Shown here: piece after piece, positions 1 to 64,000 of the stretch
Layout of the letters: the number at the start of each line of letters is the position of its first letter
Numbering within the stretch: position 1 is the first letter of the stretch
Assembly: GCF_001639105.2 (NCBI RefSeq)
Contig: NZ_CP028902.1
Span: 249,619-313,618 of the forward strand
Direction of reading: 5' to 3'
DNA length: 64,000 nt
Origin: Azospirillum humicireducens
GTDB lineage: Bacteria; Pseudomonadota; Alphaproteobacteria; Azospirillales; Azospirillaceae
Made by a program: the position numbers and the translations under genes
The notes under the pieces: generated by a model
Seen by the model: the letters and a program-made list of their open reading frames with translations, nothing else
Databases searched by the model: none
Told to the model about the DNA's origin: nothing

Positions 1-395
1 CGATGACGACGCCCAACTCGACCTCCCAGTCGGTCTTCTCGGCGCCGCGCGGGATTTCGACATCGTCGAAGGGGCCGCAGATGGAACTGGACGGCTTCAT
101 GAACAGCACCGGCTCCGTCGGCACGGCCATCCCGGATTCGGCGGCATGGTCGGAGTAGTTCAGCCCGACGCAGATGATCTTGCCGACGGCGCCGACGCAG
201 GCGCCGACGCGCAAGGCCGCCGGCAGCTCCGGCAGAGTGGCGGGGTCGATGCGGCGCAGCCGGTCCAGGCTGTCCGGCAGCAGCGTGGCACCGGCGATGT
301 CCGCCACATGGGCCGACAGGTCGCGCAGTGTTCCATCGCGGTCCAACAGCGCAGGCTTCTCCTGGCCGGGCCGGCCGACGCGCAGCAGCTTCATA
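1..395 (-). CDS. Fumarylacetoacetate hydrolase family protein (5' part, runs off the left edge)
   Basis: Only the first 131 codons are present. The ATG at 395 is preceded by an AAAGGAAA ribosome site. The N-terminal cap region ends in the segment KIICVGLNYSDHAAESGM, followed by EPVLFMKPSSS and DWEVELGVVI, which are hallmarks of the FAH superfamily (acylpyruvases, ureidoglycolate lyase-like enzymes, homoprotocatechuate isomerase/decarboxylases). These are cytosolic Mg-dependent C-C hydrolases or isomerases in catabolic pathways. The metal-binding acidic residues lie mostly beyond the edge, so the substrate cannot be inferred. The gene is divergent from a LysR regulator, an arrangement usual for a regulator and its target. 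Confidence 0.85.
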
Positions 396-414
396 ACGTT
401 TCCTTTGGTTTGCA

Positions 415-434
415 ACACTGACTGTCAGCAGTGT
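415..434. promoter_or_regulatory. Nested dyad between the FAH gene and the LysR gene (candidate LysR operator)
   Basis: The sequence ACACTGACTGTCAGCAGTGT has perfect 6-bp outer arms (ACACTG/CAGTGT) and an overlapping inner dyad CTGA-CTG-TCAG. It lies just upstream of the FAH start and about 85 bp before the likely LysR start. LysR proteins commonly bind such dyads between divergent genes. Binding is inferred only. Confidence 0.4.
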
Positions 435-519
435 AGAAACTCACCCGATAGCGATCCAATCGAAACACGGACGGTTGCGATCGAACTTTTCTATCGCACC
501 AACCTCGATCGGACTGGAC

Positions 520-1524
520 ATGACGCCCGCCCCGTTGCTGCCCCTGCTGATGAACCGCCTGCGTCTGAAGCAACTGGCGCTGGTCGCGGCATTGGGGCAG
601 CAAAGAAACCTGCATCGCGCCGCCGAGGCGGTCCATGTGACCCAGCCGACGGCGACCAAGATGCTGCACGATGTGGAACTGGTCTTCGGATTTCCGCTGT
701 TCGAACGGTTGCCGCGCGGCATGCAGCCGACGGAACTGGGGGAGGAGGTGGTGCGCTTCGCGACGCGGCTGCTTGCCGACTTCGACCGCTTCGCCCAGGA
801 TTTGGAAGGCAAGCGCCGCGGCGGCTTCGGACAGCTCGTGGTCGGCGCCATCATGGGGGCCGCACCGGACATCGTGGCACGGGCGGTTGCCGACCTGAAG
901 GCGGCGCGGCCGCTGCTGGTCGTCCGGCTGCTGGGAGAAACCAGCGACGAAATCCTGGACCTGCTGGCAGCCCGCAAACTCGATCTCGCGGTCGGCCGAT
1001 TCAGCGGGCCGCTGCAGCACAACGAGTTCGACTTCGAACCCTTGGCCAACGAAACGCTCTACGTGGTGGCACGGACCGGCCATCCGTTGCAGGAGCGATC
1101 CGACCTGGCCCTGACGGACCTGGGTGCTACGCCCTGGGTGATGCAGCCGCTGACCAGCCCGGCCCGCCAGCTTCTGGAGCAGGAGTTCGCCAGCGCCCTG
1201 ATGCCGACCCCTGCCGACATGGTGGAGGCAAGTTCGATCTTCGCGACCTTGCAGTTGCTGCAGACGAGCGACGCGGTGGCCATGCTTCCGGAATCGGTGG
1301 TGCGCGACCATCTGCGCGCCGGCCTTCTGTGCTGCCTGCCGATGACGATCGGCAAGAACCTGACCGGCTTCGGCATTCTGACGCGCAAGGGGGAGGGCTT
1401 GAGCGGCGCCGCGCGGGATTTCGTGCAGGCGCTGCGCCTCTATGCCCGGACGGTGCCTTCGGCGGAGCGCCTAGGAGGGCACCGTCGCGGTGACATCGCC
1501 CACGGGCTTCACCCGTCGGTATAG
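520..1524 (+). CDS. LysR-family transcriptional regulator
   Basis: A 334-residue protein from the ATG at 520; an in-frame TTG at 475 would add 15 residues without support, and an ATG at 550 is also possible. The N-terminal winged helix-turn-helix is typical of LysR: LRLKQLALVAALGQQRNLHR, then AAEAVHVTQPTATKMLHDVE and LFERLPRGMQPTELGEEV. The remaining ~230 residues form the periplasmic-binding-protein-like effector domain (VGAIMGAAPDIVARAVADLK to the FGILTRKGEGLS strand). It is probably an autoregulated activator or repressor of the divergent FAH gene, and the ligand is unknown. Confidence 0.92.
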   Translation: MTPAPLLPLLMNRLRLKQLALVAALGQQRNLHRAAEAVHVTQPTATKMLHDVELVFGFPLFERLPRGMQPTELGEEVVRFATRLLADFDRFAQDLEGKRRGGFGQLVVGAIMGAAPDIVARAVADLKAARPLLVVRLLGETSDEILDLLAARKLDLAVGRFSGPLQHNEFDFEPLANETLYVVARTGHPLQERSDLALTDLGATPWVMQPLTSPARQLLEQEFASALMPTPADMVEASSIFATLQLLQTSDAVAMLPESVVRDHLRAGLLCCLPMTIGKNLTGFGILTRKGEGLSGAARDFVQALRLYARTVPSAERLGGHRRGDIAHGLHPSV

Positions 1525-1630
1525 GCGGCCAACGCAGCCTCATCGCATGGTCCCCGCCTCATCGGGTTCTGAACAAGCCGTGCCTTTTCGACTTGTCCGG
1601 CAAATGCGGGAGCCAAACGGTTCAGCAGGC

Positions 1631-1678
1631 CATTCAGGATGAAGAGCGTTCAGGATGAGGGACGTTCAGGACGTGGGG
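1631..1678. repeat. Three imperfect 16-bp tandem repeats at the 3' end of the ECF sigma gene
   Basis: Units at 1631-1646, 1647-1662 and 1663-1678 share the core (C)(A/G)TTCAGGA(T/C)G. The last unit overlaps the stop codon and final codons of the sigma-factor gene. This is probably local slippage duplication in the convergent gap with the LysR gene; no function is evident. Confidence 0.5.
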
Positions 1679-2199
1679 TCGATCCGCTTCATCGTCTTGC
1701 GGCAATGGATCAGCGCGTCGCGGATCATCATGTTGACCAGCGTCGGCGACACGCCGAGCACCGCCGCGATGTCCTTCTGGCTGTGGCCATGGATGCGGTG
1801 CATCTCGAAGGCATAGCGGGTCCGCTCCGGCAGGTCGGCCAAGGCGGCTTCGAGCGTCTGCAGAAGCTGGCGGTTTACGTTCACGCTTTCCGGCGACGCC
1901 GCGTCCGGCGTGCTCACCGACTGCCCTTCCTCCTCCGCTGCGAGCAGGCGCGATTCCTTGCCCTTCCGACGGTAATGATCGATGGCCAGATTGCGGACGA
2001 CCATCATCAGGTAGCCCGCCTTGGCCCGGATGGTGCTGGTGGATTCCGCCCCCAGCAGCTTCAGGAAGGCATCCTGGACGACATCTTCGGCATGGTGACG
2101 GCAACCGGTGATCCGCTCGGCGACCCCGATCAACGAGCGCCGATGCGTGGTGAAGACGTCGCAGAGAGTCTGGCTTTCGACGGATTCCACCGGCCGCAT
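1666..2199 (-). CDS. ECF sigma-70 factor, FecI type
   Basis: A 177-residue sigma factor of normal FecI length, with an AGGAG site before the ATG at 2199. Region 2 is visible as AEDVVQDAFLKLLGAE and GYLMMVVRNLAIDHYRRKGK. Region 4 follows as LADLPERTRYAFEMHRIHG and SQKDIAAVLGVSPTLVNMMI. FecI factors direct RNA polymerase to iron-uptake genes when a TonB receptor signals ligand binding through FecR. Here the gene is divergent from a receptor with the matching signalling domain, and a fecR-like gene lies beyond that receptor, so the three probably form one cell-surface signalling system. Confidence 0.93.
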   Translation of the reverse strand: MRPVESVESQTLCDVFTTHRRSLIGVAERITGCRHHAEDVVQDAFLKLLGAESTSTIRAKAGYLMMVVRNLAIDHYRRKGKESRLLAAEEEGQSVSTPDAASPESVNVNRQLLQTLEAALADLPERTRYAFEMHRIHGHSQKDIAAVLGVSPTLVNMMIRDALIHCRKTMKRIDPTS

Positions 2200-2272
2200 G
2201 GAGAGCTCCTTGTGCAGAGTGAAGCCGTGGCGGGGAGCGGTCCCAACGGCTTGACAAGCTGTCGCAACCTAA

Positions 2273-2293
2273 TGCAACTGCCAATCACTTGCA
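2273..2293. promoter_or_regulatory. Weak dyad TGCAA-N11-TTGCA upstream of the TonB receptor
   Basis: Half-sites TGCAA (2273-2277) and TTGCA (2289-2293) lie between the divergent sigma factor and receptor genes. Alphaproteobacterial Fur/Mur boxes use TGCAA/TTGCA arms but normally with shorter spacing, so this is only a candidate iron-responsive site. Confidence 0.2.
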
Positions 2294-2354
2294 AAGGGGG
2301 AAGCGGCCAGCTGCTCCCTCCGTGGCTTTCGGCGTGCGTTGGTGGGGGCATTGG

Positions 2355-4907
2355 ATGACCGGTCGTCTCGCAGGGTTCCGCCCGACCACACGACGCCAGG
2401 ATGGCGGGCGCGGGGCGGCTGCGCCCGATTGGCCGAGGGTTTGCCGGCCGAGGGTTTGGAGACTGGGGCTCTGGCGGATTGCGGTCGGCTGGACGCTGTT
2501 GCTGGGCTTGCCGGCCCCTGCCCTTTCGGCCTCCTTCGATCCGGCCGCCGCCGCCAACGCCGCCGCCCCGACAGATATCGAACCGCCGGTCCTGCAGGAG
2601 ATGCTGCTGGAGATCCCGGCCCTCCCCCTTGGCGAGGCGCTGACCAGCTTCGGCCGCCGGACCGGCCTGCAGATTCTCTACCGGCCCGATATCCTGCCCG
2701 ACCGCCGGTCGCGGGCCCTGTCGGGACGAATGGACCCGGCTGCGGCCCTGTCCATCCTGCTGAGCGGAACCGACCTCGCCTTCGAGATGAAGGGCGGGAT
2801 GGTGACCATCGGCCGGCTGCAGGAAAATCCCGGCTTCCTTCCGGGCCTGACGGTGGAAGGACGCCTGGCCTCGGCCACCCGGACGGCACCGATCCCCAGC
2901 CATAGCCGCAGCGGCGGCAAAAGCGCCACCCCGGTGGAGGATCTGCCGCAAGGGCTGTCCATCGTCACACGGGAAGACCTGGACCAGCGCGACGTTCAGG
3001 ACATCAATGGCGCCCTCGCCTACAGCGCCGGGGTCCGCCCCATCGACTATCCCGGCGGCCAGGGCGCCATCGACGTCTTCGTCCGCGGCTTCCGCCAGAG
3101 TTCGGAATCGGTGATGATCGACGGGCTGCGCAGCGGCTACAACCCCTATGGGCTGGAGTACGAGCCTTTCGGCGTGGAGCGGGTGGAGGTGCTGAAGGGA
3201 CCGGCCTCCACACTCTACGGGGCGATGCCGCCCGGCGGAGCCATCGCCCTGACCAGCAAGCGCCCGACCGCCGCCCCGTTCCACCGGCTCCAGCTGCAGG
3301 GCGGCAGCCACGACCGCCGGCAGGTCACGGCCGACCTCGGCGACAGGATAGACGCCGACGGGACGCTTCGCTTCCGACTGACGATGCTGTCGCGGCGAAG
3401 CGGCACGCAGATCGACCATACGCCGGACGACCGCCTCTATGTCGCGCCCGCCCTGTCCTGGTCCGCTGGCGATCGAACCGACATCACACTGCTCGCCAGC
3501 TATCTCGATTTCCGCAAGATGGGGGCGGAGCAGAGCTTTCCGGCATCGGGAACGGTGCTGGACAACCCTTACGGCCGTCTGGGGTCGAACCTGTTCCTCG
3601 GCTATCCGGGGCTGAGTTCATACCGGTCGCGCACCTTGTCGGCCGGCTACGACATCCGGCATGCCCTGGCCGGGAATTGGACGCTGAACCAGACCCTGCG
3701 CTACAGCAGCAGCCGCGTCGGCTATCTGTCGAGCTGGGCGTCGTCGGGCCTGCTGGATGCGGACCGCATCTACCGTTTCGGGCTGCAGGACCGGCCCAAG
3801 ACCAGTTCGACCCTGCTGGTGGACACCAACCTGCAAGGCGAGGCAGCCACCGGTCCGCTGCGCCACGGCCTGCTGATCGGCATCGACCATGGCCGCCACC
3901 GGGCGCACGAGACGCGGCGGAACGGCACGGTGGCCGATGGGCTCGACGTCTTCGCTCCGGTCTATGGCGGCCCCTATGGCTGGGACGCGACGCTTGCCCG
4001 CGACCTGACCGAACGCCTCCGCCAGACCGGCCTCTACGCCCAGGACGAGATCGCCGCCGGCAACTGGCGGCTGACGCTCGGCGGACGGCTGGACTGGAGC
4101 CGCAGCGGCAGCACAGGCCGCCTGTCCGGGGGGCCTCCGGTGGAAACGGCGCAGTTCGATCGCGCCTTCACCAAACGCATCGGGCTGGCCTACAGGTTCG
4201 AAAACGGTCTGACGCCTTATGCCGGCACGTCGACCTCCTTCCAGCCGAACAGCGACAGCGACGTGCAGGGCCGGCCCTTTTCGCCGAGCCGGGGGACACA
4301 GGTGGAAGCCGGGCTGCGCTACCGGCCCAAGGGGTTCGACGGCCTCTTCACCTTGTCGCTGTTCCGGGCCGTCCAGCGCAATCTCACCACCGCCGACCCG
4401 GACAATCCCGGCTATTCGGTCCAAACCGGGGAGATGCGGTCGCGCGGCGTCGAGCTGGAGGCAAAGGCGGCGCTCAGCCCCACCGCTGAGCTGACGGCGG
4501 CCTACAGCTACACCGACGCGCGGATCACCCGCGACAACCCCACCCCCGGCGGAACCGACAGGACCGGGAAGCGGGTGGCCTCGGTGCCGCGCCATGCCGC
4601 CGCGGTCTGGCTGCGGCAGCGGTTCGAGACGGGAGCGGCTAGCGGTCTGACCGCCGGCGTCGGCCTGCGCTATGTCGGTGCGGCCTACAATGCCACGAAC
4701 AGCATACGCGTCCCCTCCTACCTGCTGACCGATGTCAGCCTGGGCTACGATCTGGGACGGCTCGGCCCGGCGCTCGACGGCGCCAGTCTCACCATGACCG
4801 CGACCAACCTGTTCGACCGCCGCTACTTCTCGCCGGGATTCTACGAGAACTCGGTCTTTTTCGGCAACCGAAGGGCGGTGCTGGCGACGCTGTCCTACAG
4901 CTGGTGA
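2355..4907 (+). CDS. TonB-dependent siderophore receptor with N-terminal STN signalling domain
   Basis: An 850-residue outer-membrane receptor from the ATG at 2355 (an upstream in-frame TTG is less likely). A long basic leader with a hydrophobic core (around residues 38-58, WRIAVGWTLLLGLPAPALS) is followed by an STN/secretin-like domain at about 86-155 (LPLGEALTSFGRRTGLQILY). A TonB-box-like GLTVEG segment comes next. The plug is recognised by LPQGLSIVTREDLDQRDVQD, VERVEVLKGPASTLYG and PGGAIALTSKRP, and the barrel ends in an aromatic C-terminus (ATLSYSW). STN domains pass the ligand signal to a FecR anti-sigma, which fits the neighbouring sigma and FecR genes. The siderophore is unknown. Confidence 0.93.
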   Translation: MTGRLAGFRPTTRRQDGGRGAAAPDWPRVCRPRVWRLGLWRIAVGWTLLLGLPAPALSASFDPAAAANAAAPTDIEPPVLQEMLLEIPALPLGEALTSFGRRTGLQILYRPDILPDRRSRALSGRMDPAAALSILLSGTDLAFEMKGGMVTIGRLQENPGFLPGLTVEGRLASATRTAPIPSHSRSGGKSATPVEDLPQGLSIVTREDLDQRDVQDINGALAYSAGVRPIDYPGGQGAIDVFVRGFRQSSESVMIDGLRSGYNPYGLEYEPFGVERVEVLKGPASTLYGAMPPGGAIALTSKRPTAAPFHRLQLQGGSHDRRQVTADLGDRIDADGTLRFRLTMLSRRSGTQIDHTPDDRLYVAPALSWSAGDRTDITLLASYLDFRKMGAEQSFPASGTVLDNPYGRLGSNLFLGYPGLSSYRSRTLSAGYDIRHALAGNWTLNQTLRYSSSRVGYLSSWASSGLLDADRIYRFGLQDRPKTSSTLLVDTNLQGEAATGPLRHGLLIGIDHGRHRAHETRRNGTVADGLDVFAPVYGGPYGWDATLARDLTERLRQTGLYAQDEIAAGNWRLTLGGRLDWSRSGSTGRLSGGPPVETAQFDRAFTKRIGLAYRFENGLTPYAGTSTSFQPNSDSDVQGRPFSPSRGTQVEAGLRYRPKGFDGLFTLSLFRAVQRNLTTADPDNPGYSVQTGEMRSRGVELEAKAALSPTAELTAAYSYTDARITRDNPTPGGTDRTGKRVASVPRHAAAVWLRQRFETGAASGLTAGVGLRYVGAAYNATNSIRVPSYLLTDVSLGYDLGRLGPALDGASLTMTATNLFDRRYFSPGFYENSVFFGNRRAVLATLSYSW

Positions 4908-4930
4908 CGGCCGTCGGCCGGCAAGTCCCG

Positions 4931-5944
4931 TCAGCGGGCGGAAATGAGAAGTTCGCCGTCCTTCGGCACGAGCGTCACCGGCAGTACCCGCGGAAGCGAG
5001 GCCGCCACGCGGTCGAGGTCGGCGATGTCGTACACGCCGCCGATGCGCATCGCACTGACCTTGCGGTCCGCCAGCCGCAGCGGCTGCGACAGATAGGGAT
5101 TGAGCAGCGGAATCGCCTCGGCAAGCGTGATGTCGTCGAACATCAGCTTGCCCTCGCGCCAGGACAGCACCCGCTGCGGATCGACGCGCGCCGCGCTGCC
5201 GAACCGGCTGTCTCGGGCGAAGCGGCCCTGCATGCCGGGCGTCAGCCGCAAAGGCTCTCCCCCGCCTGCGGCGGACGACGCCACGGTGACCGAGCCTTCG
5301 GTCAGCGTCACCGCAAGATCGCCGTCATTGGCCCAGACGTTGAACTTCGTCCCCGTCACCCGGACCTGGTGGCCGGCGGTGAAGACGGTGAAGGGTCGCC
5401 CCGCATCCGGCGTGACGGCGAAATAGGCCTCGCCATGGTCCATCAGGACGCTGCGCCGGTCGCGGAACTGGGCATAGAACAGGTTGGTGTGCAGGTTCAG
5501 CTCCACCGTCGAGCCGTCGGGCAGCTGAACCACGCGGTGCCGGCCGCCGCCGAGGAAGGCATCGACCCGCCCCGGCAGCACGCCGAAGGACCAGCCCACC
5601 GTCCAGCAGACGGCCAGCGCCGCCGCGACGCAAGCCGCCATCGCCCAGCGCCGCCGCGCCGGCCCCCGGACGGCGGCGGACGGCGCCACCGCTGCGGCAG
5701 CAGCCACCGGGATTTCGATGGGAGCTGTCGCGGGAACTGCGGTCACGCGCGGGCGCAGGCCGGCGGACAGGCCCCAGATCTCGCGCATCGCATCGAATTC
5801 CGCCAGGTGGCGCGGATCCGCCAGGCACCAGCGCTCGAAAGCGGCGCGGTCGGCGTCGCTGACGTCGGACGATTGCAGACGCAGGCACCAGTCCGCCGCC
5901 TCTTCGGTCACGCGGTCGTCGTCGGAGGGATGTGACGGAGGCAT
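4931..5944 (-). CDS. FecR-family anti-sigma/signal transducer
   Basis: A 337-residue protein from the ATG at 5944. The N-terminal cytosolic DUF4880-type helix region reads TEEAADWCLRLQSSDVSDAD, then FERWCLADPRHLAEFDAM. A single membrane span lies near residues 117-142 (AMAACVAAALAVCWTVGWSF). The periplasmic FecR domain follows (LPDGSTVELNLHTNL, GEAYFAVTPDAGRPF, VRVTGTKFNVW) with the C-terminal DUF4974-like part (LSWREGKLMFDDITLAEAI). It should hold the FecI-type factor inactive until the STN receptor signals. It converges on the receptor gene and is separated from the sigma gene by it, unlike the usual adjacent fecI-fecR order. Confidence 0.92.
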   Translation of the reverse strand: MPPSHPSDDDRVTEEAADWCLRLQSSDVSDADRAAFERWCLADPRHLAEFDAMREIWGLSAGLRPRVTAVPATAPIEIPVAAAAAVAPSAAVRGPARRRWAMAACVAAALAVCWTVGWSFGVLPGRVDAFLGGGRHRVVQLPDGSTVELNLHTNLFYAQFRDRRSVLMDHGEAYFAVTPDAGRPFTVFTAGHQVRVTGTKFNVWANDGDLAVTLTEGSVTVASSAAGGGEPLRLTPGMQGRFARDSRFGSAARVDPQRVLSWREGKLMFDDITLAEAIPLLNPYLSQPLRLADRKVSAMRIGGVYDIADLDRVAASLPRVLPVTLVPKDGELLISAR

Positions 5945-6149
5945 ACGGGCGCGCTCGACTCCGGAAGGCGTCCGCCAGCTATAGGGTAAGCGGGGGCCGG
6001 ATCGCAAGGTGAAGTGACCCTGCGCGGCGGATGGGCAGGGCAGACATGGGCCGGCATGACGGCTTCCACAAGAAAACGGCTTCAGTTTCGTCCCGCTGGT
6101 TCGTCCTAGTCAGGACGGCCGATTTCGCTCCCATCCCGCAGGTTCCCCA

Positions 6150-7805
6150 ATGCCGACCCCCCCCCCTACCAGCTTCAGCGCTCCGCTCCAGCTCCTCCGC
6201 CCCTTCTGGCCGCTGCTGACCGCCGCCACCCTGCTGGGCGTGCTGGGCGGCCTCGGCGTGACCGGACTGCTGGCCACCATCAACCGCATCCTGCATGCCG
6301 ATGAGAGTCCGGGCGCCGGACTCCTGCTCGCCTTCGCCGGCCTGTGCGCGCTGACGCTCACGGGTTCGGTCCTGTCCGACATCGGCACCAACCGGATCGG
6401 GCAGACGGTCATCGCGCGGCTGCGCAAGGAGCTGGGCGACCGCATCCTGACGGCACCCATCGACCAGCTGGAGCGCTATCGCAGCCACCGCCTGATCCCG
6501 GTGCTGACCCATGACGTCGACACCATCAGCGACTTCGCCTTCGCCCTCGCGCCGCTGGCGGTATCCCTCAGCGTCACACTGGGCAGCCTATGCTACCTAG
6601 CGGTGCTGTCCTCGCCGATGTTCCTGGCGACGGCCGCGGCCATCCTGATCGGCAGCGCCGTGCAATATGCGGCGCGAGTCCGCGGCATCGAAGGCTTCCA
6701 GGAGGCCCGCACCCACGAGGACGACCTGCAGAAGCATTACCGCTCGCTGGCGGAGGGAGCGAAGGAGCTGCGCATCAACCGGCCTCGGCGGCTGCGGCTG
6801 CAAAGCGACACCCTGCGCAGGACCATCGACCGCATCTGCGACATCCAGATCCGGTCGATCACCCTCTTCGTCGTCGCCAAGGGGTTCGGATCGACTCTGT
6901 TCTTCATCGTCATCGGTGTGGCGCTCGGCATCGACATGCTGTGGCCCAGCACCGACCGCGGGACGCTGAGCGGCTTCGTCCTGGTCCTGCTCTACATGAA
7001 GGGACCGCTGGAGCATCTGATCGGCACGCTGCCCATCGTCAGCCGCGCCCAGGTCGCCTTCCGGCGCATCTCGGACCTGTCGGCGGAGTTCGCCTCGCCG
7101 GAACCGCATCTGCTGATGGAGGATGGGGCCGGTCCGCCTGCGACGATCGGCTCGCTGGAACTGCGGAACGCCCGGTACGTCTACCCGCCGGCCGGCCCGG
7201 AGGTGGAGCCCTTCGTGCTCGGTCCCGTCTCGCTGAGGATCGGCCGCGGCGAGATCCTGTTCATCGTCGGAGAGAACGGCTGCGGCAAGACCACGCTGAT
7301 CAAGATGCTGCTCGGTCTCTATCCCCCGCATGAGGGGGAAATCCTGCTCGATGGCCGTCCGGTGACGCCGGAGACGCGGGACGACTACCGTCAGCTCTTC
7401 ACCACGATCTTCTCCGATTATTTCCTGTTCGACGACCTGATCCCGGCGAGCGGCAGCGTGCCGGAGGACGCCCGGCCCTATCTTGAACGGCTGGAGATCG
7501 CCCACAAGGTCAGCGTGGTGGACGGGGTGTTCAGCACCACCGACCTGTCCACCGGCCAGCGCAAGCGGCTGGCCCTGCTCCAGGCCTGGACGGAGAAGCG
7601 GCCGGTGCTGGTGTTCGACGAATGGGCCGCCGACCAGGATCCGACCTTCCGCCGGATCTTCTACACCGACCTGCTGCCGAGCCTGAAGGCGCTGGGCAAG
7701 ACCATCATCGTCATCTCGCACGACGACCGCTATTTCGATGCGGCGGACCATCTGCTCCGGCTGACCGGCGGCAAGGTCGTGGAGGATCGCCAGCCGGCGC
7801 TGTGA
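6150..7805 (+). CDS. PvdE/SyrD-type cyclic peptide or siderophore ABC exporter (permease-ATPase fusion)
   Basis: A 551-residue half transporter with about six N-terminal membrane segments (first LLTAATLLGVLGGLGVTGLL) and a C-terminal ATPase. The Walker A is GENGCGKTT, the signature is LSTGQRKRLAL, the Walker B is PVLVFDEWAADQDP, and the H-loop is VISHDDRYF. The LSTGQ signature and DEWAADQDP segment are characteristic of the PvdE/SyrD group, which moves siderophore precursors or lipopeptides into the periplasm. No peptide-synthetase gene is nearby, so it may export a product made elsewhere or act in periplasmic handling. Codons 3-6 contain ten consecutive C bases, a possible slippage site. Confidence 0.9.
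   Translation: MPTPPPTSFSAPLQLLRPFWPLLTAATLLGVLGGLGVTGLLATINRILHADESPGAGLLLAFAGLCALTLTGSVLSDIGTNRIGQTVIARLRKELGDRILTAPIDQLERYRSHRLIPVLTHDVDTISDFAFALAPLAVSLSVTLGSLCYLAVLSSPMFLATAAAILIGSAVQYAARVRGIEGFQEARTHEDDLQKHYRSLAEGAKELRINRPRRLRLQSDTLRRTIDRICDIQIRSITLFVVAKGFGSTLFFIVIGVALGIDMLWPSTDRGTLSGFVLVLLYMKGPLEHLIGTLPIVSRAQVAFRRISDLSAEFASPEPHLLMEDGAGPPATIGSLELRNARYVYPPAGPEVEPFVLGPVSLRIGRGEILFIVGENGCGKTTLIKMLLGLYPPHEGEILLDGRPVTPETRDDYRQLFTTIFSDYFLFDDLIPASGSVPEDARPYLERLEIAHKVSVVDGVFSTTDLSTGQRKRLALLQAWTEKRPVLVFDEWAADQDPTFRRIFYTDLLPSLKALGKTIIVISHDDRYFDAADHLLRLTGGKVVEDRQPAL
6157..6166 (+). repeat. C10 homopolymer in codons 3-6 of the exporter gene
   Basis: Ten uninterrupted C residues encode the Pro tract of the N-terminal MPTPPPTS. 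A one-base change would put the remainder of the gene out of frame. Such tracts near a start codon can act as phase-variation switches or be replication or sequencing artefacts. Confidence 0.9.
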
Positions 7806-7856
7806 TGCAGCCTCGGTTGGAACACGCCCGGTGCCGGCAAGAAGGAGAGCGCGACG

Positions 7857-8645
7857 TCAGCGGACCAGCCCGACCGGCTCTCCGGACACCGGATGAGGGA
7901 TCACAGCCATCGGCAGTCCGTAGATGGCGCCGAGCCGGGCGGGCGTCATGATCTCGGCCGGCGTGCCGCGGTCTATCAACCGCCCGCCATGCAGGGCGAC
8001 GATCTCGTCGCAGAAGCGGGCGGCCATGTTCACGTCGTGCAGCACCGCGATCACGCCGATGCCGCGCTCCCGCGACAGGCGGCGGACCAGGGCCAGCACC
8101 TCCACCTGATGAGCGACATCGAGCGCCGAGATCGGCTCGTCCAGAAGAAGGCAGCCGGCATCCTGTGCGATCAGCATTGCCAGCCACACCCGCTGCCGCT
8201 CGCCGCCCGACAGGCTGTCCACCAGGCGGTGGGCGAAGCGTGCGGTGTCGGTCAGCGCCAGCGCCTCCTCGACCTTGCGGGCATCCTCGGCCCGGAAGAT
8301 GCCGAGCGCGCCATGCCAGGGATACCGGCCGAGCGCCACCAGTTCCCGCACCAGCAGACCCGAGGCGGGCGGCATGTGCTGCGGCAGATAGCCGATCCGG
8401 CGAGCCAGGTCCCGCTGTTTCCATCGCTCCAGCGGCTGGCCGTCGAACAGCACCCGGCCGCCGCTGGGATGCTGCTGACGGGCGAGGATCTTCAACAGGG
8501 TCGATTTGCCGGAGCCGTTGTGGCCGATCAGCGCCGTCACCCGGCGGGGAAACAGGTCGCAGGACGGCAGGTCGAGCAGGAGGCGGTCCGGCAGGGCGAA
8601 GCTCACCCCGTCCAGCCGGAACAGCGGCGCAGATGAAGACGTCAT
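7857..8645 (-). CDS. fhuC: Ferric-siderophore ABC transporter ATPase, FhuC type
   Basis: A 262-residue ATP-binding subunit of the FepC/FhuC group. The Walker A is GHNGSGKST, the Q-loop region is GYLPQHMPPASGL, the signature is LSGGERQRVWLAML, the Walker B is CLLLDEPISALD, and the H-loop is VIAVLHDVNMAARFCD. It energises uptake of Fe-siderophore from the periplasm through the FhuB-type permease. Its ATG overlaps the stop of the upstream reductase gene in an ATGA arrangement, and it is the last gene of a tightly packed minus-strand operon (binding protein, double permease, reductase, ATPase). Confidence 0.95.
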   Translation of the reverse strand: MTSSSAPLFRLDGVSFALPDRLLLDLPSCDLFPRRVTALIGHNGSGKSTLLKILARQQHPSGGRVLFDGQPLERWKQRDLARRIGYLPQHMPPASGLLVRELVALGRYPWHGALGIFRAEDARKVEEALALTDTARFAHRLVDSLSGGERQRVWLAMLIAQDAGCLLLDEPISALDVAHQVEVLALVRRLSRERGIGVIAVLHDVNMAARFCDEIVALHGGRLIDRGTPAEIMTPARLGAIYGLPMAVIPHPVSGEPVGLVR

Positions 8646-9724
8646 GGGGAAATCCTGCGGTCCGATGAGGATACAGGCGGGCTGCGCCGCCAGTAGGCGA
8701 CCGCCAGAATGCGGTCGCGGTCGATGCCGCGTCCGCGCAGATGCTCGCGCAGACGGGCGAGGTCGTCGAACTCGCAGGCGATCCAGGCGAACAGGTCGGC
8801 GGGGCCGGACGGCAGCGTCAGGGTGCGCACCGCCTCAACCAGCGGCGCCGTGGTTCCGCCCTCTCCACGGTGCAGCCAGCGGACGATGAAACCGGCGGGA
8901 GCCCGGAGCGGCAGTTCGTCCGCCGCATCCTCCACCTCGATCAGGGCGGTGCCGCGGGCGGCAGGCGGCAGTTCCTCCAGAATGCGGGCGATGGCGGGAA
9001 GCGCCGTCTCGTCGCCGGCCAGCAGATGCCAAGGGGCCGGACGGAGGCCGAGCCCGCAGGGGCCGGACATGCCGCAGAGGTCGCCGGGCCGGGCCCCCAT
9101 GGCGAAGGAGGTGCCGGGCCCCCCGTCGGCATGGAGGAGGAAATCGATGTCCAGTTCGCCCGCATCGGCGTCGATGCGCCGAAGGGTGTAATAGCGGACC
9201 GCGGGGCGTCGGTCCGGTTCGGGCCAGAGCGGCCTCCCGTCCGGTCCGGGGCGCGGCCAGGACGGCACCTCGCCCCCCGGCGGCGGCAGGTAGAGCCGGA
9301 CATGCAGGTTGTCCGGGGTGGCGAAGCGGGCGAGGTCGGTGCCGCGGAAGGTGATGCGGCGCAGGCGCGGCGTCAGGTCCCGGACGGCGGTGACACGGAT
9401 CTCGCGGAAGTCGGCGAACAGCGGTCCGGTCTCCACATCGCCGGTCCAGGCGATGGCGGCATCCTCCCCGAGCAGGGCGACCAGCTGTTCGCCGACGGAG
9501 GCGCGCAACCGCTCCAAAAGGCCGCGGTCATCCGCTTCGGCCCGCAGATGCAGGGCATCGGTGCCGATGGTCAGCACAAGACGGCCGAACCCGCCTCCCG
9601 CCGCCAGCGTGTCGCCCTCACGGGTGAAGGACAGTCCATAAGGCTCGGCGGCGGCGACCAGCCGGCCGGCGGCGGCGGACGGATGGTCGTGGGGAACCGT
9701 CGTGTCGCAGGAGAAGCGGGGCAT
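8642..9724 (-). CDS. Siderophore-interacting FAD reductase with N-terminal DUF2218
   Basis: A 360-residue protein starting at the ATG at 9724, which overlaps the permease stop (TGATG). Residues ~1-95 look like a DUF2218 domain (HPSAAAGRLVAAAEPYGLSF, RLVLTIGTDALHLRAEADD). The rest is a SIP-type ferredoxin-reductase fold, with flavin-binding RRITFRGTDLARFA and RYYTLRRID, GPGTSFAMGARPGD, and a C-terminal SIP domain (WHLLAGDETALPAIARILEE, WIACEFDDLARLREHL). SIP enzymes (ViuB/YqjH family) release iron from imported ferric siderophores by reduction in the cytosol. The fusion and operon position support that role here. Confidence 0.92.
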   Translation of the reverse strand: MPRFSCDTTVPHDHPSAAAGRLVAAAEPYGLSFTREGDTLAAGGGFGRLVLTIGTDALHLRAEADDRGLLERLRASVGEQLVALLGEDAAIAWTGDVETGPLFADFREIRVTAVRDLTPRLRRITFRGTDLARFATPDNLHVRLYLPPPGGEVPSWPRPGPDGRPLWPEPDRRPAVRYYTLRRIDADAGELDIDFLLHADGGPGTSFAMGARPGDLCGMSGPCGLGLRPAPWHLLAGDETALPAIARILEELPPAARGTALIEVEDAADELPLRAPAGFIVRWLHRGEGGTTAPLVEAVRTLTLPSGPADLFAWIACEFDDLARLREHLRGRGIDRDRILAVAYWRRSPPVSSSDRRISP

Positions 9725-11718
9725 CAGCGCCGTCCCAGCAGCCAGAGAAGAAAGGGTCCGCCGATCACCGAGGCGAGCAGCCCGGCCGGCACCTGATAGG
9801 GAAAGATCACACTGCGCCCGAGCCAGTCGGCCAACAGCATGACCAGACCGCCGAGCATGGCGGAGCCGGCGAGATGGGCCGCTGCGCGTTGCAGGCCGAT
9901 CATCCGGGCCAGATGCGGCCCCATCAGCCCGACGAAGCTCAACGGCCCGACGATCAGCGTCGCCGCCGCGGTCAGCAGGGCCGACAGGCTGAACAGCACG
10001 GCACGGCTGAGCGACGGGCCGACCCCAAGGGCGGCGGCCACCCCGCCGCCGAGCGGCAGCAGGTCGAGCCAGCGGGCGACGAAAGGAATTGCGCCGACGC
10101 CGAGCAGGGCCAGCGCCAGTGCCACCAGCCCGTCGGTCCATCCCACCATGTAGGTGGACCCCGACAGCCAGGTGACGAGCGTCTGCAGGCGCGGATCCTG
10201 TCCGGCCATCAATAGGGCGACGACGACCCCGGAGATGGAGCTGGTGGCGATGCCGGCCAGCAGCAGCCGGTCGGGCGAGAAGCCGTCCTTGCGGCCGAGT
10301 GCCAACATTGCCGCAAGGACGGCGACCGCTCCCGCTCCGCCGGCCGCGATCTGCGCGCCACGCCCAGGCGCGTCGGCCGAGAACATCAGCACGACCACGC
10401 CGAGGATCGCGCCGGAGGAGACGCCGAGGATCTCCGGCGCCGCCAGCGGGTTGCCGGTCATCCGCTGCAGCATCGCACCCGCCATCGCCAGCATGGCCCC
10501 GCCCGACAGCGCCGCCAGCGCCCGCGGCAGGCGCCAGGGCTCCAGCGCGGCAAGCTCGCCGCCGACGCTCCACTCCCAGCCGTCCGGTCCGGTGCCGAAG
10601 GCGACAGCCGCCCACAGGGCCAGCGGCAGCAGCAGGGCGGTGCCGGCGAGCACCAGGACAGGCCGGGTCGCCCGTGGCGGCTGGGGAGCGGCGGACATGA
10701 CCGGCGGCGCGGACGTTCGCAGCCGCGGCAGCAGCCACAGCAGCATCGGCACGCCGAGAACCGCGGTGACGGCGCCCGTCGGCAGTTCACGGTAGGTGAT
10801 CGGCGCCAACAGCACCAGGGCGTCGGTCGCCCACAGCAGGGCGGCGCCGCACAGGGGCGCCCACAGCATCCGCTGACCCAGCCGGCGGGCGCCGGCCATG
10901 CCGACGATGGTCGGGGCGGCCAACCCGACGAAGCTGACCACGCCGACCGCGGCGACGGTCAGCGCGGCCAGCATCACCGCGATCAGCAGCCCGGCCAGAC
11001 GGGCGCCCACCACCGACAGGCCAAGGCTGCGCGCCCCACCCTCCCCGAGACCGAGCAGGACCAGCGGGCGCAGCACCAGCAGGGCGGCAGCCGCCAGCAC
11101 GGCCAGCCGCGGCGCCAGGAAGGCGGCCATGCCCCAATCCTGCTGGTCGAGGAAGCCGGCGCCCCACAGGAACAGGCCGATCAGCAGATCGTGGTTGAAC
11201 AGCACCATCACGCCGCTGACCGAGCCGGCATAAAGGCTGAGGACGAGGCCGGCGAGGACGACGGTCACCGGCGACAGCCCCTTGCGCCAGGACAGCGCCA
11301 GCAGCGCCGCCGCCGACAGCCCCGCCCCGGCCAGCGCCACCCATTCCCGCCCCAGCGCCAGCGCGTCGGGAACCCACAGGGTGGCGACCGCCAGCGACAG
11401 ATGCGCGCCGGCGGAAATGCCGAGGGTGGCGGGCTCCGCCAGCGGGTTGCGCAGCACCTGCTGCAGGATCGCTCCGGCAAGCCCCAGCGCCGCCCCGACC
11501 AGCAGGGCGACCACAAAGCGCGGGAACAGCACATAATGGGCGGCCAGCTGGTCGAGGCTGGCCGGATCGGGATCGACCAGCGCCCGCCACCACAGATCGG
11601 GCGGCAATTGGCGGTCCAGCACGAGAAGGGAGGCCAGCCCGGCCAGCAGGATGAGGCCGGTCACCGGCCATGCGGGGCCGAAGCGGCGGGCGGCGGGCGG
11701 CATCGCGGTGTCAGCCAT
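9724..11718 (-). CDS. fhuB: Ferric-siderophore ABC permease, fused FhuB type (two FecCD halves)
   Basis: A 664-residue inner-membrane protein carrying two tandem FecCD permease halves. The first has PRFVVALLVGAALGLAGAIL, ILQQVLRNPLAEPATLGISA, AGAHLSLA and VVSFVGLAAPTIVGMAG. The second has LPRALAALSGGAMLAMAGAM, LQRMTGNPLAAPEILGVSSG and LIVGPLSFVGLMGPHLARM. Each half has about ten membrane segments and a GxNPLAxPxxLG loop for ATPase contact. Fused permeases are typical of FhuB. I chose the ATG at 11718, which overlaps the binding-protein gene by 8 bp. The reading frame is open further upstream only as a shadow of that gene. Confidence 0.95.
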   Translation of the reverse strand: MADTAMPPAARRFGPAWPVTGLILLAGLASLLVLDRQLPPDLWWRALVDPDPASLDQLAAHYVLFPRFVVALLVGAALGLAGAILQQVLRNPLAEPATLGISAGAHLSLAVATLWVPDALALGREWVALAGAGLSAAALLALSWRKGLSPVTVVLAGLVLSLYAGSVSGVMVLFNHDLLIGLFLWGAGFLDQQDWGMAAFLAPRLAVLAAAALLVLRPLVLLGLGEGGARSLGLSVVGARLAGLLIAVMLAALTVAAVGVVSFVGLAAPTIVGMAGARRLGQRMLWAPLCGAALLWATDALVLLAPITYRELPTGAVTAVLGVPMLLWLLPRLRTSAPPVMSAAPQPPRATRPVLVLAGTALLLPLALWAAVAFGTGPDGWEWSVGGELAALEPWRLPRALAALSGGAMLAMAGAMLQRMTGNPLAAPEILGVSSGAILGVVVLMFSADAPGRGAQIAAGGAGAVAVLAAMLALGRKDGFSPDRLLLAGIATSSISGVVVALLMAGQDPRLQTLVTWLSGSTYMVGWTDGLVALALALLGVGAIPFVARWLDLLPLGGGVAAALGVGPSLSRAVLFSLSALLTAAATLIVGPLSFVGLMGPHLARMIGLQRAAAHLAGSAMLGGLVMLLADWLGRSVIFPYQVPAGLLASVIGGPFLLWLLGRR

Positions 11719-12634
11719 GGCTCTGCGGAAGCCTTTCGCCGAGCAGGCGGACGAACCGCTCGGCCGTCGGGACGCCGCCATAGAACAGGATGGGCGGCAG
11801 GATGGTGACGCGGCCTTCGCGCAGGAAGGGCAGCCCGGCGAACAGCGGCAGGCCGGCCAGCGCCTCCAGCGCCCGTTGGCCTTCGCTGCCGATGTTGACC
11901 AGCCCGGCATCGGGCCGCCCGGTCAGCCGGTCCATGGTCACGGTGGCATGACCATAGGGTCCGCTGGGACCGGTCCAGGCATTCCCGATCCCCAGCCGGT
12001 CGAGAATCTCCTGATACAGGCTGTTGCGCCCATGGATCAGGACGCGGCGCCCGTCGAGGACGCTGAGGACATAGAGCGGTCGCCGCGCCGTGCCGGACAG
12101 GCGGTCGCGCGCCTCCTCCAGCGCATGGTCGAGCCGGCCGACCGCGCGGTCGGCCGCCTCCGGCACGCCCAGATCGCCTGCCAGCCCGCGCAGGGAGGCG
12201 ATGGCGAAGGCGAGTTGGCCGCTCCACCCGCCGCCTTCCGCAGACCGGGTGTCGAAGGGCTGGTAGAGGGTCAGCGGAGCGATCCGCTCCAGCCGCCCGC
12301 GCACCGCCGACAGCATGCCGTCGCTGACGAAACGGGCGGGAGCCAGCCGGTCGAGCAGTTCCAGATTCGGCTCCGCCCGCGCGCCGATGTCCGGAACGCC
12401 GTCCGGCACCGCCGGCTCGATCACCGAACGGCGGTAGCGGTCGATCTCCGGCAGACCACGCGGAACGATGCCCAGCGACAGCAGGGCCTGCGCGCTCGTC
12501 CAGTCGAGCGCACAGACCCCGCCTGCATCCTTGGCCCGCACCGGCCTCACGCCGCCGGCCAGGAGACCGAACGGCAGCGCGGAGGCCATGCGGAGGAACC
12601 GGCGGCGGTCGAGGTCGCCGGCAATGTCGGGCAT
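11711..12634 (-). CDS. fhuD: Iron-siderophore periplasmic binding protein, FhuD type, with Tat signal
   Basis: A 307-residue protein from the ATG at 12634; an in-frame TTG three codons upstream is less likely. The N-terminus has a twin-arginine motif (DRRRFLRM) and a hydrophobic stretch (ASALPFGLLAGGVRPVRA), so it is probably exported folded through Tat. The mature part follows the FhuD/FecB class III pattern: VCALDWTSAQALLSLGIVPR, then PNLELLDRLAPARFVSD, with a C-terminal lobe ending FVRLLGERL. It would deliver the ferric siderophore to the FhuB permease encoded 8 bp inside its end. It follows the receptor gene by about 19 bp, so the two may be cotranscribed. Confidence 0.92.
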   Translation of the reverse strand: MPDIAGDLDRRRFLRMASALPFGLLAGGVRPVRAKDAGGVCALDWTSAQALLSLGIVPRGLPEIDRYRRSVIEPAVPDGVPDIGARAEPNLELLDRLAPARFVSDGMLSAVRGRLERIAPLTLYQPFDTRSAEGGGWSGQLAFAIASLRGLAGDLGVPEAADRAVGRLDHALEEARDRLSGTARRPLYVLSVLDGRRVLIHGRNSLYQEILDRLGIGNAWTGPSGPYGHATVTMDRLTGRPDAGLVNIGSEGQRALEALAGLPLFAGLPFLREGRVTILPPILFYGGVPTAERFVRLLGERLPQSHG

Positions 12635-12653
12635 CGGCCGCAACCGTCGCGCC

Positions 12654-14906
12654 TTACCAGCTGTACTTCAGCGTCGCCAGGACCTGGCGGCGGTTGCCGT
12701 ACAGCACGGTGTTGTCGTAGAAGCCCGCCGAATGATACTTCTTGTCGGTCAGGTTGCTGACGTTGAGCGCGACGCTGGCGCCCTGCAGTTCGGACCGCAG
12801 CGCGCCCAGATCGTAACGGACGGCGGCATCGACCAGCGTGTAGTCGGGGATGGTCTCGGTGTTGGCCGTGTTCTTGGCCGAGCCGACATAGCGCGCGCCG
12901 ACGCCGAGGCCAAGCCCGGTCAGCGGACCCGACTTGACGGTGTAGTCGCCCCAGGCCGACGCCATGTGGCGCGGAATCCCCTTCGGACGCAGCCCGACCG
13001 AGCTGGCGGTGGAACCGACGGCGGGGTTGTCCTTGGTGATCTCGGCATCGACGAAGGCGTAGGAGGCGATCAGGCTGAACTCCTCCGTCAGCTCCATCTT
13101 GCCTTCCAGCTCGATGCCGCGGCTGCGGATCTCGCCGTCCTGCACCGAAAAGCCGCTGAACACCGGGTCGTTGGTGACGACATTCTGCTGGGTGATGTGG
13201 TAGAGCGAGGCGGAGATGAAGCTGTTCCAGCCGTTCGGCTGATACTTCACGCCCACTTCGTACTGGGTGCCGGTGGTCGGCTTGAAGGTGCCGCCGCCAC
13301 GCTGCGGTGCATAGGTGCCGGTGGTCGGCTGGAACGAGGTCGCGTAGCTGGCATAGGGCGCGATGCCGTTGTCGAAGACATAGCCCAGGCCGACGCGTCC
13401 GGTGAAGTGATGGTCGCGCGCGGTCTGGAAGCTGCTGGACAGGTTGTTCGTCTCCTTGCCGACCACCCAGTCCTGACGGCCGCTGAGCGTCAGTATCCAG
13501 TTCTCGTAGCGCAGCTGGTCCTGCAGGTAGGCGCCGATCTGGGTCAGGTTGCTCTTGCCGTCCACCCAGGGATCGCCATAGAGGAAATCGGTCCCCGGAT
13601 AGCTCGGGTTGAGAACGTCGATCACCAGCGCGTTCAGCGAATTGCGCCGCGTCTCCCGCCCGATGTAATAGGCATAGTCGACGCCGGCCAGAATGGTGTG
13701 CGACACCGGCCCGGTCGATACCTTGCCCTGGACGTTGCTGTCGAGCAGATAGGTCTCGGTGGTCTTCGGACGGTCCTGCACCCCGACCGGATAGAATCGC
13801 CCGTTCACCAGCTCGACCGGCCACGCGGTGCTGAAGGCGCTGACGAAGTTGACCCGCGAATGCATGTAGCGGGCATTCTGGTGGAAGGTCCAGTCCGGGC
13901 TGATCTCATGCTCCAGCTCGTAACCGATGGTGGTGTTCTGCACCTTCCAGTCGGAATATCCGGGGACACCGAAATAGAGATCGGTGCCGATCAGATCCAT
14001 CGAGCTGCGCGGAATGCTCTGCTCCGAACCGCTCATCTTCAGCTTCTGATAGCTGGCGAGCAGGGTCATCTTGGTCTTGTCGGTCGGCTTGAAGGTCACG
14101 GCCGGCGCGATGTAGACGCGGTCGTCCGGCGCATGGTCGACCTGGCTGTCGGACATGCGGCCGAGACCGGTCAGGCGGTACAGCACCTTGCCGTCGCCGT
14201 CCACCGGCCCGCCGAAATCGAAGGCGGCCTGACGGCGGTCGAAGCTGCCGGTCTGCAGCTGGATCTCGTGCAGCGGCTTGTCGGTCGGCCGCTTCGTGGT
14301 CAGGTTCACAACGCCGCCGGGCGAGGTCTGGCCGAACAGGACCGACGACGGCCCCTTCACCACATCGACGCGCTCCAGCCCGTAGGGCTCGAAATTGGTG
14401 TCGTAGTTGTTGAAGCCGGCCCGCAGGCCGTCACGATAGATGCCGAACAGGTTGAAGTCGCGGAAGCCGCGCATCGAGAAATCCGGGGCGCCGGGACCGC
14501 CGGGGTAATCGACCACCGCGATGCCGGGCGAATAGGCGACCGCACCGGCGAAATCCTGCACCGCGCGCTGGTCCAGCTCCTTGCGGGTGACGACGGAGAT
14601 GGTCTGTGGGATTTCGACAAGCGGCGTCTCGACCTTGGTGCCGACGGCGCTGCGGGTCGCGACATAACCCTCGGTGCCGCCGACGACGCCCTGAACGGAA
14701 ATCGGCGCAAGCACCATGCCGCCGCCGGTCGCCTGGGTGTTGCCGGCTTGGCCGCCATCCGTCGCCTGCTGTGCCAGACCGGCCGACTGGTTCGCCAGCA
14801 GCGCAAGTCCGGCCATCGCTGTCGCCAGCAGGAAGGGCTTCAGACGCCCGCGCTTGCCCGTCGCCGGACGGACGGCCGTTGCGGCCGACCCAACCTCGAT
14901 CTCCAT
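12654..14906 (-). CDS. TonB-dependent siderophore receptor (no STN domain)
   Basis: A 750-residue receptor from the ATG at 14906, with GGGGGAA as a good ribosome site; an upstream GTG/ATG extension is less likely. A signal peptide (FLLATAMAGLALLANQSAGLA) precedes a TonB-box-like PISVQG. The plug shows VEIPQTISVVTRKELDQRAV, LERVDVVKGPSSVLFGQTSP and GGVVNLTTKRPT. The barrel ends ATLKYSW with the usual aromatic terminus, and NLTDKKYHSAGFYDNTVLYG is a typical last-strand region. It closely resembles FhuA/FoxA-type ferrisiderophore receptors. It heads the minus-strand operon that continues with the binding protein and importer, so it likely takes up their common substrate. Confidence 0.95.
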   Translation of the reverse strand: MEIEVGSAATAVRPATGKRGRLKPFLLATAMAGLALLANQSAGLAQQATDGGQAGNTQATGGGMVLAPISVQGVVGGTEGYVATRSAVGTKVETPLVEIPQTISVVTRKELDQRAVQDFAGAVAYSPGIAVVDYPGGPGAPDFSMRGFRDFNLFGIYRDGLRAGFNNYDTNFEPYGLERVDVVKGPSSVLFGQTSPGGVVNLTTKRPTDKPLHEIQLQTGSFDRRQAAFDFGGPVDGDGKVLYRLTGLGRMSDSQVDHAPDDRVYIAPAVTFKPTDKTKMTLLASYQKLKMSGSEQSIPRSSMDLIGTDLYFGVPGYSDWKVQNTTIGYELEHEISPDWTFHQNARYMHSRVNFVSAFSTAWPVELVNGRFYPVGVQDRPKTTETYLLDSNVQGKVSTGPVSHTILAGVDYAYYIGRETRRNSLNALVIDVLNPSYPGTDFLYGDPWVDGKSNLTQIGAYLQDQLRYENWILTLSGRQDWVVGKETNNLSSSFQTARDHHFTGRVGLGYVFDNGIAPYASYATSFQPTTGTYAPQRGGGTFKPTTGTQYEVGVKYQPNGWNSFISASLYHITQQNVVTNDPVFSGFSVQDGEIRSRGIELEGKMELTEEFSLIASYAFVDAEITKDNPAVGSTASSVGLRPKGIPRHMASAWGDYTVKSGPLTGLGLGVGARYVGSAKNTANTETIPDYTLVDAAVRYDLGALRSELQGASVALNVSNLTDKKYHSAGFYDNTVLYGNRRQVLATLKYSW

Positions 14907-15063
14907 CTCTATTCCCCCAGTCGAAGCTCCATCGGGCGGGCTCCGCTGCCTGCGAAACCCGTCTCCCGGCTCTAAGACGAAGGGGGTAGGCAAATATTAA
15001 GGGGAATTCTTCATGCGCACGGATTTTTCTCCCGACGCCGCCCTCGAGGCTGCCAATGGGGGG

Positions 15064-15714
15064 TCAGCAGCCCGGTCTTTCCGGCAGCCCGGCAACCGGC
15101 GGAGCGGGCGCACAGGATTTTGCCGCGCCTTGTCCCGCATTGCCCTCTGCCGCCGGTGCGGTGCGGCCACCCATTCCGCTAATATCGTAGCCGGTCCAGG
15201 CAAGATGGCCCGGCGACAGCAGCAGCGGAGCCCAGATCACGGCCGACAGGACGTTGAAGACCTGAAATTTCCGATGGGGCATCGCCAACATGCCGGCGGT
15301 GGTCGGAACCACCGCGCGCAGCGGCCCGATGAAGCGCGCCAGGAACACGCTCTTGCTTCCATGCCGCAGGAAGAAGGCTTCGCCACGGCGGCGCAGGTCG
15401 GGCTGCCGGCTCAACGGCCATATCCGGAACAGGCGCTCGCCATAACGGCGGCCCAGCCAGTAGGAGGTGGCGTCCCCCAGGATGGCGCCGCCGGCGATCG
15501 CCAGATAGACCGACCAGAAATCGAGAACGCCCGCGCCCACAAGCGCACCGGTCGCGATCAGCATGACGACACCGGGAATGAGAAGCCCGACGAGTGTCAG
15601 CCCCTCGGCAAAGGCCATCAGGAAGATGATGGCTTCCGCCCACTCCGCATGCGCTTCGATGAAGGCGGCGAGAGCGGCCCCCTGGGCTGCGAAGTCCGGC
15701 AGTCCCGTCAGCAC
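15064..15714 (-). CDS. DedA-family inner-membrane protein
   Basis: A 216-residue membrane protein with a GTG start at 15714 and no strong ribosome site. Family landmarks are AEGLTLVGLLIPGVVMLIAT, GGAILGDATSYWLGRRYGER, FFLRHGSKSVFLARFIGPLR and AVVPTTAGMLAMPHRKF. DedA proteins are now viewed as lipid-carrier translocases or membrane-homeostasis factors (undecaprenyl-phosphate and phospholipid handling). The gene lies upstream of the receptor gene in the same direction with a 157-bp gap, and nothing ties it to iron uptake. Confidence 0.93.
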   Translation of the reverse strand: MLTGLPDFAAQGAALAAFIEAHAEWAEAIIFLMAFAEGLTLVGLLIPGVVMLIATGALVGAGVLDFWSVYLAIAGGAILGDATSYWLGRRYGERLFRIWPLSRQPDLRRRGEAFFLRHGSKSVFLARFIGPLRAVVPTTAGMLAMPHRKFQVFNVLSAVIWAPLLLSPGHLAWTGYDISGMGGRTAPAAEGNAGQGAAKSCAPAPPVAGLPERPGC

Positions 15715-16073
15715 GGCTTTTGCGCCCGCGTCGTCTCGAGCCTTGCAGGACGCTGACTGACGGTGAGCGGTCGATGCAGGTCGGTCATGGGAAGCGTCAA
15801 GTCCTTTTCCAGGTCGGTGAAGCCGTCGAATTTCTCAAAGCCCGATCACGCCCTTCAGCGTGAGCGCAGATGGCGGGAACCGGCTTCCCTGCCACGTCTG
15901 CGTCGGCGGAATAGCCGAGGTCCAGGCGAACCACAGCTGGACGCGCCCCCACGATCATTCAAGTCCGCCGCGCGCAATTTATCGCGTCGGCATCCGCTGA
16001 GCGCTTCGCTTACGCTCGTATCGGGCATTCGTACCCAACAACCAGAGCAGGGCGCGTTCGAAAATTTCGGAGT

Positions 16074-16100
16074 TGAGGTGATGTGGTGGACGGCCCTTCC
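16074..16100 (+). repeat. 27-bp repeat, copy 1 (inverted copy at 63780-63806)
   Basis: The sequence begins TGAGGTGATGTGGTGG and ends CGGCCCTTCC. It is identical, in inverted orientation, to 63780-63806 beside an IS110-family transposase fragment. It overlaps the palindrome at 16079-16109. Confidence 0.9.
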
Positions 16101-16109
16101 ACCACATCA
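16079..16109. repeat. Perfect 11-bp-stem palindrome (REP-like or terminator-like)
   Basis: The arms TGATGTGGTGG (16079-16089) and CCACCACATCA (16099-16109) enclose a 9-base loop. It lies directly after the stop codon of the small minus-strand frame ending at 16112, and has no T-tract. It could be a REP-like palindrome, a Rho-independent-like stem, or an insertion target of IS110-family elements. Confidence 0.6.
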
Positions 16110-16111
16110 GC

Positions 16112-16375
16112 TCAGTTGGCGGTATCCCCGACAACCGCTTCCGGCTTCAGACTGTTTGCCGCAATGGCGTCGCCCACCGGCTTGGCATTCACATAGCCAT
16201 CGACCACGCCCGGCTTCAGGCGGGGCAAGGCCGGTGGGGCTGGTGCCGACAATACGTCTTGGGCGGCCAGATCCCGGCTCCGGCACTGGACAGAAAGGCG
16301 GAGAGACACTTCGTGAAATGCGCTGTGGCAATGTCGATTGCCGCATGATTGACTGCCCATTGCCAATATAAGCAT
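16112..16375 (-). pseudogene. Possible C-terminal remnant of an unidentified protein
   Basis: The last ~40 residues (LPRLKPGVVDGYVNAKPVGD, then AIAANSLKPEAVVGDTAN) read like genuine protein, whereas the N-terminal half is Cys- and Ser-rich and unlike any family I know. The frame may be the 3' end of a decayed periplasmic or solute-binding gene. No ribosome site was found. Confidence is low. Confidence 0.2.
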
Positions 16376-16493
16376 ACTGATTATTTTCAGAGAAAAACAT
16401 CGTTGATATTCTTTTCACATGCATGCGGCGACGATTGAAGGTTAGCTATCAATTTCATTTCAGAGGCCACCAAACCGTCATTCAATAGTCATT

Positions 16494-16518
16494 CTGTCGC
16501 AAAGCAGCTCTGCGACAG
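16494..16518 (+). promoter_or_regulatory. Perfect 8-bp inverted repeat upstream of the BMP gene
   Basis: CTGTCGCA (16494-16501) and TGCGACAG (16511-16518) enclose nine bases, 35 bp before the BMP start. It could be an operator or a 5'-leader hairpin. An AT-rich segment just upstream (16370-16440) would suit a promoter. Confidence 0.4.
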
Positions 16519-16552
16519 TGCAGCCAAGTCGGTCCTGACGAGGTGAAGCCCG

Positions 16553-17542
16553 ATGCCCTTCCTGCTGATCATGCTGTTTGTCGTGGCGATGGCTTCACCC
16601 GGCCGGGCCGAAACTCCTGCCGACCGCCAGTTCGCCATCATCTTCAACAACACCAAGACGGACGGCGGATTCAACGAACTGGCCCTGCGCGGCCTGCAGC
16701 GCTTCAAGACCGAAACCGGCATCGATGCGCGCGAGAACATCATCCGCACCGAGGAAGAGAGCGTCCGGTCGATGCGGAATTTCGCGCACTATGGAATCCG
16801 CAACATCCTGCTGATCGGCTTCGTCAATGAAGGCGCGGTTTCGACCGTGGCGCAGGAGTTTCCGGACGTGCATTTCACCCTGATCGACGGCCGGGTCGAT
16901 CTGCCGAACGTGCGCTCCATCCTCTTCCGCGAGGACGAGGCCGCTTATCTGGTCGGCATGGCGGCGGGATTGGCGAGCGGCAGCGGTACGGTCGGCTTCA
17001 TCGGCGCAGTGCCGATTCCACCGATCAAGCGCTTCGAATGCGGCTTCGTCCAGGGCGTGATGGCGACCCGTCCATCGGCCCGGTTGCTACGCCGCTTCCT
17101 CGGCAGCGATGCGAACGCATTCCGCGACAAGGACGCCGCGCACAGCATGACGGATCAGCTGATCGCCGAGGGCGCCGATGTCGCTTTCGCCGCCGCCGGT
17201 TATGCCGGGACCGCCGTGTTGGAGAGGATGGCGGCAGCCGGGCATTTGGGAATCGGCGTGGACACGAACCAGAATGTCCTGTTTCCCGGCCATGTCCTGA
17301 CATCGGCGCTGAAGCGGGTCGACGTCGCCGCCTATCTTGCCTTGCGGGATGCGCATGAGGGCACATGGACCGCCGGCGTGCAGCATCTCGGGCTGGCGGA
17401 GCGAGGCGTGGATTGGGCGAGAGACGAGGCCAACGCCAGCCTGGTCGCTGGCCTGGCGCCCCGGCTCGAAACGGCGGCGGCGGAAATCGCCGGCGGAAGG
17501 CTGGCCGTGCAGCCGGCCGAACTGGTCGAGGCCTGCCGCTGA
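16553..17542 (+). CDS. BMP-family periplasmic substrate-binding protein
   Basis: A 329-residue protein with a Sec signal peptide (MPFLLIMLFVVAMASPGRA, cleavage before ETPAD) and no lipobox cysteine, so it is probably soluble in the periplasm. The BMP/Med/TmpC pattern is clear: FAIIFNNTKTDGGFNELALR, then GFVNEGAVSTVAQEFPDVHF, TLIDGRVDLPNVRSILFRED, EAAYLVGMAAGLAS and GTVGFIGAVPIPPIKRFECG. The family binds nucleosides, nucleobases or autoinducer-2-like ligands. No ABC permease or ATPase is adjacent. The next gene is a membrane histidine kinase, so the protein may be a ligand-sensing partner rather than a transporter component. A GAGG site precedes the ATG. Confidence 0.9.
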   Translation: MPFLLIMLFVVAMASPGRAETPADRQFAIIFNNTKTDGGFNELALRGLQRFKTETGIDARENIIRTEEESVRSMRNFAHYGIRNILLIGFVNEGAVSTVAQEFPDVHFTLIDGRVDLPNVRSILFREDEAAYLVGMAAGLASGSGTVGFIGAVPIPPIKRFECGFVQGVMATRPSARLLRRFLGSDANAFRDKDAAHSMTDQLIAEGADVAFAAAGYAGTAVLERMAAAGHLGIGVDTNQNVLFPGHVLTSALKRVDVAAYLALRDAHEGTWTAGVQHLGLAERGVDWARDEANASLVAGLAPRLETAAAEIAGGRLAVQPAELVEACR

Positions 17543-17609
17543 ATCGAATGCCGCATGTTTGCCGGCAATCCCTTCCGCAACCGGTTCCAAGCAACCATCG
17601 AGGTAAGCC

Positions 17610-17663
17610 ATGCCATCGCCTGCGGATGATCTCGCAGTCCAGTACCGAAAGTCCTGGCTGTGA
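17610..17663 (+). CDS. Possible 17-residue leader peptide overlapping the kinase start
   Basis: ATG at 17610 follows a GAGG site and encodes MPSPADDLAVQYRKSWL. Its TGA (17661-17663) overlaps the GTG start of the kinase at 17660 as GTGA. The kinase itself has a poor ribosome site, so translational coupling is plausible. This is predicted only. Confidence 0.3.
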   Translation: MPSPADDLAVQYRKSWL

Positions 17664-19336
17664 CCATGCAGGGTTCATCCGCTCGGGGCGCTTCGGCGGT
17701 TTCCGGCGCTTTTGCGCGGATCGGCGCCGCATTCTCGGAAAGCCTGATGATGCGGACCGTCGGGATGATCTGCCTTCCCCTGCTGCTGGCGGTCGGCCTG
17801 GCGGTGGTGGTTGCGATCAGCTATTCCAGTCGGGACGCCCGGACTGCGCTGGAGGCCAGGGCCCGGCAAACGGTCGCTCTTCTGGCGGGCGGGGTCGGTG
17901 ACGCGCTGTGGAACGTCGACCGGCTTGCGGCACAGGCGATGCTGCGTCCTCTGTCCGATGACCCTGATTTCGTCGGCGCGATCATCGTCGAAAGCGGCGG
18001 TTCGGTCTTCCTCAGGCTGGGGGATGCCGGCCCGTCGCGCCATGGGCTGATCGTGGAACAGGTTTCCCTGATCAGACCCGCGGCGGGGGGACAGGCAGCG
18101 GGACAGGCAGGGGAGCCGGGCGCGGGGCAGCGGATCGGGCAGTTGCAGCTCTACCTGACGACCGCGCGTGCGGAGCAGATCATCAACAGCCGGGCCTGGG
18201 CGATCGCCTGGAGCGGATTGGGCCTGCTGGCTGCGGTGTGCTGCCTGCTGGCGGCCATCGTCCGTGGCGTCACCCTGCCCATCCATCGGATGACCGACTG
18301 TATGGCGATGCTGGCGGCCGGACGGGTCGATCTGGAGATTCCGCGGATCGACCGCCGGGACGAGGTCGGACGGATGGCGGCGGCGCTCGGCACCTTGAAG
18401 CAGCATGCGGCGGAGCGGTTGGAGTTCATCGAGCGTCAGGCCCGCCATATGGAGGTGATCGAAGAGATCGTCGCCAAACGCACCGAGGAGCTGAGCGCTG
18501 CTCTGGAAACCCTGAAGCGTGCGCAGAACGAACTGATCCGCTCCGAGAAGCTGGCGGCGCTCGGCGGCATGGTCGCCGCCATCGCGCACGAGATCAACAC
18601 GCCGATTGGAAGCGGTCTGACGGTCGCGACGACGCTTTCCGAAAAGGTCACGGAGTTCCAGGCAATTCTGGAGGGAAAGGAGCTGCGTCGGTCGGTCATC
18701 CGGGCCTATTCCGGCAGCTTCGGCACGGCCAGCCAGCTTCTGGTCGGCAATCTGCTGCGCGCATCCGAGCTGATCGGCCGGTTCAAGCGCGTGGCCGTCG
18801 ACCAGACCGGCGAGCTGCGCCGCCGGTTCGAACTTGATGTCGTCTGTGGTGAGGTCGTCGCCATGCTGCGGCCGACCTATAGGCATTCCCCGGTGTCCAT
18901 CGATCTGAAGCTGCCCGCCGGGGTGGTCATGGACAGCTTTCCAGGGGCCCTCGGCCAGGTGCTGACCAATCTGATGACGAATGCCATGATCCATGGCTTT
19001 GCCGACGCGTCGGTGGCGGGGACCATCACCATCGCCGCGGTGCTGGAGGAGGATGGCCGGCATGTGGCCTTGACCGTGGCCGACGACGGGGCAGGCATTC
19101 CGGTGGCGGTTCTGCCGCGCATCTTCGACCCGTTCTTCTCCACCAAGCTCGGGTCGGGCGGCAGCGGGCTCGGTTTGCACATCGTCTACGCGATCGTCAT
19201 GCGGGTTCTCGGCGGGGTGGTGGCGGTGGAGAGCCAGATCGGCCAGGGAACCCGCTTCTCAATGGTCATGCCGCTGGTGGCTCCGCGACAATCCGGGCAT
19301 GACGCCGCTGAAGAGACGGTGGCCATGCCGTCCTGA
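17660..19336 (+). CDS. Membrane sensor histidine kinase next to a BMP binding protein
   Basis: A 558-residue kinase (GTG at 17660, or ATG at 17666). Membrane segments lie near residues 33-55 (TVGMICLPLLLAVGLAVVVA) and 180-200 (LGLLAAVCCLLAAIV), flanking a ~120-residue periplasmic region. A HAMP (VTLPIHRMTDCMAMLAAGRV) and a coiled coil follow. The HisKA region is SEKLAALGGMVAAIAHEINT with the phospho-His at about 310. The ATPase boxes are LMTNAMIHGFAD, VADDGAGIPVAVLPRIFDPF and GSGGSGLGLHIVYAIVMRV. It has no receiver. The likely output is the convergent receiver-GGDEF-EAL protein, and the BMP protein may supply its signal; both links are inferred from position. Confidence 0.92.
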   Translation: MTMQGSSARGASAVSGAFARIGAAFSESLMMRTVGMICLPLLLAVGLAVVVAISYSSRDARTALEARARQTVALLAGGVGDALWNVDRLAAQAMLRPLSDDPDFVGAIIVESGGSVFLRLGDAGPSRHGLIVEQVSLIRPAAGGQAAGQAGEPGAGQRIGQLQLYLTTARAEQIINSRAWAIAWSGLGLLAAVCCLLAAIVRGVTLPIHRMTDCMAMLAAGRVDLEIPRIDRRDEVGRMAAALGTLKQHAAERLEFIERQARHMEVIEEIVAKRTEELSAALETLKRAQNELIRSEKLAALGGMVAAIAHEINTPIGSGLTVATTLSEKVTEFQAILEGKELRRSVIRAYSGSFGTASQLLVGNLLRASELIGRFKRVAVDQTGELRRRFELDVVCGEVVAMLRPTYRHSPVSIDLKLPAGVVMDSFPGALGQVLTNLMTNAMIHGFADASVAGTITIAAVLEEDGRHVALTVADDGAGIPVAVLPRIFDPFFSTKLGSGGSGLGLHIVYAIVMRVLGGVVAVESQIGQGTRFSMVMPLVAPRQSGHDAAEETVAMPS

Positions 19337-19362
19337 CTTGACCGGTGGTCCCGGCCCAGGGT

Positions 19363-21642
19363 TCAGGACACCGTTGCGGGCCGACGGACCGGCGCGCTGT
19401 CCAGAAGCCAGCGTTCGAACTGCTGGGCCGGCATCGGCCTGGCGTAGAGATAGCCCTGCGCGGCGTCGCAGCCGAGCGACCGCAGGATCTCCTCCTGCTC
19501 GGCCGTCTCGACCCCTTCGGCGAGGACGGTCATTCCCAGTTCTTGGCCGACCTTCACGATGGTCGCGGCAATGCTGCGGCTTTCCGGGTGGGTTCCGAGA
19601 TCCGTCACGAAGGAGCGGTCGATCTTGAGAACGGAGGCGGGGAGCTGCTGCAGCCGCGACAGCGACGAGTAGCCGGTGCCGAAATCGTCGATGGCGATGC
19701 TGAAGCCCATGCCGCGCAGCGTCCGGACGGTCGCAAGAACCTGGTCGTTCTCCATGGCGTGGCTTTCGGTGATCTCCAGTTCGATGTCGCGCGGCTCGGC
19801 GTTGCAGGCGGTGAGGATGCGGTCGGCGCTGCGGACGAAGCTGCCATCGCGCAACTGCCGCACCGAGACGTTGACCGCCATGCGAAGCCGCCCGACGGAG
19901 CCGTCCCGCCACTGGACCTGATGCAGGCAGGCCTGCCGCAGGACCCATTCGCCCAGACTGAGGATGTGGCCGGCGTCTTCGGCAACCGGGATGAACCGGT
20001 CGGGCCTGACCCAGGTTCCCTCCGGCAACTGCCAGCGCAGCAGGGCCTCGCTGCCGAAGGCGATCCCGTCCGACAGGGCGATCTGCGGCTGGTAGACAAG
20101 GGAGAATTGTCCGTTGGCCTGCGCCTCGGCAAGGCGGCTGACCAAGGAAAGCCGCCCGCTCAGTTCCTCCTCCATCGCCGGGTCGAAGCGCAGGATGCGG
20201 CCACGCCCGCCGCGCTTGGCTCCCTTCAACGCCATCCCCGCCCGGCGGACCAACCGATGGACATCCGGCTCCCGGTCGTCGGCCAGGACATAGCCGCCCG
20301 AGATGCGGATATCGATGGGGTGCCCGTTGATGGTGAAGGGATCGACGAAGCAGAGTTCGATCGCCCGGACCAGATCCCGGTGATCGAGCGGCTGTTTCAG
20401 CCAGACCAGCACCCCGAACATGTCGCTGGCGATCCGGCTGACCGCGTGCTGGTCGCTGAACACCGAGCACAGACGGTTTGCAACCGCCAGCAGCAGCCGG
20501 TCGCCCGTCTCATGGCCGAGACCGTCATTCACCGACTGGAAATGGTCGAGGTCGAGGAGAAGGACCGTCAGCACGCCGCTCGATGCGGACTGTTGCGCGA
20601 TCCGGCTGCCGATCTCCTCCAGGAACAGGGTGCGGTTGGGCAACCCCGTCAGCGTGTCGTGGTAGGCGAGCGACCGGACATCGTCGAGGAGGGAGACATT
20701 GTCGAAGCCAAGCGCGACATTGGAGCAGAAGACCTCCAGCAGGCGCCGGACGTCCGGGCCGATCTCCCGGCCGGTTGCGACATAGATGGCAAGATCGTCC
20801 CCGGATTGGCCGGGAATATAGAGCACCGTGACGCCGTCCAGATAAACGCTCCGCTTTTCCTCCAGCGCCGAAGCGATCAGCCTGCGCAGCGGCTCGTCTT
20901 CCATATGGCTGAGGCGCGTGCCCGACAGATGGAGGAAGGGGCCGGCCGCCGCCAGGATGAGCGGCTCCCCGCCATCGTCGACCCTGGCCGCCGTCGATGG
21001 CGCCACACGGGCGAGGACGAAACCGCTCGCTTCGACATCGAGAAGGCCGCCGAGCTGCAGCAGGATGCCCTCGCAGAAGGAGCGCAGGGAACTGCGGCGG
21101 AACAGTCCTGCCGAGGCCGCGATGATCCGCTCCAATCCCTTGCGGCTCACCTCCAGCGCGTGGATGTGGCTGTAGGCGCGCAACGCCGTGAAAAGCGAGG
21201 TCAGCAGACGGTTGCGCGTCATCTCCGACTTCGTTCTGTAATCGTCGATGTCGTAATCGCGGATCACCGCCAATTCCGGCGCGTAGCCCGGTTGGCCGGT
21301 GCGGAGGATGATCCGCAATGCGGTCAGCTTCAGTTCCTCCCGGATGATGCGGACGAGTTTCAATCCGGCATCCGGCGTTTCCATCACGACATCGAGCAGG
21401 ACGACGGCGAAATCGCTGTCCTCCCGCAGGATGGCATAGGCTTCCGCAGCGGAATTCGCATGGGTCAGCTCCAGCCGGCGACCGAGGATCTCCAGATCGT
21501 GAAGCGAGTAGCTGGTCGATGCATGCACGATATCGTCATCATCGACCAGCAACAGACGCCATACCCTCCCAGGTGTCGCTCCATCGGTCCGTGCCTCATC
21601 CTCGATTACGTCGAGCACGTCGTTGTCAGAGGATGTTTCCAT
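19363..21642 (-). CDS. Response regulator with DUF3369, degenerate GGDEF and EAL domains
   Basis: A 759-residue protein from the ATG at 21642. The receiver (LLLVDDDDIVHASTSYSLHD) has phospho-Asp at about 84 in FAVVLLDVVMETPD. A DUF3369 linker (~155-320, GLERIIAASAGLFRRSSLRS) follows. The GGDEF domain (LAYHDTLTGLPNRTLFLEEI) has the signature changed to RIASDMFG, so diguanylate cyclase activity is probably lost. The EAL domain retains GSEALLRW, MAVNVSVRQL, ELEITESHAM, AIDDFGTGYSSLSRL, VLKIDRSFVT and LAEGVETAEQ, so it should hydrolyse cyclic di-GMP. It converges with the kinase gene by 26 bp, a likely cognate pair. Confidence 0.93.
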   Translation of the reverse strand: METSSDNDVLDVIEDEARTDGATPGRVWRLLLVDDDDIVHASTSYSLHDLEILGRRLELTHANSAAEAYAILREDSDFAVVLLDVVMETPDAGLKLVRIIREELKLTALRIILRTGQPGYAPELAVIRDYDIDDYRTKSEMTRNRLLTSLFTALRAYSHIHALEVSRKGLERIIAASAGLFRRSSLRSFCEGILLQLGGLLDVEASGFVLARVAPSTAARVDDGGEPLILAAAGPFLHLSGTRLSHMEDEPLRRLIASALEEKRSVYLDGVTVLYIPGQSGDDLAIYVATGREIGPDVRRLLEVFCSNVALGFDNVSLLDDVRSLAYHDTLTGLPNRTLFLEEIGSRIAQQSASSGVLTVLLLDLDHFQSVNDGLGHETGDRLLLAVANRLCSVFSDQHAVSRIASDMFGVLVWLKQPLDHRDLVRAIELCFVDPFTINGHPIDIRISGGYVLADDREPDVHRLVRRAGMALKGAKRGGRGRILRFDPAMEEELSGRLSLVSRLAEAQANGQFSLVYQPQIALSDGIAFGSEALLRWQLPEGTWVRPDRFIPVAEDAGHILSLGEWVLRQACLHQVQWRDGSVGRLRMAVNVSVRQLRDGSFVRSADRILTACNAEPRDIELEITESHAMENDQVLATVRTLRGMGFSIAIDDFGTGYSSLSRLQQLPASVLKIDRSFVTDLGTHPESRSIAATIVKVGQELGMTVLAEGVETAEQEEILRSLGCDAAQGYLYARPMPAQQFERWLLDSAPVRRPATVS

Positions 21643-21845
21643 CGGCGACCGCCCGAATCCCACCTGTTCCAATGGCGCCAAATTATGATCTCGAACGATG
21701 TGCAGTCATGACGGATGAGTGAAGATTATGTGACGGCCAGGGAAACGGATGGGCGAAGGTCTTTTGCCCCATCGTCAAGGCCGTCCATCTGCCACAGCAG
21801 CAGGGTCTTTTGGGATTGCCAAGCTCGGCTGGATGACTTGCCAAC

Positions 21846-23471
21846 TCACGACGATGCCCGGCTCCGGCGCAGCCGGACCTCGAACAGGGCCCCGCATTCG
21901 GAAGGCAGCAGGGCGATGCTACCGCCATGGGCCTCCACCAGACCGCGTGCGATGGTGAGGCCGAGGCCGGTGCCGCTGCGCTCGCGCGCGGTGGTGAAGA
22001 AGGGGACGAAGACGAGGTTGGCATTCGCCGGCGAGATGCCGGGCCCGTCGTCGGCGACCCGCAGGATCGCCCGTTCCCCCTCGGCCCGCAGGGTGACGGT
22101 CACCTGCGCATCCGCGCCGGCATGATGCCTGGCATTCTCGATGAGGTTCGCCAGGACGCTTTCCAGGGACTCCTGACCGATGGCGACCGGCAATGACGAC
22201 GGCAGGGAGGTTTCCGCGCCATAGCGGTCGGCCAGACGGGCGGCGACCGGCACGGCATCGGTCACAGCGTCGTCCGTTACCGTCATCACGTCGGCGCGGG
22301 CCAGTTCGAGCAGACGGCGGACGAGGCGGGACAGCCGTCCGGCTTCGGCGTCCATGTTGGCGAGGAAGCGGTCCCGGTCTGCGGGAGGCATGCTGTCCAT
22401 GTGGTCCCGCAGCAGTTCGACGGTGCCGCGGATGGTGGTCAGAGGCGTCTTGAATTCGTGTGAGACATGGGCGGCGAAATCGCGGATGTAGTCGGCCCGC
22501 TCCTCCAGCGTCCTGGCCATCCGGGTCAGCGCATCCGACAGTTCGGCGACCTCGCGCACCACCGGGCGCGGCAGCGGGACCATCACGCCCCGTTCGCCGT
22601 CCGCCGTGCGTTTCGCCATGCCGGTGACCGTCCGGAGCGGGCGGGCGATGGCGACCGTCCCCAGCCGCACCAGCACCCCGACCGACACGAGCAGCAGCAC
22701 CGCCAGCCCGGCAAGGTGCCAGCGCTTGCCGTAGAGGGTGTCGGCGATGCTGCGCGGCGTGCGCGATACCACCACCACGCCGACGACGCGCCCGTCGTCG
22801 AGCACGGGCTGGGCGGTGAAGACCCGCACCGACCGGCTCCGGTCCGGCACGGCCGGGCCGTTCTGGCTGCTGGCGTTCCGGCCGCTGGAGTAGCCCTGGC
22901 GTTCGTGGCCCGTGCGTTCGCGCAGGACACTGGCGGCCTCGCCGGCAAGGGCGCGGCGGACCTCGTCCTGCCGCGCCAGGGACAGGCCCATCTCTTCGCC
23001 GGTGCTGGCGACGACCACCCCCTGGTGATCGGTGACCCTCATGCCCGCCAGGGTGATGCGCTGCGCCTCGCGCAGGATCGGGCCGAGGGTCGATCCGGCA
23101 ATGGCGGCCGCCGGGTCGGTCGCCATCGCCGGGACGGGATCGGGGGCCGGGGGAAGGATCGGGTCCTCGGCAAGGTCGAGGCTGGCGAAACGCGGCGTCC
23201 AGGGCGGGTCGAAACCCGGCGGGCGTGTCCAGACCGGATCGACCGGGGGGCCGAACGCCTCCGCCCGGCCGCCGGCCCGGCGCCAAGCATCGCGGTAGAA
23301 GGCCGCGACCACGCCGGCCTGGGCAATCAGTTCCGATTCCGTCTGGCGGATCAGGGCACTTTCGTAGAGACGCAGGATCCAAAGGCCGCTCAACGGCAGG
23401 ACCAGCGCCGCAAAGGTCATGACCAGCAGCACGGTCCCGATGGACGGTCGCCGTCTGGACGGCGGGCTCAT
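21846..23471 (-). CDS. creC: CreC-like sensor histidine kinase
   Basis: A 541-residue kinase with membrane spans near residues 12-32 (GTVLLVMTFAALVLPLSGLW) and 252-272 (HLAGLAVLLLVSVGVLVRLG). The large periplasmic loop between them is proline-rich. HAMP (RPLRTVTGMAKRTADGERGV) and HisKA (FAAHVSHEFKTPLTTIRGTV) follow, with ATPase motifs NLIENARHHA, VADDGPGISPANANLVFVPF and RSGTGLGLTIARGLVEAHGG. It overlaps the upstream regulator gene by 4 bp. The divergent creD supports assignment to the CreBC (BlrAB) system, which responds to cell-wall damage or carbon status in other bacteria. Confidence 0.88.
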   Translation of the reverse strand: MSPPSRRRPSIGTVLLVMTFAALVLPLSGLWILRLYESALIRQTESELIAQAGVVAAFYRDAWRRAGGRAEAFGPPVDPVWTRPPGFDPPWTPRFASLDLAEDPILPPAPDPVPAMATDPAAAIAGSTLGPILREAQRITLAGMRVTDHQGVVVASTGEEMGLSLARQDEVRRALAGEAASVLRERTGHERQGYSSGRNASSQNGPAVPDRSRSVRVFTAQPVLDDGRVVGVVVVSRTPRSIADTLYGKRWHLAGLAVLLLVSVGVLVRLGTVAIARPLRTVTGMAKRTADGERGVMVPLPRPVVREVAELSDALTRMARTLEERADYIRDFAAHVSHEFKTPLTTIRGTVELLRDHMDSMPPADRDRFLANMDAEAGRLSRLVRRLLELARADVMTVTDDAVTDAVPVAARLADRYGAETSLPSSLPVAIGQESLESVLANLIENARHHAGADAQVTVTLRAEGERAILRVADDGPGISPANANLVFVPFFTTARERSGTGLGLTIARGLVEAHGGSIALLPSECGALFEVRLRRSRASS

Positions 23472-24151
23472 CGGCAGTCCGACAGCTTGTAGCCCAGCCC
23501 ATGCACGGTTTCCACCGGGGCGCCGCCCACCGCCTGAAACTTGGCCCGGACCCGGCGGATATGGCTGTCCACGGTGCGGTCGGCCACATAGCGTTCGGTG
23601 GCATAGGCGCCATCCATCAGCGCGTCGCGGCTGAACACCTTTCCCGGCCGGTCGGCAAGGGTGCGCAGAAGGCCGAACTCCGTGGCGGTCAGCGCCACCT
23701 CCGTCTCGTCCCAGAAGGCGCGCACGCCCTCCGGGTCCAGGCGCAGGCGGTTGTGGCGGAGGACGGGTTCCTGGACCGCCGGTTCCGGCGGGACCATCCG
23801 GCGCAACACCGCCTTGACCCGCGCCGTCAGTTCGCGCGGGGAGAAGGGCTTCGTGACGTAATCGTCGCCCCCCAGTTCGAGGCCGAGAATCCGGTCGATC
23901 TCGTCATCGCGCGAGGACAGGAAGATGATGGGGACCCGGCTTTCACGGCGGAGCCGGCGGCACACCTCGGTGCCGTCCATCTCGGGCATGCCGATGTCCA
24001 GCAGGATCAGGTCTGGCGCTTCCCCCAGGGCCAGCGCCAGCCCCCGGACGCCGTCCCCGGCCTCGATGACGGCAAAGCCCTCCCGCTTCAAGGCGAAGCG
24101 GACGATGTCGCGGATGTGGGGATCGTCGTCGATCAGCAGGATCTTGGTCAT
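23468..24151 (-). CDS. creB: CreB-like OmpR-family response regulator
   Basis: A 227-residue regulator. The receiver begins MTKILLIDDDPHIRDIVRFA with phospho-Asp in LILLDIGMPEMDG and switch Lys in DYVTKPFSPREL. The winged-helix effector ends in LTATEFGLLRTLADRPGKVF, then RTVDSHIRRVRAKFQ and VETVHGLGYKL. It probably controls the divergent creD gene. A TGCAC-N6-TGCAC direct repeat lies just upstream of its start, resembling the TTCAC-N6-TTCAC site bound by CreB/BlrA in other genera. Confidence 0.9.
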   Translation of the reverse strand: MTKILLIDDDPHIRDIVRFALKREGFAVIEAGDGVRGLALALGEAPDLILLDIGMPEMDGTEVCRRLRRESRVPIIFLSSRDDEIDRILGLELGGDDYVTKPFSPRELTARVKAVLRRMVPPEPAVQEPVLRHNRLRLDPEGVRAFWDETEVALTATEFGLLRTLADRPGKVFSRDALMDGAYATERYVADRTVDSHIRRVRAKFQAVGGAPVETVHGLGYKLSDCR

Positions 24152-24176
24152 GGCACCGCAACCCTACCCGATAATC

Positions 24177-24192
24177 TGCACAAGTTCTGCAC
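24177..24192. promoter_or_regulatory. Candidate cre-tag: TGCAC-N6-TGCAC direct repeat
   Basis: Two identical TGCAC pentamers (24177-24181 and 24188-24192) are separated by six bases in the 137-bp gap between creB and creD. The known CreB/BlrA operator is a direct repeat TTCAC-N6-TTCAC. Spacing is identical and each half differs by one base. Confidence 0.5.
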
Positions 24193-24288
24193 GGAGATTC
24201 CTTGCCGGCTGCACGGCGGCGTCATCGCCTCGGCAAGCCGGGACGCCACGCTGGGGGCCTGTTCTTCTTCCCCTCCTGGAGTGTCCGA

Positions 24289-25665
24289 ATGACCGTGTCG
24301 CCCGATATCCCCCCCGCTTCTCCATCCGGCCTTGCAACGGCCGGGTCGGGTCCGTCGCCCATGCGCCGAAACCGTCGATCCGCGAAGTTCCTGCAGATCG
24401 TCCTGCTCCTGGCGGTGACCCTCATCGCCGGCCTGCCGGTCTCCGGGATCATCGGGGAACGCACGGACCGGCAGTCCGAGATGCAGGAGGAGATGATGCG
24501 GAGTTGGAGTCCCGAACAGACCGTTCGGACGCCGGTCCTGGCGGTTCCCTATCTTGCCGCCGACGGCAAGACCCGCGGCTACCTGAAGATCGCGCCCGCG
24601 ACCCTGGCGACGCAGGCGGCCCTGGTGCCGGAGCGCAAGAGGCGCGGCCTGTTCTCCGCGACCGTCTATACCGCGGCCCTGGAGATGACCGGCACATTCG
24701 CGGTCCCGCCAGCCCCCAGCCTCGAAAAGCTCGTCGGGCGCGGCAGCTCCATCTCCTGGCAGGACAGCGTCTTCCTTCTCCAGGTGTCGGGGCTGGCCGG
24801 CATGACGGCCGAGGACCATGTGGTCTGGAACGGGGAGACCATCCCCTGGCGGGGTTGCCAGGAGTTGGTCGCCCGAGCCGAAGACTGCTGGGGCGCCGCG
24901 CTCGCCGCCCGTCCGACGATGGCGGCGGCTCCTGCTACGAGCGTGGAGATGAAGTTCCAGGCGACGGTGACGCTGCGTGGCACCGGGGCCTTCCATCAGA
25001 CCCTGGACGGCCGGCAGGCCACCGCGGTCATCAAGGCGCCGTGGCCGACGCCGAGCTTCGTCGGCACCGTGCTGCCGTCGGACCCCTCCGTGACCGCCGA
25101 CGCCTTCGAAGCACGGTGGAACGTCTCCGACTATTCCAGGCCGCCGCTCCGCTCCGATGCGGCACTGCTGGACTCGGCCGAAGCCCGGTATCTCCCTTCG
25201 GTCGGCGTCGAGTTGCTGGAGGCGGTTCCCACCTACCGGATGATCAACCGCGCTTCGAAATATGCGAGCCTCTTCGTCGTGCTGTCCTTCACGGTCTATG
25301 CGCTGTTCGAGCTTCTTGCCGACGTGCGCATCCACATCGTCCAATATGGACTGCTCGGCCTGTCGATGACGCTGTTTTCCCTTCTGCTGGTGTCCTTTGC
25401 CGAACCGTTCGGCTATATCGCCGGCTACTGGATCAGCGCAGCGCTCGTCCTGGTCCAGGCGACGGCCTATACCGCGGCCGTCACCCGGCGCACAGGGCCG
25501 ACCCTGGTCTTCGCAACGGCGCTTGCGAGCCTGTTCGGCTTTCTCCACCTCCTGCTCGGCCTGGAAAACTACTCGCTGCTGGTGGGGACGATCGCCTTGT
25601 TCCTGGTCCTGTCGGCGGTCATGGCCGTCACCCAGCGCGTGGACTGGCAGGGAGAGGAGCCGTGA
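24289..25665 (+). CDS. creD: CreD inner-membrane protein
   Basis: A 458-residue protein from the ATG at 24289 with a GGAG site; an upstream in-frame extension to 24202 crosses the regulatory gap and is unlikely. A first membrane span sits at about residues 33-55 (FLQIVLLLAVTLIAGLPVSG). The large periplasmic region holds RGLFSATVYTAALEMTGTFA and SWQDSVFLLQVSGLAGMTAE. A C-terminal cluster of membrane helices follows (ASLFVVLSFTVYALFELLAD, VQYGLLGLSMTLFSLLLVSF, AEPFGYIAGYWISAALVLV). CreD is the usual strongest target of CreB and is linked to envelope integrity and beta-lactam or colicin tolerance; its mechanism is unknown. Confidence 0.93.
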   Translation: MTVSPDIPPASPSGLATAGSGPSPMRRNRRSAKFLQIVLLLAVTLIAGLPVSGIIGERTDRQSEMQEEMMRSWSPEQTVRTPVLAVPYLAADGKTRGYLKIAPATLATQAALVPERKRRGLFSATVYTAALEMTGTFAVPPAPSLEKLVGRGSSISWQDSVFLLQVSGLAGMTAEDHVVWNGETIPWRGCQELVARAEDCWGAALAARPTMAAAPATSVEMKFQATVTLRGTGAFHQTLDGRQATAVIKAPWPTPSFVGTVLPSDPSVTADAFEARWNVSDYSRPPLRSDAALLDSAEARYLPSVGVELLEAVPTYRMINRASKYASLFVVLSFTVYALFELLADVRIHIVQYGLLGLSMTLFSLLLVSFAEPFGYIAGYWISAALVLVQATAYTAAVTRRTGPTLVFATALASLFGFLHLLLGLENYSLLVGTIALFLVLSAVMAVTQRVDWQGEEP

Positions 25666-27080
25666 GTGCCTTAGCCTGGACGGTCCGTGTCCTGCGGGGA
25701 AGCGTCTGCCGGGAAGCCGCGTGGTGGGGTGGCGGACTGCTGTTGGCCTTTGCGGGAGCCAACATCCACGACCCCTACATGACTCCGGTCAAGGGCTGGT
25801 CGCTGCCCCTGATCGCAGCGGCAGGGCTGTGCGCCCTGCTCGTCCTGTGGTGGACGGGCGTTGGCCGACGGCCGATGCTCGCACTGCTCTGGCTGGCGGT
25901 GCCCTTCTGCGCCGTCGGTGCGGAAGCCGTGTTCCAGATCCGGAAGGCGCAAATCCTGTCGTTGGCGGACCCCTCCGCGGTCGAGCTCGGCCGGCACTTC
26001 ATCGTCGGCTACCGGCAGGTCGAGGAGGTCGAAGCGCTGGCGGCGCGTGGGCTGATCGGCGGGATCTTCGTGTCCCGTCACAATCTGGCCGGACGCTCTG
26101 CCGAAATGCTGCGCGACGAGATCGGTCATTTGCAGGAGATCCGGCGGCGGGCCGGGCTGCCTCCGCTGGCGGTGGCAGCCGATCAGGAGGGCGGCATCGT
26201 GTCACGGCTGTCGCCCTGGCTGCCGCATCGGGCCGCTCCTTCGGCTCTGGCGGAGCTGCCGTCCGATGAGCGCCGCGCCGCCGCGTACGCTCTCGGGCAG
26301 GCGCATGGGCAGGACCTGCAGTCAATCGGCGTGACCATCAACCTCGCGCCGGTCCTTGATCTGCGCCGCGACCATCCGCCCGATCCGTTGGATTTCCACA
26401 GCCTCATCGCGCAGCGGGCGATCTCCGACGATCCGGAGGTGGTGGCCGAGGTCGCGACGGCCTACGCCGGGGGTGTCGCCGACGCTGGCGTCCGGCCCAC
26501 GGCCAAGCATTTCCCCGGTCTGGGTCGGGCACAACGCGACACCCATCATTTCCGCGCCGTCATCGGCGAACCGCGCGAGGTGCTGGAGGCAACGGACTGG
26601 CGGCCTTTCCGCCATGTGCTGGCCGCCGATCCGCAGACCCTTCTGATGGTCGGCCATGCCATTGTGGAGACCGTCGATCCCGACCGGCCGGCATCCCACT
26701 CTGGGCGGTTGGTCGACGGGGTGATCCGCCGGGACTGGGGTTTCGACGGCCTGATCGTCACCGACGATATGGTCATGACCCCGGTTTATCAGTACGGACT
26801 GTGCCGCGCGGTGGTCGAAGCGCTCAACGCCGGTGTGGATCTCCTGCTGTTCGCGCTCGACGGCAGCCAATTCTACCGGGCCATGGCCTGTGCCGTGGAT
26901 GCCGGGAAACGCGGCCGGCTCGATCAGGCGGTCCTCGCGGCGAGTGACAGGCGCTTGCGGGATTCCGGGCAAACCAATGCCATTGGCAGGCTTGGCGGCG
27001 TGAGCCGGAAGATCGGCGCATGGCCATTCCCGCATTGGAGTCCCACCATGTCCCGCCTGCAGGCGTCCGGACGGCCGTAG
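25662..27080 (+). CDS. Membrane-anchored glycoside hydrolase family 3 protein (NagZ-like)
   Basis: A 472-residue protein with a GTG start at 25662 overlapping the creD stop (GTGA). Unlike soluble NagZ it begins with about three hydrophobic segments (WWGGGLLLAFAGANI, SLPLIAAAGLCALLVLWW, MLALLWLAVPFCAVGAEAVF). The GH3 domain has DQEGGIVSRL, LAPVLDLRRDH, TAKHFPGLGRAQRDTHHF and WGFDGLIVTDDMVM. The last contains the presumed nucleophile Asp, and RDTHH preserves the Asp-His dyad of NagZ. The usual Arg after DQEGG is Ile. NagZ enzymes release N-acetylglucosamine from muropeptides in the cytosol; here a periplasmic position next to creD suggests wall-stress processing. Substrate unknown. Confidence 0.88.
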   Translation: MSALAWTVRVLRGSVCREAAWWGGGLLLAFAGANIHDPYMTPVKGWSLPLIAAAGLCALLVLWWTGVGRRPMLALLWLAVPFCAVGAEAVFQIRKAQILSLADPSAVELGRHFIVGYRQVEEVEALAARGLIGGIFVSRHNLAGRSAEMLRDEIGHLQEIRRRAGLPPLAVAADQEGGIVSRLSPWLPHRAAPSALAELPSDERRAAAYALGQAHGQDLQSIGVTINLAPVLDLRRDHPPDPLDFHSLIAQRAISDDPEVVAEVATAYAGGVADAGVRPTAKHFPGLGRAQRDTHHFRAVIGEPREVLEATDWRPFRHVLAADPQTLLMVGHAIVETVDPDRPASHSGRLVDGVIRRDWGFDGLIVTDDMVMTPVYQYGLCRAVVEALNAGVDLLLFALDGSQFYRAMACAVDAGKRGRLDQAVLAASDRRLRDSGQTNAIGRLGGVSRKIGAWPFPHWSPTMSRLQASGRP

Positions 27081-27401
27081 GACTTCAGGCGCGCAATGTC
27101 CTGGAACTGGACCTGCCCCGCCGGAGTCTTCATCACCCCAGCAATCCCCAGGCCTGTTCGGTCCGGCCGGTCAGCATGACGCACGCTCTCCGGCGTCTCC
27201 GGACAGGTCCAGTTTACCCTGACCGTTGATTTATGGCGGAAATCCAGAATTCAGACTGCGGCAAGTAAATGTCTGATTGCTTGATGAACTGGTCGTAATA
27301 CATCTTATTGGGGTTGGTCCTAGATATTTTCGGCATCATCGCATGTGGTACACGGAGAAGATCGCGGAGGAAGACACTTCCGCGCCTCCTGGAGCCGACG
27401 A
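27081..27401. other. 321-bp gap between the GH3 gene and the chemotaxis operon
   Basis: No gene is supported. The left part holds a 112-bp segment bounded by 11-bp inverted repeats. The right part (27220-27350) is AT-rich and must contain the chemotaxis-operon promoter, but no canonical -35/-10 pair stands out. Confidence 0.6.
27105..27216. mobile_element. 112-bp MITE-like segment with 11-bp terminal inverted repeats
   Basis: AACTGGACCTG (27105-27115) is exactly inverted as CAGGTCCAGTT (27206-27216), and the adjoining inner bases (CCCCGCCGGAG versus TCCGGAGACGCCGGAG read inward) are also alike. The ends resemble IS3-type termini rich in GGACCTG. No transposase and no clear target duplication are seen. 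Confidence 0.4.
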
Positions 27402-27725
27402 ATGTCCGACTCAAGCCCACAGTCCACGGTTGTTTGCGAAGGGCCGGCGACGATCACATCCGTCGAAGCCATCTGCAACCACTTGCATCAGGCACTTCAA
27501 ACCGCCTCGCTCGTCGAGGTCGACTGTCGATCGGTCACAGAGGTGGATGTCTGCTTTCTGCAAGCCCTGATCTCGGCTCGGGTTGTGGCAGAACGGCGCG
27601 GAGTGGACCTGCGGATGCGGCAGCCGCTTGCCCGGACGCTCTCCGACGCACTGGAGCGCTGCGGCCTCGTCGCGAAATCCGGGGCGCCGCGCCCGGACCA
27701 GGAATTTTGGGTTGGGAAGGTATAA
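27402..27725 (+). CDS. STAS-domain protein, first gene of the chemotaxis operon
   Basis: A 107-residue protein from the ATG at 27402 (GGAG site). It is one STAS domain: TITSVEAICNHLHQALQTAS, SLVEVDCRSVTEVDVCFLQA and VVAERRGVDLRMRQPLARTL. STAS proteins of anti-anti-sigma type carry a phosphorylatable Ser/Thr after the conserved Asp (DSSGL or DTxxLQ). Here the segment is DVCFLQ, so phosphorylation control of the classical type is unlikely. It is 4 bp from cheY and clearly in the operon. Similar STAS genes accompany alternative chemotaxis clusters, but their role is not established. Confidence 0.88.
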   Translation: MSDSSPQSTVVCEGPATITSVEAICNHLHQALQTASLVEVDCRSVTEVDVCFLQALISARVVAERRGVDLRMRQPLARTLSDALERCGLVAKSGAPRPDQEFWVGKV

Positions 27726-27729
27726 AGAC

Positions 27730-28098
27730 ATGACGAAATCGATCCTTGCCGTCGATGATTCCGCAAGCATGCGACAGATGGTCAAACTGACCCTGTCTTC
27801 CGCAGGCTATCAGGTGATGGAGGCCGCCGACGGGCGCGACGCCTTGAGCAAGGCCAAGTCCGGCAGCTTCAACATGGTGCTGACCGACCTGAACATGCCG
27901 AACATGGACGGCTTGACGCTGATCCGCGAATTGCGGACCCTCCCGGCCTATCGCGGCGTTCCGATCGTCTTCCTGACCACGGAGTCGGATGCCGGGAAGA
28001 AGGCCGAAGCCAAGGCGGCCGGCGCCACCGCCTGGATCGTAAAGCCGTTCCAGCAGGACCAGCTGCTGGGCGTCGTCCGCAAGATCGTCGGCGCATGA
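27730..28098 (+). CDS. cheY: CheY response regulator
   Basis: A 122-residue single-domain receiver. The acidic pair is in SILAVDDSASMRQMVKLTLS, phospho-Asp53 is in MVLTDLNMPNMDG, the Thr switch is in IVFLTTESD, and the Lys switch is in AWIVKPFQQDQL. It should be phosphorylated by the CheA encoded next, whose start overlaps its stop (ATGA). It is closest in style to CheY proteins of non-flagellar-class or alternative Che operons (PNMDGLTLIRELR). The output may be motility or another process. Confidence 0.95.
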   Translation: MTKSILAVDDSASMRQMVKLTLSSAGYQVMEAADGRDALSKAKSGSFNMVLTDLNMPNMDGLTLIRELRTLPAYRGVPIVFLTTESDAGKKAEAKAAGATAWIVKPFQQDQLLGVVRKIVGA

Positions 28099-30107
28099 GC
28101 AGCGCCGATCCAGGCCAGGTCTTCCGCGAAGAGGCGGCGGAACTGCTGGCCGATCTCGAAACCGCGCTGCTTCAGCTGGAGCAGAACCCCGACGATCGCG
28201 AGCCGCTCGACACGGCGTTCCGTGCTTTGCACACGATCAAGGGCTCCGGCTCGATGTTCGGGTTCGAGGCCGCGGCGAGCTTCACCCACCACCTGGAAAG
28301 CGCGTTCGATCGGATGCGCAAGGGCGAACTGACCGCCACGCCGGCAATGATCGGCATCGCGCTTGCCGCCAAGGACCACATCCGCATCCTGATCGACGAT
28401 CCAGCCAATGCCGACACAGCGGCCGGCGAACGGATCCTGGCCCGGCTGGCCGAACAGAGCGGCAGCGCAACGATGCCGGCGCCGCATCGTCAGGAGCCTG
28501 ACGATGCGGACGATCGGGCGACTTGGCGGGTCCGTTTCAAGCTCGCTCCCGACGCGCTGGAGCGCGGAACCAACCCGTTGCTGCTGCTCGACGAGCTGCG
28601 CGGGTTGGGGGATGCCGAAATCGTCGCCGTGACCGATGACGTTCCCCCGCTGGAGGAGCTGGAGCCGACCCGTTGCCACATCGCGTGGGACGTGCTTCTT
28701 ACCACCACCAGTCCGCGGTCGACCATCGAAGACGTGTTCATCTTCGTCATCGACGAAACCGAACTGACCATCGAACCCGTCCTTGCATCCTCTCCCACGC
28801 CGGCGCCGGCGCCGACGATGGTTTGCGATCTCCCCGATCCGTCGGTGCCGACGCCGCCGGACCCTGTCCAGCCCGTCACCCAGCCGCCCCAATCGAAGGC
28901 GGATGCGGGTCCGGAAAAGGGGAAAGCCCAGCCGGTAGCCAATTCGATCCGCGTGCCGGCGGAACGGCTCGACGATCTGATGGATCAGGTCGGCGAACTG
29001 GTGATCGCCCACGCCCGCCTGAAGCAGCTCATTTCCGACAGTGTCGATCTTCAGATCAAGTCCGTTACCGAAGAGATCGAGCGGTTGTCCAACGGGTTGC
29101 GCGACATCACCATGGGCATCCGCATGGTTCCGGTGGAAACGCTGTTCGGCCGGTTCCGCCGGCTTGTCCGCGATCTTTCGCAGGAACTCGGCAAGGACGT
29201 GCTCCTGACCATGTCCGGCGAGGAGACCGAGCTGGACAAGACGATGATCGAGCGGCTGAACGATCCGCTCGTCCACATCATCCGCAACAGCCTGGACCAC
29301 GGGCTGGAACCGGCGGCCGACCGGCTGGCGGCGGGCAAGCCGCGGCAGGGCCGCATCCACCTGTCGGCGCGTCATGCGGGAACCCGCGTGCTGATGACCA
29401 TCCGCGACGACGGGCGCGGGCTGGACCGCGACCGCATCCGGGCCAAGGCCGAGGAGCAGGATCTGATCCCGCCCGGCGCCAAGCTTTCGGACGCAGAGCT
29501 GTTCCAGCTGATCTTCCATCCCGGTTTCTCGACCGCGCGGACATTGACCAGCGTATCCGGGCGAGGCATCGGCATGGACGTCGTCAAGCGCACGGTCGAC
29601 GGGCTGCGCGGGACCATCGAGGTCTCCAGCACCGCCGGAGGCGGCACCGAGATCACCCTCGGCCTGCCGCTGACGCTGGCGATCATCGACGGCCTGCTGG
29701 TCCGGGTCGGTCAGGGGCGCTACGTCATCCCGCTGTTCGCCGTCGAGGAATGCGTGGAACTGCCGCCGGACGTCGAGCGCCGCCACGCCGGCCGCAATTT
29801 CCTGAACATCCGCGGCGCGCTGGTGCCGTTCCTGCGGCTGCGCGACAGCTTCAACGTCCGCCATCCCCCCGATCCCTATCAGAAGATCGTCATCATCTCT
29901 TCCGGCGACAAGCGGGTCGGGCTGGTGGTGGATCAGGTTCTGGGCGACCACCAGACCGTCATCAAGTCGATGTCGAAGCTCCACGCCGACGTCGCCAACT
30001 TCTCCGGCGCCACCATCCTCGGCGACGGTTCGGTGGCTCTGATCCTGGACATCGCCCAGATCGTCGCCGCCGGACAGATCCAGGAGCAGCGGCGCGAAGC
30101 CTCTTAA
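28095..30107 (+). CDS. cheA: CheA chemotaxis histidine kinase
   Basis: A 670-residue kinase. The Hpt domain carries His46 in ALHTIKGSGSMFGFEAA. A P2-like middle region (~130-230) precedes a proline-rich linker (TPAPAPTMVCDLPDPSVPTP). The dimerisation helices contain ERLDDLMDQVGELVIAHARL. The ATPase boxes are NPLVHIIRNSLDHGLEP-like (NDPLVHIIRNSLDHG), TIRDDGRGLDRDRI, GFSTARTLTSVSGRGIGMDV and GGGTEITLGLPLTLAI. A C-terminal CheW-like domain ends at residue 670. It phosphorylates CheY and CheB of this operon under control of the receptor. The domain set is complete and no receiver is fused. Confidence 0.97.
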   Translation: MSSADPGQVFREEAAELLADLETALLQLEQNPDDREPLDTAFRALHTIKGSGSMFGFEAAASFTHHLESAFDRMRKGELTATPAMIGIALAAKDHIRILIDDPANADTAAGERILARLAEQSGSATMPAPHRQEPDDADDRATWRVRFKLAPDALERGTNPLLLLDELRGLGDAEIVAVTDDVPPLEELEPTRCHIAWDVLLTTTSPRSTIEDVFIFVIDETELTIEPVLASSPTPAPAPTMVCDLPDPSVPTPPDPVQPVTQPPQSKADAGPEKGKAQPVANSIRVPAERLDDLMDQVGELVIAHARLKQLISDSVDLQIKSVTEEIERLSNGLRDITMGIRMVPVETLFGRFRRLVRDLSQELGKDVLLTMSGEETELDKTMIERLNDPLVHIIRNSLDHGLEPAADRLAAGKPRQGRIHLSARHAGTRVLMTIRDDGRGLDRDRIRAKAEEQDLIPPGAKLSDAELFQLIFHPGFSTARTLTSVSGRGIGMDVVKRTVDGLRGTIEVSSTAGGGTEITLGLPLTLAIIDGLLVRVGQGRYVIPLFAVEECVELPPDVERRHAGRNFLNIRGALVPFLRLRDSFNVRHPPDPYQKIVIISSGDKRVGLVVDQVLGDHQTVIKSMSKLHADVANFSGATILGDGSVALILDIAQIVAAGQIQEQRREAS

Positions 30108-30158
30108 GGCGGCGCGCCACAGGACGATTTCACCGAAAGACGCGACAGGGAGGCTGGG

Positions 30159-30611
30159 ATGGCCGTCACCGGGACAGAGACCTTCGAAGCATTGACCCTG
30201 GGGCTGGGCGGCGAGATCTTCGCCATCGACGCCAATTCGGTCCACGAAATCCTGGACATCGTGCCGCAGACCGAGGTTCCGGGCGCGCCGCCCCTGGTCA
30301 GCCATCTGATCAACGTCCGCGGCAAGGTGGTGCCGCTCGCCGACCTGCGGATCCGGTTCGGCATGGAGTGCACGCCGCCGACCATCGACACCCGCATCGT
30401 CGTCGTCGAGATCGAACTGGACGAGGAGCCGACGGTGGTCGGGCTGCTGGCCGACAAGGTCCATGAGGTGACCAGCATCGCCGGCGCGTCGATCGAGGAC
30501 ACCCCGGACATCGGCATGCGCTGGAACCCTGAGCTGATCAAGGGAATCGGCAAGCGCGGCGACGACTTCATCGTCATTCCGGACATCGTCCGGATCTTCA
30601 CGACCCACTGA
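30159..30611 (+). CDS. cheW: CheW adaptor, copy 1
   Basis: A 150-residue CheW fold: [60 protein letters not shown] and [20 protein letters not shown]. It bridges the receptor tip and CheA. It is about 50 bp after cheA and 92 bp before the receptor gene. A second, diverged CheW follows the receptor, so two different adaptors may tune array assembly. Confidence 0.95.
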
Positions 30612-30703
30612 CCAAACCGAGATCCGGCCACCGGACACCAGACCGACCGGCCCCGCCCCATCCACAGGGACCGCCATCCAGATCTGCGGAGCAAGGAACG
30701 ACC

Positions 30704-32917
30704 ATGCGTATCTCAATCAAAGCGAAAATCATCGCGGCATTCGGCACGGTCATCCTGCTGTCCGCCGCCACCGCTGGCATCGCCCTCAACGGCCTGTCGG
30801 ACCTGAACGAGAAGATCGACCAGCTGGTCAATGTCTCGTCACAGCGGATCAATGTCGCCCGCCAGATGCCGGGCACGGTTTATCTGATCCAGCGGGAGGA
30901 AAAGAACTTTCTGCTGTCCAGCAGCGACGAGGACATGGACCGCTTCGACAAGGCGATGCTGGCTCGCCGTGAGGAGTTCAAAGGGATTCTGGAACAGTAT
31001 CGGCGCGTCGCGGATGCTGAAGGCCTCCGCAAGCTGGCACAGATCGAAGCGCTGATGGTGGAGTTCGGTACCGCTCAGGACAAAGTGCGTTCGATCGGTC
31101 GAATCCGGTCGAACGCCAAGGGTGCCGACCTGCTGACAGGCGCCGGCAACGATGCCGTTATCGCGGCGCAGGAGGCCTTGCGCCCGCTACTCGACCGTGT
31201 CGAGAACGGGACGCAGGCGACGGCGGAACAGATCGCCATCGCTCATCTGATCCGGCGCATGACGACCGATTGGGGGACCGCGCGCATCATCGTCAGAAAC
31301 TCCCTGCTCATTTCCGACGACGCGGCGACGGCGGCGGCACTCAAACCGCTGCCCGATCTGCTGAAGAATATCTCCCAGCAACAGGACCGCATCCGCAACC
31401 GTTTGACGTCAGACGAGGATCTTCGGGCCTTCAACGTCTTCGTCGAGCGCTATCATGTCTATGAACGCTTCACCGACGAGGTGATCGCGCTGTCCTTGAA
31501 GAACACCGAGAACAAGGCGCTGGCGATTTCCATCGGCGACGTGCGTACCGCCGCCACCAAGCTGGGCCAGGCGGCGAACGAACTGGTCGCCGACGCCGAA
31601 AAGGGCATGGCGGCGGACAAGCAGACGGCCGAGGCCACCTACGCCCAGATCCGTGCGATCACCATCGGTGCCGTTGCCCTTGCCCTGCTGATCGCCATCG
31701 CCGCCGGCGCCTACATCGCGATTTCCATTGCCCGCGGCCTCGGCAAGGCGGTCGGGCTGGCCGATGCCGTGGCGGTCGGCGACCTCAGCCAGAAGGTTGA
31801 AGTGTCGAGCGACGACGAGATCAAGGATCTGGTGACGGCGCTCAACAGCATGACCGCCAACCTGCGGGCGACCGCGGATGTGGCCGAGGAGATTTCCCGC
31901 GGCAACCTGACCGTCCAGGCCCGTCCGCTGTCCGACAAGGACACGCTGGGCATGGCGCTGGAAACCATGCTGGAGAAGCTGCGCGGCGTCGTGACCGATG
32001 CGCTGTCCGCCTCGGACAATGTGGCGGCGGGCAGCCAGGAGCTGTCGGCCAGCTCCGAGGAACTGTCGCAGGGCTCCACCGAACAGGCGTCGGCCGCCGA
32101 GCAGGCTTCGGCCTCGATGGAGGAGATGGCCGCCAACATCAAGCAGAATGCCGAGAACGCCACCCAGACCGAGAAGATCGCCCGCCAGTCGTCCAAGGAC
32201 GCCCAGGCCTCGGGCGAGGCGGTCAACAAGGCGGTGCAGGCGATGCAGACCATCGCCGAAAAGATCAGCATCGTCCAGGAGATCGCCCGCCAGACCGACC
32301 TCTTGGCGCTGAACGCCGCGGTGGAGGCGGCGCGGGCCGGCGAGCATGGCCGCGGCTTCGCCGTCGTCGCGTCCGAAGTGCGCAAGCTGGCCGAGCGCAG
32401 CCAGGGGGCGGCGGCGGAAATCAGCTCCCTGTCGGCGGAATCGACCAAGATCGCCCAGGAGGCCGGACAGATGCTGTCCCGGCTGGTGCCCGACATCCGC
32501 AAGACCGCCGAGCTGGTCGAGGAGATCAGCGCCGCCTGCCGCGAGCAGGACATCGGCGCCGAGCAGATCAACCAGGCGATCCAGCAGCTCGACAAGGTGA
32601 CGCAGCAGAACTCCAGCGCGTCGGAACAGATGGCGGCGACATCGGAGGAGCTGTCCTCGATGGCGACCCAGCTGCAGGACACGATCTCCTACTTCACGGT
32701 CGAGGAGAAGGCCTCCGCCCGCAGCATCGCCCGGACCCCGGCACCCCAGGCGGCTCCCGCAAGGCCGGTGCCCGCCGCCGCCCGCCGCCCCGCCGCGGTC
32801 ATCACCATGTCCCACAAGCCGGCGGCGAAGCCGAACGGCAAGGACCGCGGGGTGAAGATCGCTCTCGAGGGCGGCAACGGGCCCGACGATATGGATGCCC
32901 GCTACACCGCGATGTGA
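30704..32917 (+). CDS. Methyl-accepting chemotaxis protein with double HAMP
   Basis: A 737-residue transmembrane receptor. TM1 is near 9-30 ([20 protein letters not shown]). The helical periplasmic domain spans about 280 residues (HBM-like, [20 protein letters not shown]). TM2 is near 322-345 ([20 protein letters not shown]). Two consecutive HAMP-like units follow ([20 protein letters not shown] and [20 protein letters not shown]). The signalling hairpin tip is [40 protein letters not shown]. The C-terminus lacks a CheR-binding pentapeptide. The Ala/Pro-rich tail ([20 protein letters not shown]) is a flexible linker. It is probably the dedicated receptor of this operon; its ligand is unknown. 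Confidence 0.95.
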
Positions 32918-33017
32918 TCGCACCGGCAGGGGGTGGCGCAGTCGGCGCCGCCCCTTGCGGGAAGCCCCATGCGTTCCGCCTTTTCAGTCCCCCCGTCCAC
33001 CGATCCGGAAACCGCAG

Positions 33018-33515
33018 ATGACCAGCGCGACCGCGCCCCGCGAACCGGCGCAATATGTGACGATCGGCATCGATCGCGAAGTGTTCGCCATTGAGGTCGG
33101 CATCGTGCGCGAGATCCTCGACCTCCAGCCGATCACCCGCCTGCCGCATGCCCCGCCCTTCCTGGTCGGCATGATCGACGTGCGGGGACAGGGGGTGCCC
33201 ACCGTCGATCTGCGGGTCAAGCTCGGCCTGCCGGCGGTACAGCCCACCGCCAACACCCGGATCATCGTGCTCGACGTGCCGCAGCAGGGGCAAGGGGCTT
33301 CGCTGACCGTCGGTGTGGTTGCAGACCGCGTGTTCGAAGTCACGTCGCTCGATGGCCAGGACCTGGAAACGCCGCCCCAGGTGGGGGGGCGCTGGCGGTC
33401 CGACTGCATCCAGGCAATCGGCCGCTCCAACGGAACCTTCGTCATCGTCTTCGACATCGCCCGTCTGTTCGCACAGGACGACGTGGCCCTGCTGACCATG
33501 GCGGACGCCGCATGA
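33018..33515 (+). CDS. cheW: CheW adaptor, copy 2
   Basis: A 165-residue CheW protein from the ATG at 33018: QYVTIGIDREVFAIEVGIVR, EILDLQPITRLPHAPPFLVG, MIDVRGQGVPTVDLRVKLGL and VGVVADRVFEVTSLDGQDLE. The frame is open further upstream, but that segment does not resemble CheW. Its stop overlaps the cheR start (ATGA). It differs enough from copy 1 to suggest separate roles in receptor-kinase coupling. Confidence 0.95.
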   Translation: MTSATAPREPAQYVTIGIDREVFAIEVGIVREILDLQPITRLPHAPPFLVGMIDVRGQGVPTVDLRVKLGLPAVQPTANTRIIVLDVPQQGQGASLTVGVVADRVFEVTSLDGQDLETPPQVGGRWRSDCIQAIGRSNGTFVIVFDIARLFAQDDVALLTMADAA

Positions 33516-34405
33516 TGATCGATGCCGACGTCCCGCCGCTCGCCGACGGAGCGGCACCGCCGTCATCCCGTGATGGCCTGTCGCACCGTGATTTCAGCCG
33601 GCTGGCCGCCATCATCGAAACCCACGCCGGCATCCGCATGCCGCCGACCAAGCGGACGATGGTGGAAGGCCGGCTGCGGCGCCGGTTGCGCAGGCTGGAC
33701 CTGCCGGACCTGAACGCCTATTGCCGCCATGTGCTGGACGGCGACGGGCTGGAGAGCGAACTGGTCGACCTGATCGACGCGGTCACCACCAACAAGACCG
33801 ACTTCTTCCGCGAGATCGACCATTTCCGCTACCTGATGGGCACGGCCATTCCGGCCTTGTCCCGCCTTCCCCATCATCCCGGCCGCGACCGACCGCTGAA
33901 GATATGGAGCGCCGCCTGCTCGACCGGGGCGGAACCCTACACGGTGGCCATGCTGCTGTTGGAGCAGGAGCGTGCGGGCATGCCGATCCGCCATGAGATC
34001 ATCGCGACCGACATCTGCACGGAGGCGCTGGCGGCGGCCCGGCTGGGGGTTTATCCCGCCGAAATGGCCAGAATGGTGCCCGAACCCTTCGCCTCCCGCT
34101 ATCTGATGCGGTCGCGCGACCCGGATGATCCCACGGTCAGGCTGGTGCCGCGGGTCCGCCAGTCCGTCCGCTTCGGCCGCCTCAACGTGATGGAGCCGGC
34201 CTATCCGGTCCCGACGGACATGGATGTGATCTTCTTCCGCAACATCCTGATCTATTTCGACAAGACGACGCAGAAAAAGGTGCTGGAGAAGCTGTGCGGC
34301 CATCTGCGCCCCGGCGGCTGCCTGTTCGTCGGCCACAGCGAGACCATCACCAACATGGATCTGCCGCTGAAGCAGGCCGGATCCGCCATCTTCATCCGGA
34401 GCTGA
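33512..34405 (+). CDS. cheR: CheR protein-glutamate methyltransferase
   Basis: A 297-residue enzyme. The N-terminal helical domain (DFSRLAAIIETHAGIRMPPT, KRTMVEGRLRRRLRRLDL) is followed by the SAM-binding fold (LKIWSAACSTGAEPYTVAML, HEIIATDICTEALAAARLGV) and the motif MDVIFFRNILIYFDKTTQKK. It methylates receptor glutamates with S-adenosylmethionine. Start overlaps the cheW stop, and cheB begins 3 bp after its end, so the adaptation pair is translated together. Confidence 0.96.
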   Translation: MMIDADVPPLADGAAPPSSRDGLSHRDFSRLAAIIETHAGIRMPPTKRTMVEGRLRRRLRRLDLPDLNAYCRHVLDGDGLESELVDLIDAVTTNKTDFFREIDHFRYLMGTAIPALSRLPHHPGRDRPLKIWSAACSTGAEPYTVAMLLLEQERAGMPIRHEIIATDICTEALAAARLGVYPAEMARMVPEPFASRYLMRSRDPDDPTVRLVPRVRQSVRFGRLNVMEPAYPVPTDMDVIFFRNILIYFDKTTQKKVLEKLCGHLRPGGCLFVGHSETITNMDLPLKQAGSAIFIRS

Positions 34406-35506
<1,101 letters not shown>

Positions 35507-35554
35507 CGCTGCGTGCTCTCCGCCAGACACAACTGACTGAATAGAGGCTTCGGT

Positions 35555-37351
35555 ATGGACAGCATCCTTGACAGGACGGCCTTCCGGGACGTCACCGGCC
35601 TTGGCGTCGGGCTGGTCCGGTCGCTGAAGGCCGACCTGCACGATGCATCGGCACCGATCGAAGCCGCGTTCCTGGTGGTCGGCGAGACCTTGTCGCGGAC
35701 GCTGGACCTTATGGCAGTCATCGGCGACCGGTTCCGTGCCCTGTCCGTGCTGATCGACAATGAAGACGGCGTCGCCGCGTCCCGCCGGCTGGGACAGGTC
35801 CGCGAGGTGACCGACGGGCTGGCGGCCAACCTCCGGCAAACGCTGGATGACCTGACCGGGCTGGATGGGTCGGGCGCCGAGATGGCGGCCCTGCTCGGCA
35901 ACCTGTCGCAGATCATCGGCGAGATCACCGGCCTGGCGATCAACGCAAAGATCCAATCGGTCCAGATCCGCTCCGGCGCCGATGATTTCAGCGTCTTCAA
36001 CCGCGAGATCGACCGGCTCCACCGACTGGCCGAGGAAGCGACGACACAGGCGATCGGCCATCTGGCGGCTTTGCAGAATGCCATTTCGGCGGCAAAGGAC
36101 GGTGCCGCCATCTTCCAGCGCGACAACCGGACGCGTCTGGACGATGTCGGACGACGGCTGCAGGGCAGCCTCGACAAGCTGACGGCCTGCCGCAGCACTG
36201 CACAGCAGGCCGCGCGGCGCTTTGCCGGCCGTGTCGGCGAGGTCAGCCAGCGGATCGCCGGCTGCATCAGCGATCTCCAGGTCGGCGACCTCACCTGTCA
36301 GCGGCTTTCCCACATCGGTACGGCGCTGGACGTGCTCGAACTGCTGGCGGAGTCGCCTCAGGCGGCCGCGCTGCCGCCGGATCTGCAATGGCTCGCTGAG
36401 TTGGACGACCGTCACCGGATCGACCTGTCGGCGGCGATCTGTGCCTTGCAGATTCGCCAATATGGGGATGCGAACGGCGATTTCGGCGGCCAGGTGGCCT
36501 CCCTGAAGGCGAATTTGGAAGCGCTTGTCCGGGATGCCGACGCCATCGCCCGGGAGGCGATGGACCTGTTCGGTTCGAGTCTCGCCTTGCCCGATGCCGG
36601 TGAGGACATCGGTGACTCCGTTCTGGCCGGCGTCGCAAACGACGTCGACCGCGCCCTGGACCTTCTGCATCGCTATTGCCGGTCCGACGATGTCCTGCGG
36701 GAGCGGGTGGTCGAGGTTTCCCATGGTTTCGACGCAATGGGCCGGGATGTCCTCGCCATTCGGTCCATCGACACCGACATGCGGTTGATGGGGCTGAACA
36801 CGACGCTGAAATGCACGCGCCTTGGACCGGAGGGGCGGGGACTCGGCGTTGTGGCGCAGGAACTGCGCGCGTGCAGCCGGCGGACCGAGGACGTGTCGAA
36901 GGCAATCACCTCGGCGATCCAGGCCGCCAACCGGCGCGCGACCCTGTTGGACCAGAGGTCAGGCGCCAATCATCGGGTGGCCAGGGAACTGGCTGAAGAG
37001 ATGTCGAATTCGATGGATTGCCTGAAACGGTTGCATGCCGATCAGATGCACTCCCTGTCGGTCCTGACCGGAAACTGCCTGGATGTGTCCAAACTTCTGA
37101 CCGGGACCATCGACCGGCTTGCCATCGAGCGGCGGCTGGAAGAATCCGCCCAACGCTTCGTCGAGCGGGTCGAGGCGGCCTCCAGGATGGGGGAAATTCA
37201 TGCTCCCCACATCGCCGACGATCTGAATCGCCTATTTGCCAAACTCTACACCGCGGAACGGGAGCGGAAAACGCATTCCCAACTCTTCGGCGGCATTTGC
37301 CTGCAGGAGAGCCAGGAACAGAACGGAACTGTCGACGACTTCTTTTTCTGA
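35555..37351 (+). CDS. Soluble receptor-tip-like protein with a CheZ-like motif, last gene of the che operon
   Basis: A 598-residue mostly helical protein with no membrane span, 48 bp after cheB (GAGG site). I do not recognise a named family. Two segments resemble MCP hairpin tips: residues ~121-160 (GEITGLAINAKIQSVQIRSG) and ~405-447 (RLMGLNTTLKCTRLGPEGRG, then LGVVAQELRACSRRT). Between them, residues 236-260 contain ISDLQVGDLTCQRLSHIGTA, which holds the D-x-x-x-Q pattern (Asp245, Gln249) in the same DLTxQ context as the CheZ phosphatase. The C-terminus is QNGTVDDFFF, reminiscent of the CheY-binding VDDLL tail of CheZ. No CheZ, CheC or CheX is otherwise encoded here. A CheY-P phosphatase or cytosolic array component is the best guess. 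Confidence 0.75.
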   Translation: MDSILDRTAFRDVTGLGVGLVRSLKADLHDASAPIEAAFLVVGETLSRTLDLMAVIGDRFRALSVLIDNEDGVAASRRLGQVREVTDGLAANLRQTLDDLTGLDGSGAEMAALLGNLSQIIGEITGLAINAKIQSVQIRSGADDFSVFNREIDRLHRLAEEATTQAIGHLAALQNAISAAKDGAAIFQRDNRTRLDDVGRRLQGSLDKLTACRSTAQQAARRFAGRVGEVSQRIAGCISDLQVGDLTCQRLSHIGTALDVLELLAESPQAAALPPDLQWLAELDDRHRIDLSAAICALQIRQYGDANGDFGGQVASLKANLEALVRDADAIAREAMDLFGSSLALPDAGEDIGDSVLAGVANDVDRALDLLHRYCRSDDVLRERVVEVSHGFDAMGRDVLAIRSIDTDMRLMGLNTTLKCTRLGPEGRGLGVVAQELRACSRRTEDVSKAITSAIQAANRRATLLDQRSGANHRVARELAEEMSNSMDCLKRLHADQMHSLSVLTGNCLDVSKLLTGTIDRLAIERRLEESAQRFVERVEAASRMGEIHAPHIADDLNRLFAKLYTAERERKTHSQLFGGICLQESQEQNGTVDDFFF

Positions 37352-37379
37352 ATGCGGAGTGATCGCGGTCCGATCCGGG

Positions 37380-37554
37380 AGGCCGACAGCTGCCATGACC
37401 TGCCGGTCGCTCCCGATCTGCTGGGCCAAGCCTTCCAGGTGGGCGAGCCCGCGATCGGGTCTGGCTGACCAACATCACCTGCTACAATCAACAGCGCGCA
37501 CACTCGGCCATCGGCTACAGAACACCCGAGCAGGCCGCGCGACAATCCGTATGA
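37380..37554 (+). pseudogene. IS3-family orfB remnant with internal deletion and frameshift
   Basis: Pieces of an IS3-type transposase remain: CHDLPVAPDLLGQAFQVGEP (about 37395-37454), then in another frame WLTNITCYNQQRAHSAIGYR and TPEQAARQSV with a stop at 37552-37554. The central catalytic DDE region of roughly 150 residues is missing, so the element is dead. It lies 30 bp past the last chemotaxis gene. Confidence 0.75.
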
Positions 37555-37564
37555 ACCTGTGCCT

Positions 37565-37766
37565 ACTGAACAAGGCCAAGATCAACACCGAGGTGATCAG
37601 GCGCCGCGCACCCTGGCGCATCGGGGACGCCGCCGAGTTCGCCATGCTCGAATGGGTGGACTGGTTCAATCACCGGCGCCTGCTCGAACCCATCGGCAAT
37701 ATCCCTCCCGCCGAAGCCGAAACAGGCTACTATGCCCTAGCTGAGGACGCCGCCATAGCGGCGTGA
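37565..37766 (+). pseudogene. C-terminal remnant of a second IS3-family transposase
   Basis: The frame reads INTEVIRRRAPWRIGDAAEF, then AMLEWVDWFNHRRLLEPIGN and IPPAEAETGYYALAED, matching the C-terminus of IS3 orfB proteins. The N-terminal and central parts are absent. Its natural stop at 37764-37766 is followed by an IS3-like end (37784-37805). Confidence 0.85.
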
Positions 37767-37783
37767 CCCAACCAAACCGGCAT

Positions 37784-37805
37784 CCGGCAAACCCGGCGCG
37801 GTTCA
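37784..37805. mobile_element. IS3-type terminal sequence
   Basis: CCGGCAAACCCGGCGCGGTTCA matches, when inverted, the TGAACCGCCCCGGGTTTGCC-type end common to IS3-family elements of alphaproteobacteria. A close variant occurs at 63046-63070. Confidence 0.6.
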
Positions 37806-37884
37806 GTGCCCCTTCCACACTGGATGGATGAGAGTCGCTCATAATTGCTAGTATATCCATATTTTACCGTGCTTATCTGATAAT

Positions 37885-37918
37885 GAAAGCGTTTTTAAAT
37901 GATAGCTACCACGCTTTC
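37885..37918. promoter_or_regulatory. 7-bp inverted repeat in the leader of the transglutaminase-like gene
   Basis: GAAAGCG (37885-37891) and CGCTTTC (37912-37918) enclose about 20 AT-rich bases just upstream of the gene at 37960. A TGATAAT sequence (37878-37884) before it could be a -10 element. Function is speculative. Confidence 0.25.
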
Positions 37919-37959
37919 GTCACTGCGAACCAAACGCGCTTTTTCAATGGAAGGTCTTC

Positions 37960-38769
37960 ATGCGCATACGGCTAGGTTACAAGCTGACCTTCAGCTTTCC
38001 TGCTCCCACGCCAATGATCGTGATGCTGAACGTGCATTACTCACGTGTTGGAGACCTGGAGCAGCCAGATCACATCGTCGTCAGCGTACCGGCGCCGATC
38101 CAGGGTTACCGTGACAGTTTCGGCAATTGGTGCAGCCGTCTGGTCGCACCCGCCGGCTCTGTCACCATCAGCGCCGACAGCATCATCCGAGATAGTGGGC
38201 TCCCCGACTTGGTTCAGCCCGGCGCCGCACAGCACCCTGTGGACGAACTGCCCACCGATACCCTGCTGTTTCTGCTTGGCAGCCGCTATTGCGAGACCGA
38301 TGTCCTGTCCGACGAGGCGTGGCGGCTGTTCGCGGGCGTTGCGCCGGGTTGGGCACGGGTCCAGGCGATCTGCGACTTCGTCCATGGTCATGTGACCTTC
38401 GGCTACGAGCATTCGCGGCCGACACGGACCGCGGCACAGACTTATGCCGAAAAGCACGGGGTCTGCCGCGACTACGCCCATCTCGCCATCGCCTTTTGCC
38501 GCGCCATGAACATTCCCGCGCGCTACTGCACTGGCTACATCAGCGACATCGGCGAGCCACCACCCTATGCGCCGATGGATTTTGCGGCTTGGATGGAGGT
38601 GTATCTCGGTGGCCGTTGGCATGTCTTCGACCCACGGAACAACACTCCCCGCATCGGACGAATCCTGATTGCACGGGGTCGCGATGCAGCCGACGTGCCG
38701 CTTACCCACACCTTCGGCCCCAATCTGCTGACAGAGTTCAAAATCTGGACGGATGAGGTCGGACCCTGA
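37960..38769 (+). CDS. Transglutaminase-like cysteine protease-fold protein
   Basis: A 269-residue cytosolic protein (no signal peptide). The N-terminal beta domain includes HIVVSVPAPIQGYRDSFGNW. The transglutaminase core has RVQAICDFVHGHVTFGYEHS and the nucleophile Cys in EKHGVCRDYAHLAIAFCRAM, then IPARYCTGYISDIGEPPPYA. The usual catalytic-His segment HAW is AAW here (MDFAAWMEVYLGGRWHVFDP), while the Asp in VFDPRNNTPRIG is kept. This variant may be normal for its subfamily. Related genes occur with ATP-grasp or alpha-E proteins, which are not present here. Substrate unknown. Confidence 0.85.
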   Translation: MRIRLGYKLTFSFPAPTPMIVMLNVHYSRVGDLEQPDHIVVSVPAPIQGYRDSFGNWCSRLVAPAGSVTISADSIIRDSGLPDLVQPGAAQHPVDELPTDTLLFLLGSRYCETDVLSDEAWRLFAGVAPGWARVQAICDFVHGHVTFGYEHSRPTRTAAQTYAEKHGVCRDYAHLAIAFCRAMNIPARYCTGYISDIGEPPPYAPMDFAAWMEVYLGGRWHVFDPRNNTPRIGRILIARGRDAADVPLTHTFGPNLLTEFKIWTDEVGP

Positions 38770-38808
38770 ATTGCTTGACCAGCCTTTGCAGAGGAACCGG
38801 GTAGAGTA

Positions 38809-41800
38809 TCAGGCGGTTCCCGGCTTCAGGGACCGGTCCGTCAGGGCGTGCCGTATGGCAGTCAGCAGAGGCTCCGGGCTCAGTGGCTTGTGCAGCAACA
38901 GGAAACCGCTGGCGCTCGCTTCCCGGATGCGCGCGGGCGAGGTGTCGCCGGTCAGAAGAATTCCGGGCAGCCGGGCGGCGAAGTGCCGCTCCAGCCGGCG
39001 GATTGTCTCCGATCCGGTTTCCGTGCCCTTCAGCCGGAAATCGGCGATGACCAAATCCGGCACCCCGTTCCCCAACCGCTCTACCGCCGTGTCGCCATCG
39101 GATGCCGCCACCACATCGTAGCCCAATTCATGGAGGAAGGCGGCGACACCGTCGAGAACGGTCGGGTCGTCGTCGATCACCACCACCCGCTCGCCGTTGC
39201 CGCCCTCGGATACGGCCATCTCCTCGTCCTTCGGAAGGGAATCGTCCGGACTGGCCAACGGAACCAGGATCTCGAACATCGATCCCTGCCCTGGCGCCGA
39301 TTTGACCCGTATCGGGTGATGGAGCAGCGCGGCAAGGCGTTCCACGATGGAAAGCCCCAGCCCCAGCCCCTGCCGCCGGTCACGCTCCGGATTGTCGACC
39401 TGATGGAACTCCTCGAAGATCGATGCCAGCTGGTTCGGCGGAATGCCGCGCCCGGTGTCCCAGACCTGAATGCGCAGGTTCAGCCCGGCGCGACGGCACC
39501 CCACCAGGATCCGACCCCGGTCGGTGTATTTGATCGCGTTGGCGATGAAGTTCCGCAGGATGCGCTCCAGCAGCTTGGGATCGCTCCGCACCGACAGGCT
39601 CGTCCGAACGCTGTGCAATGTCAGCTCGGCAGCCTCGGCCAACGGCGATAGCTCGGTGCACAGCGAATCGATCATCGTCTGGACCGGACACGACCGGAGC
39701 GTCACCTGGATGATGCCGGCGTCAAGGCGCGACACATCCAGGATGTCGTCGAGCATGGCGGTCATGGCGCCCAGCGCGTTGCCCATGCTGACCAGCAGTT
39801 TTGCCGCCGCCTCGCCCTGCGGCTGCATCGCCACCAGATGATGGAACATCAGCAGGGCCTGGACAGGCTGACGCAGGTCGTGGCTGGCAGCGGCAAGAAA
39901 TCGGGTTTTGCTGGCGCTTGCCAGTTCGGCGGCAGCCTTGGCGGCCGCGAGGGCTTCGCGCACGCGCACCTGCTCTGTGACGTCTTCCATCGCCAACAGG
40001 ATCAGCCGGCCCGCCTGATTGAGCCGGCGGGCGTTCAGCAGCAGGGTTCGGCGTCCCTCGGCGCCTTCGTCGCCGACACCCCGACCGATGGTCAGTTCCA
40101 GCGCATCGACGACCGTGCCATCGGGTATGATCCGTTCCAGTGCCAGGCGCAGTTCGGGATCGGCCAGCAGACCGCCGGCCGTCTCGGCCAGTTGGAGGCC
40201 GAGCACGCCGTCCGGCGTGGTGGCGAAGGATCGGTGGAAGGCCGCACTCGCGCCGACCACCCTCAGCATCTCGTCCAGCACCAGAAGCGGTTCGCGGACC
40301 GTGTCGACGATGGCCTGGGCGAAATCGCGCTCAGCCCGCGCCGTGCGCAGCACTCCCGCCCGTTCGATGACCAGCCCCAGCACGCTGGCGATGGCCTGGA
40401 CGAATTCCAGGTCGGCATCGCTGAACCGTCCGGCCTTGCGGCTCAGAACCGTGAGAATGGATGGTCCGCGTGCCGCGCCGCCGAAGGGAACCGACAGACC
40501 GCTGACGAAGTGGCTGCCCGATAGCGCCATGGAGGAGCGGACACGTTGATCGGTGGCGAAATCCTCCACAATAGACGGCTGGCGGGACCGGAACACCCGT
40601 CCGACCAGTGTCGACATGTCGCTGGGGATCCGGACGGCAGGCTCCTTTGGAACGGAGAGGCCGGCACTGCCGAGCAGGACCAGATCGTCAGCGTCCCCGG
40701 TGCGCTGGCCCGATGGATCCTCGCCGGGACCGAGGATGGCGACGCCGTCCGCTCCCAGCCCTTCGGCAATCAGGCGGGCTGCTTCCGCCAGTGTATCCGA
40801 CCCGTCCGCTCCGACGAGGTCCTTGCGTCCGAGATCGGCGATCAGCTTGTACTGGCGGGCCTGCAGAGCCATGGCCAGGCTGGTGCGCTTCAGCGGCGTC
40901 ACGTCGCTGAAGGTGATCACGACCCCCTCCCCCCGGCCTTGCTGGGTCCGGTAGGGCTGGATGCGGCGCAGGAAGGTCGCGTCGTCATCCGTCGACACTT
41001 CGCGTTCCGCCGGCATCAGGGATGACAGCACCGACCGGATGTCGGGCAGCAGGCAAGGATCTGAAAAATGCCGGGCGATGTCGGTGATCAGGCGCCCGGT
41101 ATCCTGCGGCAGCAGAGCGAAAAGCCGGGTCGCCGACGGCGTGAAACGTTTGATCCGCAGGTCTGACGACAGGAAGACCGTGGCGATGTCGGTGCTGCTC
41201 AGCAGATTGCCCAGATCGTTGGTGGTCGCTTCCAGCTCGTCGACCTTTTCATGCAGCTGGGAGTTCAGCGTGCTGAGTTCCTCGTTGAGGGATTGAAGCT
41301 CTTCCTTGGATGTCTCCAGCTCCTCCGTGGTCGACTGGTACTCCTCGCCGATCGACAGGATCTCCTCGTTGGCGACCCGCAGCGCCTCGCTGGTGGCACT
41401 GAGTTCTTCGACGGTGTCGTTCAACTCCTCACGGGTCATGCGCAGCTCGCTTTCGAGCTGTTCGACACCGTCAATTTCGATCGGCGGCGGCGCGGACTCG
41501 GCGACCGGTGTGCTTGGTGCAGCGTGGTCCGCCGTGAATGTCACCAGAAGCAGGTCACTGCCGGCCCGTGGGAAACGCACCGGGATAACCAGAACGGTCA
41601 CCGGCACCACAATGCCGTGACGCTTGTGCCGGATTCCGGAGATTTGAACCCGGCCATGCGAGGCGAGCGCCTGTGCGACGGCGCGGCGGAGCTGCAGGCG
41701 CAATTCCCCGCGTGCCATCGCCGTCAGATCCCAGGGCGGTTCTCCCGTCGGCAGGTCGAGGAAATCGCCGGTCGGACCGAAGAGATACTGGATGCGATGC

Positions 41801-43443
41801 AGCCCGTCGATCAGAACTGCCGCCGGCGCGTATTCAAGCAGCAGGGCCTGTCGGATGATGTCCGCCGGGCCGGTGCCGCGCAAGGGGGTGGGCAGTGTCG
41901 GCACCGGGACCGCAGACCGCCCGCCCGTCGGCGGGACCGCCATCGCACTGCTGCGCGTCGCACCGATCTTCCGGTAAAGGCGCCATTTTTTTGAAAGAGG
42001 TGCGAACAGGTTGGAGAGCGTGTCAAGGTTCTCCGCCGTACCGAGGAACAGGCCGCCATTGTCCAACAAGGCGAAATGGAACAGGGCGAAGATGGCCTTC
42101 TGCACGTCCGGCTCGATATAGATCAGCATGTTGCGGCAACTGATCAGGTCGAGCTTGGAAAAAGGCGGATCGCTGAGCAGATCGTGCTGGGCGAAGGAAA
42201 CCACATCGCGCAATGGCTTGGCGACCTTGTAGCCGTCCTCGACCTTGGTGAAGAAGCGGGCGAGCCGTTCGACCGACACGTCGACCGTTATGGTTTCGGG
42301 ATACAGACCGGTGCGGGCGACAGTCAGCGCCCGATTGTCCACGTCGGTTGCGAAGACACGGAAGCCGGGGGATACGCCGCTCCGTGCGCAGGCCTCCATC
42401 AACAGGATAGCGATGGAGTAAGCCTCTTCCCCGGTGGCGCAGGCCGGGACCCAGACGCGGATCGGCTTGCCCGCCGGCTGGTTCCGCACCAGCGGGACGA
42501 CGTACTCTCCGGCCAGGATGTCGAACGCCGGGCCATCGCGGAAAAAGCGCGTCACGCTGATCAGGATATCGCGGGACAGCAGTTCGATTTCGGCCGGGTG
42601 GGTGCCCAGAAGGGCCCGGTATTCCGTCATCTCGGCGATATGGTGAATCCCCATGCGCCGTTCGATGCGGCGGATCAGCGACCGCGGCTTGTAAGCCTTG
42701 TGATCGCGCTTGGTGTGCGCGCTCAGCAGATCGAGAATGCCGTCCAGTGCGCCGTCCGGCGCATCGGCCTTCTGAACCGTTGCCGGGCCGATATAGGGTT
42801 GGTGGACGAATTCGACGATGGCACCAGGCATGCGCTCCGGCGGCAGGATATAATCGGCCATGCCGGTGGCGATGGCGCTGCCCGGCATGCCGTCGAATTC
42901 GGCGGTCGTCGGATCCTGCACGACCACCAGCCCACCGCATTCCTTGATCGAACGCAGTCCATTGGTGCCGTCGGCGCCGGTACCGGACAACACGACGCAG
43001 ATCGCCTTCTCCTGCTGGTCGGTTGCCAGTGTGCGGAAGAAGATGTCGATTGGCAGGGTCGCGTCGACAGACTGCCGCGATTCACGGATGCGCAGTTGGC
43101 CGGCCTCCATCGTCGGCAACCGACCTGCCGGAGCGATGTAGATGTGATCGGCCTCCAGCGGAATCCCGTCATGAGCAGTATGGACCGGCAGCACCGTCAC
43201 ATTCTTCAACAGGTCGGCAAGCAATCGTTCATTGTTCGGAATCCGGTGCTGAATCACCACAAAGGCCAAGCCGCAGTCAGCCGGTACCGCTCTAAGCAGG
43301 GCCGTGATCGCTTTGAGGCCGCCAGCCGAGGCACCGATACCGACGATCGCCAAAGGGCCGGGCCGCATGCGCCGCCGTTCATTCTGATCCATGCGGGGAA
43401 TGTCCTGACAATGACGATCCGTGCCTTCATCCGCTGACATCAT
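38809..43443 (-). CDS. CheB-CheR-PAS-GAF-PAS hybrid histidine kinase with C-terminal receiver
   Basis: A 1544-residue protein with a strong GGGAGG site. Order: CheB methylesterase (~30-215, Ser39 in GIGASAGG, His66 in VIQHR, Asp158 in SGTGADGTNG); CheR (~235-490, VWVPACATGEEAYSIAILLM, SCRNMLIYIEPDVQKAIFAL); PAS; a long coiled coil (ELRMTREELNDTVEELSATS onward); PAS (~750-860); GAF (~895-1045); PAS. The HisKA is FLAAASHDLRQPVQALLMFH. The ATPase includes FIANAIKYTDRGRILVG and RRQGLGLGLSIVERLAALLH. The receiver includes DLVIADFRLKG. It is probably soluble. It likely couples receptor-type methylation chemistry to phosphorelay, but its target is unknown. Confidence 0.95.
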   Translation of the reverse strand: MMSADEGTDRHCQDIPRMDQNERRRMRPGPLAIVGIGASAGGLKAITALLRAVPADCGLAFVVIQHRIPNNERLLADLLKNVTVLPVHTAHDGIPLEADHIYIAPAGRLPTMEAGQLRIRESRQSVDATLPIDIFFRTLATDQQEKAICVVLSGTGADGTNGLRSIKECGGLVVVQDPTTAEFDGMPGSAIATGMADYILPPERMPGAIVEFVHQPYIGPATVQKADAPDGALDGILDLLSAHTKRDHKAYKPRSLIRRIERRMGIHHIAEMTEYRALLGTHPAEIELLSRDILISVTRFFRDGPAFDILAGEYVVPLVRNQPAGKPIRVWVPACATGEEAYSIAILLMEACARSGVSPGFRVFATDVDNRALTVARTGLYPETITVDVSVERLARFFTKVEDGYKVAKPLRDVVSFAQHDLLSDPPFSKLDLISCRNMLIYIEPDVQKAIFALFHFALLDNGGLFLGTAENLDTLSNLFAPLSKKWRLYRKIGATRSSAMAVPPTGGRSAVPVPTLPTPLRGTGPADIIRQALLLEYAPAAVLIDGLHRIQYLFGPTGDFLDLPTGEPPWDLTAMARGELRLQLRRAVAQALASHGRVQISGIRHKRHGIVVPVTVLVIPVRFPRAGSDLLLVTFTADHAAPSTPVAESAPPPIEIDGVEQLESELRMTREELNDTVEELSATSEALRVANEEILSIGEEYQSTTEELETSKEELQSLNEELSTLNSQLHEKVDELEATTNDLGNLLSSTDIATVFLSSDLRIKRFTPSATRLFALLPQDTGRLITDIARHFSDPCLLPDIRSVLSSLMPAEREVSTDDDATFLRRIQPYRTQQGRGEGVVITFSDVTPLKRTSLAMALQARQYKLIADLGRKDLVGADGSDTLAEAARLIAEGLGADGVAILGPGEDPSGQRTGDADDLVLLGSAGLSVPKEPAVRIPSDMSTLVGRVFRSRQPSIVEDFATDQRVRSSMALSGSHFVSGLSVPFGGAARGPSILTVLSRKAGRFSDADLEFVQAIASVLGLVIERAGVLRTARAERDFAQAIVDTVREPLLVLDEMLRVVGASAAFHRSFATTPDGVLGLQLAETAGGLLADPELRLALERIIPDGTVVDALELTIGRGVGDEGAEGRRTLLLNARRLNQAGRLILLAMEDVTEQVRVREALAAAKAAAELASASKTRFLAAASHDLRQPVQALLMFHHLVAMQPQGEAAAKLLVSMGNALGAMTAMLDDILDVSRLDAGIIQVTLRSCPVQTMIDSLCTELSPLAEAAELTLHSVRTSLSVRSDPKLLERILRNFIANAIKYTDRGRILVGCRRAGLNLRIQVWDTGRGIPPNQLASIFEEFHQVDNPERDRRQGLGLGLSIVERLAALLHHPIRVKSAPGQGSMFEILVPLASPDDSLPKDEEMAVSEGGNGERVVVIDDDPTVLDGVAAFLHELGYDVVAASDGDTAVERLGNGVPDLVIADFRLKGTETGSETIRRLERHFAARLPGILLTGDTSPARIREASASGFLLLHKPLSPEPLLTAIRHALTDRSLKPGTA

Positions 43444-44030
43444 GATCGCCTCCCGTCAATACGATGATCCCAGCCAGCGGAATTATTAGCCAAGCCTCGG
43501 CCCGCCGGATCTCATGGCAGGAAAGCATGGAGCTGGCATGCAGACACTAAACAATTAGAGTACTTATGAAATCACCGCATGACCTCAAACAGACAAAAGT
43601 CAAAACAACCATACCCACAATTATACGGTAGTTTTATGCCCATAATGCAATATGCCACAAAGTTAGCTCGCAAGTTGTAGCCTGTCAATCAATAATTTTT
43701 TTACTTTGTTGTTTTCACGCCATATGGCATTCCGTAAATATATATGCGTTATTCTGCACAGAAACGCTAACCAGAATGGAAGAATATTGATTCCATATCG
43801 GCGCGATGCGGCGAATATGAGGCTCAGCCACGCCTACCATGACAACAGGTTGGCATTACCTATGCCTGGACCAATGGGATAACCGGTTGGTCTGTCCGGT
43901 TGCGGCCAACCGCTTCGCAATGGGCCGGAGGACGTCAAGTCCCTTGCGGTGGGTCTCTCATCGCCGGCTTCACGCTTCCGTCCATGGCCGGCACGGCGGC
44001 AATCCCAACATGCCGTCGGAGAAAGCCAGA
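43444..44030. other. 587-bp non-coding, AT-rich interval
   Basis: From about 43540 to 43810 the base composition is far more AT-rich than the surroundings, with runs such as AATAATTTTTTTAC and AAATATATATGCG. No frame has coding character. It includes the promoter region of the hybrid kinase gene and a 6-bp GC stem with a 4-base loop (43897-43912) downstream of the LuxR-type remnant. Confidence 0.6.
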
Positions 44031-44449
44031 TCACTCTGCATCCGCAAAGCCGTTGTTGAGCCCCCAGAGGGCGGCCTGCGTGCGGTTCGAGACGTCGATC
44101 TTGCGCAGCAAACTCTTGAGGTGGATCTTGACGGTCGCCTCGGTGATCCGGAGGTGGTTGGCGATCATTTTGTTGGAGCTGCCATTCTGCAGGCAGCGCA
44201 GCACCTGCGCCTCGCGCTTGGAAATATTTTTTTGTGCGACACCGCCAGATCGGCGGCACCACCCAAACGACCGCCGATCAGCAGTGCGGCCAAGGCGCTG
44301 GGGAGGACCGTTTCGCCGATCATGACAAGCCGTAAGGATTGCGCCAGCGCCTCCATGGACCTGTCCTTCATCAAGAATCCGTCCACACCGGCCTGATTGC
44401 CTGAACAAACGAGAAGAATCCTGACCCGCTGGTCACGCCCGGCCAGCAA
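44031..44449 (-). pseudogene. Frameshifted and truncated LuxR/NarL-type response regulator
   Basis: Two overlapping minus-strand frames together give the second half of a NarL-type regulator. The first (44449-44225) has VRILLVCSGNQAGVDGFLMK, DRSMEALAQSLRLVMIGETV and ends in HKK; the second has NISKREAQVLRCLQNGSSNK, MIANHLRITEATVKIHLKSL and LRKIDVSNRTQAALWGLNNG, a clear LuxR DNA-binding domain. The frames meet at a run of seven T (44227-44233 on the plus strand); one extra base would restore HKKNISKRE. The phospho-acceptor half of the receiver is missing, and about ten residues are lost inside it (NQAGVDGF). It is probably dead. Confidence 0.8.
44227..44233. repeat. T7 tract at the frameshift in the LuxR-type remnant
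   Basis: The coding (minus) strand has seven A residues where the reading frame changes; eight would keep the frame open. Polymerase slippage, a true indel or a sequencing error are all possible. Confidence 0.85.
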
Positions 44450-44789
44450 CTGCAGATTCCGGAATCATGGCTTGCAGATCGGTTGAAAGAAAGGACGGGA
44501 TCGGTGCGCGTTCGCGCCGCGGCAGTTGTGCAATCCGATGCAACTCCTCCACCCAGGGCGAGGGGTAGCTGTCCACGCCGAATGTCCAGACGGCGTCGGT
44601 CCGGCCATCCGCCATACGCAACAGCACGCGGGCATCGTGGCCGTCCTTGCCGGCGTGGTTGGCGGCCTGTACAGCGGCGATCAGGGCACCCACCTGTCCG
44701 TTGGGGAAGGGGCCGTAGCGTTCCCCCTCAAGCCCGACGAACCACCCGTCTGTACGGCACGACACGGTATAATGGGCTGATAGGCTCAT
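44433..44789 (-). CDS. Small DUF2188-like protein
   Basis: A 118-residue protein. The segment HYTVSCRTDGWFVGLEGERY, then GPFPNGQVGALIAAVQAANH, resembles DUF2188-type small proteins that carry a GW(x)V motif followed by an Ala-rich helix. C-terminal residues (RIAQLPRRERAPIPSFLSTD) are unlike the family. It is the third gene of a three-gene unit with ATGA overlaps. Role unknown; such proteins often sit in stress-induced loci. Confidence 0.65.
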   Translation of the reverse strand: MSLSAHYTVSCRTDGWFVGLEGERYGPFPNGQVGALIAAVQAANHAGKDGHDARVLLRMADGRTDAVWTFGVDSYPSPWVEELHRIAQLPRRERAPIPSFLSTDLQAMIPESAVAGRA

Positions 44790-45037
44790 GAGATCATCCG
44801 TTCCTCGATGGCGGCCGTACCACCCGCGGCACAGGCTCTGGTAAGGCGGGTCAGCGTGGCACCCTGCGGCAGGCTGACGTGGCTCGGTGGTGTAAAGGCG
44901 GGGGGAAACTGGTCCGGCGATGCGCCATGGACAGTCGGATGCCAGCGGCGCTCGGCATTCATCCAGCGCAGCTGTTCACGCAACGCATCGGCGCCACGGG
45001 GGCATCGCCCCTCGATGGACTGGAGAAGGGGGGTCAT
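44786..45037 (-). CDS. Small hypothetical protein
   Basis: An 83-residue protein starting MTPLLQSIEGRCPRGADALR. It has no recognisable domain. It contains EQLRWMNAERRWHPTVHGAS, which looks like an amphipathic helix followed by a Pro-rich stretch. Both ends overlap neighbours by ATGA, which supports it as real and cotranslated. Confidence 0.55.
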   Translation of the reverse strand: MTPLLQSIEGRCPRGADALREQLRWMNAERRWHPTVHGASPDQFPPAFTPPSHVSLPQGATLTRLTRACAAGGTAAIEERMIS

Positions 45038-45357
45038 GGGCGTTCCTCCGATACGGATGTCGGCGTCAGGATATCAGCCATGGCCGGAATTATCGGATAT
45101 GGAGGCTCCATAACCGCCTGTGCCGCTCCGTCATTGCCGGCACAGCACCAGCGGACATGGCAGGGTTCCCCCGCCGCCGATTGCGCCAGCACGACGCTGG
45201 CGAAGCCGAGGCGTTCCGCCGCTTGCGCTTCCCGAATTGCTTTGGTGAGCGCATCGATCTGGTCGGCGCAGGGCGGATAGACGAAGCCGTCCGCACGGAC
45301 GATCCATCCGGCGTGGGTTTTAAGAATGAAGAAGGCCAGCCTTGTCCGGGAATTCAT
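45034..45357 (-). CDS. Small DUF2188-like protein, first of three overlapping genes
   Basis: A 107-residue protein from the ATG at 45357 (GGAGA site); the frame is open further upstream without support. FFILKTHAGWIVRADGFVYP followed by an Ala-rich helix (DALTKAIREAQAAERLGFAS) fits the small DUF2188-like fold, as in the third gene of this unit, so the two may be diverged duplicates. Function unknown. Confidence 0.6.
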   Translation of the reverse strand: MNSRTRLAFFILKTHAGWIVRADGFVYPPCADQIDALTKAIREAQAAERLGFASVVLAQSAAGEPCHVRWCCAGNDGAAQAVMEPPYPIIPAMADILTPTSVSEERP

Positions 45358-45720
45358 AAAGTGTCTCCGATGTGGACCGGTTTGTCGGCAATGGCGGCAG
45401 CCATGCCATCCGGATCGAGTCACGCCAGGAAACACCTTGGATTTGCGATCCTCGGCAAAAATGGGCAGGCCTGGGGTGGCTTTTGAATAATTAAAATGGG
45501 GGTTCGCGGAGATTTCCACAATGGGATATCGCCGAAATACATCAGCATACATTCAACGTCTTGAAATCGGCTTTGTGTTTCTATTGATAGAAATCTCCTG
45601 GCAAACGGGAAATGAATCTGGATGTCACGTCGAGTGACCTTCAATCGCACCGCCGCAGGTTATATCCGCTGCGGCGGGAGGCGGCCGAACGGCCGCCCCG
45701 TCTGTTGTGCACGCTTCAGA
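45358..45720. other. 363-bp gap with AT-rich promoter-like sequence
   Basis: No gene is supported. The part at 45480-45615 is AT-rich (for example GAATAATTAAAATGG) and probably carries the promoter of the minus-strand small-gene unit. The right end contains the 3' end of the DUF2382 gene and a GC-rich tract (GCGGCGGGAGGCGG) that could form a stem. Confidence 0.5.
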
Positions 45721-46449
45721 TCAGCGCTTGTTGCCGGGCTTGTTTCCGACGGGCTCCACCTTGACATCGCTGCGGCGGGCGACGGTTTCCACGGTCTTTT
45801 CCCGTTCGGAAGCGGTCTTGGACAACACGACCTCCCCGACCACGCGGGCTTCCTTGGTGATTTCCGGCGTTTCGGAGGTCGCCGTCAGCTCGACGGTCTT
45901 CTCGCCGAACGCAGCCTTCTCCTCGTCGGGGCGGAGAGGCCGATCGACCTTGCGATGTTCCACGTCCACCGCCTCGTCGCGCAGCGTTACGGTCTCCTGA
46001 ATTGGGGTTTCCGTGATCTCCGACACGGCTTTCAATCCGCCTTTGGCGACCCGGCGCTTGCCGATCTCGACCTCCTCCTTCACCGACTGGAGGGTTTCCT
46101 GCTCGACGGTGGCGCCATTGCCCGCCTTCTGGGCCGGCTTCCGCACCGCAGGGGGCTCGGGCAGGTCAACGGACCCGTTTTCATCGAGGATGGCTTCCGC
46201 CGCGTCGGCATCCTGGTCGGCGATGTCGGCCGCAACCAGGATGTGGCCCTGGCGGATGGCTGCACCGTACTGCTCGGCCAGTTCCTTGTCGAAACCGTGC
46301 CCCAGCAGGCCCTGGGCGGCCTTGTCGGCGCTATCGGCGCCGCCGAAGGTCTCGATGTCCGCTTCCTGGCAGCCCGCCGCGACCAAGGCCTGGAAGGCCT
46401 TCTTGGCGGAACCGCTTTCCTTGTAAAGTCCAACGATGATCGTGCTCAT
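45721..46449 (-). CDS. YsnF/AvaK-domain (DUF2382) stress protein
   Basis: A 242-residue acidic protein. The N-terminal half (MSTIIVGLYKESGSAKKAFQ, then ALVAAGCQEADIETFGG) is a ferredoxin-like fold of the general stress type (GSP17M/YflT-like). The C-terminal half is a DUF2382/YsnF repeat region: VKEEVEIGKRRVAKGGLKAV, TPIQETVTLRDEAVDVEHRK, GEKTVELTATSETPEITKEA and RVVGEVVLSKTASEREKTVE. Such proteins are linked to desiccation and oxidative stress, with unknown molecular role. Upstream in the same direction lie another DUF2382 gene and a phasin-like gene. Confidence 0.85.
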   Translation of the reverse strand: MSTIIVGLYKESGSAKKAFQALVAAGCQEADIETFGGADSADKAAQGLLGHGFDKELAEQYGAAIRQGHILVAADIADQDADAAEAILDENGSVDLPEPPAVRKPAQKAGNGATVEQETLQSVKEEVEIGKRRVAKGGLKAVSEITETPIQETVTLRDEAVDVEHRKVDRPLRPDEEKAAFGEKTVELTATSETPEITKEARVVGEVVLSKTASEREKTVETVARRSDVKVEPVGNKPGNKR

Positions 46450-46504
46450 GATAGTCTCCAGTGGGATTTAAAGTATTTCAGTGTCTTGAGGTAAGTCAGG
46501 CCGC

Positions 46505-46903
46505 TCAGGTCACGGGGGTGTCCAAGGACGGCTCCTGTTCGATGACCACTTCCTGACGGCGCAGCGTGACGTGGTCGGTCATCTTGCGGCTCGCGGTGCG
46601 GCGGGTGATCCGGACCTCCTCCACCAGCTTCAGGCGAACCTCCACCGTCGCCACCTCCTCGATCACCGAGATGACGGTGGTGTCGCCGTCCTGGCGGTCG
46701 GGAATCGGGCCATCGACGAACCGTCCGATGGGAACCCGCTCGACTTCCAGTGTTTCCATCGACAGGTCGGCTTCGAGCGCCTGTTCCCGCTCATGGCTGA
46801 AGGTGCTGGCGCGGACGGTCCCGGTGACCTGTCGGCGTTTGCGGACGCCCACCTGCTCTTCGATGGTGAGAAGCGTCTGCGTCTCCTTTTCCGAACCGGT
46901 CAA
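46505..46903 (-). CDS. DUF2382 (YsnF/AvaK) protein
   Basis: A 132-residue protein that is essentially one DUF2382 domain: LTIEEQVGVRKRRQVTGTVR, LSMETLEVERVPIGRFVDGP, TTVISVIEEVATVEVRLKLV and EEVRITRRTASRKMTDHVTL. The regular beta-strand pattern of paired Glu/Arg residues is typical. It lies 55 bp before the longer DUF2382 gene and shares its orientation, so the two probably form one stress unit. Confidence 0.82.
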   Translation of the reverse strand: MTGSEKETQTLLTIEEQVGVRKRRQVTGTVRASTFSHEREQALEADLSMETLEVERVPIGRFVDGPIPDRQDGDTTVISVIEEVATVEVRLKLVEEVRITRRTASRKMTDHVTLRRQEVVIEQEPSLDTPVT

Positions 46904-46954
46904 CGGAGATCCTCCCGAAGTGCTGTCATGCGGCTTTGAAGAGCGGGGGCGGCC

Positions 46955-47515
46955 TCAGGCGCCAGGCCGGGGTGGGCTGTGCGCGGAGTCTTGCGACAGC
47001 CGGGACGCGGCCTGGGCGACGCGGACATTGACCTCGAAGAAGGCCAGCCATCCGCCGAGCAGGTAGCGTTGTCCCGCGGTTATGATGTCCTGCGGGCCGC
47101 GGGCCTGGAGCATGCTGCCCAACAGCTCGTTCTGTCGTTCCACGGCTTGGCCCATGTAGGAGACCGCTTCTGAAATGGCCGTTCCATAGCCTGCCATCAG
47201 GGCGCCGCCGAGTGCCGTGGCCCGACCGCCACCCTCGTCGAGACTGTCTTTGAGAGCACGGTCAAATTTCTGGCCGGCGGTCCGGACGGTTTCCGGAAAG
47301 CCCTGGTTGCCTGACGCGCCGGACAGCCTCGGCGGCCAGGGCCTCGGCTGCTGGCCAAGCTCGCGGGTAGGTTTCGCCGTGTGCTCCTCGCTGGCGCTGC
47401 GGATGCCGGCGCCGTTCGGCGCGTCGTTACCAGCCGCGGCTTCGTCGCTGGCACTGCGAATGATTGGGCGATTGGTCGGGCGATTGGTGGGGGTGGGATG
47501 AGTGCCGTCGTCCAT
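46955..47515 (-). CDS. Phasin-like protein
   Basis: A 186-residue protein from the ATG at 47515 (GGAGA site). The N-terminal ~85 residues are low complexity and rich in Pro, Ser and Asn (TPTNRPTNRPIIRSASDEAA, with RSASDE and RSASEE repeats). The C-terminal helical part (QNELLGSMLQARGPQDIITA, GQRYLLGGWLAFFEVNVRVA) has the phasin pattern seen in granule-associated proteins. It may bind polyhydroxyalkanoate granules or be a stress-induced phasin-family protein. No PHA synthesis gene is nearby. Confidence 0.7.
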   Translation of the reverse strand: MDDGTHPTPTNRPTNRPIIRSASDEAAAGNDAPNGAGIRSASEEHTAKPTRELGQQPRPWPPRLSGASGNQGFPETVRTAGQKFDRALKDSLDEGGGRATALGGALMAGYGTAISEAVSYMGQAVERQNELLGSMLQARGPQDIITAGQRYLLGGWLAFFEVNVRVAQAASRLSQDSAHSPPRPGA

Positions 47516-47733
47516 GACGTCTCCATGACTGTTTGGGGTGCGAAAGCTGAAAGGGAGCACTGTGCTCTGCCTCGCTGGCTTCATTCTATATTATGCCGCA
47601 CCGCAAAATATCAATGGCTCTAAAAATATAATCTGAACACAAGGACTATAAATTGCCAAATATAAAGGGTATGTTCTTTTGATGTTCGCGGAACTATATT
47701 TCATATACGCAAGAAGGCCAGGAGATTTTCGCC
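47516..47733. promoter_or_regulatory. AT-rich divergent promoter region
   Basis: The gap between the phasin-like gene (minus) and the small ORF and kinase (plus) is strongly AT-rich. A consensus TATAAT lies at 47627-47632 on the plus strand, but no good -35 is seen at the correct distance. Confidence 0.4.
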
Positions 47734-47874
47734 ATGGATCAATCGGTATATTTTCTCAATCTGCGCCAATATGGCGAACGGGCTCTGCCACTTCTTCGCC
47801 TGGGAAGGCTGCTTTCAGCAGCTGTATCCTTTTCGAACAAAGGATCCGACGAGGGAGCGCTGCATGCCCGATAA
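47734..47874 (+). CDS. Possible 46-residue protein overlapping the LOV-like kinase start
   Basis: ATG at 47734 follows an AGGAG site. The frame encodes MDQSVYFLNLRQYGERALPL, then LRLGRLLSAAVSFSNKGSDE, and GALHAR, ending at 47872-47874, eleven bases inside the kinase gene. The strong ribosome site and the overlap suggest a real, coupled gene, but no family is recognised and conservation is unknown. Confidence 0.4.
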   Translation: MDQSVYFLNLRQYGERALPLLRLGRLLSAAVSFSNKGSDEGALHAR

Positions 47875-49057
47875 TCCCCGCGACCAACAGGACGCAGAGA
47901 GAATGGTCAGGACGGAGACAGCGCGCGGAGGCCCCTTCGTGGTGGCTGCGGAAACGACCCTGATGCCCATGCTGATCGCCGATCCCACCCTGCCGGATAT
48001 CCCGATCGTCTTCGCCAACGCCGCATTCACCAGGCTCAGCGGTCATGCGCGCGAAGAGATTCTGGGCAAGAGCTATCATCTGCTGTCCGGCTCCGGCACC
48101 GACCCGGAGGTGGCGCGCGCCATCGACCTTGCCCTACGCGCCGGTGAGGCCATCGTGCGCCAGGTCCGGCTCTATCGGAGGGATGGAAAGCCGCTATGGC
48201 TGCTCCAGCATGTCGCACCCGTATTCGAGGAAGACCGTATCCGCTACCATTTCGTGTCCTTTGTCGACATCACCGAGCGCAAGGCGGCGGAAGACGGATT
48301 GCGCCAGCTCAACGAAGAACTCGATCACCGTGTTTCGGTGCGCACCGGGCGGCTGGATGAACTCAATCGCCAACTTGCCGCCGAAGTGGAACGCCGCACC
48401 GAGGTGGAGCATGTGCTGCGCAACACCCTTGCCGACAAGGACGTGCTGCTGCGCGACAAGGACAACCTGATGAAGGAGGTGAACCACCGCGTCAAAAACA
48501 CCCTCCAGATGGCCTCGTCCTTCCTGCGCATCCAGTTGGACCTCACACATGGCCGGGAACCGGCCGTGCAGGAAGCACTGCACAGCGCCGTGGAAAGGCT
48601 GGACCGCATGGCCGAGATCCACGAGACGCTCTACCGGACGCAGGGCCTGCAGGAGATCGAATTCGGGGGATATCTGCGGATGCTGTGCCGCAACCTTCTA
48701 GTGTCCTTCGAGCCTGCACAGAGTTTGCGGGTGGTGCTGGATGTCGACGCCGACGAGGTGTTCCTGAAACCGGATCAGGCCATCCCGCTGGCCCTCATCG
48801 CCAACGAGGCGATGATCAATGCGCTGAAATACGCCTTCCCGGACGGGCGATCCGGCCGCATCGCCGTCTCGTTCCGGGAAATCTCGTACGAAGTCCTGCG
48901 CATGAGCATCAGTGACGATGGCATCGGCATGGCCGACGAACGACGCACGGGGTCGCTCGGCCTCACCCTGATGGAGTTGCTGACCGAGCAGGTCAAAGGC
49001 GGCCTGACCGTGGGGTCCGGCGCCGGCACGACCATAATGGTGTCGATCCCGGCATGA
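47864..49057 (+). CDS. LOV-like PAS sensor kinase (HisKA_2) without the photoactive cysteine
   Basis: A 397-residue protein from the ATG at 47864 (GAGGGAG site). The PAS domain follows LOV-histidine kinases closely: FVVAAETTLMPMLIADPTLP, DIPIVFANAAFTRLSGHARE and VRQVRLYRRDGKPLWLLQHV. The flavin-Cys motif GRNCRFLQ is GKSYHLLS here, so the adduct-forming Cys is replaced by Tyr. A coiled coil links to HisKA_2 (MKEVNHRVKNTLQMASSFLR, phospho-His208) and its ATPase (IANEAMINALKYAFPDGRSG, MSISDDGIGMADERRTGSLG). No receiver or partner gene is adjacent. It may sense redox or another cue. Confidence 0.88.
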   Translation: MPDNPRDQQDAERMVRTETARGGPFVVAAETTLMPMLIADPTLPDIPIVFANAAFTRLSGHAREEILGKSYHLLSGSGTDPEVARAIDLALRAGEAIVRQVRLYRRDGKPLWLLQHVAPVFEEDRIRYHFVSFVDITERKAAEDGLRQLNEELDHRVSVRTGRLDELNRQLAAEVERRTEVEHVLRNTLADKDVLLRDKDNLMKEVNHRVKNTLQMASSFLRIQLDLTHGREPAVQEALHSAVERLDRMAEIHETLYRTQGLQEIEFGGYLRMLCRNLLVSFEPAQSLRVVLDVDADEVFLKPDQAIPLALIANEAMINALKYAFPDGRSGRIAVSFREISYEVLRMSISDDGIGMADERRTGSLGLTLMELLTEQVKGGLTVGSGAGTTIMVSIPA

Positions 49058-49100
49058 CAGACAGGTGTCGCCCCACCGAAACGGCCGGAGCGATGCGGCC

Positions 49101-49700
49101 ATGACCTCGTCCTTGCCCCCGCATATCCCGACATCCGAGGTTTTGCGCGGTCTGCTCGCCGAAGCTCCGGCCGAAGGGGTCACATTCGGCTGGCTGCTGG
49201 ACAGGTTGCAAAAGCGTTCCTTCGGCGTCGTTCTGCTGTTGCTGGCGCTGATCGGGCTGACTCCGGGAACATCGCCGGTCGTCGGGCTGCTGCTGACCAT
49301 TCCCGCCCTCCAGATGATCCTCGCGCGGGAAACCCCGGCCTTTCCCAGGACGATCATGTCGCGGCGTTTCTCGACACAGCGGCTGGTCCGGATGGTCGAT
49401 CGCACCGTGCCGGTGTTGAGGCGCATGGAGACGGTCATACGCCCACGCTGGAAGATGCCGTTCGAGACGACGACGCGCGTGGTCGGATTGGTCGTCCTTG
49501 TGCTGGCAGGCGTCTTCTTCGTTCCCATTCCGCTGAGCAATGTCGTCCCGGCGGTGACGATCATGCTGATCGCCTTGGCCTATCTGGAAGAGGACGGGGT
49601 GTTGTTGGCAGTGTCGTTGGCGATGGCCGCCGCCGTTCTCATCGCCACGACGATCACCGTCTGGCAGTCGGTCGAGGCGGTCCGGTCCATGTTTTTTTAG
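49101..49700 (+). CDS. ExoD-family exopolysaccharide synthesis protein
   Basis: A 199-residue membrane protein from the ATG at 49101. The family pattern is LLAEAPAEGVTFGWLLDRLQ, KRSFGVVLLLLALIGLTPGT, SPVVGLLLTIPALQMILARE and FFVPIPLSNVVPAVTIMLIA. ExoD proteins affect exopolysaccharide production and alkali tolerance in rhizobia, by an unknown mechanism. It starts 44 bp after the kinase and may share its transcript. Confidence 0.85.
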   Translation: MTSSLPPHIPTSEVLRGLLAEAPAEGVTFGWLLDRLQKRSFGVVLLLLALIGLTPGTSPVVGLLLTIPALQMILARETPAFPRTIMSRRFSTQRLVRMVDRTVPVLRRMETVIRPRWKMPFETTTRVVGLVVLVLAGVFFVPIPLSNVVPAVTIMLIALAYLEEDGVLLAVSLAMAAAVLIATTITVWQSVEAVRSMFF

Positions 49701-50042
49701 CCGTCGCTCATATCGGTTAGGGCCGTCTATGGATCTGCGGGATGGAAGATCATCCGTCCGGACATGATCACCAATGCTGTTGGACCGGCATCCCATCCGA
49801 CAAAGCGGCGTATGGCAGGTTCTTGCTGCGTGCTTTGGCATGCAAGCCGTTGCTCAATCGCGCCAAATCGAGAGAAGGCAGCAGAAGGGACGCTCAAGAA
49901 TCATTGAGGTAGAGGATCCTGTCCGGCGGAGGCAGGCAGCAGCAGGAATAAAATAAGCGTCAATATTATTATTTGGCCATCACCATTGCAATAAAATTTG
50001 GCAGCCCCATATTTCGAAACAAATATCCGGGAGGAGATCGTC
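49701..50042. other. 342-bp gap without a supported gene
   Basis: No coding frame with a ribosome site was found. The right half (49930-50020) is AT-rich (AATATTATTATTTGG) and likely holds the promoter of the small genes that follow. Confidence 0.5.
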
Positions 50043-50198
50043 ATGTCGCTCACGCACGGGACGTTGTCGGAGTGGATGGTTTCAGAGCGTGCCGCCTGGG
50101 CTTTGTCCGCACCGAAATGGAAGAACATGGCTTATCTGACACTTGGCGTCTCGGTCGGCTTTCTTGCCGGGTTGCTGTTCTCCAGTTCGGGCGGATAG
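50043..50198 (+). CDS. 51-residue single-span membrane protein
   Basis: ATG at 50043 has a strong GGAGGAG site. The protein MSLTHGTLSEWMVSERAAWA, LSAPKWKNMAYLTLGVSVGF, LAGLLFSSSGG has one C-terminal membrane helix (MAYLTLGVSVGFLAGLLF). No family is recognised. It is the first of three small plus-strand genes in a stress-type region. Confidence 0.55.
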   Translation: MSLTHGTLSEWMVSERAAWALSAPKWKNMAYLTLGVSVGFLAGLLFSSSGG

Positions 50199-50247
50199 GC
50201 AGCGGCTTTCAAGGACATCCGCCGGACAAGAATGGGAGCACCCTTCG

Positions 50248-50532
50248 ATGAGCACCGCATTCACCCGCACCACCAGCAGGACCGTGACGTTCGCCCATCC
50301 TTTTGCCTTGAGCGGCGTCGACGGTGTGCAACCGGCGGGAAGCTACGTCGTGGAGACCGACGAGGAGTTGATCGGCTCGCTCTCCTTCCCTGTGTATCGG
50401 CGCAGCGCGACCTGGATCCGTCTTCCGCAGTCCAATCGCGGAATGGCGATGGAGCAGACGGTGCTCATCGACCCCGATGAGCTGGGCCGGCTCCTGGAAT
50501 CGGCGGGAAACGGAACTCTCCCGCCCGGATGA
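50248..50532 (+). CDS. Small hypothetical protein
   Basis: A 94-residue protein with ATG at 50248. It is beta-rich (RTVTFAHPFALSGVDGVQPA, then GSYVVETDEELIGSLSFPVY) and ends in an Asp/Leu-rich helix (DPDELGRLLESAGNGTLPPG). No domain is recognised. The spacing to its small neighbours is about 50-90 bp, suggesting a unit. Confidence 0.55.
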   Translation: MSTAFTRTTSRTVTFAHPFALSGVDGVQPAGSYVVETDEELIGSLSFPVYRRSATWIRLPQSNRGMAMEQTVLIDPDELGRLLESAGNGTLPPG

Positions 50533-50620
50533 ACAGCGTTGCGAGGACCGGGTGGAGCAATGCTCCGCCCATCGCGGATAGCCGCTCCGCACCGAACTGT
50601 ACCGCAGAGGAGATCGCGTC

Positions 50621-50818
50621 ATGCAAACCGTGCAACTGAAACATCGTTCGGCGGAAGTCCATTTCCTGAACGGGAAAATGTTCATTCAAACCGCGTCCCT
50701 GCCACCGATGACCGTAAGGATCGGCGATGAGCGTCTACGCCAGCGGGAGGGCGGCACCCCGCTGCGCAACTGGGACGATGACGGTGGTGCGCAACCGAAA
50801 GAGGGTGCTAAAGAGTGA
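50621..50818 (+). CDS. Small hypothetical protein
   Basis: A 65-residue protein with ATG at 50621 and a GAGGAG site. It is polar, beginning MQTVQLKHRSAEVHFLNGKM and ending in an acidic/basic tail (NWDDDGGAQPKEGAKE). No family is recognised; the good ribosome site and compact spacing support it. Confidence 0.5.
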   Translation: MQTVQLKHRSAEVHFLNGKMFIQTASLPPMTVRIGDERLRQREGGTPLRNWDDDGGAQPKEGAKE

Positions 50819-51004
50819 GTTGACCGTCCACGTCAAAGTTTGGCATCGACTGTGAGGAAGAACGCCACCAGGGACGGCCGGCCATCGTCCCGAGGGGGTG
50901 CTCCAGTTGAAATGTAGAAAAGCTCATCGCCGACAAGGGCGCCATCCCCGGCATCCTCAAACGACATCGATCCGCATCGTCAGGATCTGTGGAAGGGCAG
51001 CAGC

Positions 51005-54156
<3,152 letters not shown>

Positions 54157-54160
<4 letters not shown>

Positions 54161-54291
54161 CCGGACAGCATCTGGAAGGCTGCCGGATCATGATCGTCGA
54201 GGACGAGTTGCTGATCGCCATGGTGTCGGAGGAAATCCTACAGGATGCGGGAGCCACCATCGTTCGCATGTTGTGCACTGCCATGGCCTGA
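54157..54291 (+). pseudogene. Response-regulator gene truncated by IS5-family remnants
   Basis: ATG at 54157 overlaps the kinase stop (ATGA). The first ~36 codons are a receiver start (CRIMIVEDELLIAMVSEEIL, then QDAGATIV) with the acidic pair. The frame then runs into transposon-like sequence and stops at 54289-54291. The phospho-acceptor Asp and Lys are lost, so it cannot function as a receiver. It was probably the partner of the hybrid kinase. Confidence 0.85.
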
Positions 54292-54503
54292 GCGGACATC
54301 AATTTGCCGGTTCTCCTCCTTGCTCAGCCGCTGCCTGGGCGCTTCCACGATGGAGGCATCGACGATCTGGCCGCCCAGCGCGAAGCAGCCGCGTTCCTTC
54401 AGCTCCGCGTCGAAGCGGGCGAACAGCCCCTCCATCGCCCCCGCCGTCACCAGGGCCTCGCGGAACAGCCAGATCGTCATGCGATCCGGAACCCGGTCGG
54501 CTA
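54268..54503 (-). mobile_element. IS5-family transposase remnant (IS1031-like), minus strand
   Basis: Minus-strand frame reads [20 protein letters not shown], then [20 protein letters not shown], and [20 protein letters not shown], a well-known segment of IS5-type DDE transposases. Both ends are missing. Its left edge is the point where the receiver gene is interrupted. Confidence 0.8.
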
Positions 54504-54625
54504 TAACGCAGGCGAGAGGATCAAGGGTATCAAGTCCCATATCCTCGTCGACACGCTCGGCCTGCTCCTGAACGCCGCTGTGCATATTGCCGACATCCAG
54601 GACCGTGACGGCACTGGGAACCGTT
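54504..54625 (+). mobile_element. Second IS5-family remnant (IS427-like), plus strand
   Basis: Plus-strand residues [20 protein letters not shown], then [20 protein letters not shown], match the middle of IS5/IS427-type transposases ([16 protein letters not shown]). It abuts the first fragment head to head, so two different elements are mixed here. Confidence 0.7.
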
Positions 54626-55040
54626 CCCGACTTCTCGTTCAGCCGCACCAGGATCAAGCCGACGCCCTCAGCTTGGATCGGTGCCTCCTTTCATCGTCTC
54701 CCACCAGCTGCAGGGGCTGGGGCCGAGTTGATGATCGCGTCCGCCTTGACGCTGGAGGAAGGCGCGGCGCGCTTCGCAACGGAACTTAAATCCGCCGCGG
54801 CTCTCATCGTTGCGGATCTCGAACGCGATGGTGCGTCGAGGAATCGATCGGCGCCTACCGGGGAAATGCGCATCGCGCCCCACTGCATCGCAGATGCCGC
54901 AAAACGGGAAGGGTGATCTTGCCCTGGTTCGGCGGTTCTTGCGCACGTTGCGTGGACTGAACCGCCGTTCGCTCGCCAGGTGCTTGAAGCGGCCAGTTCC
55001 CCAATAGGTCAGCGCGTGATATCCACAAACAGGTTCGGAC
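54626..55040. other. Interval without a recognisable gene, probably further mobile-element debris
   Basis: Frames on both strands look fragmentary and none has a ribosome site or family signature. The plus-strand piece [20 protein letters not shown] has coding-like composition but cannot be assigned. Confidence 0.4.
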
Positions 55041-56381
55041 TCAACTCTGACAGGGCGTCCTGCTTCTGAGCTGATCAACAGCCGGCAGCGTGATCTCGAT
55101 GGCCAACCCCCCTTGCGGGGCGCCGGTGGCCAAGACCGTTCCGCCGTGCGATTCGACGGCGCGGCGGGCGATGGCGAGGCCGAGACCGAAGCCCGCCGTC
55201 GCCGGGGCCGTGGCATCCAGGCGCAGGAAAGGCTCGAATATCTTGTCGCGCATATCCTCTGGCACGCCGGGACCATAATCGACCACGGTAACCCGAAGCC
55301 CTCCCCGGCCGGTGGCGGCCGTGACCTCGACAACCGTGCCTTCGGCGGTGAATTTGACTGCGTTGCGGATGATGTTCTCGAAAGCCCGGCACAGCACCTC
55401 GGCCGCAACGGTGCAGACGAACGGACCGTCGGCCGCCAGCCGCACGCCACGGCCGCAGGCTTCCGCCTCGAAGGCGGCATCGTCGACGATGGCGGCCAAC
55501 AACTCGATCAGATCGACGCGTTCGCGGGAAATCACTTCGGAGCCGACCTCCAGCCGCGCCAGGGTCAGCAGCTCTCCCACCATGGTGTCGAGCCGGTCCG
55601 CCTCGCGGTCGATGCGCTCGACCATTGCGGCGGTCTTGCCCGGATTCTGGCGCAGCAGGCCGATGGCCGCCTGCATGCGGGTGAGCGGCGAGCGCAGCTC
55701 ATGCGAGATGTCGTGGAGCAGGCGCTGGCGACCCTCCACCAACTGCTGGAGACGGTCGGCCATGCGATCGAAATCGCTGCCGAGTGCGGCGATCTCGTCG
55801 CGCCGTCCGCCCATGCGGTGACGGACGCGGGTGGCGAAGTCGCCGCGCGACACGGCATGCAGGGCCCAGCTCAGCGTGCGCAGCGGACGCGACAGATACC
55901 AGGCGAGCAGGCTGCTGAACAGCAACGCCACCAAGCCGCCCGACACCAGCGGAATCAGGATGGACGGCTGGGGTTTGAGCGTCCAGACCGAGTCCAGGGC
56001 GGTGACGAGCATGAAACGACGGCCGTCATCGGCCTGCACGCTGCGGCGGTAGCCGGTCAGCGCGGCGGGGGAACCGACCAGACGGCGGCCGTCATCGGTG
56101 AGCAGCGCCACCGGGGGGGAGGCCGGATCGGCGTTCCAATCGGCGATGGCGGCCACCGCGGCGTCCGTGCCCGACCGCTTGAGCAGGCCTTCCGCTGTCG
56201 ACAGCAGAACCCCAGTCCGCACCGAGTCCAGATTGTCCATCGCATCGCGATAGCCGGCCAGATGCAGGTAGAAGACGCCGACGACGAAGGACAGCACCAT
56301 CGCCAGCCACAGCGATAGAAACAGCTTCCAGAACAGGCCCCCCCTGCCAGGGCGGAACAGGCGCGAGACGGGATTGGGCAT
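55041..56381 (-). CDS. Sensor histidine kinase of a two-component system beside an RND pump
   Basis: A 446-residue kinase starting at the ATG at 56381, two bases after the regulator stop. Membrane spans are near residues 17-41 (FWKLFLSLWLAMVLSFVVGV) and 149-169 (LIPLVSGGLVALLFSSLLAW). The short periplasmic loop has AIADWNADPASPPVALLTDD. HAMP (RPLRTLSWALHAVSRGDFAT) and HisKA (RQRLLHDISHELRSPLTRMQ) follow, with FENIIRNAVKFT, DYGPGVPEDMRDKIFEPFLR and GFGLGLAIARRAVESHGGTV. It resembles CpxA/RstB-type kinases. It probably controls the divergent efflux operon. Confidence 0.92.
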   Translation of the reverse strand: MPNPVSRLFRPGRGGLFWKLFLSLWLAMVLSFVVGVFYLHLAGYRDAMDNLDSVRTGVLLSTAEGLLKRSGTDAAVAAIADWNADPASPPVALLTDDGRRLVGSPAALTGYRRSVQADDGRRFMLVTALDSVWTLKPQPSILIPLVSGGLVALLFSSLLAWYLSRPLRTLSWALHAVSRGDFATRVRHRMGGRRDEIAALGSDFDRMADRLQQLVEGRQRLLHDISHELRSPLTRMQAAIGLLRQNPGKTAAMVERIDREADRLDTMVGELLTLARLEVGSEVISRERVDLIELLAAIVDDAAFEAEACGRGVRLAADGPFVCTVAAEVLCRAFENIIRNAVKFTAEGTVVEVTAATGRGGLRVTVVDYGPGVPEDMRDKIFEPFLRLDATAPATAGFGLGLAIARRAVESHGGTVLATGAPQGGLAIEITLPAVDQLRSRTPCQS

Positions 56382-56383
56382 GG

Positions 56384-57082
56384 TCAGTCGGTCACCAGTT
56401 GATAGCCCATGCCGCGCACCGTCTGGATCCAGGACCGGCCGTCGCCGCGGGTGCCCAGCTTCTGCCGGATGCTGCTGACATGGACGTCGATGCGCCGGTC
56501 GAACGGGCTGAGCGGCCGGCCGAACGCCCGCTGCGACAGCTCCTGCTTGCTGATCAGATGGCCGGCGCCGCGAGCCAAAACCTCCAGCAGGTTGAATTCG
56601 GTGCCGGTCAGATCGAGCGTCCGGCCCTCCAGCGTCGCCGTGCGGCTGCCGGGGCACAGCAGCAGCGGCCCGGCCTTGACGGTGGCGGCAGCCGACGCCG
56701 ACGCAGCCGGTGTCGGCTGCGGTTCGGTGCGGCGCAGGATGGCGCGCAGGCGCGCCACCAGTTCGCCCGGTGAGCAAGGCTTCGGAACATAGTCGTCGGC
56801 GCCGAGGTCGAGACCGGTGATGCGGTCGATGTTGTCGCCACGCGCCGTCAGCATCAGCACGGGAACGCGGCTGGATTGGCGGATGCGGCGCAGCGTCTCG
56901 ATCCCGCTGAGGCGTGGCATCATCACGTCCAGCACGACGATGGCATAGCCGCCGCCCAGCGCCGCGGCAACACCATCCTCGCCGTTGTGGACGGCGTGGC
57001 CCTCGAAGTTCTCCTGCGCCAGATATTCGACGAGCATCGCCGTCAGGTCGACATCGTCGTCGACAAGCAAGACCTTGATCAT
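56384..57082 (-). CDS. OmpR-family response regulator
   Basis: A 232-residue regulator from the ATG at 57082; an in-frame upstream extension has no support. Receiver: MIKVLLVDDDVDLTAMLVEY, phospho-Asp in AIVVLDVMMPRLSGIETLRR, Thr in LMLTARGD, Lys in DYVPKPCSPGELVARLRAIL. After an Ala-rich linker, the winged helix has LDLTGTEFNLLEVLARGAGH, SPFDRRIDVHVSSIRQKLG and WIQTVRGMGYQLV. It should bind tandem direct repeats in the gap before the efflux operon. Confidence 0.95.
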   Translation of the reverse strand: MIKVLLVDDDVDLTAMLVEYLAQENFEGHAVHNGEDGVAAALGGGYAIVVLDVMMPRLSGIETLRRIRQSSRVPVLMLTARGDNIDRITGLDLGADDYVPKPCSPGELVARLRAILRRTEPQPTPAASASAAATVKAGPLLLCPGSRTATLEGRTLDLTGTEFNLLEVLARGAGHLISKQELSQRAFGRPLSPFDRRIDVHVSSIRQKLGTRGDGRSWIQTVRGMGYQLVTD

Positions 57083-57154
57083 GCCACACAGTCGATCCAG
57101 GAATGCGGGGCTGTCAACGGCAATGAACTCCCGGGAAAGCGATACCCGCCAACC

Positions 57155-57179
57155 TTTACCTAACTTTACGCTCACTTAA
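57155..57179. promoter_or_regulatory. Tandem direct repeats TTTAC/TTTAC/CTTAA at 10-bp spacing
   Basis: TTTAC at 57155-57159 and 57165-57169 and CTTAA at 57175-57179 lie one helical turn apart, as expected for an OmpR/PhoB-family dimer or trimer site. They lie in the gap between the regulator and the RND operon, upstream of a TATATC -10-like sequence (57203-57208). Confidence 0.45.
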
Positions 57180-57203
57180 CCCTGCTTGACACAGCGCCAC
57201 GCT

Positions 57204-57222
57204 ATATCGGGCCAACCGATAT
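57204..57222. promoter_or_regulatory. 7-bp dyad ATATCGG-N5-CCGATAT before the efflux operon
   Basis: A perfect inverted repeat at 57204-57210 and 57216-57222, 21 bp before the first efflux gene. It could be an operator for another repressor or a leader hairpin. Confidence 0.4.
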
Positions 57223-57243
57223 GCTGATGGATCTTTGTGTGGC

Positions 57244-58707
57244 ATGCGCAGTCTGTTTCGAAACGCCGCGGCAATGACCGCGGCCCTGGTGCTGGGAGCC
57301 TGCGCGGTCGGACCCGATTACCGCGCACCGGCAGCGGCGGCGACCGCATGGTCGGCGCCGCTGCCGGCCCGGGTGGGCACCGCATCCCTGGTTGGATGGT
57401 GGGACCGCTTCCATGATCCGGCGCTGACCGGCCTGCTCCAGGCGGCGGAGGCGGGCAGCCCGTCGCTGGCCGAGGCCTGGGCGTCCATCGCCAAGGCGCG
57501 CGCCACGGTGGCGCAGGACCGTGCCGACCGGCTTCCCACCGTGACGGCCGGCGGCACGGCCCAGCGGGCGAAGCAGTCGGCGCTGGGCGGGGTCGCCACC
57601 GCGAACACGCTGTCCGGGACGCTCGACGCCTCGTGGGAACTCGACCTGTTCGGCAAGCTGCGCCGCACCCAGGAAGCCGCCGAGGCGCGGCTGGAGGCGC
57701 GCACCGACGACTGGCACGACGCCCGCGTCTCGCTGGCCGCCGAGGTCGCCGACGATTATGTGCAATACCGTGCCTGCCGGCTGCTGGCCCGCGCCTATGC
57801 CGACGAGGCGGCGTCGCAGGCCGACACTGCGCGGGCCACCGCCACCAGCATGCGGGCCGGCTTCACCTCGCCGGTCAACGGGTCGCTGGCCGAGGCGAGC
57901 GCCGCCAGCCTGCGCGCCAGCGCCGTCGAACAGCAGGCCGAATGCGACGTGCTGGTGAAAGCGCTGGTTTCGCTGACCGGGTTGGAGGAAGCCGACCTGC
58001 GCCAGCGGATGCGGGAGCCGGCGGACGCACCCCCGCCCTTGCCCGCTCCGGAGGGTTTCGCGGTCGACAGCGTGCCGGCGGCGGTGCTGGCGCAACGGCC
58101 AGACCTCGCCTCGCTGGAGCGGGAACTGGCGGCGGCCAGCGCGGAAATCGGCGTGGCGGAAGCCGACCGCTATCCCAGCCTGTCCTTCAGCGGCGAGATC
58201 GCGCGGTCCGGCACGGCGTTGGGCAGCCTGATGACGACGTGGCTGCTGGGGTCGTCGCTGACCGCACCGCTGTTCGATGCCGGCAAGCGGGCCGCGGCGG
58301 TGGACAGCGCGCAGGCCGCCTATGAGTACCAGCTGGCCGCCTATCGCAGCGGGGTGCGCACCGCCATCCGCGAGGTGGAGCAGGCGCTGGTCCGGCTGGA
58401 TGCCGCCACCCGGCGTACCAGCGACGCCCGCAACGCCGCAGAGGGCTATCGCACCTATTTCGAGGCGATCGACCGCAACTGGCGGGCCGGCGGGGCCAGC
58501 CTGCTTGACCGCGAGGAAGCCCTGCGCAACGCGCTGAACGCCGAGATTTCCCTGATCACCGTACAGCGCGACCAGATCGAATACTGGATCGCCCTCTACA
58601 AGGCGCTGGGCGGCGGCTGGCAGGCGGGAACGCCCGCCAGGGCACTCGCGCAAACCGCCGCCCAAGCCACCACACCGGACACCCGGAAGAGCGGAGACGC
58701 ATCGTGA
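57244..58707 (+). CDS. NodT-family outer-membrane efflux lipoprotein
   Basis: A 487-residue outer-membrane channel from the ATG at 57244. A lipoprotein signal (MTAALVLGACAVGPDYRAP) has the lipobox LGAC. The TolC-type repeats include WWDRFHDPALTGLLQAAEAG, TLDASWELDLFGKLRRTQEA and PAAVLAQRPDLASLERELAA, with the RPDL motif and SLTAPLFDAGKRAAAVDSAQ, as in NodT/CmeC proteins. It forms the outer-membrane duct of the tripartite pump. Its stop overlaps the adaptor start (GTGA). Confidence 0.95.
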   Translation: MRSLFRNAAAMTAALVLGACAVGPDYRAPAAAATAWSAPLPARVGTASLVGWWDRFHDPALTGLLQAAEAGSPSLAEAWASIAKARATVAQDRADRLPTVTAGGTAQRAKQSALGGVATANTLSGTLDASWELDLFGKLRRTQEAAEARLEARTDDWHDARVSLAAEVADDYVQYRACRLLARAYADEAASQADTARATATSMRAGFTSPVNGSLAEASAASLRASAVEQQAECDVLVKALVSLTGLEEADLRQRMREPADAPPPLPAPEGFAVDSVPAAVLAQRPDLASLERELAAASAEIGVAEADRYPSLSFSGEIARSGTALGSLMTTWLLGSSLTAPLFDAGKRAAAVDSAQAAYEYQLAAYRSGVRTAIREVEQALVRLDAATRRTSDARNAAEGYRTYFEAIDRNWRAGGASLLDREEALRNALNAEISLITVQRDQIEYWIALYKALGGGWQAGTPARALAQTAAQATTPDTRKSGDAS

Positions 58708-59900
58708 GCCTCCTCACCCGCAAGCAGATCATCGGATTTGCGGCCGGACTTGGGCTGGCCGCCGCTGCCGGCCTTGCCGCGGCCCTAGGCGAAACAGAGA
58801 CCGGACCGCAGGACGGCACCGTCACCCGGCCCGCCGTATCCACCACGCGCAACAGCGTGCTGACCGTCACAGCGACAGTTCCTCACCGTGAGGACTGGGC
58901 GCAGACCCTGCCGGCCAGTGGCGCCTTGGCGGCGTGGCAGGAAGCGGTGATCGGCGCCGAGACCGGAAACCTGCGCATCACCCAGCTGTTCGCCGATGTC
59001 GGAACCCAGGTCACCCGTGGACAGGAACTGGCGCGGCTGGCTCAGGACAGCGTGCAGGCCGATGTCCGCAAGCAGGAGGCGCTGGTGGCGCAGGCCAGGG
59101 CATCGCTGGCGCAGGCACAGGCCAACGCCAAGCGCGCCCGTCTGGTCAAGGGCAGCGGCGCGCTGTCGGACCAGCAGGTGACCGAATACCTGATCACCGA
59201 AGAGACCGCGAGGGCCAGCCTGGCATCGGCCGAGGCCGACCTGGACAGCAGCCGGATCACGCTGGCGCGGACCAGCATCCGGGCGGTGGATGACGGGGTG
59301 GTGACCTCCCGCTCCGCCACGCTTGGCACGGTGGTGTCGGCAGGGACCGAGCTGTTCCGGCTGCAACGGCAAAGCCGGGTGGAATGGCAGGCGGAGTTGG
59401 ACGCCCGTCAGGTGCCGCAGGTCCGGTCCGGCCAGACCGCACGGGTGACCCTGCCCGATGGGCAGACGGTGGAGGGAACGGTGCGGCAGGCGGCCCCGGC
59501 GCTCAACAGCGGCACCGGTCGCGGCATCGTCTATGTGTCACTGCCGGCCGGAAGCGGCGCGCTGGCCGGCGGCTATGCCAGCGGCAGCATCGAGTTGGGC
59601 AACAGCCCGGCGCTGACCCTGCCGCAATCCGCCGTGGTTCTGCGCGACGGGCGGTCGCAGGTCTTCACCATCGGCGAGAACGGCCGGGTAACCCGGCGGA
59701 TCGTCGCCACCGGACGGCGGCAGGGCGACCGGGTGGAGATCCTGTCCGGCCTGTCCGCCGATGCGCAGGTGGTGGAGACGGGCGGCGCCTTCCTGTCCGA
59801 CGGCGCGACGGTCACCGTCGGGCCTCCGCCGTCCGCCGCTGTCGGTCACGGACCGACGGATGTCGCCACCCTGCCCGCAGCCGTGACCGGAGGGCGTTGA
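58704..59900 (+). CDS. RND efflux periplasmic adaptor (membrane fusion protein)
   Basis: A 398-residue protein with a GTG start at 58704. The N-terminal hydrophobic anchor (IIGFAAGLGLAAAAGLAAAL) has no lipobox. The HlyD-family core shows the lipoyl half-motifs (LPASGALAAWQEAVIGAETG and TSIRAVDDGVVTSRSATLGT), the coiled-coil hairpin (ALVAQARASLAQAQANAKRA), and beta-barrel residues (WQAELDARQVPQVRSGQTAR). It connects the inner-membrane pump and the NodT channel. It is followed by the permease at a gap of two bases. Confidence 0.95.
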   Translation: MSLLTRKQIIGFAAGLGLAAAAGLAAALGETETGPQDGTVTRPAVSTTRNSVLTVTATVPHREDWAQTLPASGALAAWQEAVIGAETGNLRITQLFADVGTQVTRGQELARLAQDSVQADVRKQEALVAQARASLAQAQANAKRARLVKGSGALSDQQVTEYLITEETARASLASAEADLDSSRITLARTSIRAVDDGVVTSRSATLGTVVSAGTELFRLQRQSRVEWQAELDARQVPQVRSGQTARVTLPDGQTVEGTVRQAAPALNSGTGRGIVYVSLPAGSGALAGGYASGSIELGNSPALTLPQSAVVLRDGRSQVFTIGENGRVTRRIVATGRRQGDRVEILSGLSADAQVVETGGAFLSDGATVTVGPPPSAAVGHGPTDVATLPAAVTGGR

Positions 59901-59902
59901 TC

Positions 59903-62900
59903 ATGAATCTGTCCACCTGGTCGATCCGCAACCCGGTTCCGTCGCTGCTGCTGTTCATGTTGCTGACCCTGCTCGGCCTGATCGGCTTCGACCGGCTCGG
60001 CATCCAGCAGTTCCCCGACATGGATCTGCCCACCGTCACCATCAGCGCATCGCTGGAAGGCGCCGCCCCGGCGCAGTTGGAGACGCAGGTCGCCCGCAAG
60101 ATCGAGGACAAGCTGGCCTCGCTGAGCCGGATCGAGCACATCACCACCACCATCACCGACGGCGCCGTGTCCATCAGCGTCACCTTCGACATCGACAAGA
60201 ACGGCGAGGAGGCGCTGAACGAGGTGCGCAACGCGGTGGACGGCGCCAAGGCCGACCTGCCGGCGAGCATGACCACGCCCAGCGTGTCGAAGGTGACGGC
60301 GGAAACCCGCGCGCTGCTGACCTACAGCGTCCGTTCCGACCGGCTCGACGAGACGGACCTGTCCTGGTTCATAGACAACGACGTGACCAAGGCGGTGCTG
60401 TCGGCCAAGGGCGTGGCCGGCGTGAACCGGATCGGCGGCATCGACCGCGAGGTCCATGTCGACCTCGATCCGGCGCTGATGGCCGGGCTGGGGGTGACCC
60501 CGTCCGACGTGTCGACCGCGCTGAAATCGGTGCAGGCCGACAATTCCGGCGGCCAGGGCGAGATCGGCGGCAAACGGCAGTCGTTGCGCACGCTGGGTGC
60601 CGTCGGCACGGTGGAGGAGGTGGCCGCCATCGCCGTCCCGCTGTCGGACGGCCGACATGTCCGGCTCGATCAGGTGGCGCGGGTGAGCGACGCCCATGCC
60701 GACCGCAGCACCCGCGCCTTCCTCGATGGCAAGCCGGTGATCGCCTTCCAGGTCACCCGCAGCAAGGGCTTCTCCGACGCCGGCGTGGCCGAGGCGGCGC
60801 GCAAGGCGGTATCCAGCTTCGCGGCCGCCCACCCGGAGGTGACGATCACCGAGGCCAGCACCACGGTCACCCCGATCCTGGAGAATTACCGCGGCTCGAT
60901 GCATCTGCTGCTGGAAGGCGCCTTGCTGGCGGTGGTGGTGGTCTGGTGGTTCCTGCGCGACTGGCGGGCGACGCTGATCGCGGCGGTGGCCCTGCCGCTG
61001 TCGATCCTGCCGGCCTTCGCCGCCATGCATCTGCTGGGCTTCAGCCTGAACACGGTCTCGCTGCTGGCGCTGGCCCTGGTGGTCGGCATCCTGGTCGACG
61101 ACGCCATCGTCGAGGTGGAGAACATCGCCCGCCACCTGCGCCAGGGCAAATCCGCCCGCGACGCCGCGATGGAGGCGGCCGACGAGATCGGGCTGGCGGT
61201 GATCGCCACCACCTTCACCCTGGTGGCGGTGTTCCTGCCGACCGCCTTCATGAGCGGGATTCCGGGTCGCATCTTCCGCCAGTTCGGCTTGACGGCGGCG
61301 GTGGCGGTGCTGGCGTCGCTGCTGGTGGCGCGTCTGCTGACCCCGATGATGGCAGCACAGTTCATGAAGGCGCAGCCCACGGAAGAGCGCGACGGCCGGC
61401 TGATGCTGACCTATCTCGCCACCGTGCGGGCCTGCCTTCGCCATCCCTGGTGGACGGCCTTCGCGGCGGTCGCCTTCTTCACCCTGTCGCTGACGATCAT
61501 CCCGCTGCTGCCCACCGGCTTCCTGCCGGCGCAGGACGACGCGCAGAGCCAGGTGACACTGACCCTGCCGCCCGACGCCGCGCTGGACGACACCACCAAT
61601 CTCGCCTTGCAGGCGGAGGCGCTGCTGCGCGGCGTGCCGGAGGTGACGGGGGTGTTCACTGCGGTCGGGACGGCGACAATGGGCGGCGGCATGGACGCCA
61701 CCACGACGACCAGCCCACGCACCGCATCCTTGACGGTGGAACTGGCGCCACGGTCGGAACGCCACCGTAGTCAGGCGGCAGTGGAGGCGGAGATGCGCAC
61801 CCTGTTGCGGCGCCTTCCCGGCGCGCGGGTCGAGGTCGGGCGCGGCAACAACGGCGAGCAGTTGCAGATCACGCTGGCCAGCGACGACCCGACCGCCTTG
61901 CAGCAGGCCGCCGACGCGGTGGAGGCCGATCTGCGCCGGCTGACCGGCATCGGCAACGTCACCTCCGGGGCGGCGCTCCAACGGCCGGAGATTCAAATCC
62001 GGCCGGACTTCGCCCGTGCGGCGGCGCTGGGCGTCACGTCGCAGGACATGGCGGATGCGGTGCGGATGGCGACTTACGGCGACTATTCGTCCTCCATCTC
62101 CAAGCTCAACCTGCCCCAGCGCCAGATCGCCGTTCGCGTGCGGCTCGACCCGGCGGTGCGCACCGACCTGTCGGCGCTGGACCAGCTGCGGGTGAAGGGC
62201 GCCAACGGAACGGTGGCGCTCGCCTCGATTGCGGAAATCGGCTTCGGCAGCGGTCCGTCGCAGATTGACCGCATCGACCGCTCGCGCAACGTTACCCTGT
62301 CGGTGGAGTTGGCCGGCCGCGCCTTGGGCGAGGTGATGCGGGAGGCCAAGGCACTGCCGTCGATGAAGGCGCTTCCTGCCTCGGTCCACCTCGTCGAACA
62401 GGGGGAACTGGAGCGGATGAACGAGCTGTTCGGCGGCTTCGGCACCGCGATGGCGGTCGGCGTATTCTGCATCTATTCGGTGCTGGTGCTGCTGTTCCAC
62501 GAGTTCCTCCAACCGGCGACCATCCTGGCTGCCCTGCCCCTGTCGGTGGGCGGTGCCTTGTTCGCGCTGCTGGTGGCGGGGATGAGCTTCTCCATGCCGA
62601 CCGTCATCGGGCTGCTGATGCTGATGGGCATCGTCACCAAGAACTCGATCCTGCTGGTGGAGTACGCGGTGATGGCGCGGCGGGATCACGGGCTGGGGCG
62701 GGTGGATGCGCTGATCGACGCCTGCCACAAGCGGGCCCGCCCGATCCTGATGACCACCATCGCGATGGGCGCCGGCATGATGCCGATCGCGCTGGGGCTG
62801 GGCGCCGACCCCAGCTTCCGCCAACCGATGGCCGTGGTGGTGATCGGCGGGCTGCTGACCTCGACCATGCTCAGCCTGCTGGTCATCCCCGCCCTGTTCC

Positions 62901-62971
62901 TTCTGGTCGACGACTTCTCGCGGTGGATGGCCAGCTGGTTCGCGCCGCAGGGGGCAACAACGACGACCTGA
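59903..62971 (+). CDS. RND efflux transporter (HAE1-like)
   Basis: A 1022-residue inner-membrane pump with 12 predicted helices and two large periplasmic loops. Landmarks are WSIRNPVPSLLLFMLLTLLG, FDRLGIQQFPDMDLPTVTIS, the TM4 proton-relay Asp pair in LALVVGILVDDAIVEVENIA, IATTFTLVAVFLPTAFMSGI and the repeat copy LLMLMGIVTKNSILLVEYAV. It uses proton antiport to move drugs, aromatic compounds or metabolites. Substrate range cannot be read from sequence. It is the last gene of the operon, and IS remnants follow directly. Confidence 0.95.
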   Translation: MNLSTWSIRNPVPSLLLFMLLTLLGLIGFDRLGIQQFPDMDLPTVTISASLEGAAPAQLETQVARKIEDKLASLSRIEHITTTITDGAVSISVTFDIDKNGEEALNEVRNAVDGAKADLPASMTTPSVSKVTAETRALLTYSVRSDRLDETDLSWFIDNDVTKAVLSAKGVAGVNRIGGIDREVHVDLDPALMAGLGVTPSDVSTALKSVQADNSGGQGEIGGKRQSLRTLGAVGTVEEVAAIAVPLSDGRHVRLDQVARVSDAHADRSTRAFLDGKPVIAFQVTRSKGFSDAGVAEAARKAVSSFAAAHPEVTITEASTTVTPILENYRGSMHLLLEGALLAVVVVWWFLRDWRATLIAAVALPLSILPAFAAMHLLGFSLNTVSLLALALVVGILVDDAIVEVENIARHLRQGKSARDAAMEAADEIGLAVIATTFTLVAVFLPTAFMSGIPGRIFRQFGLTAAVAVLASLLVARLLTPMMAAQFMKAQPTEERDGRLMLTYLATVRACLRHPWWTAFAAVAFFTLSLTIIPLLPTGFLPAQDDAQSQVTLTLPPDAALDDTTNLALQAEALLRGVPEVTGVFTAVGTATMGGGMDATTTTSPRTASLTVELAPRSERHRSQAAVEAEMRTLLRRLPGARVEVGRGNNGEQLQITLASDDPTALQQAADAVEADLRRLTGIGNVTSGAALQRPEIQIRPDFARAAALGVTSQDMADAVRMATYGDYSSSISKLNLPQRQIAVRVRLDPAVRTDLSALDQLRVKGANGTVALASIAEIGFGSGPSQIDRIDRSRNVTLSVELAGRALGEVMREAKALPSMKALPASVHLVEQGELERMNELFGGFGTAMAVGVFCIYSVLVLLFHEFLQPATILAALPLSVGGALFALLVAGMSFSMPTVIGLLMLMGIVTKNSILLVEYAVMARRDHGLGRVDALIDACHKRARPILMTTIAMGAGMMPIALGLGADPSFRQPMAVVVIGGLLTSTMLSLLVIPALFLLVDDFSRWMASWFAPQGATTTT

Positions 62972-63175
62972 GAACTTGTTTGCAGCGGCTCGAGTCCTTG
63001 GAAGTCAGCGCATGAACTCTACAAACAGATACTCAGAAAATTGGGCCTCCAGCAAACCTGGGGCGGTTCAGCCTACGAGGGCACAAGGGACCAGATCAGA
63101 TTGGCGGCGTGATACGAATCTGAACCAAGCTTATTCCAGCCGCCAAGCTGTCCGGGAAACGGGGACCATCTCAGT
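62972..63175. other. Non-coding gap with an IS3-type end
   Basis: No gene is supported. An IS3-like terminus lies at 63046-63070. The remaining bases show no recognisable frame and adjoin the IS110 fragment. Confidence 0.5.
63046..63070. mobile_element. Solo IS3-type terminal sequence
   Basis: CCTCCAGCAAACC, then TGGGGCGGTTCA, is a variant of the terminus at 37784-37805 (CCGGCAAACCCGG...GGTTCA). No IS3 transposase remains next to it, so it is an orphan end. Confidence 0.55.
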
Positions 63176-63532
63176 CCGATCACCGCCAGTGCGATCGCGG
63201 CGGCTGTGCCGGACGGAACCTTGTTCCGATCCGGCCGCCAGTTCGCCGCGTGGCTTGGCCTGACGCCGAAAGCGCACAGCAGCGGCGGCAAGGAGCGGCA
63301 GGTTGGCATCAGCAAGCAGGGCGACGGTTACCTCCGGCGCCTGCTCGTCGTCGGCGCCACAGCGGTCATTCGGTTGGCCCGCAAAGACAACGCTAGCCGA
63401 AGCTGGGCGACGAAGCTGTTGGAGCGCAAGCCGGCGAAGCTGGCCGCCGTAGCCTTGGCCAACAAAACTGCCCGCATCGCCTGGGCGGTGATGACACGCG
63501 GAAAAACCTACGAGGCGCCGGTCGCCGCGTAG
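63176..63532 (+). pseudogene. C-terminal fragment of an IS110/IS116/IS902-family transposase
   Basis: The frame reads PITASAIAAAVPDGTLFRSG, then RQFAAWLGLTPKAHSSGGKE, RQVGISKQGDGYLRRLLVVG and ATAVIRLARKDNASRSWATK, and stops at 63530-63532. This is the conserved Transposase_20 (IS116/IS110/IS902) C-terminal domain. The N-terminal DEDD nuclease half is missing, so it is inactive. Confidence 0.85.
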
Positions 63533-63803
63533 TCGTTGTTCACCCGGCAAAGCGAGAGATTGCTCGGCGGGTGGATGTGCCAGGGTGGTGAGACGTGATG
63601 ACGAACCGGCTGGGCCGGGGATCGATCAAACTCACGGGGACCAAGCGCCTTCGAGCGCGTTGAGGTGATTTGGGCTTCGATCCGCGGAATTCATCAAGGC
63701 CAGCAGCCACGGCTGCGAAAACAGGCCGGACACATAGATGCATCCTATCGGCCGTCACTACGGATTTCACTCTTGCACCGGAAGGGCCGTCCACCACATC
63801 ACC
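63533..63803. mobile_element. Probable 3' non-coding end of the IS110-family remnant
   Basis: This 270-bp stretch lies between the transposase stop and the LysR stop codon and holds no gene. Long non-coding ends are normal for IS110/IS1111 elements, which use them to make a guide RNA. The exact outer boundary is unknown, but lies near 63780. Confidence 0.45.
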
Positions 63804-63806
63804 TCA
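63780..63806 (-). repeat. 27-bp repeat, copy 2 (inverted copy of 16074-16100)
   Basis: Read on the minus strand it begins with the TGA stop of the LysR gene and continues GGTGATGTGGTGGACGG. The palindrome seen in copy 1 is not preserved on the other side, where IS110-like sequence begins. Confidence 0.9.
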
Positions 63807-64000
63807 CGACTTCGCGCCAGACAAGGGGGAAGGAGAAAGAATATCGGGGGAACGGAGCATGAGGAGATCGATGAACTGACGCGCCGCAACCGTCAGAGTG
63901 CGATTGTTCGGATAGATCGCATAGATGGTCACGGGCTGCGGAAACCAGTCCCCCAGGACCCGGACGAGATCGCCCGTCCCGATGTCCTTCAGGCACAGTG
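63804..64000 (-). CDS. LysR-family regulator, C-terminal end (runs off the right edge)
   Basis: The last 65 codons are present on the minus strand, ending at TGA 63806-63804. The sequence GTGDLVRVLGDWFPQPVTIY, then AIYPNNRTLTVAARQFIDLL, is a standard end of a LysR effector-binding domain. The DNA-binding part lies beyond the window. Confidence 0.85.
   Translation of the reverse strand, partial: LCLKDIGTGDLVRVLGDWFPQPVTIYAIYPNNRTLTVAARQFIDLLMLRSPDILSPSPLSGAKS

Follow-up and report, generated by a model that had tools for sequence, protein, structure and literature searches.

A soluble tandem receptor hairpin encoded at the end of an Azospirillum humicireducens chemotaxis operon is a predicted CheY-P phosphatase

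The last gene of a chemotaxis operon in Azospirillum humicireducens encodes a soluble protein that, judging from its sequence, is probably a CheY-P phosphatase working in a CheZ-like way. Sequence comparisons show two tandem copies of a receptor hairpin akin to that of the F7 McpA-like proteins, with copy 1 retaining a DxxxQ helix and copy 2 retaining an acidic-hydrophobic tail. These two CheZ-type features, in a protein built from fused receptor tips, suggest that it may be the missing off-switch of its operon.

Gene and operon context

We analyzed a window of 64,000 nucleotides (positions 249,619 to 313,618 of contig NZ_CP028902.1); its relevant features are listed in Table 1. The focal gene is one open frame with zero internal stops that starts 48 bp 3' of the cheB stop. 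Translation bore out the original prediction that this frame holds two receptor-tip-like segments, a DLTCQ, and a C-terminal VDDFFF, and when the motifs were placed again on the translation the earlier residue numbering was correct to within one residue: GEITGLAINAKIQSVQ occupies residues 122 to 137, DLTCQ residues 245 to 249, RLMGLNTTLKCTRLGPEGRG residues 410 to 429, LGVVAQELRACSRR residues 430 to 443, and VDDFFF residues 593 to 598.

Table 1. Features of the operon and of the focal protein, with positions in the window
Feature	Position	Strand	Basis
STAS-domain protein, first cluster gene, start codon uncertain	27345..27725	+	Pfam STAS_2, 39.7 bits
CheY response regulator, likely substrate partner	27730..28098	+	Pfam Response_reg, 99 bits
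CheA histidine kinase	28095..30107	+	Hpt, H-kinase_dim, HATPase_c, CheW domains
CheW 1	30159..30611	+	Pfam CheW, 108.3 bits
Chemoreceptor	30704..32917	+	Pfam 4HB_MCP_1, HAMP, MCPsignal
CheW 2	33018..33515	+	Pfam CheW, 104.5 bits
CheR	33512..34405	+	Pfam CheR, 179.1 bits
CheB	34409..35506	+	Pfam CheB_methylest, 230.3 bits, and Response_reg
Focal protein, soluble tandem receptor hairpin, predicted CheY-P phosphatase	35555..37351	+	598 aa
Hairpin 1 tip, residues 122-148, GEITGLAINAKIQSVQ...DFSVF	35918..35998	+	hhalign to single-hairpin tips, E 6.5e-18
DLTCQ, candidate catalytic Asp245 and Gln249	36287..36301	+	Conserved in 41/41 and 15/15; spacing from tip
Hairpin 2 tip, residues 411-443	36785..36883	+	Pfam MCPsignal, 34.3 bits at 400-465
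YTAERERKTH element, residues 565-574	37247..37276	+	Invariant Y, T, E
Low-confidence, probably disordered linker, residues 582-592	37298..37330	+	pLDDT
VDDFFF peptide, candidate CheY-P tether, residues 593-598	37331..37348	+	Tail pattern in homologues

Pfam assignments also agreed with the claim that this frame closes an operon, in the order STAS-cheY-cheA-cheW-mcp-cheW-cheR-cheB-ORF. As predicted, none of the operon proteins scanned matched CheZ, CheC, or CheX, and profiles for these three families found no match on the window's contig. Elsewhere in the genome there are four CheZ, two CheX, and two CheC matches, which could act in trans and so speak against a phosphatase role for the focal protein. 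The proposed association of homologues with cheB was upheld, cheB being the adjoining chemotaxis gene at 28 of 39 named loci. Across 23 genomes of the same genus, the focal gene and an orthologue of the operon's CheA were present together in 7 of 7 and both missing from the other 16 of 16.

The gene order resembles that described for stage 1 F7 clusters (STAS, cheY, cheA, two cheW, an aer2-like receptor, cheR, cheD, cheB, and mcpA [PMC7184735]), where the mcpA-like gene directly follows cheB, as the focal gene does here. The operon differs in having no cheD and in placing the receptor between the two cheW genes; the likeness is drawn from gene order, with the receptor identified by its Pfam domains.

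Homologues and hairpin duplication

Two sets of tandem homologues were compared. The first (alignment A2) contains 41 aligned sequences and leaves out two loci: the reading frame is interrupted in L041, and that of L052 breaks off short of the end. The second contains 15 from a separate genome search, one of which (L075) is already present in the first set as L059. The 39 named loci were fetched with the patterns KC[TAG]RLG.[AE]G[RK] and DFSVF[NST].EI, and conservation at these two sites is therefore inflated; positions in the DxxxQ helix and the tail were not used in fetching these loci. Among single-hairpin relatives, the script filter for alignment A4 excluded L139, L142, L151, and L153, although each of them carries the motif. 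L090, L092, and L102 (duplicates of L155, L135, and L149) and L091 (query only) are not in A4, and plasmid-borne relatives stood outside the motif counts. Two genomes gave 88 receptor-domain matches; examination covered those with loci, 30 in all, one of which (L185) showed no tip.

The N- and C-terminal halves of the focal family aligned with each other tip on tip (E 7.3e-6). In hhalign comparisons with the single-hairpin family, E was 6.5e-18 for the N-half, whose D and Q fell in register, and 4.7e-16 for the C-half, where the tails lined up; against 29 ordinary receptors, the E values were 6.4e-6 and 6.5e-10, respectively. We call the single-hairpin relatives McpA-like from their gene order and domain content. 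A receiver-domain match lies within about 1.5 kb at 21 of 25 distinct single-hairpin loci. The model of one such relative (L137) was poor, with a mean pLDDT of 68.7, and was set aside. With the McpA-like F7 proteins (McpA/CttP/PA0180 of Pseudomonas aeruginosa and VCA1088 of Vibrio cholerae), the focal protein shares a homologous hairpin, the same tip-to-DxxxQ distance, and a conserved hydrophobic C terminus. Those proteins have a single hairpin, many with an N-terminal hydrophobic segment, whereas the focal protein is soluble and tandem and has the two elements split between its copies. It had been tentatively assigned to an unnamed family; since its single-hairpin cousins are McpA-like F7 "receptors" by gene order and domain content, that description holds only in part.

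The hairpin fold is common to the focal protein and the methyl-accepting chemotaxis proteins (PF00015), but the focal tips are altered. MCPsignal scored 34.3 bits on the focal protein, under its cut-off of 34.6. The Glu at N+4 of the receptor tip (NAxxEAAR) is found in neither hairpin of the focal protein. The hairpin 1 position is Gln in the focal protein and, across the first set, Gln in 20, Glu in 15, Ala in 4, and Thr in 2. The hairpin 2 position, 419, is Lys in 41/41 of the first set, partly as an effect of the fetch pattern, and Lys in 7, Arg in 6, Gly in 1, and a gap in 1 of the second; the corresponding residue is Glu in 28 of 29 ordinary receptors. Cys420, also within the fetch pattern, is present in 41/41 of the first set.

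These tips bear on whether the protein is a structural, double-headed cytoplasmic receptor whose two tips staple array layers, as in the F9 protein DosM of V. cholerae. Both have two receptor signaling units in one soluble chain, and the two signaling domains of DosM are described as spanning two CheA/CheW layers (PMC7534058). We regard such a role as quite unlikely: neither focal tip is canonical, DFSVF replacing GRGFAVV in hairpin 1 and Lys or Arg standing in hairpin 2 where ordinary receptors have Glu, although Val occurs there in 7 of 20 single-hairpin relatives. It would also leave the DxxxQ and the tail unexplained, and the McpA-like cousins are described as dispensable for F7 array formation (PMC7184735). 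The comparison is by description, and the passages on DosM in PMC7534058 present a structural array receptor and mention neither a DxxxQ nor a CheY peptide.

Very unlikely, in our view, is a soluble ligand-sensing chemoreceptor, with its C terminus an unrelated docking tail (for CheR, CheB, or CheD, for example). In its favor, 40 of 41 members have MCPsignal matches when E values up to 0.1 are allowed, the HBM sensor domain matches one member weakly (E 3.9e-4), and published work regards McpA/CttP of P. aeruginosa as a receptor (PMC7184735). Against this, Pfam detected neither a sensor domain nor a HAMP on the focal protein, HAMP is absent from the 25 families listed of the 54 matched by members, the McpA tail is described as lacking the CheR-tethering pentapeptide (PMC7184735), and the invariant DxxxQ would have no explanation. 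Broader searches also returned receptors: NCBIfam gave receptor equivalogs far under their cut-offs, and sequence searches of the PDB gave receptors best, followed by designed or unrelated helical proteins. Foldseek gave receptors and unspecific coiled coils, with no CheZ, among the 50 matches listed of 675; helical bundles discriminate poorly, so this outcome is weak evidence either way.

The DxxxQ helix

Asp245, Gln249, Gln242, Arg250, and His253 are identical in 41/41 homologues of the first set and in 15/15 of the second. The script pattern applied to the second set required the Q, D, Q, and R and not the His, and 15/15 loci matched it. Asp245 is the sole invariant Asp of the first set, and the residues of the helix are unchanged between homologues of <30% identity. 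Conservation of Asp245 and Gln249 had been named beforehand as one of the points on which the phosphatase prediction could fail, and on this point the prediction came through.

The distance from the tip residue Asn130 to the DxxxQ is 115 residues in 41/41 rows of the first set. Because the second set has 115 in 7, 111 in 7, and 116 in 1 of its 15 members, this distance is not absolutely fixed. It is 115 in 20, 116 in 1, and 117 in 1 of the 22 single-hairpin relatives measured, whereas a DxxxQ of any kind occurs at +113 to +117 in 2 of 29 ordinary receptors.

Residue orientation was estimated from helical periodicity. By this measure Asp245, Gln249, Gln242, and His253 are directed 110 to 161 degrees off the hydrophobic moment and would lie exposed; position 246, which is mostly hydrophobic, also points outward, so the helical wheel is only a rough guide. 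The DLTCQ supplies the Asp and Gln of the CheZ motif DLTGQ. The Gly of that motif occurs in 28/28 CheZ proteins, whose rows were chosen by motif pattern, and is not conserved in the focal family. The invariant Gln242, Arg250, and His253 stand at positions not shared with CheZ, and the site may therefore do something else.

The C-terminal tail

The Y, T, and E of the YTAERERKTH element are present in 41/41 of the first set and in 14/15 of the second, the remaining member being truncated. Beyond it, pLDDT is <50 across residues 582 to 598 of the focal model, with residues 594 to 597 modeled at low confidence as a short helix. Tails were scored over the last 16 residues with a strict pattern, [VIL]D[DEASGNQ][LFIMC][LFI], and with a looser one. 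The strict pattern was found in 21/41 of the first set and 3/15 of the second (expected per tail, ~0.00 and 0.01), and the loose pattern was found in 39/41 and 8/15 (expected, 0.11 and 0.08). CheZ proteins scored 21/28 and 24/28 under the strict and loose patterns. The tail is absent from L072 (Phenylobacterium) and L073 (an alphaproteobacterial MAG). The focal protein thus appears to end, as CheZ does, in a CheY-P-binding peptide after a flexible linker, an arrangement read from the sequence with a linker of low confidence in the model.

Such a tail would also suit a protein that serves at the array as a sink or scaffold for CheY, binding CheY-P through its C-terminal peptide and DxxxQ face without catalysis. 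The receptor-like tips could dock to the array, and the McpA-like proteins are placed in the F6 array by a study cited in PMC7184735, which fits a receptor or scaffold and counts against a phosphatase. Even so, we hold a purely binding protein to be unlikely: in CheZ, too, an Asp and a Gln are spaced as i and i+4, and in the focal family both are invariant and predicted to lie on one exposed stripe; binding by itself would not obviously require both to be invariant. Barely credible is the idea that the DxxxQ and the tail are kept for folding or bundle capping, with the likeness to CheZ a coincidence. Coiled-coil families do yield spurious similarity, and unrelated Pfam helical families reach E ~1e-4 on the single-hairpin relatives, but the residues in question are predicted to face outward and are invariant at <30% identity, and the linker that precedes the tail has low model confidence and is probably flexible.

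Relationship to CheZ

The original prediction had joined a receptor scaffold to a CheZ-type phosphatase. The receptor-like build, the invariant DxxxQ, and a tail in most members remain from that proposal; the separate CheZ domain and membership in the CheZ profile family do not. The CheZ profile (PF04344) gave no match on the focal protein, with search filters that drop most matches above E 0.1, and the CheC and CheX profiles of Pfam gave none either. CheZ is also absent from the 25 families listed of the 54 matched by the 41 members. In hhalign comparisons with 28 CheZ proteins, Prob was 6.8 for the focal family and 2.5 for its N-half, neither significant. We rejected the fusion of a receptor to a distinct CheZ domain because of this result together with the near-constant tip-to-DxxxQ distance: the DxxxQ forms part of the receptor hairpin, as it does in the single-hairpin McpA-like proteins, and hairpin duplication accounts for the entire protein. 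CheZ resembles the focal protein in its DLTxQ helix, linker, and acidic-hydrophobic C-terminal peptide and differs in showing no significant profile similarity and in being, as described in PMC7750401, a dimer of short hairpins without a receptor tip.

A wider possibility is that widespread "chemoreceptors" (the McpA/CttP-like proteins and the tandem form) are CheY-P phosphatases instead of receptors and CheZ is a shortened, tip-less descendant of the same hairpin; we think this doubtful. hhalign placed the FQDxxxQ blocks of the single-hairpin family and CheZ in register, skipping the tip, with a score of 36.7 between two alignments that were both selected with motif filters. Sixty heptad-block shuffles gave a mean of 19.9 and a maximum of 29.8, and the controls gave 24.2 (reversed) and 17.0 (ordinary receptors). 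With the motif masked, the score fell to 31.1 and the best region differed, which argues against a common origin. One of 20 single-hairpin members matches Pfam CheZ (E 4e-5) with its own DxxxQ inside the match, at 24.0 bits, below the Pfam cut-off of 30.7; helical families with no relation to them score E ~1e-4 on these same members, which also weighs against the idea.

Proposed mechanism

In CheZ, the Gln positions the attacking water and the Asp contacts the active-site Lys/Mg of CheY. We propose that a chemoreceptor signaling hairpin may have evolved into a CheY-P phosphatase that works similarly. The two McpA-like hairpin copies would pack within one chain as a helical bundle like that of a receptor dimer, and copy 1 would present four residues (Asp245, Gln249, Gln242, and His253) along a single face of a long helix. 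Gln249 would place the attacking water and Asp245 would touch the Lys/Mg of the CheY active site. The flexible linker and VDDFFF of copy 2 would bind CheY-P and concentrate it locally. The protein would act on the CheY that its own operon encodes.

A precedent is CheT of Sinorhizobium meliloti, a DXXXQ protein acting on CheY-P that we compared by description. A review (PMC12654446) describes it as having no significant homology to known chemotaxis proteins and as enhancing dephosphorylation of one of two CheYs. Unlike the focal protein, CheT forms a complex with CheR, and that account reports no receptor tips. We found no proposal of a receptor-derived CheY-P phosphatase in the titles and abstract starts of the literature searched, most subscription papers lying outside this scope.

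The C terminus of McpA-like proteins is described as strikingly conserved with a role "yet unclear," and organisms with stage 1 or 2 F7 systems are described as having cheZ in F6 clusters only (PMC7184735). If CheY-P is dephosphorylated by the focal protein and by its McpA-like relatives, these two gaps in the F7 system would close together, many genes annotated as receptors would need renaming, and a phosphatase would have arisen from a receptor fold. At locus L190 the order is DxxxQ protein, cheY, cheA, cheW, mcp, cheR, cheB, which fits a stage 2 F7 cluster. Single hairpins occur in several proteobacterial families, and the tandem form occurs mostly in alphaproteobacteria.

Gene context and conservation

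The focal ORF begins 48 bp past the cheB stop and follows, in order, STAS, cheY, cheA, cheW, a 4HB-HAMP-MCP receptor, cheW, cheR, and cheB (Pfam); a transglutaminase-like gene lies downstream. The original prediction described two receptor tip-like segments, a central DLTCQ, and a C-terminal VDDFFF in its 598-residue product, and we confirmed these in an uninterrupted frame with conserved residues. The absence of CheZ, CheC, and CheX that it reported for the operon was borne out by Pfam in the cluster proteins scanned. One ORF from the broken coding pieces past the operon was tested and gave no Pfam match at an E value of 1e-3.

Features of the operon end, its flank, and a CheZ-like locus elsewhere in the genome
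Feature	Position	Strand	Description
Focal ORF	window 35555-37351	+	598 codons, uninterrupted
Coding pieces directly past the operon	window 37440-37770		Broken; resemble an IS3-type transposase remnant (by eye)
Long ORF	window 38809-43443	-	1544 aa; resembles a CheB-CheR-PAS hybrid kinase with a receiver (by eye)
L002	G000:C1:1721729-1724995		CheZ-like protein of the same genome

Full-length homologues occur in 13 of 37 same-genus genomes (its own and 36 others), with 31 to 84% identity excluding the own copy, and D245, Q249, D594, and F597 are invariant in the 13-row alignment. A scan at one genome per species returned 39 loci, with alphaproteobacterial titles except for three titled Proteobacteria only. 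The DxxxQ motif (Asp245 to Gln249) was present in the frame read at 38 loci, the exception (L041) having a broken frame. The tail was present at 35, being lost through frame breaks at L041 and L052 and absent at L072 and L073. When 398 genomes of the phylum were searched, 16 matches reached at least 220 bits, namely, the own gene and 15 others (the second tandem set), one of them (G441) from outside the class and one the same gene as L059 of the scan. Asp245 and Gln249, whose conservation the original prediction had named as a test of itself, are invariant in the 41-row alignment and again in the second set, as are Q242, R250, and H253; the 41-row alignment has 23 invariant columns, which also include Y565, T566, and E570. 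The hydrophobic tail is found in 14 of the 15 second-set proteins, and the other (L089) stops early.

L072 (Phenylobacterium) and L073 (an alphaproteobacterial metagenome-assembled genome) keep DxxxQ without the C-terminal peptide and so offer a natural test of tether versus catalysis. Near the C terminus, residues 565 to 574 carry an invariant Y-T-x-x-x-E, mostly YTMxxERxIH; certain single-hairpin relatives (L133, L134, L154, and L155) have elements resembling it. Plasmids in Rhizobium, Agrobacterium, Shinella, and Methylosinus also encode weak relatives; some of these lack an annotation, and others are labeled chemotaxis protein, type VII secretion target, or hypothetical protein.

The focal protein as a duplicated receptor-like hairpin

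The sole Pfam match at E < 0.01 was MCPsignal over residues 400 to 465; the profile search that the original prediction had proposed thus gave 34.3 bits for the MCP signal domain, below the cutoff of 34.6, and nothing for CheZ. Aligning the profiles of the N- and C-terminal halves superimposes the two tips across 198 columns (E of 7.3e-6, calculated for a single comparison), which indicates an internal duplication. The 29 ordinary receptors of two genomes match both halves (E of 6.4e-6 for the N half and 6.5e-10 for the C half). An AlphaFold2 model is all helical (mean pLDDT, 85.4; pTM, 0.65), placing DxxxQ within one continuous helix (residues 146 to 266) and giving low confidence to residues 582 to 598, with a short helix at 594 to 597. 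Among the 50 of 675 Foldseek matches listed, the credible ones are receptors. No transmembrane-like stretch is evident in the protein (Kyte-Doolittle maximum, 1.39 over 19 residues).

As judged from their residues, both hairpin tips are noncanonical. In hairpin 2, all 41 alignment rows have Lys at position 419, an invariance that is partly an effect of the fetch pattern; the second set has Lys in 7, Arg in 6, Gly in 1, and a gap in 1. The equivalent residue is Glu in 28 of the 29 ordinary receptors, and in 20 single-hairpin relatives it is Glu (13) or Val (7). In Escherichia coli receptors this Glu is a trimer contact.

The phylum search also yielded single-hairpin proteins of about 325 to 430 residues. 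With one of these (L091) as the query, 23 loci in 21 of 200 genomes passed an E value of 1e-20, and adding L091 and L097 gave 25 distinct proteins. The motif [LMIF]QF[QE]DxxxQ is present in every one of the 25, but because L091 was picked for carrying it, the set is not a random sample. At 21 of the 25 loci, the short flanking sequence contains a receiver-domain match. The tip Asn, located by script in 22, lies 115 residues before the Asp in 20 (116 in L097 and 117 in L141), the same distance as from N130 to D245 in the focal protein and in all 41 alignment rows. In the second tandem set the distance is 115 in seven, 111 in seven, and 116 in one, with Thr or Ser replacing the tip Asn in 9 of 15. 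Any DxxxQ at +113 to +117 was found in 2 of the 29 ordinary receptors (own genome and G121), neither with the LQxxD context.

The focal N half aligned to the single-hairpin family profile with an E value of 6.5e-18, Asp and Gln in register, and the C half with 4.7e-16, tails together; therefore, copy 1 retained DxxxQ and copy 2 retained the tail. The original idea of a receptor scaffold joined to a CheZ-type phosphatase gives way to duplication of a hairpin like that of McpA-like proteins (the single-hairpin "receptors" of F7 chemosensory systems).

The McpA-like identity of the single-hairpin relatives fits their gene order and domain content, on which it rests. At L190 the order is the DxxxQ protein, cheY, cheA, cheW, mcp, cheR, and cheB. 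This fits the F7 stage 2 cluster, which, in a study of these systems (PMC7184735), has the McpA-like gene in front, where the DxxxQ protein lies. The same study reports that F7 arrays form without need for McpA-like proteins, that an earlier study placed these proteins in the F6 array, that their C terminus is highly conserved with an unclear role, and that stage 1 or 2 organisms have cheZ in F6 systems only.

Genomic neighborhood and phosphatase families

To read the neighborhoods of the 39 loci, we searched them for the window's Che proteins. The original prediction had proposed checking whether homologues always follow cheB; cheB was the neighboring chemotaxis gene at 28 loci, five of them convergent (L053, L065, L069, L072, and L073), while six loci adjoin another che gene or a receptor and five had no cheA, cheW, cheR, or cheB match in the flank examined. 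Three of these five (L050 and L051 among them, with L057; two Telmatospirillum and one Rhodospirillales bacterium) have the homologue outside a core che operon, downstream of cheD. At L050 and L057 a MipZ-like ATPase, confirmed by Pfam, sits between the two genes, which hints at a positioning system.

Among 23 genomes examined for both genes (own and 22 same genus), the seven with the focal gene (G000, G002, G004, G007, G010, G015, and G022) are exactly those with a nearly full-length CheA of at least 60% identity. Both are missing from the remaining 16, where CheA matches reach about 42% identity at best.

Whole-genome searches found four matches to CheZ and two to CheX, every one of them on contig C1. 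Of two matches to CheC, one is on C1 and the other on C6, about 8 kb from another CheA; the window's contig, C2, had no match to any of the three families. These proteins may act in trans.

Relation to CheZ

CheZ has catalytic Asp and Gln residues and a C-terminal tail that tethers CheY-P. PMC7750401 supports these roles in part, and a review (PMC12654446) indicates, from CheT, that DXXXQ phosphatases can fall outside the CheZ sequence family. The focal protein had no CheZ match in Pfam, and its tandem family did not match CheZ in profile comparison. The single-hairpin family matched CheZ weakly (hhalign Prob of 42 to 82, by choice of columns and first row), scoring 36.7 versus a mean of 19.9 (SD, 3.8; maximum, 29.8) for 60 heptad-block shuffles. 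The score fell to 24.2 on reversal and to 31.1 when the motif was masked; ordinary receptors scored 17.0. Of 20 members, one (L134) has a Pfam CheZ match (E of 4e-5; 24.0 bits versus a cutoff of 30.7) that spans its Asp306 and Gln310. These scores are suggestive of common ancestry and too little to claim it.

Hydrophobic-moment angles of 110 (Asp245), 161 (Gln249), 161 (Gln242), and -148 degrees (His253) have these residues pointing away, but the mostly hydrophobic position 246 likewise points outward, so helical periodicity is a rough guide only. A strict CheY-binding-like tail pattern fits 21 of 41 alignment rows, 21 of 28 CheZ proteins, and 3 of 15 second-set proteins; a loose one fits 39, 24, and 8, respectively. 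Four second-set proteins end in DDGIELF.

The simplest reading would be CheZ-type catalysis, by the Asp at position i and the Gln at i+4, and CheZ-type tethering by the tail, both on a receptor-derived bundle. The functional idea of the original prediction, a CheZ-type phosphatase, is plausible and strengthened, and on balance we favor the prediction that the focal protein is a CheY-P phosphatase.

The CheZ-like protein L002 has a proline-rich C-terminal region repeating a CheY-binding-like peptide, with SQADVDSMFD once, then SQADIDSMFD three times, and last DQAAIDALFG; a second cheZ gene adjoins it.
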